Assembly: GCA_947570615.1 (NCBI GenBank) | Contig: CANOVJ010000039.1 | Location: 1-39,092, forward strand | Source of the DNA: an uncultured Lachnospiraceae bacterium | Lineage (GTDB): Bacteria > Bacillota > Clostridia > Lachnospirales > Lachnospiraceae | Length of the DNA: 39,092 bases | Reading direction: 5' to 3' | Part shown: positions 1 to 39,092 of the stretch, piece by piece | How the letters are laid out: each line of letters starts with the position of its first letter | Numbering within the stretch: position 1 is the first letter of the stretch | Program-made: the position numbers and the translations under genes | Notes under the pieces: model-generated | The model's input: the letters and a program-made list of their open reading frames with translations, nothing else | Told to the model about the DNA's origin: nothing | Database searches by the model: none

Positions 1-279
1 TGCTATGTGCTGATAGATTTGAAGATTGATAAACTGACGCATCAGGATTTGGGGCAGATGTTGATGTATGTACATTATTATGACAGGTATGAAAAGCTAC
101 CGGAGGAAAATCCAACAGTTGGAATTTTACTATGTAAAGAAAAGGATGATGCTCTTGTAGAAATTACATTGCCGGATAATGCCAATGTTTATGCATCAGA
201 GTATCAGTTATATTTGCCGGATAAAAAAGAACTTCAGAAAAAATTGAAGGAGTGGATAGAAGAAGGAACGGATTTGTAG
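1..279 (+). CDS. YhcG/DUF1016-family PDDEXK nuclease, C-terminal fragment
   Basis: The reading frame is open from the first base, so the gene starts outside the window and only about 92 C-terminal residues are visible. They contain the VLIDLKI strand, the LGQM helix, the ENPTVGILLCKEKDD segment and a YQLYLPDKKEL tail, which match the end of the DUF1016 C-terminal PDDEXK nuclease domain of E. coli YhcG (DLK carries the last catalytic Asp/Lys pair). Members are often found in defence islands and beside restriction systems, but their substrate is not settled. The next gene starts 43 nt downstream on the same strand. The family call is firm; role and full length cannot be judged here. Confidence 0.85.
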   Translation, partial: CYVLIDLKIDKLTHQDLGQMLMYVHYYDRYEKLPEENPTVGILLCKEKDDALVEITLPDNANVYASEYQLYLPDKKELQKKLKEWIEEGTDL

Positions 280-322
280 ATATTTTGAAAATTCCTGAGA
301 AGTTATAGACGAAGGGAGGAAG

Positions 323-763
323 ATGAGAGAGATGGCAATGACAAAATACTTTGTTGGATTTTCAGACCATATTGAATTTGTGGTTATTTTTACGAAGTAT
401 AAGGACAAGTGGGTATATTGCTGGCATAAAAAGAGAGAAAGTTATGAACATCCGGCAGGTCATGTAGAAAAGGGTGAAACACCCTTACAGGCAGCCAAAA
501 GAGAGTTGTATGAGGAAACAGGAATTACAGACTGTGAGATGATTCCGTTATGGGACTATGAATATATTTGGGAGAATAATCAGGGAAGAAATAATGGCAG
601 GGTATATCTGGCGATAGCGCATTCCATTGGCAGACTTCCGGGAAATGAAATGGGCAGGATTGCGCTGTTTGATGAAGTGCCGGAAAACTATACATATAAT
701 AGAGAAGACGAGATGAATGACCTGATCAATGTTGAAAAAATCTGGAAGGCCCATAAGGAATAA
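323..763 (+). CDS. NUDIX hydrolase
   Basis: A 146-residue protein with a complete NUDIX box at residues 46-68: Gly46, Glu52 after five residues, then Arg60-Glu61 and the Glu-Glu pair 64-65 ending in TGI, as in GX5EX7REUXEEXGU. The box binds the metal that hydrolyses a nucleoside diphosphate linked to another group; this size fits an 8-oxo-dGTP or related nucleotide-sanitising enzyme, but the substrate cannot be read from sequence. The start is uncertain: the GGGAGG ribosome site at 314-319 is only 3 nt from the ATG at 323, and in-frame ATGs follow at 332 and 338. It lies in the AT-rich left block with other nuclease and nucleotide-handling genes. Confidence 0.88.
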   Translation: MREMAMTKYFVGFSDHIEFVVIFTKYKDKWVYCWHKKRESYEHPAGHVEKGETPLQAAKRELYEETGITDCEMIPLWDYEYIWENNQGRNNGRVYLAIAHSIGRLPGNEMGRIALFDEVPENYTYNREDEMNDLINVEKIWKAHKE

Positions 764-935
764 AGCGGAACGGTACCACCGGAGATGGTCGTGAGGCTTG
801 TAATGATATACAGTGGCAGAGGAAAACACGCACAATATAGTTTGTCGTTTTTCTGAGAATTTGGGGTTTTTCTAATGCAAAAATATGATTGGAACCTGCT
901 TGTGCAAAAGGCGGTATTTGTCCGGGGAGGAAATT

Positions 936-1445
936 ATGTGTGACAGGAACAGACTGGCAGTTATAGCGAGAGAGGAAGCCGAAAAGCCATATAACGGGAA
1001 ATGGAACAATTGTATGCCCAATATAGGGGATATTGTCGCCCTGTTTCCAAAATGGTCTGTGGAGGAGGCCGATGGGCTCTGGTGTGCGGCATTTGTATAT
1101 CATTGTGTGATATCAGCGGGATTCAGAATCCCTGTTCGTCCGAAAGAATCTTCCTGTTCTCTTGCAGGGTGCGGAGCATGGGAGGAATGGGCGCAGGCGG
1201 ATAGTCGCATTGCATATCACAGTGGAAATGATAATGCCTTTTATCCTGCGCCCGGGGATCTTGTTCTTTTTGACAGGGTATTCAACAACACGGATCATGA
1301 CCATATTGGAGTTGTACTTGAAAATTATGATGATTATATTATAACTGCAGAGGGAAATGTCGAAAATGTCTCTCGCATTGTAAAACGTACAAAGGACAGT
1401 CATATTCGTGCGTATATCCGTATCCCTGACAATTTTTTGTATTAA
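936..1445 (+). CDS. CHAP-like (cysteine/histidine amidohydrolase) domain protein
   Basis: About 169 residues. The ATG at 936 is preferred over an upstream in-frame ATG at 885 because GGGGAGG (924-930) sits 5 nt before it. The WCAAFV motif places a nucleophile-like Cys50, DHIGVV gives His123, and a third polar position follows in TAEGN (Glu139/Asn141); PGDLVLF just before the His is also typical of CHAP and NlpC/P60 folds. Such enzymes usually cleave peptidoglycan amide bonds, but no signal peptide or wall-binding domain is visible, so this one would stay in the cytoplasm or leave by another route such as lysis. Its place between NUDIX and GIY-YIG/DUF2075 genes suggests accessory cargo. Function is inferred from the fold only. 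Confidence 0.7.
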   Translation: MCDRNRLAVIAREEAEKPYNGKWNNCMPNIGDIVALFPKWSVEEADGLWCAAFVYHCVISAGFRIPVRPKESSCSLAGCGAWEEWAQADSRIAYHSGNDNAFYPAPGDLVLFDRVFNNTDHDHIGVVLENYDDYIITAEGNVENVSRIVKRTKDSHIRAYIRIPDNFLY

Positions 1446-1541
1446 GACGGCTCCCGTCCCCAGGAGAGGCAGAGCATTCAATCCGATTGAAGAGCCTCAC
1501 CTTCGGAGAGCTTTGGAGAAATGTACGCATGAGAAATGTCA

Positions 1542-1570
1542 TTGAACGGGCAGGTTGTTGATGTTACAAT
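1542..1570 (+). promoter_or_regulatory. sigma-A-type promoter of the GIY-YIG/DUF2075-MazG unit
   Basis: TTGAAC (1542-1547) and TACAAT (1565-1570) are separated by 17 nt, close to the housekeeping consensus. Transcription would start near 1577, about 33 nt before the ATG at 1610, giving the two downstream genes their own promoter. Confidence 0.6.
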
Positions 1571-1609
1571 TACTATATTATATTGAGTCTGATAATACGA
1601 GGTGAGAAG

Positions 1610-3364
1610 ATGGGACTTTCAGGCCCGGTCATTAGAAAAATAGAGGATAGCGAGAGCGCGTTGGATAATTTTCAATGGAACTCTCTTCCCAGGGAGAACG
1701 ATACGGTACGGGAGATTATATCTTCTTTTCCAACCGTATACATTCACAATTGGAAAAATACCAGTGATTATGAGGTATATATTGGGGAGACAAACAATAT
1801 TTTCGCGCGCACACGGCAGCACTACAATGAGGGGACGAGAACCGAACAGTCATGGCAGAGTGAACTTGCTGGCAGGTCGGCCAGTTTATATATCATCGGA
1901 CATGAGCATTTTAATAAATCAATGACGCTTGATATTGAAAACAGGCTGATGCACTACTTACTCAGTGCATCAGCCGTACGAAGGGTTCATAATCTGCGTG
2001 GAAATCCACAAAATAAATATTATCCGGCAGATGAACTGGATGCCATATTTTCGGGGATCTGGAGGGGCCTGAGAAGAGATAACAGGGAGCTTTTTCCTGA
2101 AGAAAGCGCCATAAGGGATTCGGCCATTTTTAAAGCATCGCCGTTACATAAGCTCACTGATGATCAGGTTGCTGCCAGGGATATGATTGTGGACAGAGTA
2201 AGGAGCGCGTTACAGAATGATCAAAAGGGCCAGATTATTTTTATAGAAGGAGAGGCAGGAACCGGAAAGACTGTTTTAAACAGCAGTACATTTTATGAGA
2301 TATTCTGTCAGGCGGAAGAGAATGGAAATGAAGGCATAAAATGCAGACTGATTGTAAACCACAAAGAACAGCTGACGGTATATGAACAGATTACCGCAAA
2401 ACTGGGATTGACGGATAAATATGGCGAAGTGGTCTACAGACCGACCAGATTCATTAATAAGCATTCGCCTGAGAAGCCGGTAGATGTTGCGTTCGTAGAT
2501 GAGGCTCATCTTTTGCTGACGCAGGGAAAGCAATCCTATACAGGAGATAATCAGCTTCAGGACATTTTGGATCGGGCCAGAGTGACAGTGGTGATGTTTG
2601 ATGAAAATCAGATTTTGACGACCGAGCAGTTCTGGGAAGCGGAATTACTTGAAAGATACAGAAGACAGGCCAGGGACGCGCAAAATTATCTGACGCTTAA
2701 GAATCAACTTAGAATGCGGGCGGATGAAAAGACGTTAGCATGGATCGATTCCTTCACAAAGGAGAGGATGATTCAAAAGATACCGGCTTCGTCTGCGAAT
2801 TATGAAATTCGTATTTTTGATTCGCCTGATGAGCTGGAGCAAATGATTCAGAGGAAAGCAGGCTCCAGGAAGACTTCTCTGTCAAGAATCGTTGCCACTT
2901 ATGATTGGGAGTATAATGCGAATTCAAAGCGGGCGGGACGAATGAAAAAATACTGGGAGGTTATGATTGGAAAATGGCATAAACCATGGAACAGGGAGCT
3001 GGAGCAGAATCTCAGTGCAGAGGAGAAGAAGAAAATCAGGAATCTGTCATGGGCGGAGCAGCCGCAGACAATAGACGAAGTCGGATCAACATTTGTGATA
3101 CAGGGATTTGATCTGAATTATGCAGGCGTCATACTTGGTCCTTCCGTAAAATATCGCGATGGCAAAATTGTTTTTGACTCAGAGGCAAGCTGTAATGCAA
3201 AGGCGGTCAGGAACAGGACGTTGTCCGATGGTACAAGGAAAAAATATGGAGAGATCCTGCTGCAACATGAGGTAAGGGTTCTCATGACACGGGGCGTAAA
3301 TGGATTATATATTTATGCATGTGATGAGGAACTTCGAAATGCATTACACCATGCAGAAAAATAA
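1610..3364 (+). CDS. GIY-YIG nuclease fused to DUF2075 P-loop ATPase/helicase-like protein
   Basis: 584 residues from the ATG at 1610, which has GAGGTG 5-6 nt upstream; a TTG at 1583 in the same frame lacks a ribosome site. Residues about 40-115 form a GIY-YIG nuclease domain: Tyr44 in TVYIH, Tyr57-Ile58-Gly59 in VYIGET, Arg67/Arg69, His71 and a likely catalytic Glu110 in DIENRL. From about residue 185 follows a DUF2075 superfamily-1-like ATPase with Walker A GEAGTGKT (214-221) and Walker B VDVAFVDEAH with DEAH at 297-300; later segments such as NQLRMR and the C-terminal VLMTRGVNGLYIY fit helicase motifs of this family. It probably uses ATP to act on nucleic acid and cut it. A MazG-like gene follows after 9 nt. 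The domain calls are strong; a defence role is inference. Confidence 0.88.
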   Translation: MGLSGPVIRKIEDSESALDNFQWNSLPRENDTVREIISSFPTVYIHNWKNTSDYEVYIGETNNIFARTRQHYNEGTRTEQSWQSELAGRSASLYIIGHEHFNKSMTLDIENRLMHYLLSASAVRRVHNLRGNPQNKYYPADELDAIFSGIWRGLRRDNRELFPEESAIRDSAIFKASPLHKLTDDQVAARDMIVDRVRSALQNDQKGQIIFIEGEAGTGKTVLNSSTFYEIFCQAEENGNEGIKCRLIVNHKEQLTVYEQITAKLGLTDKYGEVVYRPTRFINKHSPEKPVDVAFVDEAHLLLTQGKQSYTGDNQLQDILDRARVTVVMFDENQILTTEQFWEAELLERYRRQARDAQNYLTLKNQLRMRADEKTLAWIDSFTKERMIQKIPASSANYEIRIFDSPDELEQMIQRKAGSRKTSLSRIVATYDWEYNANSKRAGRMKKYWEVMIGKWHKPWNRELEQNLSAEEKKKIRNLSWAEQPQTIDEVGSTFVIQGFDLNYAGVILGPSVKYRDGKIVFDSEASCNAKAVRNRTLSDGTRKKYGEILLQHEVRVLMTRGVNGLYIYACDEELRNALHHAEK

Positions 3365-3373
3365 GGAGCATAT

Positions 3374-3694
3374 ATGAACCAGAAGACAATCGACAGAATC
3401 AGACGATTTACAGAGGAACGAGATTGGGATCAGTTTCATTCTCCCGCCAATCTGGCAAAGTCCATTATGATAGAGGCAGGGGAGCTGCTGGAATGTTTTC
3501 AGTGGGACGATGATGCCTACGATATGGATCATGTTAAGGAGGAGCTGGCGGATGTTCTGGTGTATTGCCAAAACATGCTGGACAGGCTGCAATTGGATGT
3601 CGATGAAATAGTGAACAGTAAAATGGACAAAAATGAGACGAAATATCCCATTGAAAAGGCCAGAGGAAAGGCCGTTAAATATAATGAGCTTTGA
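3374..3694 (+). CDS. MazG-like nucleotide pyrophosphohydrolase
   Basis: A 106-residue all-alpha NTP pyrophosphohydrolase of the MazG/iMazG/RS21-C6 type. The metal-binding residues are present: Glu34 and Glu37 in EAGELLECFQW, then Glu57 and Asp60 in EELADV. Such enzymes hydrolyse (d)NTPs to monophosphate plus pyrophosphate. The ribosome site AAGGAG overlaps the stop codon of the GIY-YIG/DUF2075 gene 9 nt upstream, so the two are very probably co-transcribed and translationally coupled. That implies a joint role, for example a nuclease/helicase paired with nucleotide depletion or sanitising, but this is not proven by sequence. Confidence 0.9.
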   Translation: MNQKTIDRIRRFTEERDWDQFHSPANLAKSIMIEAGELLECFQWDDDAYDMDHVKEELADVLVYCQNMLDRLQLDVDEIVNSKMDKNETKYPIEKARGKAVKYNEL

Positions 3695-3716
3695 GGATGC
3701 CAAATTTATTGAACAG

Positions 3717-3756
3717 GATCCGGTTCGTTGGCCGGCAGAATTTTCTGCACCGGATC
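3717..3756. repeat. nested inverted repeat downstream of the MazG-like gene
   Basis: GATCCGGT (3717-3724) and ACCGGATC (3749-3756) form a perfect outer 8-bp repeat; inside lies the palindrome GCAGAATTTTCTGC (3735-3748). No T-run follows, so it is not a standard terminator. It sits where the AT-rich block ends. Confidence 0.5.
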
Positions 3757-3903
3757 ATTCCGGTTCCCGGGGGTTTGTCTTACGGCCAATACGGGGAATG
3801 CACTTTTTTGCGTAGACTTTACTTATAGCTGTTCTTAACCTTGTACCTGTGTTTCGCCGTTGCTAAAATGAAAAAGGAAAACAGGGAAAGGCAGGACGGG
3901 AGT

Positions 3904-4815
3904 ATGAAAGAAATAACAACAAAACAGTTTCAGTTATTATCGGACAACCAGATCGTATGGGATTTACTGGTGAAAAGCTATGCGGAGAACGCAGTGGCGG
4001 CCCCCTTTTTCGAATACGCGCTCACATCCACCTGGCAGGATAAACGTTATCTTTATCTGAACAGACTCTGGTTTGACAGGGGAAGGGCAGTGGGATTTGT
4101 GTTTTATGAGAATCCCTGTACCGATATTTACTTTTGCCTGCGCCATGGGTATGAGGAGCTGGCGGATGAGCTGACGGAATATGCTGAAAGGCATATGCCG
4201 GGAAAGAGGGAAGAAAAGACATTTATTTTTCATCCGGAACAGGCAGTCCTGATGGAGTCCGCCGGGAAAAGAGGATACGGACAGGCTTTTGTCAATGAAG
4301 ATTATGTTATTGATTTTGGGACAGCCGCATTAAATTATCCCTTGCCGGAGGGGTTTCATTTTGTAAAGCCCGGCCATGTGGATCCGGTGAAGCTTGCACG
4401 CTGTACATGGAAGGGATTCGACCATGAGGACAAGGGGCCCTTTGAGAACTGGGAGGCGGAGGATCCCGGAACCCCCTGGAACCCTCAAAAAGCATATCAG
4501 GGCGTTATCAGCGACATTATGGCGCCGCCGCCTCATTCTACCTGTGAGTACGGGGTGATCATTGCAAACGAGAAGGAGGAATATGTCTGTTTTTCGGGAA
4601 TGTGGTGGGTGCAGGAGAACAGGCTTGCCTATATGGAGCCGCTCTGTACGATTCCGGAATATCGTCATAATGGCCTGGCCGCCGCCGCGCTCTCCGCGCA
4701 TTATCACAGAATGAAGGAGCTGGGAGCCGATCATATGACCGGAGGAGGAAATGATTTTTACCGCAGGATTGGATACAATCGCAGGACGCGGTCATATGGC
4801 TGGAAAAAATCATGA
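3904..4815 (+). CDS. GNAT-family N-acetyltransferase
   Basis: About 303 residues from the ATG at 3904, with AGGCAGG 8 nt upstream; earlier in-frame starts (TTG 3841, ATG 3868) lack ribosome sites. The C-terminal third carries a GNAT core: MEPLCTIPEYRHNGLAAAAL holds the acetyl-CoA pyrophosphate-binding R-x-x-G-L-A loop, followed by a helix and the FYRRIGY strand typical of the fold's end. The N-terminal half is probably a degenerate second GNAT domain, as in two-domain family members. The acceptor substrate is unknown. It is the first gene after the composition change and stands apart from neighbours by about 170-210 nt each side. Confidence 0.8.
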   Translation: MKEITTKQFQLLSDNQIVWDLLVKSYAENAVAAPFFEYALTSTWQDKRYLYLNRLWFDRGRAVGFVFYENPCTDIYFCLRHGYEELADELTEYAERHMPGKREEKTFIFHPEQAVLMESAGKRGYGQAFVNEDYVIDFGTAALNYPLPEGFHFVKPGHVDPVKLARCTWKGFDHEDKGPFENWEAEDPGTPWNPQKAYQGVISDIMAPPPHSTCEYGVIIANEKEEYVCFSGMWWVQENRLAYMEPLCTIPEYRHNGLAAAALSAHYHRMKELGADHMTGGGNDFYRRIGYNRRTRSYGWKKS

Positions 4816-4819
4816 AGCC

Positions 4820-4855
4820 CCATGCAGGGGAGCGGACGCGGAAATTTCTGCATGG
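4820..4855. repeat. CCATGCAG inverted repeat (copy A)
   Basis: CCATGCAG (4820-4827) is repeated in reverse complement as CTGCATGG (4848-4855) with a 20-nt loop, starting 4 nt after the GNAT stop codon. The core with CCC before and GGGG after resembles sites at 7652 and 17221. Confidence 0.5.
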
Positions 4856-4902
4856 AAAAGTATTCGTTCGTAAAACATGCCATACTGTTGTCGTGTTTTA
4901 TC

Positions 4903-4911
4903 TGTTATAAT
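4903..4911 (+). promoter_or_regulatory. extended -10 promoter element
   Basis: TG-T-TATAAT (4903-4911) is a complete extended -10. TTGTCG at 4888 is too close to be its -35. It would start transcription near 4918, about 70 nt before the MmcQ/DUF3795 gene. Confidence 0.5.
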
Positions 4912-4988
4912 AGGTGTAACTTTGATCCGGCGGCCGGCAGGCGTTTGCCGGAAGATAACGGGAAACACAGGCACAGAGGAGAAACGCG

Positions 4989-5615
4989 ATGCGCTATACA
5001 TGGATTGACGAATATTTACTGAAAAAGAGAGCAGTGACAAAGGATTTGCAGGAGAGCTGGAACTGGATCCGCTATCATGTGGGAGGAAAGATGTTTGCGG
5101 CGATCTGTCTGGGGGAGGACAATGTGCCCTACTATATCAACCTGAAGCTGGAGCCGGAGGAGGGGGAGTTTCTAAGGGGGCAGTATCCCGACATTGTACC
5201 GGGCTATTATTCCAACAAGCAGCACTGGAATTCTGTTAAGCCGGACGGGGAGGTGCCGGACGATCTTCTTAAGGATCTGCTGGACAAGTCTTACCGGCTG
5301 GTGCTGGAGGGCTTCAGTAAGAAGCGGCAGCGGGAGATCCTGGGGCTGAGCTGCTGCGGGACGGAGTGCTCCGGCTGCGGCGCTTACGGAAATATGTGTA
5401 AGGGCTGCAACGAGGCGCAGGGAAAGGTTTTTCACGCGCCCCGGGGAAAGGCATGTCCCATTTATCAGTGCAGCGTTGGAAAAAGTAAGCTTGCCACCTG
5501 CGCCTCCTGTGAGAAGATGCCCTGTGAGATCTGGCGCCAGACCAGGGATCCGGAGCTTTCGCAGGAGGAATTCGAGGCCGGCATTGTCAGCCGTGTTGAA
5601 AATCTGCGCGGGTAA
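4989..5615 (+). CDS. MmcQ/YjbR-like domain fused to DUF3795 cysteine-rich domain
   Basis: 208 residues; the ATG at 4989 has GAGGAG 6 nt upstream. Residues 1 to about 118 match the MmcQ/YjbR (CyaY-like) fold, including NKQHWNSV, PDDLLKDLLDKSYRLV and the closing SKKRQR. Residues about 120-190 form a DUF3795-type domain with many Cys: CCGTECSGCGAYGNMCKGC, then CPIYQC and CASCEKMPC, an arrangement suited to binding zinc or an Fe-S cluster. Neither domain has a settled biochemical function. It is a single-gene unit with its own promoter and terminator, convergent with the ABC transporter downstream. Confidence 0.82.
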   Translation: MRYTWIDEYLLKKRAVTKDLQESWNWIRYHVGGKMFAAICLGEDNVPYYINLKLEPEEGEFLRGQYPDIVPGYYSNKQHWNSVKPDGEVPDDLLKDLLDKSYRLVLEGFSKKRQREILGLSCCGTECSGCGAYGNMCKGCNEAQGKVFHAPRGKACPIYQCSVGKSKLATCASCEKMPCEIWRQTRDPELSQEEFEAGIVSRVENLRG

Positions 5616-5638
5616 CGGGCAGGCGTTTTATGGTACGT

Positions 5639-5689
5639 AAGGGGAGGGGAAAGCAGCCGGCTGTCATGAGCGGTTCCCTTTCCCTTTTT
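5639..5689 (+). terminator. rho-independent terminator of the MmcQ/DUF3795 gene
   Basis: The 13-nt arm 5639-5651 pairs fully (two G-U) with 5674-5686, and the 3' arm runs into TTTTT (5685-5689). Confidence 0.75.
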
Positions 5690-5721
5690 CTGCGCAGGGG
5701 CATGCAGAGGGGAAATCTCCT

Positions 5722-7416
5722 CTACTGGATTTGCTGCAGGCTGGCGTGATAGAGCCGGGCAAAATAAGGATCCTTTTCCATCAGCTCCTCAAAGGTTCCC
5801 TGGCTGACGATGCGCCCGTCCCGGAAAACCAGGATCCGGTCAAAATCAGCGATGGAGCTCAGCCGGTGGGCGATGGCAAGGACGGTTTTGTCCCGCAGCC
5901 TGCCCAAAACCGCACCCATGACAGCCTCCTCGGTGAGGTTATCCATGGCGGAGGTGGCCTCGTCCAGGATCACAAGCTCCGGATCCGTAAACCACAGACG
6001 CGCCAGGGAAAGCCGCTGCTTTTCTCCGCCGGAGAGGCAGGTTCCCTTCTCGCCGATCTGCATATCCAGCCCCATTCCGGCACCCTCCGTCAGGCAGGAG
6101 AGCTGCACGCTTCGCAGGGCGTCAAGGATCTGCCGGTCAGGAACGCTCCGGTCGAACACCACGTTTTCCCGCAGGCTTCCGTCAAAGACCGGGGTGTCTT
6201 GGGAAAAATAGCAGATTCTGTCATAGAGCTTATCAAGGCAGAGCTCCTTAAGCTCCTGGCCGCCCAGAAGGATCTGGCCTGTCCTGTATTTGAGCAGCCC
6301 TGTGATCAGCCGGATCAGGGTGGACTTGCCCGATCCGCTCTCGCCCACCAGAGCAACCTTTTCCCCGTCCTTTACAGACAGGGACACCTGGCAGAGGATT
6401 TCTCTTCCCTCGTATTGAAATGAGAGATTTCGGATGCAGAGCTCACCGATCCCGTCTCCCGGGGAGATTCCCAGGGCGAGCCGTTCATCGTCCCGGCTGT
6501 CCAGAAACGCTTCAAAACGGGCGTAGGCCGCCCGGTCCAGCCTGTACTGCACGTAGAGGACGTTAAAAATGGCGATGGGCATATAGGCGTTCTCGATCAG
6601 GGACAGAAGCGCTGCCACAGAGCCGACCGAAAGGCTCATTTCCCTCCAGGCATAGAGAAGGATGCAGACGTCCAGCAGGGTTACCAGAAGAACGAAGATG
6701 GTAAAAAAGGCCTCATGGATCATGGTCATCTTTACCTTGGAGGAGACGATCTCCTTCTTTGCCTCTTCCGCCTTTCTGATCTCGGCCGGAAACTGCCGGT
6801 GCATACGAAAGACCGGCATCTCCATAAAGCCCCTGACCAGATAGTGGTTGAGAAGCTCCTCATTGTTCAGGATCCGCTCCTTAATCTGGTAGAGGAATTT
6901 CAGCAGGATATTCGTGACCACAAAAATAATCCCGTAGCCCGCCAGCAGAGCGCAGGTGACGGGGCGGCTGATCCGCCAGATAAAGAAGACGCTGAACGCG
7001 ATGGTGGGCAAAAGCTCCCGGATCAGTGTCAGCCAGAAGCCGAACAGCACGTTTTTGCCCGCCTGGGCGCCGTTCTCGATCTTCTGCACCAGCTTCCCGG
7101 TGCCATGTCTGTGATATTCCAGATAGTCGATCCGGCTGATTTTCTGCAGGGCAAGGAGCTTAAAGTCCAGATAGATCCCGTGCTGCAGCTTCTGATCCGG
7201 ATAATTGTCCACGTAGTTCATGGAGTAGAGGATCGCCAGAATGAGGCCGTAGATGAGGATGCCGCTCAGAGCCAGATTCCGCTCCGCCAGGCCGTCGATC
7301 ACCTTCTGGAAACAGGCGGCCTTATAATTGACCATAAAGGAATTGAAAACGCCCAGTCCGATATAGAGGGCTGTCCACATTCTGTTTTTGTGCAGAATGC
7401 TTTTTATGTAACGCAT
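5722..7416 (-). CDS. ABC transporter ATP-binding/permease protein (exporter-type half-transporter)
   Basis: 564 residues from the ATG at 7416, preceded by AGGAGGT at good distance; the open frame extends to 7623 but those residues do not resemble the family. The N-terminal ~310 residues form a transmembrane domain with several hydrophobic spans (for example MWTALYIGLGVFNSFM and ALLAGYGIIFVVTNILL). The C-terminal ATPase has Walker A GESGSGKS (358-365), signature LSGGEKQR (from 461), Walker B LVILDEATSAMD and the H-loop IAHRLSSI. This is the layout of lipid, peptide or drug exporters that work as dimers. No partner half-transporter is adjacent, so a homodimer is likely. Substrate unknown. Confidence 0.9.
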   Translation of the reverse strand: MRYIKSILHKNRMWTALYIGLGVFNSFMVNYKAACFQKVIDGLAERNLALSGILIYGLILAILYSMNYVDNYPDQKLQHGIYLDFKLLALQKISRIDYLEYHRHGTGKLVQKIENGAQAGKNVLFGFWLTLIRELLPTIAFSVFFIWRISRPVTCALLAGYGIIFVVTNILLKFLYQIKERILNNEELLNHYLVRGFMEMPVFRMHRQFPAEIRKAEEAKKEIVSSKVKMTMIHEAFFTIFVLLVTLLDVCILLYAWREMSLSVGSVAALLSLIENAYMPIAIFNVLYVQYRLDRAAYARFEAFLDSRDDERLALGISPGDGIGELCIRNLSFQYEGREILCQVSLSVKDGEKVALVGESGSGKSTLIRLITGLLKYRTGQILLGGQELKELCLDKLYDRICYFSQDTPVFDGSLRENVVFDRSVPDRQILDALRSVQLSCLTEGAGMGLDMQIGEKGTCLSGGEKQRLSLARLWFTDPELVILDEATSAMDNLTEEAVMGAVLGRLRDKTVLAIAHRLSSIADFDRILVFRDGRIVSQGTFEELMEKDPYFARLYHASLQQIQ

Positions 7417-7435
7417 ATCCGTACCTCCTGGTCTG

Positions 7436-7464
7436 ATTATACTACGCTGTGGCTTTTTTGACCA
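7436..7464 (-). promoter_or_regulatory. promoter of the ABC half-transporter gene
   Basis: On the reverse strand TGGTCA (7464-7459) and TATAAT (7441-7436) are 17 nt apart. The -10 is perfect and the -35 matches 4 of 6. It lies about 20 nt before the start codon at 7416, so the leader would be very short. Confidence 0.5.
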
Positions 7465-7549
7465 TCCTGCTTCGGGGGAGAAGCACAGAAGGCGGAGCGC
7501 GCAAAAACGGACGCCGGAAAAGCGCTTACGGCATGCGGCGGAGGCGGGG

Positions 7550-7579
7550 TTGACCGCAGCCGGAATGAGATGATAAAAT
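7550..7579 (+). promoter_or_regulatory. strong promoter of a short transcription unit
   Basis: TTGACC (7550-7555), an 18-nt spacer and TAAAAT (7574-7579) with an extended TG at 7571-7572. Transcription would start near 7586 and end at the terminator at 7913-7969, an RNA of about 380 nt. The 615-nt gap between the flanking large genes (7417-8031) is occupied by this unit and the ABC promoter. Confidence 0.6.
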
Positions 7580-7606
7580 AAACAAAAAAAGGACAGGGGG
7601 CTTACC

Positions 7607-7711
7607 ATGGATTTAATGATCAATCTGAAAAATCATGTGAAACTGAGCGGGCCCATGCAGGGCGGTAATCGTGCAACACACCTGCATGGGACAGAGGGAG
7701 ACGGCAGATAG
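7607..7711 (+). CDS. possible 34-residue ORF
   Basis: The ATG at 7607 has AGGGGG 6 nt upstream and a good promoter about 20 nt before the predicted RNA start. The product begins MDLMINLKNHVKLSG; the rest spans the inverted repeat at 7652-7690 and ends at TAG 7709-7711. It matches no family I recognise. It could be a leader peptide, a gene truncated by insertion of the repeat, or not translated. Support comes only from promoter and ribosome-site placement. Confidence 0.3.
   Translation: MDLMINLKNHVKLSGPMQGGNRATHLHGTEGDGR
7652..7690. repeat. CCCATGCAGG inverted repeat (copy B)
   Basis: CCCATGCAGG (7652-7661) and CCTGCATGGG (7681-7690) form a perfect 10-bp repeat with a 19-nt loop. No U-run follows. 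It shares its core with copies at 4820 and 17221. Confidence 0.6.
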
Positions 7712-7803
7712 TTTCTCAGGCTTTGCCATAACGGCGAAGCTTTGTGTGCCGTGAGCGTTGCATCGTCTGCTGCTCTGTATCTTATTATGTTGTGATTAGA
7801 GTC

Positions 7804-7911
7804 ATGAACCGACAGATCAGAGAATCCTTCGAAAAGGGCGCTTCCATAAGAGAGCTGGCCTGCGAATTTGGTTTATCATATGAAGCCGTGCGCAAAATCA
7901 TTAAAAAATAG
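7804..7911 (+). pseudogene. short helix-turn-helix ORF, probable remnant
   Basis: From the ATG at 7804 the frame encodes 35 residues, starting MNRQIRESFEKGASIREL and ending SYEAVRKIIKK. This is a clean helix-turn-helix resembling the C-terminal end of small Mor/CD3324-type regulators, which are usually about 85-95 residues. The frame stays open upstream to 7732 with no recognisable domain and no ribosome site before the ATG (or a GTG at 7792). A terminator starts 2 nt after the stop, as expected for a true gene end. Most likely the 3' remnant of a small regulator gene; a functional micro-regulator is the alternative. Confidence 0.45.
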
Positions 7912-7912
7912 G

Positions 7913-7969
7913 AAAAGACCATCTGACGCCACAGGCAGCAGGAGCCGGGATGCGTTAGGTGGTCTTTTT
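7913..7969. terminator. bidirectional rho-independent terminator
   Basis: AAAGACCATCTGACGC (from 7914) pairs with GCGTTAGGTGGTCTTT (ending 7968) using a few wobble pairs. A T-run ends the + strand side and four T end the reverse side. It closes the short unit from the left and the araM-araB operon from the right. Confidence 0.8.
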
Positions 7970-8031
7970 GGGGATGCCGTTGCAGACGACGTCTGTAAAT
8001 GAGGAAAAAGGTTGTCAGGACGAAAGGCGCG

Positions 8032-9756
8032 CTACCTTCCGTCCCTCATTCTGTGCATCACTTCATTGCCGCCTGCCCCGAAATAATCGTGCAGGGTCTT
8101 GTATTCTCTGTAAATCCTGTGATATTTTTCCGTGTTTTGAGGAATCGGCTCATACTTCTCTGCTCCGGTTTTTCCCATTGCCCGGGCGGCCTCGCCCACG
8201 GTCTCATAACCGCCTGCCTGCGCCCCTGCGGCTACCGCCGCGTAGATGGCCGCGCCGAAGGCAGAGCCCTGCCTGACTGAGCAGGTAAAGATGGTCTGAC
8301 CCAGAATATCCGCGTAGAGCTGCATCATGAAGGGATTTTTGTCCACAATTCCGCCGCAGGCGCAGAGCTCGCCGGCCCGGATACCGCTCCTTTCAAATTC
8401 CTCGAAAATGGCCCGCATTCCGAAGGCTGTGGATTCTAAGAGCGCGCGGTAAATTTCCTCGGGTCTGGTTTTGAGGGTGAGTCCCAGGATCATCCCGGAC
8501 AGCTTTGCGTCCGCCAGGCAGGAGCGGTTGCCGTTCCACCAGTCCAGGGCGATCAGGCCGCTCTCGCCGGGGGAGAGAAGCGCCGCTTTTTCACTGAGCA
8601 GGGTGTGAACCGAGATTTTCCGCTGCTGCGCCTCTCTCTCATAGCTGCCCGGCACACAGTTTTTTACAAACCAGTCGAAGAGATCGCCCACGGCGCTCTG
8701 GCCCGCCTCGTAGGCGTAAAGTCCCGGCAGAACAGCGTCTTTCACGCAGCCGGAAATCCCGGGGACACAGGCCAGCTGTTCCGAGCACAGCAGCATACAG
8801 CAGGAGGTTCCCAGGATCATAAGCGCCCTGCCCGGGCTGTCGATTCCGACAGAGGGTACGGCCACATGGGCGTCGATAAGGGAGGCCGCCACCGCGGTTC
8901 CCGGTTCCAGCCCCAGCCGTCCGGCCGCTTCCCGGCTCAGCCCTCCGGCGCGTTCTCCCACCTGCACCTGGCGGCCTTTGAGCTTTTCTCTCAGCGAGGA
9001 AAAGCGCGGATCCAGCGCGCCCAGGAAATCCTCCGACGGATAGCCGTCTTCCTCGTTCCACAAAAGCTTATAACCGGCGTGGCACATGCAGCGGGTCACC
9101 TGGCCGGTGAGCAGAAAGACGAGATAGTCGCTCACCTCCATGAAGTTGTCCGCGGCCTCGTAGACCTGCGGCGCTCTGCGCAGGATTTCCAGCAGCTTGG
9201 GGAGCATCCACTCGGCGTTGACCTTTCCGCCGCAGCGCGTCAGGAATTTCTCGTTCCGCTCTCTGGCGAGGGCGGTGATATCGTCCGCCTCCTGCTGAGC
9301 GCCGTGGTGCTTCCAGAGCTTTAAGAAGGCGTGGGGCTCTGACCGGAAACGGGGCGTTTTGCAGAGCGGCGTCCCCTCCTGCGTGAGAGGCAGAAAGGTG
9401 GAGGAGGTGGCGTCGATGCCGATTCCCGTGATATTTCGCGCCGGTATGCCGGAGCGCTCCACAACCTCACGGATGGTGCGGTACATGGCCTCCACATAGT
9501 CGTCGATCTCCTGGAGGGCAAAGTCTGCGGGAGTTTTGACGGGAGAAGACTGGCCGGCATCAATCCCGTTGGTATAAATCCCGTTGGTATATATCCCGTT
9601 GGGATAGGGATATACGCTCTCCGCCAGCACATGGCCGCTGCGAACGCTGACCAGAACCGCCCGGGCGGAGAGGGTGCCGTAATCCAGCCCGATCACATAC
9701 TTTTCCTCTCTTATGCCGGGTTTTTCAGGGCTGTACTGATTTTTTTCATTGTTCAT
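8032..9756 (-). CDS. araB: ribulokinase (FGGY carbohydrate kinase)
   Basis: 574 residues. FGGY-family kinase with the N-terminal phosphate-loop signature IGLDYGTLSARAVLV (from residue 22), the IGIDATSSTFLP segment, the substrate region DWWNGNRS typical of L-ribulokinase, and the C-terminal nucleotide part CGGIVDKNPFMMQ. It would phosphorylate L-ribulose to L-ribulose-5-phosphate in arabinose use. The ATG at 9756 is chosen because GGAGA lies 10 nt upstream and it overlaps the araM stop by 11 nt, implying coupling; an in-frame start at 9774 is less likely. Odd point: three in-frame 5-residue repeats (YPNGI, YTNGI, YTNGI) at residues 51-65. No araA or araD is in the window. Another FGGY substrate is possible but less likely. 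Confidence 0.88.
   Translation of the reverse strand: MNNEKNQYSPEKPGIREEKYVIGLDYGTLSARAVLVSVRSGHVLAESVYPYPNGIYTNGIYTNGIDAGQSSPVKTPADFALQEIDDYVEAMYRTIREVVERSGIPARNITGIGIDATSSTFLPLTQEGTPLCKTPRFRSEPHAFLKLWKHHGAQQEADDITALARERNEKFLTRCGGKVNAEWMLPKLLEILRRAPQVYEAADNFMEVSDYLVFLLTGQVTRCMCHAGYKLLWNEEDGYPSEDFLGALDPRFSSLREKLKGRQVQVGERAGGLSREAAGRLGLEPGTAVAASLIDAHVAVPSVGIDSPGRALMILGTSCCMLLCSEQLACVPGISGCVKDAVLPGLYAYEAGQSAVGDLFDWFVKNCVPGSYEREAQQRKISVHTLLSEKAALLSPGESGLIALDWWNGNRSCLADAKLSGMILGLTLKTRPEEIYRALLESTAFGMRAIFEEFERSGIRAGELCACGGIVDKNPFMMQLYADILGQTIFTCSVRQGSAFGAAIYAAVAAGAQAGGYETVGEAARAMGKTGAEKYEPIPQNTEKYHRIYREYKTLHDYFGAGGNEVMHRMRDGR
9562..9606. repeat. 15-bp tandem repeat, three copies, inside araB
   Basis: Copies at 9562-9576 and 9577-9591 are identical (AATCCCGTTGGTATA) and the third at 9592-9606 differs at two positions. 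The unit is a multiple of three, so copy changes keep the araB frame. Confidence 0.9.
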
Positions 9757-11113
9757 CACAGTATTTCTCCACAAGCCTTTCGGCCGAGGCGTCCAGCGCT
9801 CCGATATCCCACATCAGTTGAAGGATGGTGTAGCGGTCGCGCAGCTCTTTCCCGAAACGGATGCTGTCGCGGACATATTCCCGGGGGATCCCCACGTCCG
9901 CGGGCCTTCTGGCTGCGCCCATGGTCTCCAGCACATGATAAATCTCGCCGGCCAGCGGCGCCTGAGCGGCCAGCGCCTTTATTTCCTCCCATTTCTCCTC
10001 GATCACCGCAAGACGTCTTAAAAGTCCCTCCGGCGCGTTCTTACCGGATGTTTTCTCCAGCTCGATGATGCCCTCTGCCCCCTCGCGGTAGCAGCGCCGC
10101 ATCTCCTTTTCCCACTCGTCCATGGAAGGGCGGGAGGAAATTTCCGCCCGAAGCCGGGCAAAGTCGGGCCTGTTCATCCGGGCCAGCTCGTTGTAGAGCT
10201 CTAACATCAGCACGGTGCCGATGCCCACCTTGGTGCCGTGGAGCACCGCCGGGGTATTATCAAAGAGGAACTGCATTTCCCAGTAATGGGACTGGTGATG
10301 TTCCGCGCCGGAGGCCGGACGGGAATTGCCGGAAAAATCCATGGCAATACCGGAGAGCACCAGGGCCTGTGTGAGCACTGAGACCGCCTCCCTGTCGTGG
10401 GACGCAAGGCCACCGGCGCAGTCCATGGTCTGGTCCACCGCCGTGCGCATGATTCCCGCAATGGTATCACAGTAGTATTCATCGTTTATGATATGAGAAA
10501 GCTTCCAGTCCAGAAGGCAGTTGTATTTTCCCAGGATATCCGCCGCTCCTGCGGCCAGCATCTTAAGGGGCGCGGCGGCCATGATGTCGGGATCGCAGAT
10601 GAGAGCCAGGGGCTCCTGGGCCGGAAAGGTGATTTTCATATTGTGGAAAATCAGGGGCGCGACCCCGCTCACAAGCCCGTCCATGGAGGGCGCTGTGGCG
10701 ATGAGCAGAAAAGGCCTGCCGGTGATATAACTGAAATAACGGCCCAGATCGTTGATGGTGCCGGTCCCCACGGAGATGATGATATCCGCCTCTTTGTCAT
10801 TCGCCATGGCGATGCTGCCCAGGGCGTGCTCGTCCGCCGCCAGATCGCTGTTTTCGGGACTTTTCAGTACATGGGAGGAGAAGGGGACAGCGGCCCTTTG
10901 GAGGATTTCCTCCGCCTGCCGTCCTGCAATCGCATGAGTGTGGGTATCAGATATGAGAAAGGGCCTGCGGTATCCCAGCCTGGCAAGGAGGGCGGGCAGC
11001 CTTTCGATGGCTCCCGGCTCGAAGATGTAATGGGCGAACAGGGATTTGTGGGTCCGGCCGCATTCACATTCAAAGCTGGAATTTAAATAGGGTTCGATGG
11101 ATCGGTTCTGCAT
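9746..11113 (-). CDS. araM: sn-glycerol-1-phosphate dehydrogenase (AraM/EgsA type)
   Basis: 455 residues from the ATG at 11113 (GAGGAA about 8 nt upstream; an in-frame GTG at 11140 lacks one). It is an iron-alcohol-dehydrogenase-fold protein: the nucleotide part has the ISVGTGTINDLGRY loop and TAPSMDGLVSG, and metal ligands are probably the Asp of GAADILGKY and the His residues in GAEHHQSHYWE and VLHGTKVGIG. AraM reduces dihydroxyacetone phosphate to glycerol-1-phosphate; in Bacillus subtilis it is part of the ara operon. Here it precedes araB, overlapping its start, and has a strong promoter at 11197-11225. Confidence 0.9.
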   Translation of the reverse strand: MQNRSIEPYLNSSFECECGRTHKSLFAHYIFEPGAIERLPALLARLGYRRPFLISDTHTHAIAGRQAEEILQRAAVPFSSHVLKSPENSDLAADEHALGSIAMANDKEADIIISVGTGTINDLGRYFSYITGRPFLLIATAPSMDGLVSGVAPLIFHNMKITFPAQEPLALICDPDIMAAAPLKMLAAGAADILGKYNCLLDWKLSHIINDEYYCDTIAGIMRTAVDQTMDCAGGLASHDREAVSVLTQALVLSGIAMDFSGNSRPASGAEHHQSHYWEMQFLFDNTPAVLHGTKVGIGTVLMLELYNELARMNRPDFARLRAEISSRPSMDEWEKEMRRCYREGAEGIIELEKTSGKNAPEGLLRRLAVIEEKWEEIKALAAQAPLAGEIYHVLETMGAARRPADVGIPREYVRDSIRFGKELRDRYTILQLMWDIGALDASAERLVEKYCDEQ

Positions 11114-11159
11114 GGAAATTTCCTCGCTTCTTTCTGTCACGGTAACCGCTTCGCCGCCT

Positions 11160-11174
11160 GGGAAACGGTTTGGG
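11160..11174. promoter_or_regulatory. possible LacI/CcpA-type operator
   Basis: A near-palindrome centred on AAACGGTTT lies just downstream of the predicted araM transcription start (about 11190, reverse strand). It has the central CG of LacI-family operators but mismatches the cre consensus at the outer positions. Confidence 0.25.
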
Positions 11175-11196
11175 TATGTTGTATCGGATCCTTTTC

Positions 11197-11225
11197 ATTA
11201 TACCTGTGGGGCGCGGAATGTTCAA
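11197..11225 (-). promoter_or_regulatory. promoter of araM-araB
   Basis: On the reverse strand TTGAAC (11225-11220) and a perfect TATAAT (11202-11197) are separated by 17 nt. Predicted start near 11190, about 77 nt before the araM ATG. Confidence 0.75.
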
Positions 11226-11324
11226 TTATTTTTGAGGAAGAAAGGGCAGGCCTGCCCGGTAAACCCCTTCGGGGAGAAGTTGCCTGCAGGGAAACAAATA
11301 TGAAATAAGTTGCATAAAACGCCA

Positions 11325-11353
11325 TTGAATGAGGCGGGAGAAAGGGGTAAACT
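11325..11353 (+). promoter_or_regulatory. promoter of the XRE-ABC operon
   Basis: TTGAAT (11325-11330), 17-nt spacer, TAAACT (11348-11353). The predicted start near 11360 leaves a short leader to the ATG at 11383. Confidence 0.5.
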
Positions 11354-11382
11354 GAGATTATGACAGATGGAAAGGAAGATTT

Positions 11383-12588
11383 ATGGGAGTAGAAGGAACA
11401 GGAAGCAATATTTTAAGACTGAGAAGAAAAAAGGGAGTGACGCAGGAGGTGCTGGCGGAGTTTATCGGCGTGACCAAGACCTCGGTCTCCAAATGGGAGA
11501 CGGGCGCGACCCTGCCGGATATCCAGATGCTGCCCCTGCTCGCCTCTTATTTTGAGGTCTCCGTGGACGAGCTGATTGATTATGTGCCCATACTTGGGAG
11601 AGAGCAGATCCGTTTTCACTATCAGAGGCTGGCGCAGGCCTTTGCACAGGAGCCCTTTGGGGAGGTCCTGGCCCAGTGCGGGGAGCTGATTCGTAAGTAT
11701 TATTCCTGCTATCCCTTCCTGGAGCAGATGGTGGTGCTGCTTATAAACCATGCAGGGGCGGCGGACACGCAGACGGACACAGAGGCGGCGTTCGAAATGA
11801 GCGACGGGCTGTGCGCCCATATTCTGGAGGACTGCCAGGATATAACCATCTGTAAGGACGTGGCCGGCCTGCGCGGTGTGCTGAACCTGATGCGGGGCCG
11901 GCCGGAGCTGGTGGTCCGGGAGCTCAGGGAGGCCGGCCTGTGCGGGGAGCGACGCAATGATGTGGGAGAGCTTCTGGTGACGGCGTATCTGATGATGGGA
12001 GAGCGGGAAAAGGCAGAAACGACGGCCCAGATCGGCATGTACCGGAGCCTGATGGGGCTGGTGGATTATGGCATATTTCTTCTCGAGGCCGGGAAGGAGC
12101 CGGGGGTCAACCGGCTCTTACTTGAGCGGCTGGACGGGATGATGGCGCTTTTTGAGATGCAGGGGTTAAGTCCCAACGCCATGGGGAAGTATGAATATCA
12201 GGCGGCGGTATATCTGGCCGGAAAAATGGCTCAGGAGCAGGATCGGGGCCAGTGTCAGGGGCAGGAGCAGAGCCGGGGCCGGGCGGATACGGATCGGCAG
12301 GAAATTGAGGAGGAAGCGTTCCGCCATCTGGAGAAATACGTTCTTGCCTGCCGGCAGCTGTTCGCGGACGGGATCCGGTTTCATGGGGATCGGTTTTTTA
12401 ACCGGCTGGATCAGTGGTATGAGGAGCTGGAGCTGGGGACGGCGGCGGTGCGCAGCGGCGCGAGCGTTAAGGAAAGCATTCTGCAGGGATTTGAAAACCC
12501 GGCGTTTGGGGCGTTTAAGGATCAGGAGAGACTGCAAAGGCTGAAGGAGAGGTGCGAAAAGGAGCTGAGCAAAACCGGCGGACTCTGA
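11383..12588 (+). CDS. XRE-family transcriptional regulator with large C-terminal domain
   Basis: 401 residues; the ATG at 11383 has AGGAAG upstream. Residues about 9-65 form a Cro/CI-type helix-turn-helix (LRRKKGVTQEVLAEFIGVTK, then SVSKWETGATLPDI and YFEVSVDELI). The remaining ~330 residues are mostly helical, with short hydrophobic helices such as MVVLLINHAG, and look like a helical-repeat sensor region; no enzyme motif is visible. It is followed on the same strand by an ABC ATPase (52 nt gap) and permease, so it probably controls that exporter. The inducing signal is unknown. Confidence 0.85.
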   Translation: MGVEGTGSNILRLRRKKGVTQEVLAEFIGVTKTSVSKWETGATLPDIQMLPLLASYFEVSVDELIDYVPILGREQIRFHYQRLAQAFAQEPFGEVLAQCGELIRKYYSCYPFLEQMVVLLINHAGAADTQTDTEAAFEMSDGLCAHILEDCQDITICKDVAGLRGVLNLMRGRPELVVRELREAGLCGERRNDVGELLVTAYLMMGEREKAETTAQIGMYRSLMGLVDYGIFLLEAGKEPGVNRLLLERLDGMMALFEMQGLSPNAMGKYEYQAAVYLAGKMAQEQDRGQCQGQEQSRGRADTDRQEIEEEAFRHLEKYVLACRQLFADGIRFHGDRFFNRLDQWYEELELGTAAVRSGASVKESILQGFENPAFGAFKDQERLQRLKERCEKELSKTGGL

Positions 12589-12640
12589 CGCCGGCGGCCC
12601 GGCACGCAGTGTGCCGACAGAAATGAAAGGAATGGAGAAA

Positions 12641-13390
12641 ATGCTTGAGATTAAAAATCTGACGAAAAGCTACGGCGGTGCAAAGGCGGCTGTGGAGGAT
12701 CTTTCCCTCACGGTAGAGGCGGGAGATATTTACGGATTTATCGGTCATAATGGAGCGGGAAAGACCACCACCATCAAGTGTGTGGTGGGAATCTGTGATT
12801 TTGAGAAGGGACAGATCCGGGTGGACGGAAGGGATGTAAAAAAGGATTCTCTTGCCTGTAAAAGGGTGATGGCCTATATACCGGACAACCCCGATCTCTA
12901 CGACTACCTGACGGGGATTCAGTACCTGAGCTTTGTGGCGGATATTTATCAGGTGTCCGGGGCAGACAGAAAAAAACGCATCAACCAGGAGGCGGAGGAT
13001 TTCGGAATGACCCGGGCGCTGGGAGATCTGATCTCCACCTACTCTCACGGCATGAAGCAGAAGCTGGCCATCATGGGGGCGCTGATTCACAGCCCCAGGC
13101 TGCTGATTCTGGACGAGCCCTTTGTGGGGCTGGATCCGGAGGCCTCCCTGATTCTGAAAAACAAGATGCACGACCTGTGCGGTCAGGGAAGCGCAATCTT
13201 TTTTTCCACCCACGTGCTGGAGGTGGCGGAAAAGCTCTGCAACCGCATCGGGGTGATTGCGGGAGGAAGGCTGGCGGCGCAGGGAGCGACAGGAGAGCTT
13301 ACCGGGGACAAATCCCTGGAGGATGTTTTTATGGAGGTGGCGCGTCATGGGAAGACAGATCAGACTTCTGACCCAAATCACACTGTGTAA
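12641..13390 (+). CDS. ABC transporter ATP-binding protein
   Basis: 249 residues from the ATG at 12641 (GAAAGGA 9 nt upstream; in-frame ATGs at 12623 and 12632 are possible). Motifs: Walker A GHNGAGKT (35-42), signature YSHGMKQKLAIMGAL, Walker B LLILDEPFVGLDP and an H-loop FFSTHVLEV. This is the DrrA/CcmA-like ATPase class that powers ABC-2 exporters. A small hairpin (CGGCAC 12600-12605 with GTGCCG 12611-12616) precedes it. Its end overlaps the next gene by 44 nt, which points to translational coupling with the permease. Confidence 0.92.
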   Translation: MLEIKNLTKSYGGAKAAVEDLSLTVEAGDIYGFIGHNGAGKTTTIKCVVGICDFEKGQIRVDGRDVKKDSLACKRVMAYIPDNPDLYDYLTGIQYLSFVADIYQVSGADRKKRINQEAEDFGMTRALGDLISTYSHGMKQKLAIMGALIHSPRLLILDEPFVGLDPEASLILKNKMHDLCGQGSAIFFSTHVLEVAEKLCNRIGVIAGGRLAAQGATGELTGDKSLEDVFMEVARHGKTDQTSDPNHTV

Positions 13391-14933
13391 TCTGCTGGGG
13401 CTGAACGAACTGCGTTTTGCCAGGGATAAAAGAAAAAAGACCAGATATTATCTGATGGGCGGTCTGGGATGTCTGGTGCTGGTGATGCTGGCGGTCTATG
13501 TGGGAGGCGCAGCCTGGGGATTGGTTTACCTGGGAGCGGGGGATCTGGTGGCGGCGGCTCTTGCCATGGGCGTGTCCCTGATCGTGTTTTTGTTTACCAT
13601 GGTAAAGGCGGGGCCGGTGCTGTTTGACCAGAGGGCCTTTGAAAAGCAGATTGTCCTTCCGGTGGATATCCGCGCCGTCATTGCCAGCCGGTTTTTTTCC
13701 ATGTATGTGACCGATATGCTTCTGGGGCTTCTGGTGATGCTTCCGGGGATGGCGGTGTACGGGTTTATGGAGAGGCCGGGAATCACCTTTTATCTCTACG
13801 GGCTGGCCGGGAGCGTTTTTCTCCCCCTTCTGCCTCTTACGGCGGCATCCCTTGTGGGGGCGTTGATTACGGGGATCGGCAGCAGGTGGAAGCGGAAAAA
13901 TCTGGCCATGATCGTGCTCACCATGATTTTTGTGGGCGTAGTGCTGGCGGGAAGTATGGGGATGGCCCGGATGGATGAGAGCGGTATGGAAGAGACGCTC
14001 CGGCGGTTTGCCCCTGTGCTCCGGGAGCAGATCAGCCGTCTTTATCCACCCGCCATATGGCTTTCAGAGGCCATGACGGAGGGGAAAATTTCGAGCCTGA
14101 TTCTGTTTGCGCTGCTTCCCCTGGGATGCCTGGCACTCTTTTTGGAAATTCTTCAGCGCTTTTATGGGAAAATCTGCGCCCTGTTAAGCGCCGGCGGGGC
14201 GAAAGCCGGGGAGGGCTATAAGGAGAAGGAGCTGGCCGGAAAATCGCCTCTGATCAGCATGACGCGCAGAGAGCTGCGGCGGTATTTTTCCTCGGTGGTG
14301 TATGTGACCAACACGCTGGTGGGGGAAATGATGATGGTGATTCTGGCGGCAGCGGTTTCGTTTACGGGAACGCAGGCTGTGGATGGTCTGCTGGGGCTTC
14401 CGGGAATGACGCAGCGGGCCCTTCCGGTATTGCTGGGAATCATGCCGGCGATGATGCCCACCACGGCCAGCGCGATCTCCATGGAGGGGAGGCAGTGGTG
14501 GATGATGCAGACCTTCCCGGTGAGGGAAAAGGATCTGATGCGCAGTAAGGTGCTGGTGAATCTCCTGGTGGCCGCGCCCTTTTATCTGGCGTCGGAGCTG
14601 GCGCTGCTTTTTGCCCTCCGGCCGGGAGGGGCGGACGCGGTCTTTCTGCTGATTGTCCCTGCTCTCTATATTCTTTTCGGGGCGGAGGCGGGGCTGGCGG
14701 TGAACCGCAGGCTCCCGGTTTTTGACTGGGAGAATGAGACCAGAGTGGTGAAGCAGAGCGCGTCCACCTTTGTGATGGTAGTGGCAGGGGTGATTTCGGG
14801 AGGCGTCCCTCTGGGGATATTGCTGGGATTTCCCATGATTCCTGCCCGGGCGGTGTACGCCCTGACAGCGGCGGCGCTGGGAATGGCGGCGGTCGGGCTG
14901 GAGTTTGCGCAGGGCAGGGGGAAGCAGATCTGA
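13347..14933 (+). CDS. ABC transporter permease (ABC-2-like, multi-span)
   Basis: 528 residues from the ATG at 13347, with GGAGG 9 nt upstream inside the ATPase gene; the longer open frame from 13257 is unlikely to be translated. About ten or more hydrophobic stretches are visible, for example CLVLVMLAVYVGGAAWGLVY, MIVLTMIFVGVVLAGSM and FVMVVAGVISGGVPLGILL, separated by charged loops. It pairs with the preceding ATPase as an exporter under the XRE regulator. Substrate unknown; antimicrobial or lipid export is a guess. Confidence 0.88.
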   Translation: MGRQIRLLTQITLCNLLGLNELRFARDKRKKTRYYLMGGLGCLVLVMLAVYVGGAAWGLVYLGAGDLVAAALAMGVSLIVFLFTMVKAGPVLFDQRAFEKQIVLPVDIRAVIASRFFSMYVTDMLLGLLVMLPGMAVYGFMERPGITFYLYGLAGSVFLPLLPLTAASLVGALITGIGSRWKRKNLAMIVLTMIFVGVVLAGSMGMARMDESGMEETLRRFAPVLREQISRLYPPAIWLSEAMTEGKISSLILFALLPLGCLALFLEILQRFYGKICALLSAGGAKAGEGYKEKELAGKSPLISMTRRELRRYFSSVVYVTNTLVGEMMMVILAAAVSFTGTQAVDGLLGLPGMTQRALPVLLGIMPAMMPTTASAISMEGRQWWMMQTFPVREKDLMRSKVLVNLLVAAPFYLASELALLFALRPGGADAVFLLIVPALYILFGAEAGLAVNRRLPVFDWENETRVVKQSASTFVMVVAGVISGGVPLGILLGFPMIPARAVYALTAAALGMAAVGLEFAQGRGKQI

Positions 14934-15030
14934 TGTGCGGGCCGGCCATATGGAAAATTTTTATGGGGAAATGGAAAAAGATGTGGTAGAATAAAAGAAT
15001 CGACAGAAAAGCTGAAAGGGAAGAAACCAT

Positions 15031-16074
15031 ATGCGCTATCGGATCATAAAAGATACGGACCTTGAGGTAAGCAATCTGTGCCTGGGCACGGCTCCCTTTG
15101 GGGAAAAGCTCTCCCGGGAGGAGTCCTTCGAAATCCTGGACGCCTTTGTGAGGGGCGGCGGGAATTTCCTGGACACGGCCAATATTTACTGCAAATGGGC
15201 TCCCGGGCTGGGGAATTGCAGCGAGGAGATTCTGGGAGAGTGGCTCAGAGTAAGAGGGGCGTACCGGGACGTGACCATCGCCACCAAGGGCGGCCACTAT
15301 CTTTTCGACGAGCCCGGAAGACGGCCCCGCCTGGCGGAACGGGAGCTGCGCAGGGATCTGGAGGAGAGCCTGCGGACGCTGGGGCTGGAGACCATTGATT
15401 TTTACTGGCTTCACAGGGACGACGAGACCAGGCCTGTGGAGGAGCTCGTGGATCTTCTGGAGAAGCTGAGAGGGGAGGGCAAGATCCGCTATTACGGCTT
15501 TTCCAACTATAAACCGCGCCGGGCAGCGCGGGCGGCAGAATATCTGGCTTCCAGGGGGCTTAAGGGACCCTGGGCGATCTCCAATCAGTGGAGCATGGCG
15601 TCGGTCAATCCCGGGAAAAACACCAACCCGGATCCCACCCTGGAAGAATTTACACAGGAGGAGTACGAGCTGCATCTGCGCACACAGATTCCGGCCATCC
15701 CCTATTCCTCCACGGCCATGGGATTCTTTGAGAAATTGAAAAAGGCCGGCGTGGCGGCGCGCGGCGGCGGGCTGGTCTGCGTGGGGGATCGGCAGAGCAT
15801 CAGCCCTTCTCTGTGGGAGGCCTGTTATAATGAAGACAACCTGAAAAAATACGAGGCGCTGCTTCGTCTGCAGGAGCAGACCGGGCACAGCCTGCAGGCT
15901 CTGTCGCTGGCCTGGCTGATCAGCCGGCCCTTTCAGGTATTTCCCGTGGGCGGTGTGAGAAATCTCCGGCAGCTTGAGGGCTTTCTGGAGGCCGGGGATC
16001 TGGAGATGAGACCGGAGGAGTTTGACTCAAGGGAGGGTACATTCTCCGATGTCTGCACCGGGGAAGCTTATTAA
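15031..16074 (+). CDS. aldo/keto reductase
   Basis: 347 residues; ATG at 15031 with AGGGAAG upstream. A TIM-barrel NADPH-dependent oxidoreductase with the catalytic tetrad readable as Asp in FLDTANIY, Tyr of the same segment, Lys in ATKGG and His in YWLHRDD; GFSNYK and the C-terminal FPVGGVRN fit the family. It would reduce sugar aldehydes or ketones; the substrate is not evident. It follows the permease by 97 nt without a clear terminator and precedes the ThyX-like gene by 23 nt, with which it is probably co-transcribed. Confidence 0.9.
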   Translation: MRYRIIKDTDLEVSNLCLGTAPFGEKLSREESFEILDAFVRGGGNFLDTANIYCKWAPGLGNCSEEILGEWLRVRGAYRDVTIATKGGHYLFDEPGRRPRLAERELRRDLEESLRTLGLETIDFYWLHRDDETRPVEELVDLLEKLRGEGKIRYYGFSNYKPRRAARAAEYLASRGLKGPWAISNQWSMASVNPGKNTNPDPTLEEFTQEEYELHLRTQIPAIPYSSTAMGFFEKLKKAGVAARGGGLVCVGDRQSISPSLWEACYNEDNLKKYEALLRLQEQTGHSLQALSLAWLISRPFQVFPVGGVRNLRQLEGFLEAGDLEMRPEEFDSREGTFSDVCTGEAY

Positions 16075-16097
16075 GGAAAAGGAAAGGAAAACCCAAA

Positions 16098-16820
16098 ATG
16101 AAAGTGTATGTAAATGAGATCACAGGCATCGCGGATGCCATTGTTTCCATGTTTATGAGCAGAAGGTCCTGGACCAGGGAGAAGGAGCTGGAGATCCGGG
16201 AGGTCTGCGAGAGGGCGCTGACCAGACAGGGAAGGATCCGCGAGGATGCGAAGGAACAGGATCTGGAAAAGTATAACGACTGGCTGGGGCGTCTGATCAA
16301 GTGGGGCTGGCATCATATCACCATGCTGCGGTTTATCGATATATCGGTCACGGTGGAGGGACTGCACCGGGCGGGACAGGACGACTGGGATTCCCACGCG
16401 GCGCGTTTTAACAACAGGATCATCCGAAACAGTACCCGGCTGGCCAGCTTCGGACAGGAAATGTCGCAGTGGTATGAGGGAAAAATCGTGCCCACAGACA
16501 TGGCGCTGGAGTATCTGGGGATCAGCGCCCCGGAGGTGATCGAGAAGGACGGGGAGCGCTTTGTCAGGACGGTGAACGGATATATTAAGGAAGAGCTTAA
16601 GGACAACCCGGATGTAAAGAGGGGGCTCTATATGCTGAGCATTCCCAGCAACTTTATCTTTAAGATCAACCTCACGGAGTGGGGGCATGTTTTCAAGGAA
16701 AGGAACAGCCAGGGAACCGCCAACCCGGAGGTGAAGCTCTGCTGTGAGGCCATCGCCGACCAGATCATGGAATTCCAGCCGAAATTCGACCGGGAGCTGT
16801 TTATGAAGATTAAGAATTAG
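16098..16820 (+). CDS. uncharacterised protein, possibly ThyX-like
   Basis: 240 residues; ATG at 16098 with AAAGGAAA about 9 nt upstream. I do not recognise the family with certainty. The size and several segments recall flavin-dependent thymidylate synthase (ThyX): RIIRNSTRLASFGQEMSQWY is reminiscent of the RHRxxSxNExSxRY region, and WGHVFKERN...NPEVKLCCEAI resembles the ThyX helix in which R/N residues precede an E-L-R-E type segment. But the canonical RHR motif is missing, so catalysis as ThyX is doubtful. No signal peptide or membrane span. It lies in an operon with an aldo/keto reductase. Confidence 0.45.
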   Translation: MKVYVNEITGIADAIVSMFMSRRSWTREKELEIREVCERALTRQGRIREDAKEQDLEKYNDWLGRLIKWGWHHITMLRFIDISVTVEGLHRAGQDDWDSHAARFNNRIIRNSTRLASFGQEMSQWYEGKIVPTDMALEYLGISAPEVIEKDGERFVRTVNGYIKEELKDNPDVKRGLYMLSIPSNFIFKINLTEWGHVFKERNSQGTANPEVKLCCEAIADQIMEFQPKFDRELFMKIKN

Positions 16821-16821
16821 G

Positions 16822-16850
16822 TTGTAATTTCCGCTCCCCGGTATTATACT
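16822..16850 (+). promoter_or_regulatory. promoter at the start of the ABC-F leader
   Basis: TTGTAA (16822-16827), 17-nt spacer and TATACT (16845-16850), directly after the stop of the preceding gene. The predicted RNA begins near 16857, about 570 nt before the ABC-F start codon. Confidence 0.65.
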
Positions 16851-16990
16851 GGTTTTGTAACATTGGGCGGTGAGCTCAACAAAATTTTTAATGCTGAGAG
16901 TAACTGTTGATTTGATCAGAGAAAGCATGAGGTATTGCGGTGATTATTCTTGTTTGCAGATGAATGGACAACTGAATCGGTACATGGGAG

Positions 16991-17012
16991 GGAGCGGAGC
17001 GCTCCGTCTTTT
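16991..17012 (+). terminator. weak terminator-like hairpin in the leader
   Basis: GGAGCG (16991-16996), loop GAG, CGCTCC (17000-17005), followed by GTCTTTT. A short U-run makes it a weak or conditional terminator; with the promoter at 16822 it would define an RNA of about 155 nt. Confidence 0.4.
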
Positions 17013-17186
17013 GCCGTGTCTGATTTTTCCTGCGACAGAAATAAAGCGATACCTGAAGGACGGATGAGAATCTAAGAGTCTGTCCGTGCGTTCATTTAAC
17101 AAGTCGGTCTGCGAAGTGTGACGGCCTTTGATTCAATCGGCCGGTTCGTGGAGCGTTCTGATGTTTGAAGTGGTATTATAAGGAAG

Positions 17187-17212
17187 CTGCGGGATAAATC
17201 CGCAGTTTTTTT
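17187..17212 (+). terminator. rho-independent terminator upstream of the ABC-F gene
   Basis: CTGCGG (17187-17192) pairs with CCGCAG (17200-17205) around a 7-nt loop, followed by seven T (17206-17212). There is no complete gene between the promoter at 16822 and this site, so it is probably an attenuator. Confidence 0.75.
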
Positions 17213-17220
17213 ATGCGCAG

Positions 17221-17261
17221 CCCCATGCAGAGGAAGTATGCTGCTAAAGCGGCGCATGGGG
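17221..17261. repeat. CCCCATGC inverted repeat (copy C)
   Basis: CCCCATGC (17221-17228) and GCATGGGG (17254-17261) with a 25-nt loop. The left arm reads on as CAGAGG, like copies A and B. Confidence 0.5.
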
Positions 17262-17430
17262 CACGCGGCGGGCAGGGGGAAAAGCCTCCCCTGCTCGATT
17301 GCGCACGGGGCAGACCAGAGTCGAGGAATATGTCGCTGGGGCCGCGCGCGAACCCTCCCATAAGAAACGCAGAACCACAGACGGCCGAAAGGTGAACGTC
17401 TGTGGAGCGCTTAATAAGGAGGACGCGCAT

Positions 17431-19053
17431 ATGGCCAGAATACAGATAGAAAATCTTACTTTTTATTACAGAGATTATTACAATCCGGTGTTTGAAAATG
17501 TCACCCTGGACCTCTCCACGAACTGGCGGCTTGGGCTGATTGGCAGGAACGGCAGGGGAAAGACCACGCTGCTTAAGCTCTTAAGCGGCGATCTTAAGCC
17601 GTGCGGCGGCAGGATCAGCACAGCGGCCCCGGCGGAGCTGTTTCCCTGTCCGGTGGACGAAAAATATCCCCTGACGATGGATGTGATGAAGGAGAGTATC
17701 GCCGGACTGAAAACCATGGAGGACGAGATGGCGGCGCTGCAGGAGAGGACGGATGAGGAGGGGACAGACAGGCTTCAGGAAATCCTCGGCCGCTACCTGG
17801 AGGCGCAGGGGTACCAGATGGAGAGCCTGATTCGGAAGGAGATTTTCCTGATGGGACTGCCGGAGGCTCTTCTTTCCCGGGAGTATGCGTCGCTCTCGGG
17901 CGGGGAAAAGACAAAGCTCCAGATCATCATGCTTTTTCTGCGAAGGAGCGCCCTGCAGGGGGACGCCCTGGTGTTGCTGGATGAGCCCACCAATCATCTG
18001 GACCGTGGGGGGAAGGAGATCCTGCGGGACTATATGCAAAGGAAGAAAGGGTTTATCATCGTCTCCCACGAGAGGGAGTTTCTGGACGCGGTGACCGACC
18101 ATATCCTTTCCATCAATAAAACCAGTATCGAGCTGGAGAAGGGGAATTTTTCCACCTGGGAGAAAAATAAGGCGCAGAGGGAGCTTTTCGAGCTGAGAAC
18201 CAGAGACCGGCTTCTGCGCGAGGTGAGGCAGCTGCAACGGCGCTCGGAGCAGACCAGGGGCTGGGCGGAGGAGGCTAATAAGCAGAAATATGCTTTTGCC
18301 ACCAATGCCCGCACCAACGGCTCCCGGGCCTACATGCGTCAGGCCAGGCGCTCGGAGGAGAGGATACGCAGCGATCTGGCCGCCAAATCGGAGCTTCTGA
18401 AAAACTATGAACAGGCAGGGGAGCTTCCCATTGAGCAGGAGGACACGCAGGAGACGGTCCTTCTGGATGTAAAGAGCCTGTGCTTTTGCTATGGGGGAGA
18501 GCCTCTGATAGAGGATTTGTCCTTTTCCATGGAAAAGGGGGACAGGATCTGGCTTAAGGGAGAGAATGGCTGCGGGAAGAGCACGCTGCTTAAGCTGATT
18601 GCGGGAGCCTTAAAGCCCCGGGCCGGCACAGTTTTTCTGCCGGACGGGGTGAAAATTTCCATGGCCTGCCAGGAGCCTGTCTGGAACAGGGGCCTTCTCA
18701 GGGAGCTGGTAAAGGACAGGGCGCGCCGCCGGAGCATTGAGGTTCTGTGCGAGATTTTCGACCTGGACAGATTGAAGCTGGGAAGTCCCATTGAAACCTG
18801 GAGCAGCGGGGAATGTAAGAAGCTGGAGATGGCCCGGATTCTTTCGGAGAAAAACCAGATTATCCTGCTGGATGAGCCTCTGAATTATATGGACGTTTAT
18901 TTCCGCAGACAGTTGGAAAGCGCGGTGCTGGAATCGGAACCGACGCTGATGTTTGTGGAGCATGACGAGGGATTTGGCAGGAGAGTGGCGAATAAGGTGA
19001 TTGAGATGGGCAGGACAGGCGGGAGCTTTCGAAGAATACCGCAGAGAGAATAA
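17431..19053 (+). CDS. ABC-F ribosome-protection protein (Lsa/CplR-like)
   Basis: 540 residues from the ATG at 17431, with AGGAGG 8 nt upstream; the frame is open from 17299 but those residues do not fit. Two ATPase domains without membrane spans: Walker A GRNGRGKT (38-45), signature LSGGEKTK (155-), Walker B LVLLDEPTNHLD; then a charged helical linker (about 250-340, the antibiotic-resistance domain) and a second Walker A GENGCGKS (377-384), a variant signature SSGECKKLEMA and Walker B LLDEPLNYMD. The NWRLGLIGRNGRGKTTLL start and the EKGNFSTWEKNK segment are close to Lsa-type proteins, which dislodge lincosamide, streptogramin A and pleuromutilin drugs from ribosomes. Whether this one gives resistance cannot be told from sequence. 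Confidence 0.85.
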   Translation: MARIQIENLTFYYRDYYNPVFENVTLDLSTNWRLGLIGRNGRGKTTLLKLLSGDLKPCGGRISTAAPAELFPCPVDEKYPLTMDVMKESIAGLKTMEDEMAALQERTDEEGTDRLQEILGRYLEAQGYQMESLIRKEIFLMGLPEALLSREYASLSGGEKTKLQIIMLFLRRSALQGDALVLLDEPTNHLDRGGKEILRDYMQRKKGFIIVSHEREFLDAVTDHILSINKTSIELEKGNFSTWEKNKAQRELFELRTRDRLLREVRQLQRRSEQTRGWAEEANKQKYAFATNARTNGSRAYMRQARRSEERIRSDLAAKSELLKNYEQAGELPIEQEDTQETVLLDVKSLCFCYGGEPLIEDLSFSMEKGDRIWLKGENGCGKSTLLKLIAGALKPRAGTVFLPDGVKISMACQEPVWNRGLLRELVKDRARRRSIEVLCEIFDLDRLKLGSPIETWSSGECKKLEMARILSEKNQIILLDEPLNYMDVYFRRQLESAVLESEPTLMFVEHDEGFGRRVANKVIEMGRTGGSFRRIPQRE

Positions 19054-19126
19054 ATTCCGCGTCGCCGCACTCCCCTGCGTAAATCTCCTGTGAAAATTGA
19101 TTTCCGTGTAAGATACGATTATCAGG

Positions 19127-19155
19127 TTGTGAAAACAGGGAAATTTTGATAAAAT
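19127..19155 (+). promoter_or_regulatory. promoter of malQ
   Basis: TTGTGA (19127-19132), 17-nt spacer, TAAAAT (19150-19155). The predicted start near 19162 gives a leader of about 110 nt almost filled by one hairpin. Confidence 0.6.
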
Positions 19156-19174
19156 AGGATAAAGAAATTAACGG

Positions 19175-19252
19175 GCCTGACCTCTCCTGCCCGGCAGAGG
19201 CGGCCGGAGGGCTGCGGCGGCGTATCTGTGGGCAGGAGAGAGACGTTCAGGC
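19175..19252 (+). promoter_or_regulatory. long hairpin in the malQ leader
   Basis: CTCTCCTGCCC (19182-19192) pairs perfectly with GGGCAGGAGAG (19230-19240), extended outside by GCCTGA (19175-19180) with TCAGGC (19247-19252). The GC-rich loop could fold further. It ends 20 nt before the start codon and no U-run follows, so it may affect RNA stability or translation. Confidence 0.6.
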
Positions 19253-19271
19253 GAAGAAAGGCAGGAACAGA

Positions 19272-20915
19272 ATGATGAAGAGAGCCAGCGGGATATTGCT
19301 TCCGGTGGCCAGTCTGCCGTCAAAGTACGGGATTGGCTGTTTTTCAAAAGAAGCGTATGATTTTATTGACAGGCTGAAGGAGGCCGGGCAGAGCTACTGG
19401 CAGATTTTGCCGCTTTCCCCTACCAGCTACGGGGATTCCCCTTACCAGTCGTTTTCCTCGTTTGCAGGGAATCCTTACTTTATTGATCTGGAGGCGCTGA
19501 CCAGGGACGGCGTGCTGACCAGAAAGGAGTGCGACGCCTGTGATTTTGGCAGCGATCCGAATAAGATCGACTATGGAAAGCTGTATGTGGAGCGCTTTCC
19601 GCTTCTTAAGCTGGCGTATGAGCGCAGCGAGATACATAAGGATCCTGATTTCGTGAGATTTGTGCAGGAAAACGCCTCATGGCTGGAGGATTACGCTCTT
19701 TTTATGGCAGTGAAGCAGTGCTTTAAGGGAGCTGCCTGGAGCGAGTGGGCGGAGGATATCCGCAAGCGCTGGGGCTACTCGCTGGATTACTACAGAAGGG
19801 AATACGCGAAGGAGACAGAGTTTTATAAGTATCTGCAATTCCTGTTCAGCGTACAGTGGAAGAAGCTGAAAAAATATGCCAATGACAACGGGATTCAGAT
19901 CATCGGGGATATCCCCATCTATGTGGCCTTTGACTCCTCGGACGCCTGGGCTAATCCGGGGATGTTCCAGTTTGACAATGAATTTCAGCCCCTGGCGGTG
20001 GCAGGGTGCCCGCCGGACGCCTTTTCCGCCACGGGACAGCTCTGGGGGAATCCTCTGTACAAATGGGACTGGCACAGACAGACCGACTATGAGTGGTGGA
20101 GCCGAAGAATTGATCATTGCTTCAAACTCTATGATGTGGTGCGGATCGATCATTTCCGGGGCTTTGACGAGTATTACAGCATTCCCTACGGGGATAAGAC
20201 GGCGGAAAAGGGCCACTGGGAAAAGGGGCCGGGAATGGATCTGTTCCGCTCCTTAAGACGCAGGCTGGGGGATAAGCAGATCATTGCGGAGGATCTGGGC
20301 TACCTGACGGATTCCGTAAAGCAGCTTCTTAAGGACAGCGGTTATCCGGGGATGAAGGTCCTGGAGTTTGCCTTCGATCCCAGGGAGGAGTCTGACTACC
20401 TTCCCCACGGCTATGACCGGAACTGCGTGGTGTACACCGGAACCCACGACAACGAGACGCTGGTGCAGTGGTATAAGGGGCTGGACGAGGAGAGCAGGTC
20501 CTTTGCCGTGGAATACATGGATAACGCCCACACGCCGGATGCGGAAAAATACTGGGATTTTGTGCGGATGGCCATGATGAGTACCGGTAACACCTGCATC
20601 ATTCCCCTGCAGGATTATCTGGGGCTGGACGCCTTTGCCAGGATCAACAAGCCCTCCACCCTGGGAGGTAACTGGGAGTGGCGGATGGATGCGGATATGC
20701 TCTCAAAGGCCATGATCGAGAAGATCTACCGGATCACCCGTATCAGCTGCCGGCTCTCCGATTTCGGTAAGGAACAGGAGTGGAAGAAGGAGCAGGAGAA
20801 AGCGGCGAAGAAGGCCGCCGAGAAGGAGGCGGCAGAGAAAGCCGCCGCGGCCAGGAAGGCCAGTGATGGAAAAAAAGCGGCGGGCAGGACGACGACGGGA
20901 AAGGCCGCGCGCTGA
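19272..20915 (+). CDS. malQ: 4-alpha-glucanotransferase (amylomaltase, GH77)
   Basis: 547 residues; the first of two adjacent ATGs is at 19272 with an AGGCAGGA site upstream. GH77 landmarks are all present: the N-terminal SLPSKYGIGCF and YWQILPLSPT, DIPIYVAFDSSDAWANP, the catalytic nucleophile region VRIDHFRGF, the acid/base in IIAEDLGYL and the third acid in THDNETLVQW. It moves alpha-1,4-glucan chains in cytoplasmic maltodextrin or glycogen metabolism. The domain ends near residue 500; the last ~50 residues form a Lys/Ala/Glu-rich tail (KAAEKEAAEKAAAARKA) not usual for the family. It is convergent with the AraC-type gene, only 28 nt apart, with no clear terminator between. Confidence 0.95.
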   Translation: MMKRASGILLPVASLPSKYGIGCFSKEAYDFIDRLKEAGQSYWQILPLSPTSYGDSPYQSFSSFAGNPYFIDLEALTRDGVLTRKECDACDFGSDPNKIDYGKLYVERFPLLKLAYERSEIHKDPDFVRFVQENASWLEDYALFMAVKQCFKGAAWSEWAEDIRKRWGYSLDYYRREYAKETEFYKYLQFLFSVQWKKLKKYANDNGIQIIGDIPIYVAFDSSDAWANPGMFQFDNEFQPLAVAGCPPDAFSATGQLWGNPLYKWDWHRQTDYEWWSRRIDHCFKLYDVVRIDHFRGFDEYYSIPYGDKTAEKGHWEKGPGMDLFRSLRRRLGDKQIIAEDLGYLTDSVKQLLKDSGYPGMKVLEFAFDPREESDYLPHGYDRNCVVYTGTHDNETLVQWYKGLDEESRSFAVEYMDNAHTPDAEKYWDFVRMAMMSTGNTCIIPLQDYLGLDAFARINKPSTLGGNWEWRMDADMLSKAMIEKIYRITRISCRLSDFGKEQEWKKEQEKAAKKAAEKEAAEKAAAARKASDGKKAAGRTTTGKAAR

Positions 20916-20943
20916 GACGAAAGCGGAAAAAGACGACACCCCG

Positions 20944-21798
20944 TCACTTCACCGCCCGCCTCTTGCACGCCTTCCGGTAAGCGGAGGCCGTCAGCCCGCA
21001 GCTCTTCAAAAAGCACTGGGCGAAGTAGCTCTGGGAGGAAAAGCCCGAAAAATGAGCGACCTCCGTAATACTGTAGTCCGTATTGGCCAGCAGCTCCTTG
21101 CTGGCCTTAATGCGCGTCTGACACAGATAACGGATGGGAGAGCAGCCGCAGTGCATGGTAAAGGCGTGGGCCATGTAATATTTATTCAGATGGGAGAGCT
21201 CCGCAAGGGAATCCAGGGTGATGTCCTGAATATAATTTGCCTCAATATATCGTTTTATTTTGACGCATTCCTTATTGATCTGGACGGAGGGGGTCTCCTC
21301 GAAAGCGAAATTCGTCCGGCGGATCAGCTTGATGATCAGCACCTCGAGGAGATTGCGGCAGACGCGTTCACTGTCTTGATTTTTTTCCTCCATTTCACCG
21401 AGCATGGCGGACATATAAAAGAGTAGATCCTTCTGCTCATCGCGGCAGCTCAAAATAATGAGCCCTCTGTTTCCCCCGGGGGAATTTCCTTCTCTATGGG
21501 AAAAGGCAAAGCCCTCCACGGCAATGGACACATATTCCAGAGGGACGCTGGCGGAGGAAATCTCCGTGTGGGAGATCCCCGCATTGACAATCACAAAGTC
21601 GTCCTTTTGGATGGCGTACTCCTGCTCCTCCACCAGAAAGCTTCCCGCGCCGTCCTTTACATAGAAGAGCTCGGTAAAGGGATGGATATGAGGCTGGCTG
21701 TGCCAGTCGTTTTCATATCTGGAGTGGGTGATGGAAAGGAGCCTGCTGTGCGAATCCGCTGCAGAAGCCTGTTTAAAGGGATAAATAGACGTTCCCAA
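20944..21798 (-). CDS. AraC-family transcriptional regulator
   Basis: 284 residues. The start is a TTG at 21798 preceded by AGGAGG 6 nt away, which clearly decides it. An N-terminal cupin-type sensor (HIHPFTELFYVKDG, then DDFVIVNAGISHTE) is followed by a C-terminal double helix-turn-helix (about residues 185-280) with SLAELSHLNKYYMAHAF and the conserved second-helix region ITEVAHFSGFSSQSYFAQCF. It is divergent from the binding-protein/permease/GH112 operon across a 367-nt gap and very probably controls it in response to the imported sugar. Confidence 0.92.
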   Translation of the reverse strand: MGTSIYPFKQASAADSHSRLLSITHSRYENDWHSQPHIHPFTELFYVKDGAGSFLVEEQEYAIQKDDFVIVNAGISHTEISSASVPLEYVSIAVEGFAFSHREGNSPGGNRGLIILSCRDEQKDLLFYMSAMLGEMEEKNQDSERVCRNLLEVLIIKLIRRTNFAFEETPSVQINKECVKIKRYIEANYIQDITLDSLAELSHLNKYYMAHAFTMHCGCSPIRYLCQTRIKASKELLANTDYSITEVAHFSGFSSQSYFAQCFLKSCGLTASAYRKACKRRAVK

Positions 21799-21824
21799 AT
21801 AGTTCCTCCTGAAATTGAGTTCAT

Positions 21825-21842
21825 CGGATGTCCGACCATCCG
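21825..21842. promoter_or_regulatory. inverted repeat in the AraC-gene leader
   Basis: CGGATG (21825-21830) and CATCCG (21837-21842) with a 6-nt centre, lying between the AraC-gene promoter and its start. Possible autoregulatory operator or small hairpin. Confidence 0.3.
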
Positions 21843-21907
21843 GTGTTCAACTTTTCTAAAATTCTGTTAAGCGTCCTGTCGAGGGCGCAGCGACAAAATG
21901 GACAAAT

Positions 21908-21936
21908 TGTATAAAAATAAAGTGACGACATGGAAA
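21908..21936 (-). promoter_or_regulatory. promoter of the AraC-family gene
   Basis: On the reverse strand TTTCCA (21936-21931), 17-nt spacer, TATACA (21913-21908). Moderate match to consensus; a leader of about 105 nt would result. Confidence 0.45.
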
Positions 21937-22050
21937 TAATGCGTACACCTATTGCGCGTGAAAAAAGAAATATGATACTTTTTCACAACAAAATTGTAAC
22001 ACGAATGGAAATAGAAAGCAAGATATATAAAAAATCCAGCAAGATAAAGA

Positions 22051-22078
22051 TTGAATGGCGGCGTTGTCATGATATAAT
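22051..22078 (+). promoter_or_regulatory. promoter of the GH112 sugar-uptake operon
   Basis: TTGAAT (22051-22056), 16-nt spacer, perfect TATAAT (22073-22078) with extended TG at 22070-22071. The rest of the 367-nt divergent gap is AT-rich upstream of it, and probably carries AraC-type binding sites that cannot be pinned down by eye. Confidence 0.7.
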
Positions 22079-22165
22079 ATACTCACAAATCCAGCCGGCG
22101 CGCGATTGCAGCGCTCCGGGCGGAGGGATTTGGATTCACAGCAATTCAAAAGGGAGGTAATTGCC

Positions 22166-23626
22166 ATGAAATTTAAAAAAGTTTTATGTATCCTGACGGC
22201 CGCCATGATGGTATTTGGCGCTACGGCCTGCGGGGGCGGTGGGAATACCGACAGTGGGACAGGCACACCGGATGCAGGGACAGAGGATACGGGCAGCGCT
22301 GAGGATGAGAGCGCCGGGCAGGATGCGGACGCCGGGAACGAGGAAGCGGACGCAGGCGCTGAGACAGAAACTGACGCCGGGGAGAGCGCCGGACTGACCG
22401 GCACGCTGAAGGTGGCGGCTGTTGAGACGGCCTATGGCGCCGACATGTGGAAGGACGTATGCGCCGCTTTTGAATCCAGTCATGAGGGAGTCACCATTGA
22501 GCTCACCGTTGACAAGAAGCTGGAGGACGTGATCACTCCTGAGATGAAGTCCGGCGTATATCCCGACGTGATCCTGCGCGCGGTCGGCGCGGAGTCCGGC
22601 CTCACCGAGACCTTTGTAAAGGATAACAACCTGGTGGATCTCACCGACGTACTTGCCATGACTGTTCCCGGCGAGAGCGTGACGGTAGGCGACAAGATCC
22701 TGCCCGGATTTGTGGAGAACTCCATCTGTAATCCTTACGGCGACGGAAAGACATATCTGATGCCCATGTTCTACGGTCCCTGCGGACTGTTCTTTGACCA
22801 GGGCCTGTTCACCGCCAAAGGCTGGACTGTTCCCGAGACCTGGGACGAGATGTGGGAGCTTGGCGAGACAGCCAGGGCAGAGGGCATCGCACTGTTTACT
22901 TATCCCACAGCCGGGTACTTCGACGCATTCTTCTATGCTCTGCTTCACGAGAGCATGGGCAATGACAAGTTCCAGGAGGCTTTAAGATATGGCGAGGGCA
23001 TCTGGGATACGCCGGAGGCGCAGACCGTATTTGATATCATCGAGAAGCTGGCCAGCTATACGGAGTCTACCACTCCTGCCAACGCCAATGACAACGACTT
23101 CCAGAAGAACCAGCAGCTGATCCTGGACGACAAGGCGTTATTCATGCCCAACGGAAACTGGGTAATCGGCGAGATGGCGGAAGCGCCCAGAGCAGAGGGC
23201 TTTGAGTGGGGCTTCACCGCACTTCCGGCAGTGACCGCAGGCGGAGAGAGAGCTTCCTATTCCTTCTTCGAGCAGGTGTGGATGCCCGTGGGCGCAGAGA
23301 ATCAGGATCTGGGCAAAGAGTTCATCGCATTCCTTTACTCTGACGCGGCGGCAGAAATCTTCGCAAAGAGCGGCGCTGTTCAGCCCATCCAGGGTATGAC
23401 CGACAAGCTCGACGGCGACAACAAGCTCTACTATTCGATCTATGACAACGGCGCGGTTGCGGTTATGGACGCGTTCGCAGCCACAGACGCGGTTGAGGGC
23501 GTTACCACCCGCGCGACCTTCTTCGATCCGGTTAACTCTCTTGTGACCGGCGATAAGACGAAGGAAGACTGGGTGAACCAGATTAAGACGGACAGCGACG
23601 CGCTGAGAGCGGCCTTAAAGGAATAA
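22166..23626 (+). CDS. sugar ABC transporter substrate-binding lipoprotein
   Basis: 486 residues; ATG at 22166 with AGGGAGGT 8 nt upstream. A lipoprotein signal peptide ends at Cys22 (FGATAC), followed by a flexible acidic, Gly/Thr-rich linker to about residue 75. The mature part is a COG1653/SBP_bac_1-type binding protein (LKVAAVETAYGADMWKDVCA, YPDVILRAVG, NGNWVIGEM). It would be anchored outside the membrane and deliver an oligosaccharide to the two permeases downstream. The GH112 enzyme in the same operon suggests a galactosyl-disaccharide ligand. No transporter ATPase is in the operon; a shared MsmX-type ATPase elsewhere is expected. Confidence 0.92.
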   Translation: MKFKKVLCILTAAMMVFGATACGGGGNTDSGTGTPDAGTEDTGSAEDESAGQDADAGNEEADAGAETETDAGESAGLTGTLKVAAVETAYGADMWKDVCAAFESSHEGVTIELTVDKKLEDVITPEMKSGVYPDVILRAVGAESGLTETFVKDNNLVDLTDVLAMTVPGESVTVGDKILPGFVENSICNPYGDGKTYLMPMFYGPCGLFFDQGLFTAKGWTVPETWDEMWELGETARAEGIALFTYPTAGYFDAFFYALLHESMGNDKFQEALRYGEGIWDTPEAQTVFDIIEKLASYTESTTPANANDNDFQKNQQLILDDKALFMPNGNWVIGEMAEAPRAEGFEWGFTALPAVTAGGERASYSFFEQVWMPVGAENQDLGKEFIAFLYSDAAAEIFAKSGAVQPIQGMTDKLDGDNKLYYSIYDNGAVAVMDAFAATDAVEGVTTRATFFDPVNSLVTGDKTKEDWVNQIKTDSDALRAALKE

Positions 23627-23669
23627 AAAAATACTGATCGCAGAAATATGAAGCGTGAAATGGTGAAAG

Positions 23670-23702
23670 TGGCTGGTGAGAGGTTTCTCGCCGGCCATTT
23701 TT
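23670..23702 (+). terminator. intra-operon attenuator hairpin
   Basis: TGGCTGGTGAG (23670-23680) pairs with CTCGCCGGCCA (23687-23697) with two G-U pairs, followed by five T. It lies between the binding protein and first permease genes, a usual place for partial termination that keeps binding protein in excess. Confidence 0.7.
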
Positions 23703-23755
23703 AGGGGGTACAGATTGAAAAACCATTTGCCAGCGTTTTTCAACCGTGAGTTTGC

Positions 23756-23771
23756 GCCCGCTGAAGCGGGC
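23756..23771 (+). promoter_or_regulatory. small hairpin before the first permease ribosome site
   Basis: GCCCGC (23756-23761), tetraloop TGAA, GCGGGC (23766-23771), directly before GGAAGG of the permease. It may stabilise the processed downstream RNA or tune translation. Confidence 0.45.
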
Positions 23772-23783
23772 AGGAAGGTTAGC

Positions 23784-24671
23784 ATGAAGAAAAAAAGAAG
23801 AAGCGGGTTTATCATTGCCTGCACCGCGCCTGCCGTCATCCTGTTTGTCATATTTATGATTATTCCCACCATCGACGTGTTCCGCATGTCCTTGTACAAA
23901 TGGGGCGGTTATACGGCTGAGAAGACCTTTGTGGGGTTTGAAAATTTTAAGAAGCTGTCCCAGAATCCCAAATTTTATCAGGCGTTCCAGAACAGCGTTC
24001 TGCTCATCGTGATCGTGACGCTGGTGACGTTCTGCCTGTCTCTGGTGTTTGCGTCCATTCTCTCCAGAGAAAAGATCAAGGGGCAGAATTTTTTCCGTAT
24101 TGTATTTTATATTCCCAATATCCTCTCCGTGGTTGTGATCAGCGCCATCTTTTCTGCGATCTACGATCCCAACCAGGGACTTCTGAACAGCGTTCTGAAC
24201 CTTTTCCGGGGGAATAAGGAGCCGATCCTCTGGCTGGGCAGCCAGAAGCTGGTAATCTACAGCGTGGCCATCGCCATGGTGTGGCAGGCGGTAGGCTATT
24301 ACATGGTCATGTATATGGCGAGTATGTCCAATGTGCCGGAGAGCCTCTATGAGTCCGCCTCCCTGGAGGGCGCGGGAAGGATCAGCCAGTTCTTTTCCAT
24401 CACCCTGCCTCTTGTGTGGACGAACATCCGCACCACTCTGACATTCTTTATCATCAGTACCATCAACATGAGCTTTCTGATGGTCAAGGCCATGACCAAC
24501 GGAGGGCCGGACGGGGCGTCCAATGTGTTCTTAAGCTACATGTATCAGGAGGCCTATACCAACTCCTCCTACGGCTATGGCATGGCCATCGGCGTGACGG
24601 TGTTCGTGTTCTCCTTCGCGCTGGCGGGAATCCTGAACGCAGTAACCAGACGTGAAGAGATCGAATTTTAG
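23784..24671 (+). CDS. sugar ABC transporter permease (MalF/UgpA-like)
   Basis: 295 residues from the ATG at 23784 (GGAAGG 6 nt upstream). Six hydrophobic spans are expected, beginning with ACTAPAVILFVIFMIIPT. The cytoplasmic EAA loop that contacts the ATPase reads YESASLEGAGRISQFFSITL. It forms the importer channel with the next gene's product. The start codon follows an attenuator and a small hairpin. Confidence 0.93.
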   Translation: MKKKRRSGFIIACTAPAVILFVIFMIIPTIDVFRMSLYKWGGYTAEKTFVGFENFKKLSQNPKFYQAFQNSVLLIVIVTLVTFCLSLVFASILSREKIKGQNFFRIVFYIPNILSVVVISAIFSAIYDPNQGLLNSVLNLFRGNKEPILWLGSQKLVIYSVAIAMVWQAVGYYMVMYMASMSNVPESLYESASLEGAGRISQFFSITLPLVWTNIRTTLTFFIISTINMSFLMVKAMTNGGPDGASNVFLSYMYQEAYTNSSYGYGMAIGVTVFVFSFALAGILNAVTRREEIEF

Positions 24672-24683
24672 GGGGGTGAGGGA

Positions 24684-25574
24684 ATGAAAAGAGAGAACAG
24701 AGAATTTGGCGCGAGCCCTGGAATCGTTAAGTTTTTTATCTATCTGGTGCTGGCTCTTTTAGCGGTTACGATCCTGGTGCCGGTGGCCTGGGTGTTTGTG
24801 GCCTCCATCAAGGAAAACGCCGAGTTTTACAGAAATCCCTGGACGATACCCCAGGGCTTCCACTATCAGAACTTTGTGGACGCGTGGCAGACGGCCAATA
24901 TGGGAGAGTACATGCTCAAGTCCGTTCTGGTGACGGCCATGGCGCTGGCCCTTCTGGTGGTGATCGCCCTTCCGGCATCCTATGTGCTTGCAAGGTTCAA
25001 ATTTAAGAGCAGGGGCCTGTGGAATGCGCTTTTTATGGGCGGCCTGTTTATCAATGTGAACTATATCGTGGTTCCCATCTTCCTGATGCTGAACAACGGG
25101 GACATTTTCTTAAGAAAGGCGACGGGGAGCCCCTTCTTTCTGAATAACCTGTTTATCCTGTCCCTGGTGTACGCCTCCACGGCGCTGCCCTTTACGATCT
25201 ACCTGCTCTCCGGCTACTTCAAATCCCTGGCCAGAGACTACGAGGAGGCGGCCTATGTGGACGGGGCGGGGTACACCTACACGATGGTGCGCGTGATTAT
25301 TCCCATGGCCAGGCCCAGCGTGGTGACGGTCATCCTGTTTAACTTCCTGGCGTTCTGGAATGAGTATATCATTTCCATGACCCTGCTTACCAGACAGGAG
25401 CTCAAGACCCTGCCGGTGGGGCTCATGAACCTGATGGCGGCGCAGAAATCCGCGGTGCAGTACGGACAGCTCTACGCAGGTCTGGTGATCGTCATGCTGC
25501 CCACGCTGATTCTGTATATGTGTGTGCAGAAGAAGCTGACCCAGGGGATGACCATGGGCGGTCTGAAAGGATAA
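24684..25574 (+). CDS. sugar ABC transporter permease (MalG/UgpE-like)
   Basis: 296 residues; starts 12 nt after the previous stop with a GGGGGGTGAGG ribosome site. N-terminal span FFIYLVLALLAVTILVPVAW and further spans; the EAA loop reads EEAAYVDGAGYTYTMVRVII. Partner of the preceding permease in the same importer. Confidence 0.93.
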   Translation: MKRENREFGASPGIVKFFIYLVLALLAVTILVPVAWVFVASIKENAEFYRNPWTIPQGFHYQNFVDAWQTANMGEYMLKSVLVTAMALALLVVIALPASYVLARFKFKSRGLWNALFMGGLFINVNYIVVPIFLMLNNGDIFLRKATGSPFFLNNLFILSLVYASTALPFTIYLLSGYFKSLARDYEEAAYVDGAGYTYTMVRVIIPMARPSVVTVILFNFLAFWNEYIISMTLLTRQELKTLPVGLMNLMAAQKSAVQYGQLYAGLVIVMLPTLILYMCVQKKLTQGMTMGGLKG

Positions 25575-25587
25575 GGGGGTATCGGAT

Positions 25588-25767
25588 ATGAACGAATTTT
25601 CAAAGAAGATCATCGTAGGGATCGTCATTTTTATCGTTTTTGTGGTCTGTGTGGCCCTGGTGGTAGCGGGACAGAGGAATATCGGACCTTCCGGGCTTTT
25701 CACCCAGCTGGCGGGACTGGCGGGACTGATCGCTCTGCTGTGGCTTTACAACAGACAGTACAAATAA
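25588..25767 (+). CDS. 59-residue membrane protein beside sugar importer (DUF6903-like)
   Basis: The ATG at 25588 has AAGGGGGT 8 nt upstream and follows the permease stop by 13 nt. The product starts MNEFSKKIIVGIVIFIVF and has two hydrophobic helices (about 8-27 and 38-55) separated by AGQRNIGPSG, ending in the positively charged NRQYK. Its size, two-span form and place beside a sugar importer resemble DUF6903-type proteins of Lachnospiraceae, a family without known function. Tight spacing and a strong ribosome site make it a real gene. It might be an accessory subunit of the transporter. Confidence 0.8.
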   Translation: MNEFSKKIIVGIVIFIVFVVCVALVVAGQRNIGPSGLFTQLAGLAGLIALLWLYNRQYK

Positions 25768-25846
25768 CGTTTTCATATATTTTTATCAATCCGGATGACT
25801 GGCCGGGGCCGGCATCCGAAGAGCAGAAAGGAGCGTGGCGATTGCT

Positions 25847-28000
25847 ATGAATGAGAGAGGACGGGTGACCATACCCACTGACATGGATGTGATCCAGGAG
25901 ACCATCCGGCTCGCGGAAAAATGGGGGGCGGATGCGGTGCGGGACTGCGACGGCACCAGCTTTCCCGTGGAGCTCAAGGATGCGGGGCTTAAGGTGTACG
26001 CCACCTATTACACCACCCGTAAGGACAATGACTGGGCAAGGGACAATCCGGACGAGATCCAGCAGATGTATCTGATGACCCCGGTATACACGGCGGCGGG
26101 ACAGGAGCTTCGCATTCTCCTGATGAAGGGGCTCTATAAGGATATGCTCACGCCCAACACCAGGGACGATATCACCAGGTGGTGGGAGGTGGTTGACAGG
26201 AGCACCGGCCAGGTGATTGCGGTCAGCGACTGGCATTATGATGAGGAAAAAGGGGAGGTGGTGGTAAAGAGTATCCCCTTCCACGACTACACCGTGAGCT
26301 TTCTGGCCTACATAATGTGGGATCCGGTGCATATGTACAATGCCCTGGTGAACGACTGGCAGGATGTGGAGCATCAGATCACCTTTGACGTGCGGCAGCC
26401 CAAAACCCATGCGTACACCCTTAAGCGCCTGCGGAAATTTATCGAGGAGCATCCTTATGTGAATGTGTTGCGATTTACCACCTTTTTCCATCAGTTTACG
26501 CTGGTGTTTGACGAGCTGGGACGGGAAAAATATGTGGACTGGTACGGCTACTCCGCGTCGGTGAGCCCTTATATTCTGGAGCAGTTTGAGAGAGAGGCGG
26601 GATATCCTTTCCGGCCGGAATATATTATCGACCAGGGATATTACAATAACCAGTACCGGATTCCGTCCAGGCAGTTCCAGGATTTCCAGGCGTTCCAGAG
26701 GAGGGAGGTCAGAAAGATCGTGAAGGAGATGGTGGATCTCACCCATGAATGCGGAAGAGAAGCCATGATGTTTCTGGGAGATCACTGGATCGGGACAGAG
26801 CCCTTTATGGGAGAGTTCAAAGAGATGGGGCTGGACGCCGTGGTGGGCAGTGTGGGGAACGGTTCCACCCTGCGGCTGATCAGCGATATTGAAGGGGTAT
26901 CATATACAGAAGGGAGATTTCTGCCTTACTTTTTCCCGGACACCTTCCACGAGGGCGGCGATCCGGTGAAGGAGGCGAAGGTGAACTGGGTGACGGCCCG
27001 CCGGGCGATTCTGCGCAAGCCCATCGACCGCATCGGCTACGGGGGATATCTGAAGCTGGCGCTGGACTTCCCGGATTTTGTGGACTATGTGGAATCCGTC
27101 TGCAAGGAGTTCCGGGAGCTCTACGACAACATCCGAGGCTGTGTGCCCTACTGTGTGAAAAGAGTCGCCGTGCTCAACTGCTGGGGGAAGATGAGGGCCT
27201 GGGGATGCCATATGGTGCATCACGCCCTTTACTATAAGCAGAACTACTCCTATTCGGGGGTGATCGAGGCCCTGTCCGGCGCGCCCTTTGACGTGCGGTT
27301 TATCAGCTTCCAGGATATGAAGGACAATCCCGATCTCTTAAAGGGGATCGATGTGCTGATTAACGCAGGGGATGCGGATACGGCCCATACCGGCGGCGAG
27401 TGGTGGTGCGATCCCCAGATCTCCTCCATGGTGAAGCAGTTTGTCTATGAGGGAGGCGGTATCATCGGCGTGGGAGAGCCTGCGGCTCATCAGGCCAACG
27501 GACACTTCTTCCAGCTGGCGAACGTGTTTGGCGTGGAGGAGGAGAGAGGCTTTACCCTGGGGTACGACAAATACAACTGGGAGAGTCACAGCCACTTTAT
27601 CACAGAGGATGTAAAGGGTGAGGTGGATTTCGGGGAAGGAAAGAAAAATATTTACGCCCTGGAGGGCGCGGTCATCCTGGCGCAGCGGGATAAGGAGGTG
27701 CAGATGGCGGTCAATTCCTTCGGAGAGGGCCGCGCGGTTTACATCAGCGGACTTCCCTACAGCTTTGAGAACAGCAGGCTTTTGTATCGGGCCATTCTCT
27801 GGAGCGCGGGGGAGGAGGAAAGGCTCCACGAGTGGTTCTCCGAGAACTACAATGTGGACGTCCACGCCTACCCGGAGAGCGGAAGGTACTGTGTGGTGAA
27901 CAATACTTACGAGCCCCAGAGCACCGTGGTCTATAAGGGCGACGGGAGTAGCTTTGCACTGGAGCTGGAGGCGAACCAGATTGTGTGGTATGAGATTTAG
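25847..28000 (+). CDS. GH112 1,3-beta-galactosyl-N-acetylhexosamine (or galactosyl-rhamnose) phosphorylase
   Basis: 717 residues. Family GH112 is clear from GRVTIPTD at the start, EKWGADAVRDCDGTSFP, QGYYNNQYRIP, and GDHWIGTE whose Asp312 corresponds to the catalytic acid (Asp313 in the Bifidobacterium enzyme, from memory). A Rossmann-like middle domain and C-terminal beta domain follow (VLINAGDADTAHTGG, GVGEPAAHQANG). The enzyme cleaves a beta-galactoside with phosphate, giving alpha-galactose-1-phosphate. Lacto-N-biose, galacto-N-biose or galactosyl-1,4-rhamnose are known family substrates; I cannot choose between them. Start is unusual: the AAAGGAG site is 13 nt before the ATG at 25847 and only 1 nt before a GTG at 25835. 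Confidence 0.92.
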   Translation: MNERGRVTIPTDMDVIQETIRLAEKWGADAVRDCDGTSFPVELKDAGLKVYATYYTTRKDNDWARDNPDEIQQMYLMTPVYTAAGQELRILLMKGLYKDMLTPNTRDDITRWWEVVDRSTGQVIAVSDWHYDEEKGEVVVKSIPFHDYTVSFLAYIMWDPVHMYNALVNDWQDVEHQITFDVRQPKTHAYTLKRLRKFIEEHPYVNVLRFTTFFHQFTLVFDELGREKYVDWYGYSASVSPYILEQFEREAGYPFRPEYIIDQGYYNNQYRIPSRQFQDFQAFQRREVRKIVKEMVDLTHECGREAMMFLGDHWIGTEPFMGEFKEMGLDAVVGSVGNGSTLRLISDIEGVSYTEGRFLPYFFPDTFHEGGDPVKEAKVNWVTARRAILRKPIDRIGYGGYLKLALDFPDFVDYVESVCKEFRELYDNIRGCVPYCVKRVAVLNCWGKMRAWGCHMVHHALYYKQNYSYSGVIEALSGAPFDVRFISFQDMKDNPDLLKGIDVLINAGDADTAHTGGEWWCDPQISSMVKQFVYEGGGIIGVGEPAAHQANGHFFQLANVFGVEEERGFTLGYDKYNWESHSHFITEDVKGEVDFGEGKKNIYALEGAVILAQRDKEVQMAVNSFGEGRAVYISGLPYSFENSRLLYRAILWSAGEEERLHEWFSENYNVDVHAYPESGRYCVVNNTYEPQSTVVYKGDGSSFALELEANQIVWYEI

Positions 28001-28034
28001 GACAGGATTATAAAAATAAAATGAACGGTATTAT

Positions 28035-28065
28035 AAAGGCAGTCCGGTTTTGGGGACTGCCTTTT
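28035..28065 (+). terminator. rho-independent terminator of the GH112 operon
   Basis: AAAGGCAGTCC (28035-28045) pairs perfectly with GGACTGCCTTT (28054-28064) around an 8-nt loop, ending in TTTT. Confidence 0.8.
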
Positions 28066-28139
28066 GGTTATAATAAGCCGGCTCGCGAAATGTGACAAGG
28101 AGGTTGGAATCCGCTGTCGGAGGCGGCATTCCCAGGAGA

Positions 28140-29792
28140 CTAATTAAAGGATCGATTCCGGTATTCTCTGGGCGAGAACCCGGTATGCTTCCTGAAAACG
28201 TAAGAAAAATACTGCGAGGTATCGAAACCAAGTTTTTCTGCAATCGCCTGTATACTCTCATTCCCCTGAGTCAGATATTCCATGGCCTTAGTCATCCGTG
28301 TGCGGAGAATATAGTCGGAAAGATTTTCCCCTGTCATCTGACGAAAAAGCCGGGATACATAGGTGCTGTTGTAGTTTACGGAATTGCTGATCTCCGTCAG
28401 AGACAGGCTTTTTTGCAGGTTGTTCTGGACATAGGCCCTGATCTGGGAAACGATCTGCTCCCGTCCGTCCAGCTCCTGGCTGGAAACAGCCTGCAACAGG
28501 AGAGAGGAGAGCTTATGGCAGTAATCTGTAAAATCGCTCCAGCTCTGGAACTGGCCGGGCTCATAAAGCATATAAAGACCGATCTGGAGGGCTATTTTTT
28601 CTGTCAGATGATGCTGCAGGATGAATTCGATAAACAGGTCGGCGATTTTGTGGTACAGATTGATCGCCGCCAGATGGTGCATGCTTTTGATGGAGGAGAG
28701 AATTTTCTCCAGACTTTGCAGGGCCTGGCGGATATTTTTCTCATTTCCGCTGTGCAGACCAAAGGCCAGAAGAGAAAGAGGCTTCTGAGCCGCAGAGATA
28801 TCGGGGAAACCATATTCCGGATGAAGCCGGCTTAAATCCTCATCCTGACAGAACAGGATTTTTCCATATTGTCGGGAGGTGGGGTGGACAACTCTGGCGT
28901 CATACTGGTGAAAGAAATTGCAGGCCTGGCTGATTTTGCTCCAGGGAATGTCGGAATCATGGATAAGCAGAAGCAGCTGGCAGTCCGGATTCGGTTCGGG
29001 GGAGGAGATGCAGTCGTTTAAGCATTCCCGGATATACGTAAGCTGATCGATGCCCTGCAGCGGCTCGCTGCAGGCGGGCTGCAAAAAGATGAGAAAGGTA
29101 TCGGAGGAGAGATCCAGCAAAAAGACAGTATACTTCTCATTCAGGCAGCGTCCGAAGTATGCGGTCAGGGCGGCGATTCTCTGATGAAAGTCCATTTGGG
29201 AATCGGACAGAGAGTTCCATTTTACCTTCAGATAGAGAAGACAGAGCGCACGGGAGGTGTCAAAAGGAAAGGAATCGCCCGTCTGCCGGAGCGCGTCATG
29301 GAGATCGATCAGGCTCCTGCCGTTTGCCAGGTCGCGCAAAAGGTCTGCATGCAGCAGATATTCCATCTGGATCTGCGCCTGTCTGGCCTGGATGGAAAGC
29401 TGCCGGTAGCGCTTCTGCTCCTCAATCTCATCGATGGCCCTGCGGACAGCAGAGACAATAGCGGCGTTGTCCTCTGTCTTTAATAGAAAAGAAGTATTGG
29501 CCATCTGCTCAATCTCATAAATATAGTCAAAGCTGGCATATCCTGTCAGAAAAATAATCTTGCACAGCGGCCAGTCGGCCACAATCTTTCTGGCAACCTC
29601 AATTCCGGACATCCCCGGCATTTTGATATCCAGAAGAATGATATCTACCTTCTGGGACTGCAAAATGTACAGGGCCTCATCGCCGTAATAGGCGGCCGTG
29701 ATTTCCAGATTCATATCCCTCTGAGCGGAAAAAAGCTCGACGAGGGATTCCGTGATATATCTTTCATCGTCAACGATCAGTAGTCGGTACAT
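28140..29792 (-). CDS. YesN-like response regulator with AraC-type DNA-binding domain
   Basis: 550 residues; the ATG at 29792 has GGGGAGG 10 nt upstream. Residues 1-120 are a receiver: acidic Asp8/Asp9, phosphorylation site Asp55 in IILLDIKMPG, the switch Thr in FLTGYASF and the conserved Lys in FLLKTED. A ~300-residue middle region of unknown fold follows, then a C-terminal AraC helix-turn-helix pair (SLTEISNSVNYNSTYVSRLF and IQAIAEKLGFDTSQYFSYVF). It overlaps the sensor kinase gene by 23 nt, so the two are coupled. It likely activates the divergent importer/glycosidase operon. Confidence 0.94.
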   Translation of the reverse strand: MYRLLIVDDERYITESLVELFSAQRDMNLEITAAYYGDEALYILQSQKVDIILLDIKMPGMSGIEVARKIVADWPLCKIIFLTGYASFDYIYEIEQMANTSFLLKTEDNAAIVSAVRRAIDEIEEQKRYRQLSIQARQAQIQMEYLLHADLLRDLANGRSLIDLHDALRQTGDSFPFDTSRALCLLYLKVKWNSLSDSQMDFHQRIAALTAYFGRCLNEKYTVFLLDLSSDTFLIFLQPACSEPLQGIDQLTYIRECLNDCISSPEPNPDCQLLLLIHDSDIPWSKISQACNFFHQYDARVVHPTSRQYGKILFCQDEDLSRLHPEYGFPDISAAQKPLSLLAFGLHSGNEKNIRQALQSLEKILSSIKSMHHLAAINLYHKIADLFIEFILQHHLTEKIALQIGLYMLYEPGQFQSWSDFTDYCHKLSSLLLQAVSSQELDGREQIVSQIRAYVQNNLQKSLSLTEISNSVNYNSTYVSRLFRQMTGENLSDYILRTRMTKAMEYLTQGNESIQAIAEKLGFDTSQYFSYVFRKHTGFSPREYRNRSFN

Positions 29793-31533
29793 GGTCTTTT
29801 GCCTCCCCGTGATAAAGTGTGATGGAAATCAGCAGCCCGCCCAGAGAGGAACGAGCGGCGCACATGACGTCCTTTCGATTATAAAAAAGCTGTAGACGGC
29901 GGCAGATATTATAAATGCCGGTGGTGGTCTCGAGCTGGAAGGAATCCTCATTCATCCGACGCAGGGTATTCTGGATGGTAAGGAATGCTTCCTGCGAAAG
30001 AGCTTCGCCGTTGTCTTCAATATGAACGCTGACAGAATCAGGTCCGGAGGAAAAGGACAGCCTTAAAAGCCCGTCCCGGATTTTATTTTCCAGCCCGTAA
30101 TTGAACGCATTTTCCAGCAGGGGCTGCAGGATCAGCCTGGGAACCGGAAGATGATGATACTCCCCTGGAAGATCATCAATCTCAACACGGATCCTCCCGT
30201 AGAAGCGCCTCGCCTGGATATCAGCGTAGGTTCTGGCATGCTCATACTCATCCAGAAGCCGTTCCTCATCTCTGTCATTGCGGGTGATGTATCGGAAATA
30301 AAGGCCCAGATCACGGGACAATTCCAGGGCCTCCGTCTGCATCTGCCGGGCGATCACCTGATTGAGCATGAAGAAGCTGTTGTAGAGAAAGTGGGGATTG
30401 ATCTGCGCCTGCAGCTGCTTGAGACGGGATTTTCCAAGCAGAACTTCATATTGGAGTTCCTGCTCCACAAGCTGGCGCAGGCGCTCGCTCATGGCGTTAA
30501 AGCGGTCGTAGAGATACTGGAAATCAGAGGTCCTGGGAGCCTTTAGCGTGACGCCCAGATGGTTGTCCTCGATCTGCCGGAGGCCTTCTGTCAGCTCCCG
30601 GATAGGCCTGTGGATGATACGGAACGCCCCCAGAATAAATACAACGGAAAAGAGCAGGACGGTGACGGTGAAAATAATGCTGTACTGGACGGAGAGCTCC
30701 GTGTTCAGAAACAGCTCCCTGGCGGGGATGAACTGAATGTAGACGCCGTCCGTTTCCTGAAAGGGGGAATAAAAGGCGTAGAAATCCTCTCCGCCCAGCT
30801 TCACCCTGGAAACGGCCTGCTCTGCGAGGGAGGGCATATCCGGCAGAGCCGATGCGGCCTCCAGGTTGGTTACGGTAAAATCCCCGGAGGACAGCCTGAA
30901 AAAATAAAAGCAATTGTCATACAACAGGGTCTGGGAGAACATATCCTCCATTTCAGGAACCACGTAGGAGGTCTCCACTATGAGCATGGGTTCGTTTACG
31001 GAGGAATACTGCAGAGAGATCATCTGTCCGTTTCGCTCGTGAACCTTCCTGGGCTGCTGACGGAAAGCCAGAAGCTGCCGGTAAAAATCGTCATCCATAT
31101 TTCCCTGACTGCCGATGAAGGATTTGCGGCTGTAGTCATAGGAATTTTCGGAATTATAGTAGATGGACAGACGCGGTAGATAGAGGCGGATGTTGTTGAC
31201 GAAGGGATTGCTGTATTTAATATTGGATAAGAGCGCCCGCACATAATTGACGTTGACGCTTCTGTCATAATCGCTCATGGGATCGTCTGGGTTGGCGATG
31301 CGGCGGGTTCTGCTGTCGGAGAGGATCGCGCTGGCCAGCTGATTCGTGCGGGAAAAGATGCTGTCAAGTTCTCGAATGCTGTCCGCGATACGCTCGCGAG
31401 AGGAGGCCAGGACATTTTTCTGGATGCTTCGGTTTGCCTGCAGTTGGATCAGCAGGCCTGCCAGGATGATGGGAAGGACGATGACGGAGAACAGGGCAAT
31501 AAGGCGGTTCAGTATACTGGCTGACTTTTTCAT
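29770..31533 (-). CDS. YesM/LytS-like sensor histidine kinase
   Basis: 587 residues from the ATG at 31533 (AGGAGG about 7 nt upstream; the open frame to 31578 is not needed). Membrane span near residues 11-32 (LFSVIVLPIILAGLLIQL), an extracellular sensor of about 230 residues, a second span IIFTVTVLLFSVVFILGAF, a HAMP linker IHRPIRELTEGLRQIE, then the HisK_5 core with His381 in QAQINPHFLYNS, and a HATPase with NAFNYGLENK and EDNGEAL. It passes an outside signal, probably a sugar, to the response regulator encoded next. Confidence 0.94.
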   Translation of the reverse strand: MKKSASILNRLIALFSVIVLPIILAGLLIQLQANRSIQKNVLASSRERIADSIRELDSIFSRTNQLASAILSDSRTRRIANPDDPMSDYDRSVNVNYVRALLSNIKYSNPFVNNIRLYLPRLSIYYNSENSYDYSRKSFIGSQGNMDDDFYRQLLAFRQQPRKVHERNGQMISLQYSSVNEPMLIVETSYVVPEMEDMFSQTLLYDNCFYFFRLSSGDFTVTNLEAASALPDMPSLAEQAVSRVKLGGEDFYAFYSPFQETDGVYIQFIPARELFLNTELSVQYSIIFTVTVLLFSVVFILGAFRIIHRPIRELTEGLRQIEDNHLGVTLKAPRTSDFQYLYDRFNAMSERLRQLVEQELQYEVLLGKSRLKQLQAQINPHFLYNSFFMLNQVIARQMQTEALELSRDLGLYFRYITRNDRDEERLLDEYEHARTYADIQARRFYGRIRVEIDDLPGEYHHLPVPRLILQPLLENAFNYGLENKIRDGLLRLSFSSGPDSVSVHIEDNGEALSQEAFLTIQNTLRRMNEDSFQLETTTGIYNICRRLQLFYNRKDVMCAARSSLGGLLISITLYHGEAKDHVPTTDR

Positions 31534-31567
31534 AACGGCTCCTCCTTGCTGTAAAAATGATAGACTC

Positions 31568-31597
31568 AGTATATCCATAAAGAATAATACATGTCAA
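31568..31597 (-). promoter_or_regulatory. promoter of the two-component genes
   Basis: On the reverse strand a perfect TTGACA (31597-31592), 18-nt spacer and TATACT (31573-31568). Predicted start near 31561, about 28 nt before the kinase ATG. Confidence 0.75.
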
Positions 31598-31634
31598 TCC
31601 TATGTAAAATATGTATCAGAACAGGACAAGATAT

Positions 31635-31659
31635 TATACAAAAGTTGATATTTTGTATA
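31635..31659. promoter_or_regulatory. inverted-repeat operator between the kinase and importer genes
   Basis: TATACAAAA (31635-31643) and TTTTGTATA (31651-31659) form a perfect 9-bp repeat around 7 nt. It lies between the divergent promoters, upstream of a TAATAT-type -10 near 31689 that lacks a good -35, as expected for an activated promoter. Probable binding site of the YesN-like regulator or another repressor. Confidence 0.5.
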
Positions 31660-31727
31660 TAAAAAGAGAACCGCAGTCTCTAAAATAATAATATAAGACA
31701 AAGCACAAAAAGAACAGGAGGTACTAT

Positions 31728-33404
31728 ATGAAGAAGAGAGCGTTGGCATGTTTGATGGCCGGAGTGCTGATTCTGGGCAGTGTCGGCTGTGGCGGGAGCG
31801 CCCCGCAGGGAAATGAGGCGGAACAGACGACGGAGGAGACGGGGCAGGAGGAAAATGCCCGGAACGAAACCGAGTTGACAGAAGACAGTGCATCAGAGCC
31901 GAAGGAGGTGGACTGGAGGACGCCGTATGAGGAGACGGTGACACTGACGGTAGCCATGGAATCCGTGGCCTTTGAGTTTGCAGATGGTGATGATCTGACC
32001 AATAATATCTGGACGAGGGACTACAGGGAAAAACTGAATGTGGAAGTAGTGACTGACTGGATCAGTGATGAATATGACACAAAACTGAACCTGGCCATTG
32101 CTTCAGGAGACTTGCCGGATGTCTTTACTGTGGACAATGTGCAGTTGACACAGCTGATGGAGGCCGGACTGATTGCCGACCTGACGGATGTTTATGAGAC
32201 CTTTGCATCGGAACGGCTCAAAGAAATAGAGGGTGGGGAACCGGAAGTGCTCGCCACGGCCCGGAAGGATGGAAGGCTTTATGCTATCCCTTCGCTTTAT
32301 GCGGGATATCAGCCCAATCTGCTCTGGCTTCGCCAGGACTGGATGAAGGAGCTGGGAAAGGAATTTCCCAAAACAGTGGATGAGCTTGAGGATATCCTGA
32401 CAGGGATGAAGGGCCTGTCTCAGGGCGGATACAGCTTTTCAACGCCTCAGGATCTCAGCTCTCTCTACGGTCTGGCCCCGGCGTGGGGGGCATATCCGGA
32501 GATCTGGGTGAAAGGAGAGGACGGAAACATCGTTTATGGAGCAGTGGCGCCGGAAATGAAGGAGGCTGTCTCCGCATGGGCAGGATGGTACCAGGAAGGA
32601 ATATTGAAGAAGGACTTTGCCACAATGAACAGTGATGCCGTCAAAGAGGAAGTTGTCGCTGGAAACGCAGGAGCAGAGACCTATGGAAGCTGGTGGGGAT
32701 GGTCAGAGGGAATTGATATGGTGAAGAACCTGGGTGAAGAAGCGTATTTTGTGCCCTGTGAATTGCCGACGGTTTCCGGAGAAAAGGCACTCTATCCGAT
32801 GAAGTTTCTGAATGAACGATATATTGTAGTAAACAGGGACTGCGCCAATCCGGAGGCTGTGATTAAGCTGATTGACTGGTATGTCTATATCTCCAATGAC
32901 GCCCTGGAGGATATGGATCAGAAGGAAATCGAACTGCATACTGCCAATAATATGGCGCATGTCACAAAGCCTTTTACAGTGAATAATCCAAAGGACGATT
33001 ATTCCAGGTATGCAATGATTGCCCAGGCCAGGGATACAGGGGATCGCTCAGCCATGAAAACAGCAATCGCGGTGGAATGCTATGATGGGGCAATGAGATG
33101 GATGGAGGACAAAGATCCGGATGGTGTTGGCTACGCGCTTCAGTTCGGGATGAAAGGGTGTGGAATGGATGTGCTCACAGGCGTCATTGACGACGACAGG
33201 GTGGCCAGAAGTGAGCTTCAGGGAGCGTCTCCGCAGACGCTGCTGGACTATGGCTCGACACTTGATGATATTTTGCTGGAAGGCTTTACAAAGATCATTA
33301 TGGGGACGGAAGACATCGATTATTTTGATACGTTGATACAGCAGTGGTATGCCGCAGGCGGGCAGGATGCAACGGATGCGGTGAATGAAATGTACAATTC
33401 CTGA
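31728..33404 (+). CDS. ABC transporter substrate-binding lipoprotein (LplA-like)
   Basis: 558 residues; ATG at 31728 with AGGAGGT upstream. The signal peptide ends at lipobox Cys21 (GSVGC), then an acidic linker to about residue 65. The large mature part, with NIWTRDYREKLNVEV, LNLAIASGDLPDVFTVDN and LWLRQDWMKELGKEFPKTVDEL, is typical of the ~550-residue binding proteins that go with LplB/LplC permeases and YesM/YesN systems. The ligand is unknown; the glycosidases in the operon suggest an oligosaccharide. No ATPase gene is nearby. Confidence 0.92.
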   Translation: MKKRALACLMAGVLILGSVGCGGSAPQGNEAEQTTEETGQEENARNETELTEDSASEPKEVDWRTPYEETVTLTVAMESVAFEFADGDDLTNNIWTRDYREKLNVEVVTDWISDEYDTKLNLAIASGDLPDVFTVDNVQLTQLMEAGLIADLTDVYETFASERLKEIEGGEPEVLATARKDGRLYAIPSLYAGYQPNLLWLRQDWMKELGKEFPKTVDELEDILTGMKGLSQGGYSFSTPQDLSSLYGLAPAWGAYPEIWVKGEDGNIVYGAVAPEMKEAVSAWAGWYQEGILKKDFATMNSDAVKEEVVAGNAGAETYGSWWGWSEGIDMVKNLGEEAYFVPCELPTVSGEKALYPMKFLNERYIVVNRDCANPEAVIKLIDWYVYISNDALEDMDQKEIELHTANNMAHVTKPFTVNNPKDDYSRYAMIAQARDTGDRSAMKTAIAVECYDGAMRWMEDKDPDGVGYALQFGMKGCGMDVLTGVIDDDRVARSELQGASPQTLLDYGSTLDDILLEGFTKIIMGTEDIDYFDTLIQQWYAAGGQDATDAVNEMYNS

Positions 33405-33414
33405 CAAAGCAGAT

Positions 33415-33449
33415 ATTTTAGCTGCCGGATGATCTCCGGCAGCTAAAAT
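33415..33449 (+). repeat. perfect 15-bp hairpin after the binding-protein gene
   Basis: ATTTTAGCTGCCGGA (33415-33429), loop TGATC, TCCGGCAGCTAAAAT (33435-33449). No T-run follows on the + strand, so it more likely protects the upstream RNA 3' end than terminates transcription. Confidence 0.7.
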
Positions 33450-33471
33450 AAAAGAAAGGGTAAGGTGAGGA

Positions 33472-34377
33472 ATGAAGAAAAAAAGAATATGGGCAAAGCT
33501 GAAAAATCAGTGGCAGTTCCATGTCATGTTGATTCCGGGGATTGTGGCGCTGTTTATTTTTTCCTATATTCCGCTCTATGGACTGATAATTGCTTTTCAG
33601 AAATATAATCCGGCGATGGGATTCCGCTCTCCCTGGGTAGGCCTGAGGAATTTTACTTATCTGTTTGGACAGCCCAATTTTGTGAGAACAATATGGAATA
33701 CCTTCTATATTGCCGTGTTTAAGATCATTGGCGGGATTCTGGTGCCTGTGACAGTGGCGCTTCTGCTCAATGAAATAAAAAACAAGACGTTTAAAAGATT
33801 GTTTCAGACACTGGTTTATATCCCGCATTTTCTTTCCTGGGTAATCCTGGCGGGAGTTCTGATGGATCTTCTCTCAATAGACGGTCTGGTGAATCAGATT
33901 TTGTCCTGGATTGGCATATCGCCGGTAAACTTCCTGGGAGATCCCGGAATCTTTCCATGGACGATGATCCTGACAGATATCTGGAAGGGATTTGGATTTG
34001 GTACGGTCGTTTACCTTGCGGCGCTGACCGGAATTGATCCGGGGCTGTACGAGGCGGCGATCATGGATGGGGCCGGCAGATGGAAACAGACAGTCTATAT
34101 CACCATACCGATGCTGATGCCGACCATTGTCCTCATGATGATCTTATCTATGGGAAATATTCTGAATGCGGGGTTCGATCAGGTCTACAATCTGTATTCC
34201 CCGATCGTTTATCAGACGGGGGATATCATTGATACATATGTTTATCGGCTGGGTGTGGAACAGGCTCAGTATGCTGTGGGGACTGCAGTGGGGCTTTTCA
34301 AATCCGTGGTTTCCGGTATTCTTTTGACGCTTTCCTATTATCTTGCGGATCGCTTTGCAGGTTACAGAGTATTTTGA
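33472..34377 (+). CDS. sugar ABC transporter permease (LplB-like)
   Basis: 301 residues; ATG at 33472 after a GGTGAGG site. The start KNQWQFHVMLIPGIVALFIF and SYIPLYGLIIAFQKYNP are characteristic of LplB-type permeases. EAA loop YEAAIMDGAGRWKQTVYITI. Forms the channel with the next gene, 13 nt downstream. Confidence 0.93.
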   Translation: MKKKRIWAKLKNQWQFHVMLIPGIVALFIFSYIPLYGLIIAFQKYNPAMGFRSPWVGLRNFTYLFGQPNFVRTIWNTFYIAVFKIIGGILVPVTVALLLNEIKNKTFKRLFQTLVYIPHFLSWVILAGVLMDLLSIDGLVNQILSWIGISPVNFLGDPGIFPWTMILTDIWKGFGFGTVVYLAALTGIDPGLYEAAIMDGAGRWKQTVYITIPMLMPTIVLMMILSMGNILNAGFDQVYNLYSPIVYQTGDIIDTYVYRLGVEQAQYAVGTAVGLFKSVVSGILLTLSYYLADRFAGYRVF

Positions 34378-34390
34378 AAGGAGGATGGCG

Positions 34391-35278
34391 ATGAAACACA
34401 GAACAACCGGACAACAGATTTTTGCAGTGATAAATTATGGGATACTGATATTGGCCTCGCTCATGTGTATTCTCCCGTTTGTCCATCTTTTGGCAGTCTC
34501 TTTCAGCGAGAGTGCGGCGGTGTCTGCAGGAAAGGTAGGACTCTGGCCTGTAAACTTCACTTTGCAGTCCTACAGCTTTGCCTTTTCCAACGGGAAATTC
34601 GTGAAAGCTTTGCTGGTGTCCCTGGAGAGAGTGGCGCTTGGAGTGGGGGTGAACATGGTTCTGATGATACTGACCGCCTATCCGCTGTCCCGCTCCAAAG
34701 AACAGCTCCTGGGAAGGAATATTTATATGGCTTATTTCGTCGTAACCATGATCGTCAGTGGAGGACTGATTCCCACCTATCTGGTTACGACGAAACTGGG
34801 GCTTTTGAACAGTATCTGGGCGCTGATTCTGCCGTCGGCCCTGAATGTTTACAACATGATCATCCTGATGAATTTTATCAGGAATCTTCCGGAGGAGCTG
34901 GAGGAGGCGGCCAGGATTGACGGCGCGGGAACCATGACAATCTTAAGGACGATCGTGCTGCCGCTGATGAAGCCCGCCCTGGCCACGGTAGGCCTGTTCA
35001 GTATTATCAGCCACTGGAATGACTGGTTCAGCGGAATGATCTATATGCAGAGCCCGGAAAAGTATCCCCTTCAGACTTATCTTCAGACACTTCTGAAAAG
35101 CTTTGAGGAGCTTTTAAAGACTGCGGATGGAGATTACATGCAGCTGATCAGCCGCATGAATGTCCGTACCGGGAGGGCGGCACAGCTGTTTCTGGGGGCG
35201 ATTCCGGTGATGCTTATTTATCCGTTTTTGCAAAAGTACTTTACGGACGGCCTGGTATTGGGCAGTGTAAAGGGGTAA
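34391..35278 (+). CDS. sugar ABC transporter permease (LplC-like)
   Basis: 295 residues from the ATG at 34391, which has AAAGGAGG (34377-34384) 6 nt away; the in-frame ATG at 34385 touches the ribosome site and is unlikely. Spans include FAVINYGILILASLMCILPF; EAA loop EEAARIDGAGTMTILRTIVL; the C-terminal FFTDGLVLGSVKG-like ending (here YFTDGLVLGSVKG) is typical of LplC. Confidence 0.93.
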   Translation: MKHRTTGQQIFAVINYGILILASLMCILPFVHLLAVSFSESAAVSAGKVGLWPVNFTLQSYSFAFSNGKFVKALLVSLERVALGVGVNMVLMILTAYPLSRSKEQLLGRNIYMAYFVVTMIVSGGLIPTYLVTTKLGLLNSIWALILPSALNVYNMIILMNFIRNLPEELEEAARIDGAGTMTILRTIVLPLMKPALATVGLFSIISHWNDWFSGMIYMQSPEKYPLQTYLQTLLKSFEELLKTADGDYMQLISRMNVRTGRAAQLFLGAIPVMLIYPFLQKYFTDGLVLGSVKG

Positions 35279-35288
35279 GGAGGTCAAT

Positions 35289-37250
35289 ATGAAAATCAGC
35301 AGGAGAGAAAGGGAGCTGTATGATTCCATTGCCCGGGGCTGGAATACATGGGATGTGGCGTCGGTAGCCGCGCATGTGCTCCTGCCGCAGAGGATCCGGG
35401 TAAATGTGGCGGTGATTATCCCGGAGAGGAACGCATACAGCGAGAATGCTCTGTGGGAACAGGTGGAGGAATTTGGGGAGCACAGCGATGACGGGCGTTA
35501 TACCTGCGTTACCCTGAAATATATGGAGAGGCTCTGGAAGCTGGAAACCAGCGCCCGGGGGGAAGAGCTGCTGATCCGGGTAACGCCTCTCTCAGAGAGC
35601 CGGCGATCCTTTATTGCGCTGGAGGTCAGCAATATATGGGGCGGAAGGAATCTGACAGCGTATGAGAACGATACTGTTGTTGTGACGGAGCATGGAGGAA
35701 AACGGCATGTGATAAAGACGCTGAACCGGATCAGCGAGCCGGAATGGAATCCGTCCTGTAAGCTTACAATCTGCGCGGAGGCGGGGGAAACGGTATATTT
35801 TACGGTGAACAGCCAAAAGACAAAGCGGGAGCTGGATCAGGCGCTTGAGCAGGCATATCAGGAATGGATGAGCGCTACGATCCGCTCCGACGGGGATATG
35901 GAACAGGCGCTGGCAGGGATGAGAAGATCCCTGTTGTGGAATCTGGTCTATGAGAGCAGGAACCGCAGGCCCATCACGCCGGTATCGCGCAACTGGTGTA
36001 CGAACAGAGGAAGACATTTTGGGGATTACGTGCTGTTTGGATGGGATACCTTCTTTGCGGCGATACAGTATGGTCTGTTCAGCAAAAAGCTGGCTTTTGC
36101 CACGTTTTTTTCCATGCTGGATGAAATCACGCCGGAGGGAATGATTCCGAATTTCGGCTCCGCCACTGGCCAGAGCAGAGACCGATCGGAGCCGCAGGTG
36201 GGGGCGCTGTGCGCATGGAAGCTGTATGTGCAGTTTGGAGAGAAGTGGTTTCTGGAGGAATGCTTCGAGCGTCTTCTGGAGTGGAACAGATGGCGCTTCC
36301 GGGAGCGGGACTTTAACGGGGACGGCCTGCTGGAGCTGGCCTCCACCACATACGAGGCAGAGTACGATGAAATTGTGGCAAATGGTGCGCCGTCCTATGA
36401 GGGGATTGATGGCCCTGTAAGTACAGAGCATACCAGTCATGGCCGCAGAGGGGCGAAATGGGAATCCGGTCTGGACAACTCCACCATGTGGGACCGGGCG
36501 GTATACAATGAAACGTGTCACTGTCTGGAGCTGTCTTACGTCGGTTTAAATGCCCTGATGGCCGCCGACAGCCGGCTGCTTGCCCGGATCGGACATGAGA
36601 TCGGCGCCTCACAGGAGGTGATCGATGAGCTGGAGGAAAGGGCGGAGCGGCTTTCGGATCGGATCAACGAAGAACTCTGGTGCGGGGAAAGGGGAATTTA
36701 CCTGAACAGACACTGGTCGGGTGAATTTGACCCCACCTTATCACTGACCCATTTCTATGTCTGGATGACGGGAAAGGTAGATGAGGAGAGAAATAAAAAG
36801 CTTCTTTCCCATTTGCTGAATGAGGAAGAATTCTGGGGAGAGTATGTGATTCCCAACATCGCCAGAAACGATGCCAGCTTTGAAGAGCAGGATTACTGGA
36901 GAGGGAGGATCTGGGCTCCGACCAATTTCCTGGTGGGGGAGGCCCTGCTCTGCGCCGGAAACAGGGAAGTGTGGGAGGAGCTTGCAGAAAGAGGCTACCG
37001 CATGTTCCTGAGGGAATGGAAGAAGAAGGGCGTGGTCGGTGAAAATTACAATGCGATAACAGGAGAGACGGCGGAAAAAGCAAACAGCGATAAATTCTAT
37101 CACTGGGGGGCGCTGTTGGTATATATGGCTATTCAGACAGCCGTCAATTTCGACGAATGGGAAGGAAAAACGGCGATGTCCGGCAGGCCGGAATGGATGG
37201 AACCGGTCAGGGGCATCGCGTACAGGGATGGAAGGATCGATATTGACTGA
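35289..37250 (+). CDS. GH63-like (MGH1-type, alpha/alpha-6 barrel) glycoside hydrolase
   Basis: 653 residues; ATG at 35289 with AAGGAGG upstream, 10 nt after the permease gene. The N-terminal ~200 residues are beta-rich; from about 210 a helical barrel begins (RNWCTNRGRHFGDYVLFGWD). Likely catalytic acid Asp396 in ESGLDNSTMWD and base Glu585 in VGENYNAITGE, with YWRGRIWAPTNFLV between, as in GH63/GH37-type enzymes such as YgjK. No signal peptide, so it acts on imported sugar. Substrate (an alpha-glucoside or alpha-mannoside) is not known. It is a distant paralogue of the next gene. Confidence 0.82.
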   Translation: MKISRRERELYDSIARGWNTWDVASVAAHVLLPQRIRVNVAVIIPERNAYSENALWEQVEEFGEHSDDGRYTCVTLKYMERLWKLETSARGEELLIRVTPLSESRRSFIALEVSNIWGGRNLTAYENDTVVVTEHGGKRHVIKTLNRISEPEWNPSCKLTICAEAGETVYFTVNSQKTKRELDQALEQAYQEWMSATIRSDGDMEQALAGMRRSLLWNLVYESRNRRPITPVSRNWCTNRGRHFGDYVLFGWDTFFAAIQYGLFSKKLAFATFFSMLDEITPEGMIPNFGSATGQSRDRSEPQVGALCAWKLYVQFGEKWFLEECFERLLEWNRWRFRERDFNGDGLLELASTTYEAEYDEIVANGAPSYEGIDGPVSTEHTSHGRRGAKWESGLDNSTMWDRAVYNETCHCLELSYVGLNALMAADSRLLARIGHEIGASQEVIDELEERAERLSDRINEELWCGERGIYLNRHWSGEFDPTLSLTHFYVWMTGKVDEERNKKLLSHLLNEEEFWGEYVIPNIARNDASFEEQDYWRGRIWAPTNFLVGEALLCAGNREVWEELAERGYRMFLREWKKKGVVGENYNAITGETAEKANSDKFYHWGALLVYMAIQTAVNFDEWEGKTAMSGRPEWMEPVRGIAYRDGRIDID

Positions 37251-37293
37251 GAGAAGCCGCCCGATGGGGGAATGGCGGAAAGGGGGAAGGAAC

Positions 37294-39057
37294 ATGACCT
37301 TCGATATTGAAAAGATACCCTTCAGCATGCGGGGATCTTATATGGCAGTCTCCCGGTTTCGGGAGAATTATGAGGGATGGGGGAATAAGGGAGGGGTTTA
37401 TTTAAGGAGCATCCACGGGCTGGGCTACATACCACTTCTTGGAAAATCCACCATACCGCCCTTTGTAGCGGGGCTGGTTCCGCTCTGCGACGGAGAGGAA
37501 ACGGACTTTGAGATTCGGGCGGAGGCGTCCCGGCTGCAGCTGATTACAGACCGGGGAGAAGTTGCTCTTTGCTTCGCGGATACAGATACGCTTCTGGTAT
37601 GCGGGCAGGGGCAGAGGACGGGGCTTCGGATTGAGCTTGCAGAGGGCAATTATGTGGTTCCTGCCTGTGCGGGTGGTGAAAACCACCTTCTGTTGAACTG
37701 TGGAAAAAACAGCAGAAGATTTCTGCTGAGAAGACAGAGGGGAAGGATCGTGACAGAGCAGGAGGGCGCCTTTGACAGGTATATCCTCCTGGAGGCGGAG
37801 CAGGATGAGGAATTTCTTGTCGGAATAGAGGATATTGTGGAGGAATGGGATATCTCCGACAGGAAGTATTCTTATGATGAGAGCCTGCAGAGCAGAAAAG
37901 AGGAGTTTACCCGATTCCTGGAGAAGATGCCGCCTGCGCCTGCAGAGTATGAACAGACCCGGCAGATGTCGGCCTATGTGGACTGGTCGTGCCTGGTGAA
38001 AAAGCAGGGGATTCTGACCCGCGAGGCCATGCTCATGGCAAAGAACTGGATGTGCAATGTCTGGAGCTGGGATCATTGCTTTAATGCCATGGCTCTCGCG
38101 TATTTCGCTCCGGACATGGCGTGGGATCAGTTTATGGTGATGTTTGATCAGCAGAGGGAAAGCGGGAGGATGCCGGATTGTATCAGCGACGTCTACGCAG
38201 TCTGGAATTTCTGTAAACCCCCCATTCATGGCTGGGCGCTGTCACGGATGATGCAGGTCATGGAGCTGAGCCGGCAGCAGTGTGAGGAGGCGTACGACCA
38301 TCTGTCGAGATGGACGGGGTGGTGGCTTGTGTACCGGGACGGAGACGGGGACGGGATCTGTGAGTACCATCATGGAAACGACGCCGGATGGGATAACTCC
38401 ACCGCATTCAGAGAAAGCCCTGTCCTGGAGCTGCCGGATCTGGCGACCTTTTTAGTCCTGCAGATGGACGTTCTGGAGGATCTGGCGAAAAGGCTGGGCA
38501 GGAAGAAGGAGGCAGAGGAGTGGAGGAAAAAATCAGACCGGATGCTTAATGGAATGCTGACGCACTGCTTTGACGGAACACGCCCCAGGGCAGTGATAAG
38601 CGCAAGCCACAGGGAAGTTCCATGCGGGAGCCTGATTCTGTATCTTCCTGTTCTTCTGGGAGACAAACTCCCGAAAGATATCCGGACGGAGATGCTCAGA
38701 GAGCTGAAAAGCGACCGATTCCTGACAGTCTATGGATATGCCACAGAGGCGGTGAAAAGCCCGTTGTATGAGGCGGACGGATACTGGCGAGGGCCGATCT
38801 GGGCTCCCAGCACGATGCTTCTGGTGGACGGTCTGAACAGATGCGGAGAAAAGGAGCTGGCAGGAGAGGTTGCCAGACGCTTCTGCGATCTGGTGCGCGG
38901 AAACGGCTGCGCGGAAAATTTCGACGCCCTCACCGGGGAGGGCCTCCGGGATAAGGCTTATACGTGGACTGCCAGCGTGTTTCTGATTCTGGCATACGAG
39001 GAGCTGTATAAGAGGCAGGCTGCAGGAAGCGAAGAGGTTAACAGGATAAACTTTTGA
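37294..39057 (+). CDS. second GH63-like (alpha/alpha-6 barrel) glycoside hydrolase
   Basis: 587 residues from the ATG at 37294, preceded by GGGGGAAGG; the open frame from 37228 overlaps the previous gene and is not needed. Same architecture as the preceding enzyme: beta-rich first ~220 residues, then a helical barrel with WMCNVWSWDHCFNAMAL, likely acid Asp367 in DAGWDNSTAF, YWRGPIWAPSTMLLVDGL and likely base Glu541 in CAENFDALTGEG. No signal peptide. Two related enzymes in one operon suggest stepwise trimming of one oligosaccharide or two linkages. No terminator is visible in the remaining 35 bases. Confidence 0.82.
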   Translation: MTFDIEKIPFSMRGSYMAVSRFRENYEGWGNKGGVYLRSIHGLGYIPLLGKSTIPPFVAGLVPLCDGEETDFEIRAEASRLQLITDRGEVALCFADTDTLLVCGQGQRTGLRIELAEGNYVVPACAGGENHLLLNCGKNSRRFLLRRQRGRIVTEQEGAFDRYILLEAEQDEEFLVGIEDIVEEWDISDRKYSYDESLQSRKEEFTRFLEKMPPAPAEYEQTRQMSAYVDWSCLVKKQGILTREAMLMAKNWMCNVWSWDHCFNAMALAYFAPDMAWDQFMVMFDQQRESGRMPDCISDVYAVWNFCKPPIHGWALSRMMQVMELSRQQCEEAYDHLSRWTGWWLVYRDGDGDGICEYHHGNDAGWDNSTAFRESPVLELPDLATFLVLQMDVLEDLAKRLGRKKEAEEWRKKSDRMLNGMLTHCFDGTRPRAVISASHREVPCGSLILYLPVLLGDKLPKDIRTEMLRELKSDRFLTVYGYATEAVKSPLYEADGYWRGPIWAPSTMLLVDGLNRCGEKELAGEVARRFCDLVRGNGCAENFDALTGEGLRDKAYTWTASVFLILAYEELYKRQAAGSEEVNRINF

Positions 39058-39092
39058 AATTACAAAAATGTTACAATCATAAAAAGGATAGG

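Follow-up and report, generated by a model that had tools for sequence, protein, structure and literature searches.

A GIY-YIG-type nuclease-helicase gene paired with a MazG-like gene as a candidate accessory module against mobile DNA

Nhi, which is described as a nuclease fused to a helicase (PMC12904381), is a single-gene immunity system, as is AbiO. The two-gene system Gabija (GajA and GajB) also combines a nuclease with an SF1 helicase, and the activity of the GajA nuclease is reported to be inhibited by NTP and dNTP (PMC8136825). The original prediction for the locus described here proposed that a fused nuclease and helicase acts in defence with a MazG-like protein encoded by the next gene, and knew of no named system of this make-up. 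That absence agrees with our literature searches, in which no work on this pair was found by title and start of abstract, bioRxiv and most subscription journals being outside their scope. Yet the helicase family PF09848 is already counted among the Abi Pfams (PMC10121019), and MazG is already named as a predicted defence domain by DefensePredictor, which cites Burroughs 2015 for such domains (PMC13092281).

The nuclease-helicase and its MazG-like neighbor

The window, by which we mean the whole analysed stretch of 39,092 nucleotides from an uncultured Lachnospiraceae bacterium, begins at base 1 of its contig in a genome of 4.05 Mb in 112 contigs. The first gene of the pair (positions 1610 to 3364, forward strand) encodes P0001, a protein of 584 amino acids in which a GIY-YIG-type nuclease is fused to an SF1 helicase of SLFN group 3 (DUF2075), as judged from the open reading frame, Pfam matches, conservation, and a structural model. 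Its closest protein relatives are found mostly in Lachnospiraceae genomes. The helicase domain (2231 to 3325, forward strand) matched PF09848 (SLFN-g3, DUF2075) across residues 208-572 with an E-value of 2.5e-90 and a score of 303.7 bits against a cut-off of 24. The translation reads GEAGTGKT at the Walker A motif (Gly-214 to Thr-221) and DEAH at the second motif (Asp-297 to His-300). Among 71 aligned homologues, P0001 itself included, Gly-214, Gly-217, Gly-219, Lys-220, Thr-221, Asp-297, and Glu-298 all had a frequency of 1.00, which bears out the DUF2075 P-loop ATPase of the original prediction. An AlphaFold2 model of P0001 had a mean pLDDT of 89.2. A Foldseek search of the PDB with the full model returned the helicases RecD, DSH9, SLFN11, and UPF1, with E-values from 2e-9 and low TM-scores of 0.3-0.4. 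By its Pfam domain name and the SLFN11 match, the P0001 helicase resembles the human Schlafen helicase.

The GIY-YIG core occupies approximately residues 44-119 (1739 to 1966, forward strand). The predicted residues Tyr-44, Tyr-57-Ile-Gly, and Glu-110 were found in P0001 and are 99-100% conserved in the same 71 sequences (Tyr-44, 0.99; Tyr-57, 1.00; Gly-59, 0.99; Glu-110, 1.00), as are Arg-67 (1.00) and His-71 (0.99). The pattern of Y...YIG followed by Arg and Glu is the GIY-YIG catalytic set. Neither Pfam nor PDB fold assigned this domain in P0001: the GIY-YIG profile PF01541 scored 11.6 bits against a cut-off of 22.6, and the isolated N-terminal domain (pLDDT 87.9) gave no Foldseek match in the PDB at E ≤ 0.001. 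A relative, L008, which aligns with P0001 across residues 41-578, passes the Pfam cut-off for GIY-YIG with 29.6 bits (E = 9e-7). In the AlphaFold2 model the N-terminal domain has the order β42-50, β53-61, α64-77, α82-88, β91-97, α103-119, in agreement with the GIY-YIG order. Because the isolated domain lacks a PDB match, the designation GIY-YIG-type rests on the conserved residues, the predicted order of strands and helices, and the Pfam score of L008.

The second gene (3374 to 3694, forward strand) encodes P0002, a predicted nucleotide pyrophosphohydrolase of 106 amino acids that is MazG-like and DCTPP1-like. It matched the MazG-like family PF12643 with an E-value of 4.8e-17 and 62.4 bits against a cut-off of 27, and its best relative of solved structure in the PDB is RS21-C6, also called dCTP pyrophosphatase 1 or DCTPP1 (E = 2.7e-20). 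Glu-34, Glu-37, Glu-57, Asp-60, and Lys-83 are invariant among 62 homologues, so the ExxE...ExxD site is complete. Trp-18, Trp-44, and Tyr-64, retained in 61, 59, and 59 of the 62 homologues, occupy positions that presumably have base-binding roles in DCTPP1. P0002 has the complete active site of a dCTPase-type nucleotide pyrophosphohydrolase and looks like a dCTP pyrophosphatase. Its specificity for dCTP is not assured, because DCTPP1 His-38, a base contact, falls on Ile-9 of P0002 when the PDB alignment is extended; the position is Ile, Val, or Leu among the 62 homologues. P0002 thus shares the catalytic Glu and Asp residues and two Trp residues with the mammalian enzyme but differs from it in being the product of a bacterial accessory gene and in having Ile at the His-38 position.

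The ATG of the P0002 gene at 3374 lies 9 nucleotides past the helicase stop codon ending at 3364, and an AAGGAG ribosome site (3363 to 3368, forward strand) runs across that stop codon, which makes translational coupling of P0002 to P0001 likely. The layout is as originally described; the promoter proposed for the pair fared less well. A promoter-like sequence is present at 1542 to 1570 on the forward strand (TTGAAC, a 17-nucleotide spacer, and TACAAT preceded by TG), but positions 1440-4000 hold 8 such sites against 4.8 ± 2.3 in shuffled sequence, an excess within the range of chance. Upstream, a YhcG gene (1-279) is truncated by the contig edge. In the rest of the window to the right, open reading frames of at least 280 amino acids look by eye like ordinary metabolic and transport genes.

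Conservation of the pair and exchange of its partners

Relatives of P0001 were collected from a species-level genome collection by a contig scan that favors close relatives, since it was seeded by six P0001 peptides. It yielded 62 loci (63 less L078, an identical duplicate; near-identical pairs were retained). In 48 of these a MazG gene lies on the same strand at a distance of no more than 150 bp, downstream in 36 and upstream in 12, and 34 of the 36 downstream genes overlap the helicase gene or follow it with a gap of at most 24 bp. When the loci were clustered at 85% identity, 34 of the 45 helicase groups had MazG nearby. No MazG is adjacent at the other 14 loci, which include 7 of the 10 from Lactobacillaceae. 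Of these 14, L094 holds only a fragment, the sequence at L091 ends ∼230 bp past the gene, and at L077 the reading frame is broken and a MazG precedes the first piece by 19 bp. Because loci with no adjacent MazG exist, the nuclease-helicase may be able to function alone.

The association was also seen when PF09848 was used to take a census of the host family, where the domain is present in 70 of 397 genomes. The census took in proteins of at least 480 amino acids that our local models could class, with proteins missed by the helicase model at 1e-15 excluded; one counted protein, L014, comes from outside the host family. MazG is adjacent to 28 of 32 helicases with a GIY-YIG-type nuclease and to 19 of 30 with a PD-(D/E)XK-type nuclease. 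Requiring at least 500 bp on both flanks gives 25 of 29 and 17 of 26. Sixteen PF09848 places were examined, and the fetched stretches around ten divergent PF09848 proteins of 667-740 amino acids, which score weakly with the local helicase model, held no MazG. Eight of the ten (674-740 amino acids) lie outside the census; the other two, L209 and L211 (671 and 667 amino acids), had been counted as PD-(D/E)XK-type, and removing them changes that count to 19 of 28. Three of the sixteen places (L210, L212, and L219) hold fragments, and two of these have MazG beside them. Control regions, 80 stretches of 20 kb each and 1.6 Mb in all, gave no MazG match. The PF09848 helicase and MazG occur together in 60 of the 397 family genomes against 14.3 expected (p = 3e-42).

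Beyond the family, a phylum sample of 20 loci classed by eye had an adjacent MazG at 4 of 4 other GIY-type loci, at 5 of 9 PD-(D/E)XK-type loci, and at none of the 6 remaining, which belong to neither class or are fragments. Among stretches from plasmid or phage collections, 5 of 16 had an adjacent MazG: those from L. plantarum, L. salivarius, Priestia, the archaeon Halalkalicoccus (L121, with a gap of 5 bp between helicase and MazG), and an unverified phage scaffold. Many bacteria thus carry the pairing, as does at least one archaeon. Adjacency across diverse genomes, on which the original prediction depended, is strongly upheld by the 48 of 62 loci, by both nuclease classes in the family census, and by the archaeal example.

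Strict co-evolution of the helicase with MazG was considered and rejected across the nuclease classes. Over 47 pairs the helicase and MazG distances correlated with r = 0.04, and 353 of 2000 permutations gave a value as high; within each class the correlation is weak (r = 0.26 and 0.28, reached by 2 and 6 of 2000 permutations). The nearest relative of a given MazG lies beside a helicase of the other nuclease class in 23 of the 47 pairs, and in these the MazG proteins are 67-90% identical and the helicases 7-31%, the lowest values possibly reflecting poor alignment. In one such exchange the MazG proteins are 90% identical and the helicases 29%. At L072 and L074 a PD-(D/E)XK helicase gene, a MazG gene, and a GIY-YIG helicase gene follow one another. 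What is new here is that similar MazG proteins stand beside helicases that are at most 31% identical and carry different nucleases. Because similar pyrophosphatases accompany nuclease-helicases of different nuclease class, the sequences suggest that a diffusible nucleotide pool, and not a fitted complex, couples the two; an exchangeable protein contact may be the basis instead. The swapping could also mark MazG as a generic nucleotide-cleaning passenger.

Only 81 of the 397 family genomes have MazG at E ≤ 1e-15, and of the 85 places where it occurs in the family 35 lie away from PF09848, a few of these being at contig ends. Of 32 such places fetched, 25 were viewed; some have HsdR-like, NERD, or RT-like genes as neighbors, and the surroundings of others are ordinary. 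The limited distribution of MazG and its co-occurrence with the helicase led us to reject, as the main explanation, a housekeeping MazG with the helicase merely alongside.

Accessory distribution and neighboring genes

PF09848 is patchily distributed in the phylum, being present in 19 of 398 genomes. Among 72,556 plasmid records, 39 hold a relative of P0001, and in 12 of the 39 the match spans 80% or more of the protein; among 50,697 phage records, 3 hold one. No conserved integration site was seen, and in the two genomes of the same genus that have a close pair (G026 and G008) the pair is not beside a relative of the GNAT gene of the window. The unit is accessory and mobile-looking; its occurrence in 70 of 397 family genomes and on plasmids agrees with the accessory setting claimed for it.

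Neighboring defence genes were sought with sixteen seeds from E. coli K-12 (restriction, Vsr/Dcm, and CRISPR proteins). The seeds matched at 16 of 62 loci, or 15 of 61 without the duplicate L078. The strict count of restriction and CRISPR genes is 9 of 61, because at six of the 15 loci the sole match was of the HsdR seed to a PLD-DEAD helicase. Control regions were placed by hand in genomes carrying PF09848 or a P0001 relative. Against the first 40 of these, which gave two matches, the strict count is not significantly higher (p = 0.11); against 2 matches in 80 it is (one-sided p = 0.0085), the second 40 regions, with no match, having been added after the non-significant result with the first. 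The expected enrichment near defence genes is therefore modest, and appears with the full control set and not with the first half. We prefer the seed test to a tally of PADLOC profiles, in which 148 neighbor proteins (sampled from a pool of 444) matched 171 models by at least one protein and 149 control proteins (from a pool of 305) matched 6, because many models match one and the same protein and the tally carries no protein count.

Neighbors of the relatives that are named in their records include type III-A Cas6 and Cas10, HsdM and HsdS, a restriction endonuclease, an HNH protein, a DNA adenine methylase, and DruA. A PLD-DEAD helicase and a NUDIX enzyme are recurrent neighbors; the two fuller copies of this helicase that were scanned carry DUF3427. 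Four loci (L059, L076, L088, and L115) have four-gene cassettes of PLD-DEAD helicase, NUDIX enzyme, GIY helicase, and MazG. A dense defence island at every locus was rejected, since the 25 commonest of 191 neighbor Pfam families are mainly ordinary.

Proposed function and comparison with described systems

We tentatively propose that the two genes form an accessory module that counters mobile DNA, whether phage or plasmid, and that its nuclease-helicase and dNTP pyrophosphohydrolase act through a shared nucleotide pool; we regard this reading as falling just short of probable. We infer a defence role from the patchy distribution, the plasmid carriage, and the modest excess of restriction and CRISPR genes nearby, and likewise DNA as the target, the substrate, and the mode of coupling of the pair. 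The SF1 helicase of P0001 would bind foreign or replicating DNA and move along it, and the GIY-YIG domain would cut that DNA. P0002 would pyrophosphohydrolyse dNTPs in the same cell, most likely dCTP or modified dCTP. The lowered pool might starve phage replication, free a nucleotide-inhibited nuclease as reported for GajA (PMC8136825), or both. The anti-phage interpretation first put forward thus keeps the adjacency and the accessory distribution on its side, with an enrichment near defence genes that is only modest, and loses the separate promoter.

Other readings of the pair share some of this evidence. The nuclease-helicase alone might restrict mobile DNA, as Nhi and AbiO do, with MazG clearing away the damaged or modified nucleotides that the nuclease sets free, or guarding the host from mutagenesis. 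The 14 of 62 loci with no adjacent MazG, the 35 of 85 MazG places apart from PF09848, the weak similarity of the helicase part to the Nhi and AbiO profiles (below), and the analogous NUDIX enzyme beside the PLD helicase are all in keeping with this. We nevertheless hold it to be somewhat unlikely, as an association that is found in two nuclease classes and at none of the ten divergent PF09848 proteins would be much selection for a passenger. A DNA repair or replication-fork maintenance module could draw on the RecD- and UPF1-like helicase fold and on the role of a DCTPP1-type enzyme in keeping human dNTP pools (PMC7162842). The patchy accessory presence and plasmid carriage, the modest excess of restriction and CRISPR genes nearby, and the different placement of the pair in the two same-genus genomes compared make such a role quite improbable.

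MazG might also be an antitoxin-like safety partner, breaking down a nucleotide on which activation of a toxic nuclease-helicase depends, with the two forming an addiction or abortive-infection unit. The tight layout, with genes often overlapping or a few bases apart, and carriage on plasmids would fit; the variable gene order (MazG downstream at 36 loci, upstream at 12) and the several full-frame nuclease-helicases with no MazG leave this highly doubtful.

The module against mobile DNA that we prefer may be one case of something broader, though we judge the extension fairly unlikely. An interchangeable dCTPase-like pyrophosphatase could serve several unrelated nuclease-helicases as their shared control or co-effector, with drawdown of a dNTP, or of a modified dNTP, both blocking replication and releasing nucleotide-inhibited cleavage. 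This general reading spans the GIY-YIG and PD-(D/E)XK helicases with MazG as well as the PLD helicase, whose partner in the four-gene cassettes is a NUDIX enzyme. If it is true, a nuclease-helicase with a nucleotide pyrophosphatase would be a general two-part immunity class in which a metabolite, and not contact between the proteins, links the parts. The Abi family PF09848 and the predicted defence domain MazG, until now separate leads, are here brought together in one operon with a class-specific, controlled association, and the question is raised whether nuclease activity is governed by the nucleotide that its neighbor destroys.

Comparison of P0001 with the PADLOC profiles gave only weak and partial matches to named systems. 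The helicase part matched the Nhi and AbiO profiles (E = 1.8e-11 and 4.5e-10), and the nuclease-helicase fusion is a further likeness to Nhi. A full-length match to either that included the nuclease was absent: the matches are confined to P0001 residues 182-420 and to approximately positions 183-375 of a 470-amino acid profile. P0001 differs further in its GIY-YIG-type nuclease and its attached MazG partner. The PADLOC entry PDC-S41 (657 positions) is to our knowledge a candidate without a tested function. All five PD-(D/E)XK-type relatives scanned align with portions of this profile (E = 1e-14 to 1e-21), as do some GIY-type relatives with its C-terminal region, but P0001 has no match to it at E ≤ 0.1. 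A second candidate, PDC-S14, weakly matches the GIY-YIG region of P0001 (E = 1.8e-4) and of GIY-type relatives, leaving the helicase uncovered. The main text of the DefensePredictor work differs in having neither GIY-YIG nor Schlafen (PMC13092281). No profile for GajA, an OLD nuclease, or for GajB was among the P0001 matches at E ≤ 0.1. Gabija nevertheless resembles the present pair in joining a nuclease to an SF1 helicase and in the response of GajA to nucleotide levels (PMC8136825), and differs from it in that P0001 fuses the nuclease and helicase in one protein, to which a pyrophosphatase is added.

Surroundings of the pair in the window

The pair consists of a GIY-YIG-type nuclease fused to a PF09848 (SLFN) helicase, encoded at 1610-3364 on the plus strand, and a MazG-like protein encoded at 3374-3694 on the same strand. 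The left end of the window (1-279) holds the C-terminal part of a YhcG/PDC-S02 nuclease, truncated at the contig edge. Between this gene and the pair lie a NUDIX hydrolase (323-763), for which the closest curated model is YtkD-like with a score under that model's cut-off, and a CHAP-domain protein (885-1445), of which a relative was detected in 1 of 36 other genomes of the genus at E <= 1e-20. Within the nuclease coding region, a stem-loop of 13 pairs followed by a T-rich stretch is present on the minus strand (1944-1975).

Helicases and MazG-like genes in other arrangements

Divergent PF09848 proteins of 667-740 amino acids (L208, L213, L215, L217, L218, L220, L221, L205:4395-6536, L209, and L211) had MazG in none of the fetched stretches. 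These proteins serve as an internal negative control for MazG adjacency and perhaps belong to a different system.

Same-family MazG genes adjoin HsdR-like proteins in L306:3154-6620 and L295:3995-7863, with no SLFN helicase alongside that MazG, and two MazG-like genes adjoin a 1081-amino acid protein with reverse-transcriptase and HD-CE domains in L291:3677-7703. In L301:3482-4313, MazG overlaps a 169-amino acid piece that by eye resembles a PD-(D/E)XK-type helicase at its beginning, and the two perhaps represent a decayed pair. On a Hymenobacter plasmid stretch that carries DruA as well, the helicase and the PD-(D/E)XK part are split into two open reading frames (L122:7209-9110). An unverified phage scaffold of human faeces origin carries MazG with a GIY-YIG helicase (L335:2421-4665).

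Four-gene cassettes with a PLD-DEAD helicase

A PLD-DEAD helicase, a NUDIX hydrolase, a GIY-YIG helicase, and MazG form a cassette in L059:4422-10125, L076:6565-12089, L088:1-4702, and L115:4339-9734, the last with a gene order unlike that of the other three. In these cassettes, each of the two predicted nuclease-helicases has a nucleotide hydrolase of its own. Hits of the PLD query fell in 8 of the 61 test loci, which contain relatives of the GIY-YIG helicase, versus 1 of the 80 hand-placed 20-kb control regions.
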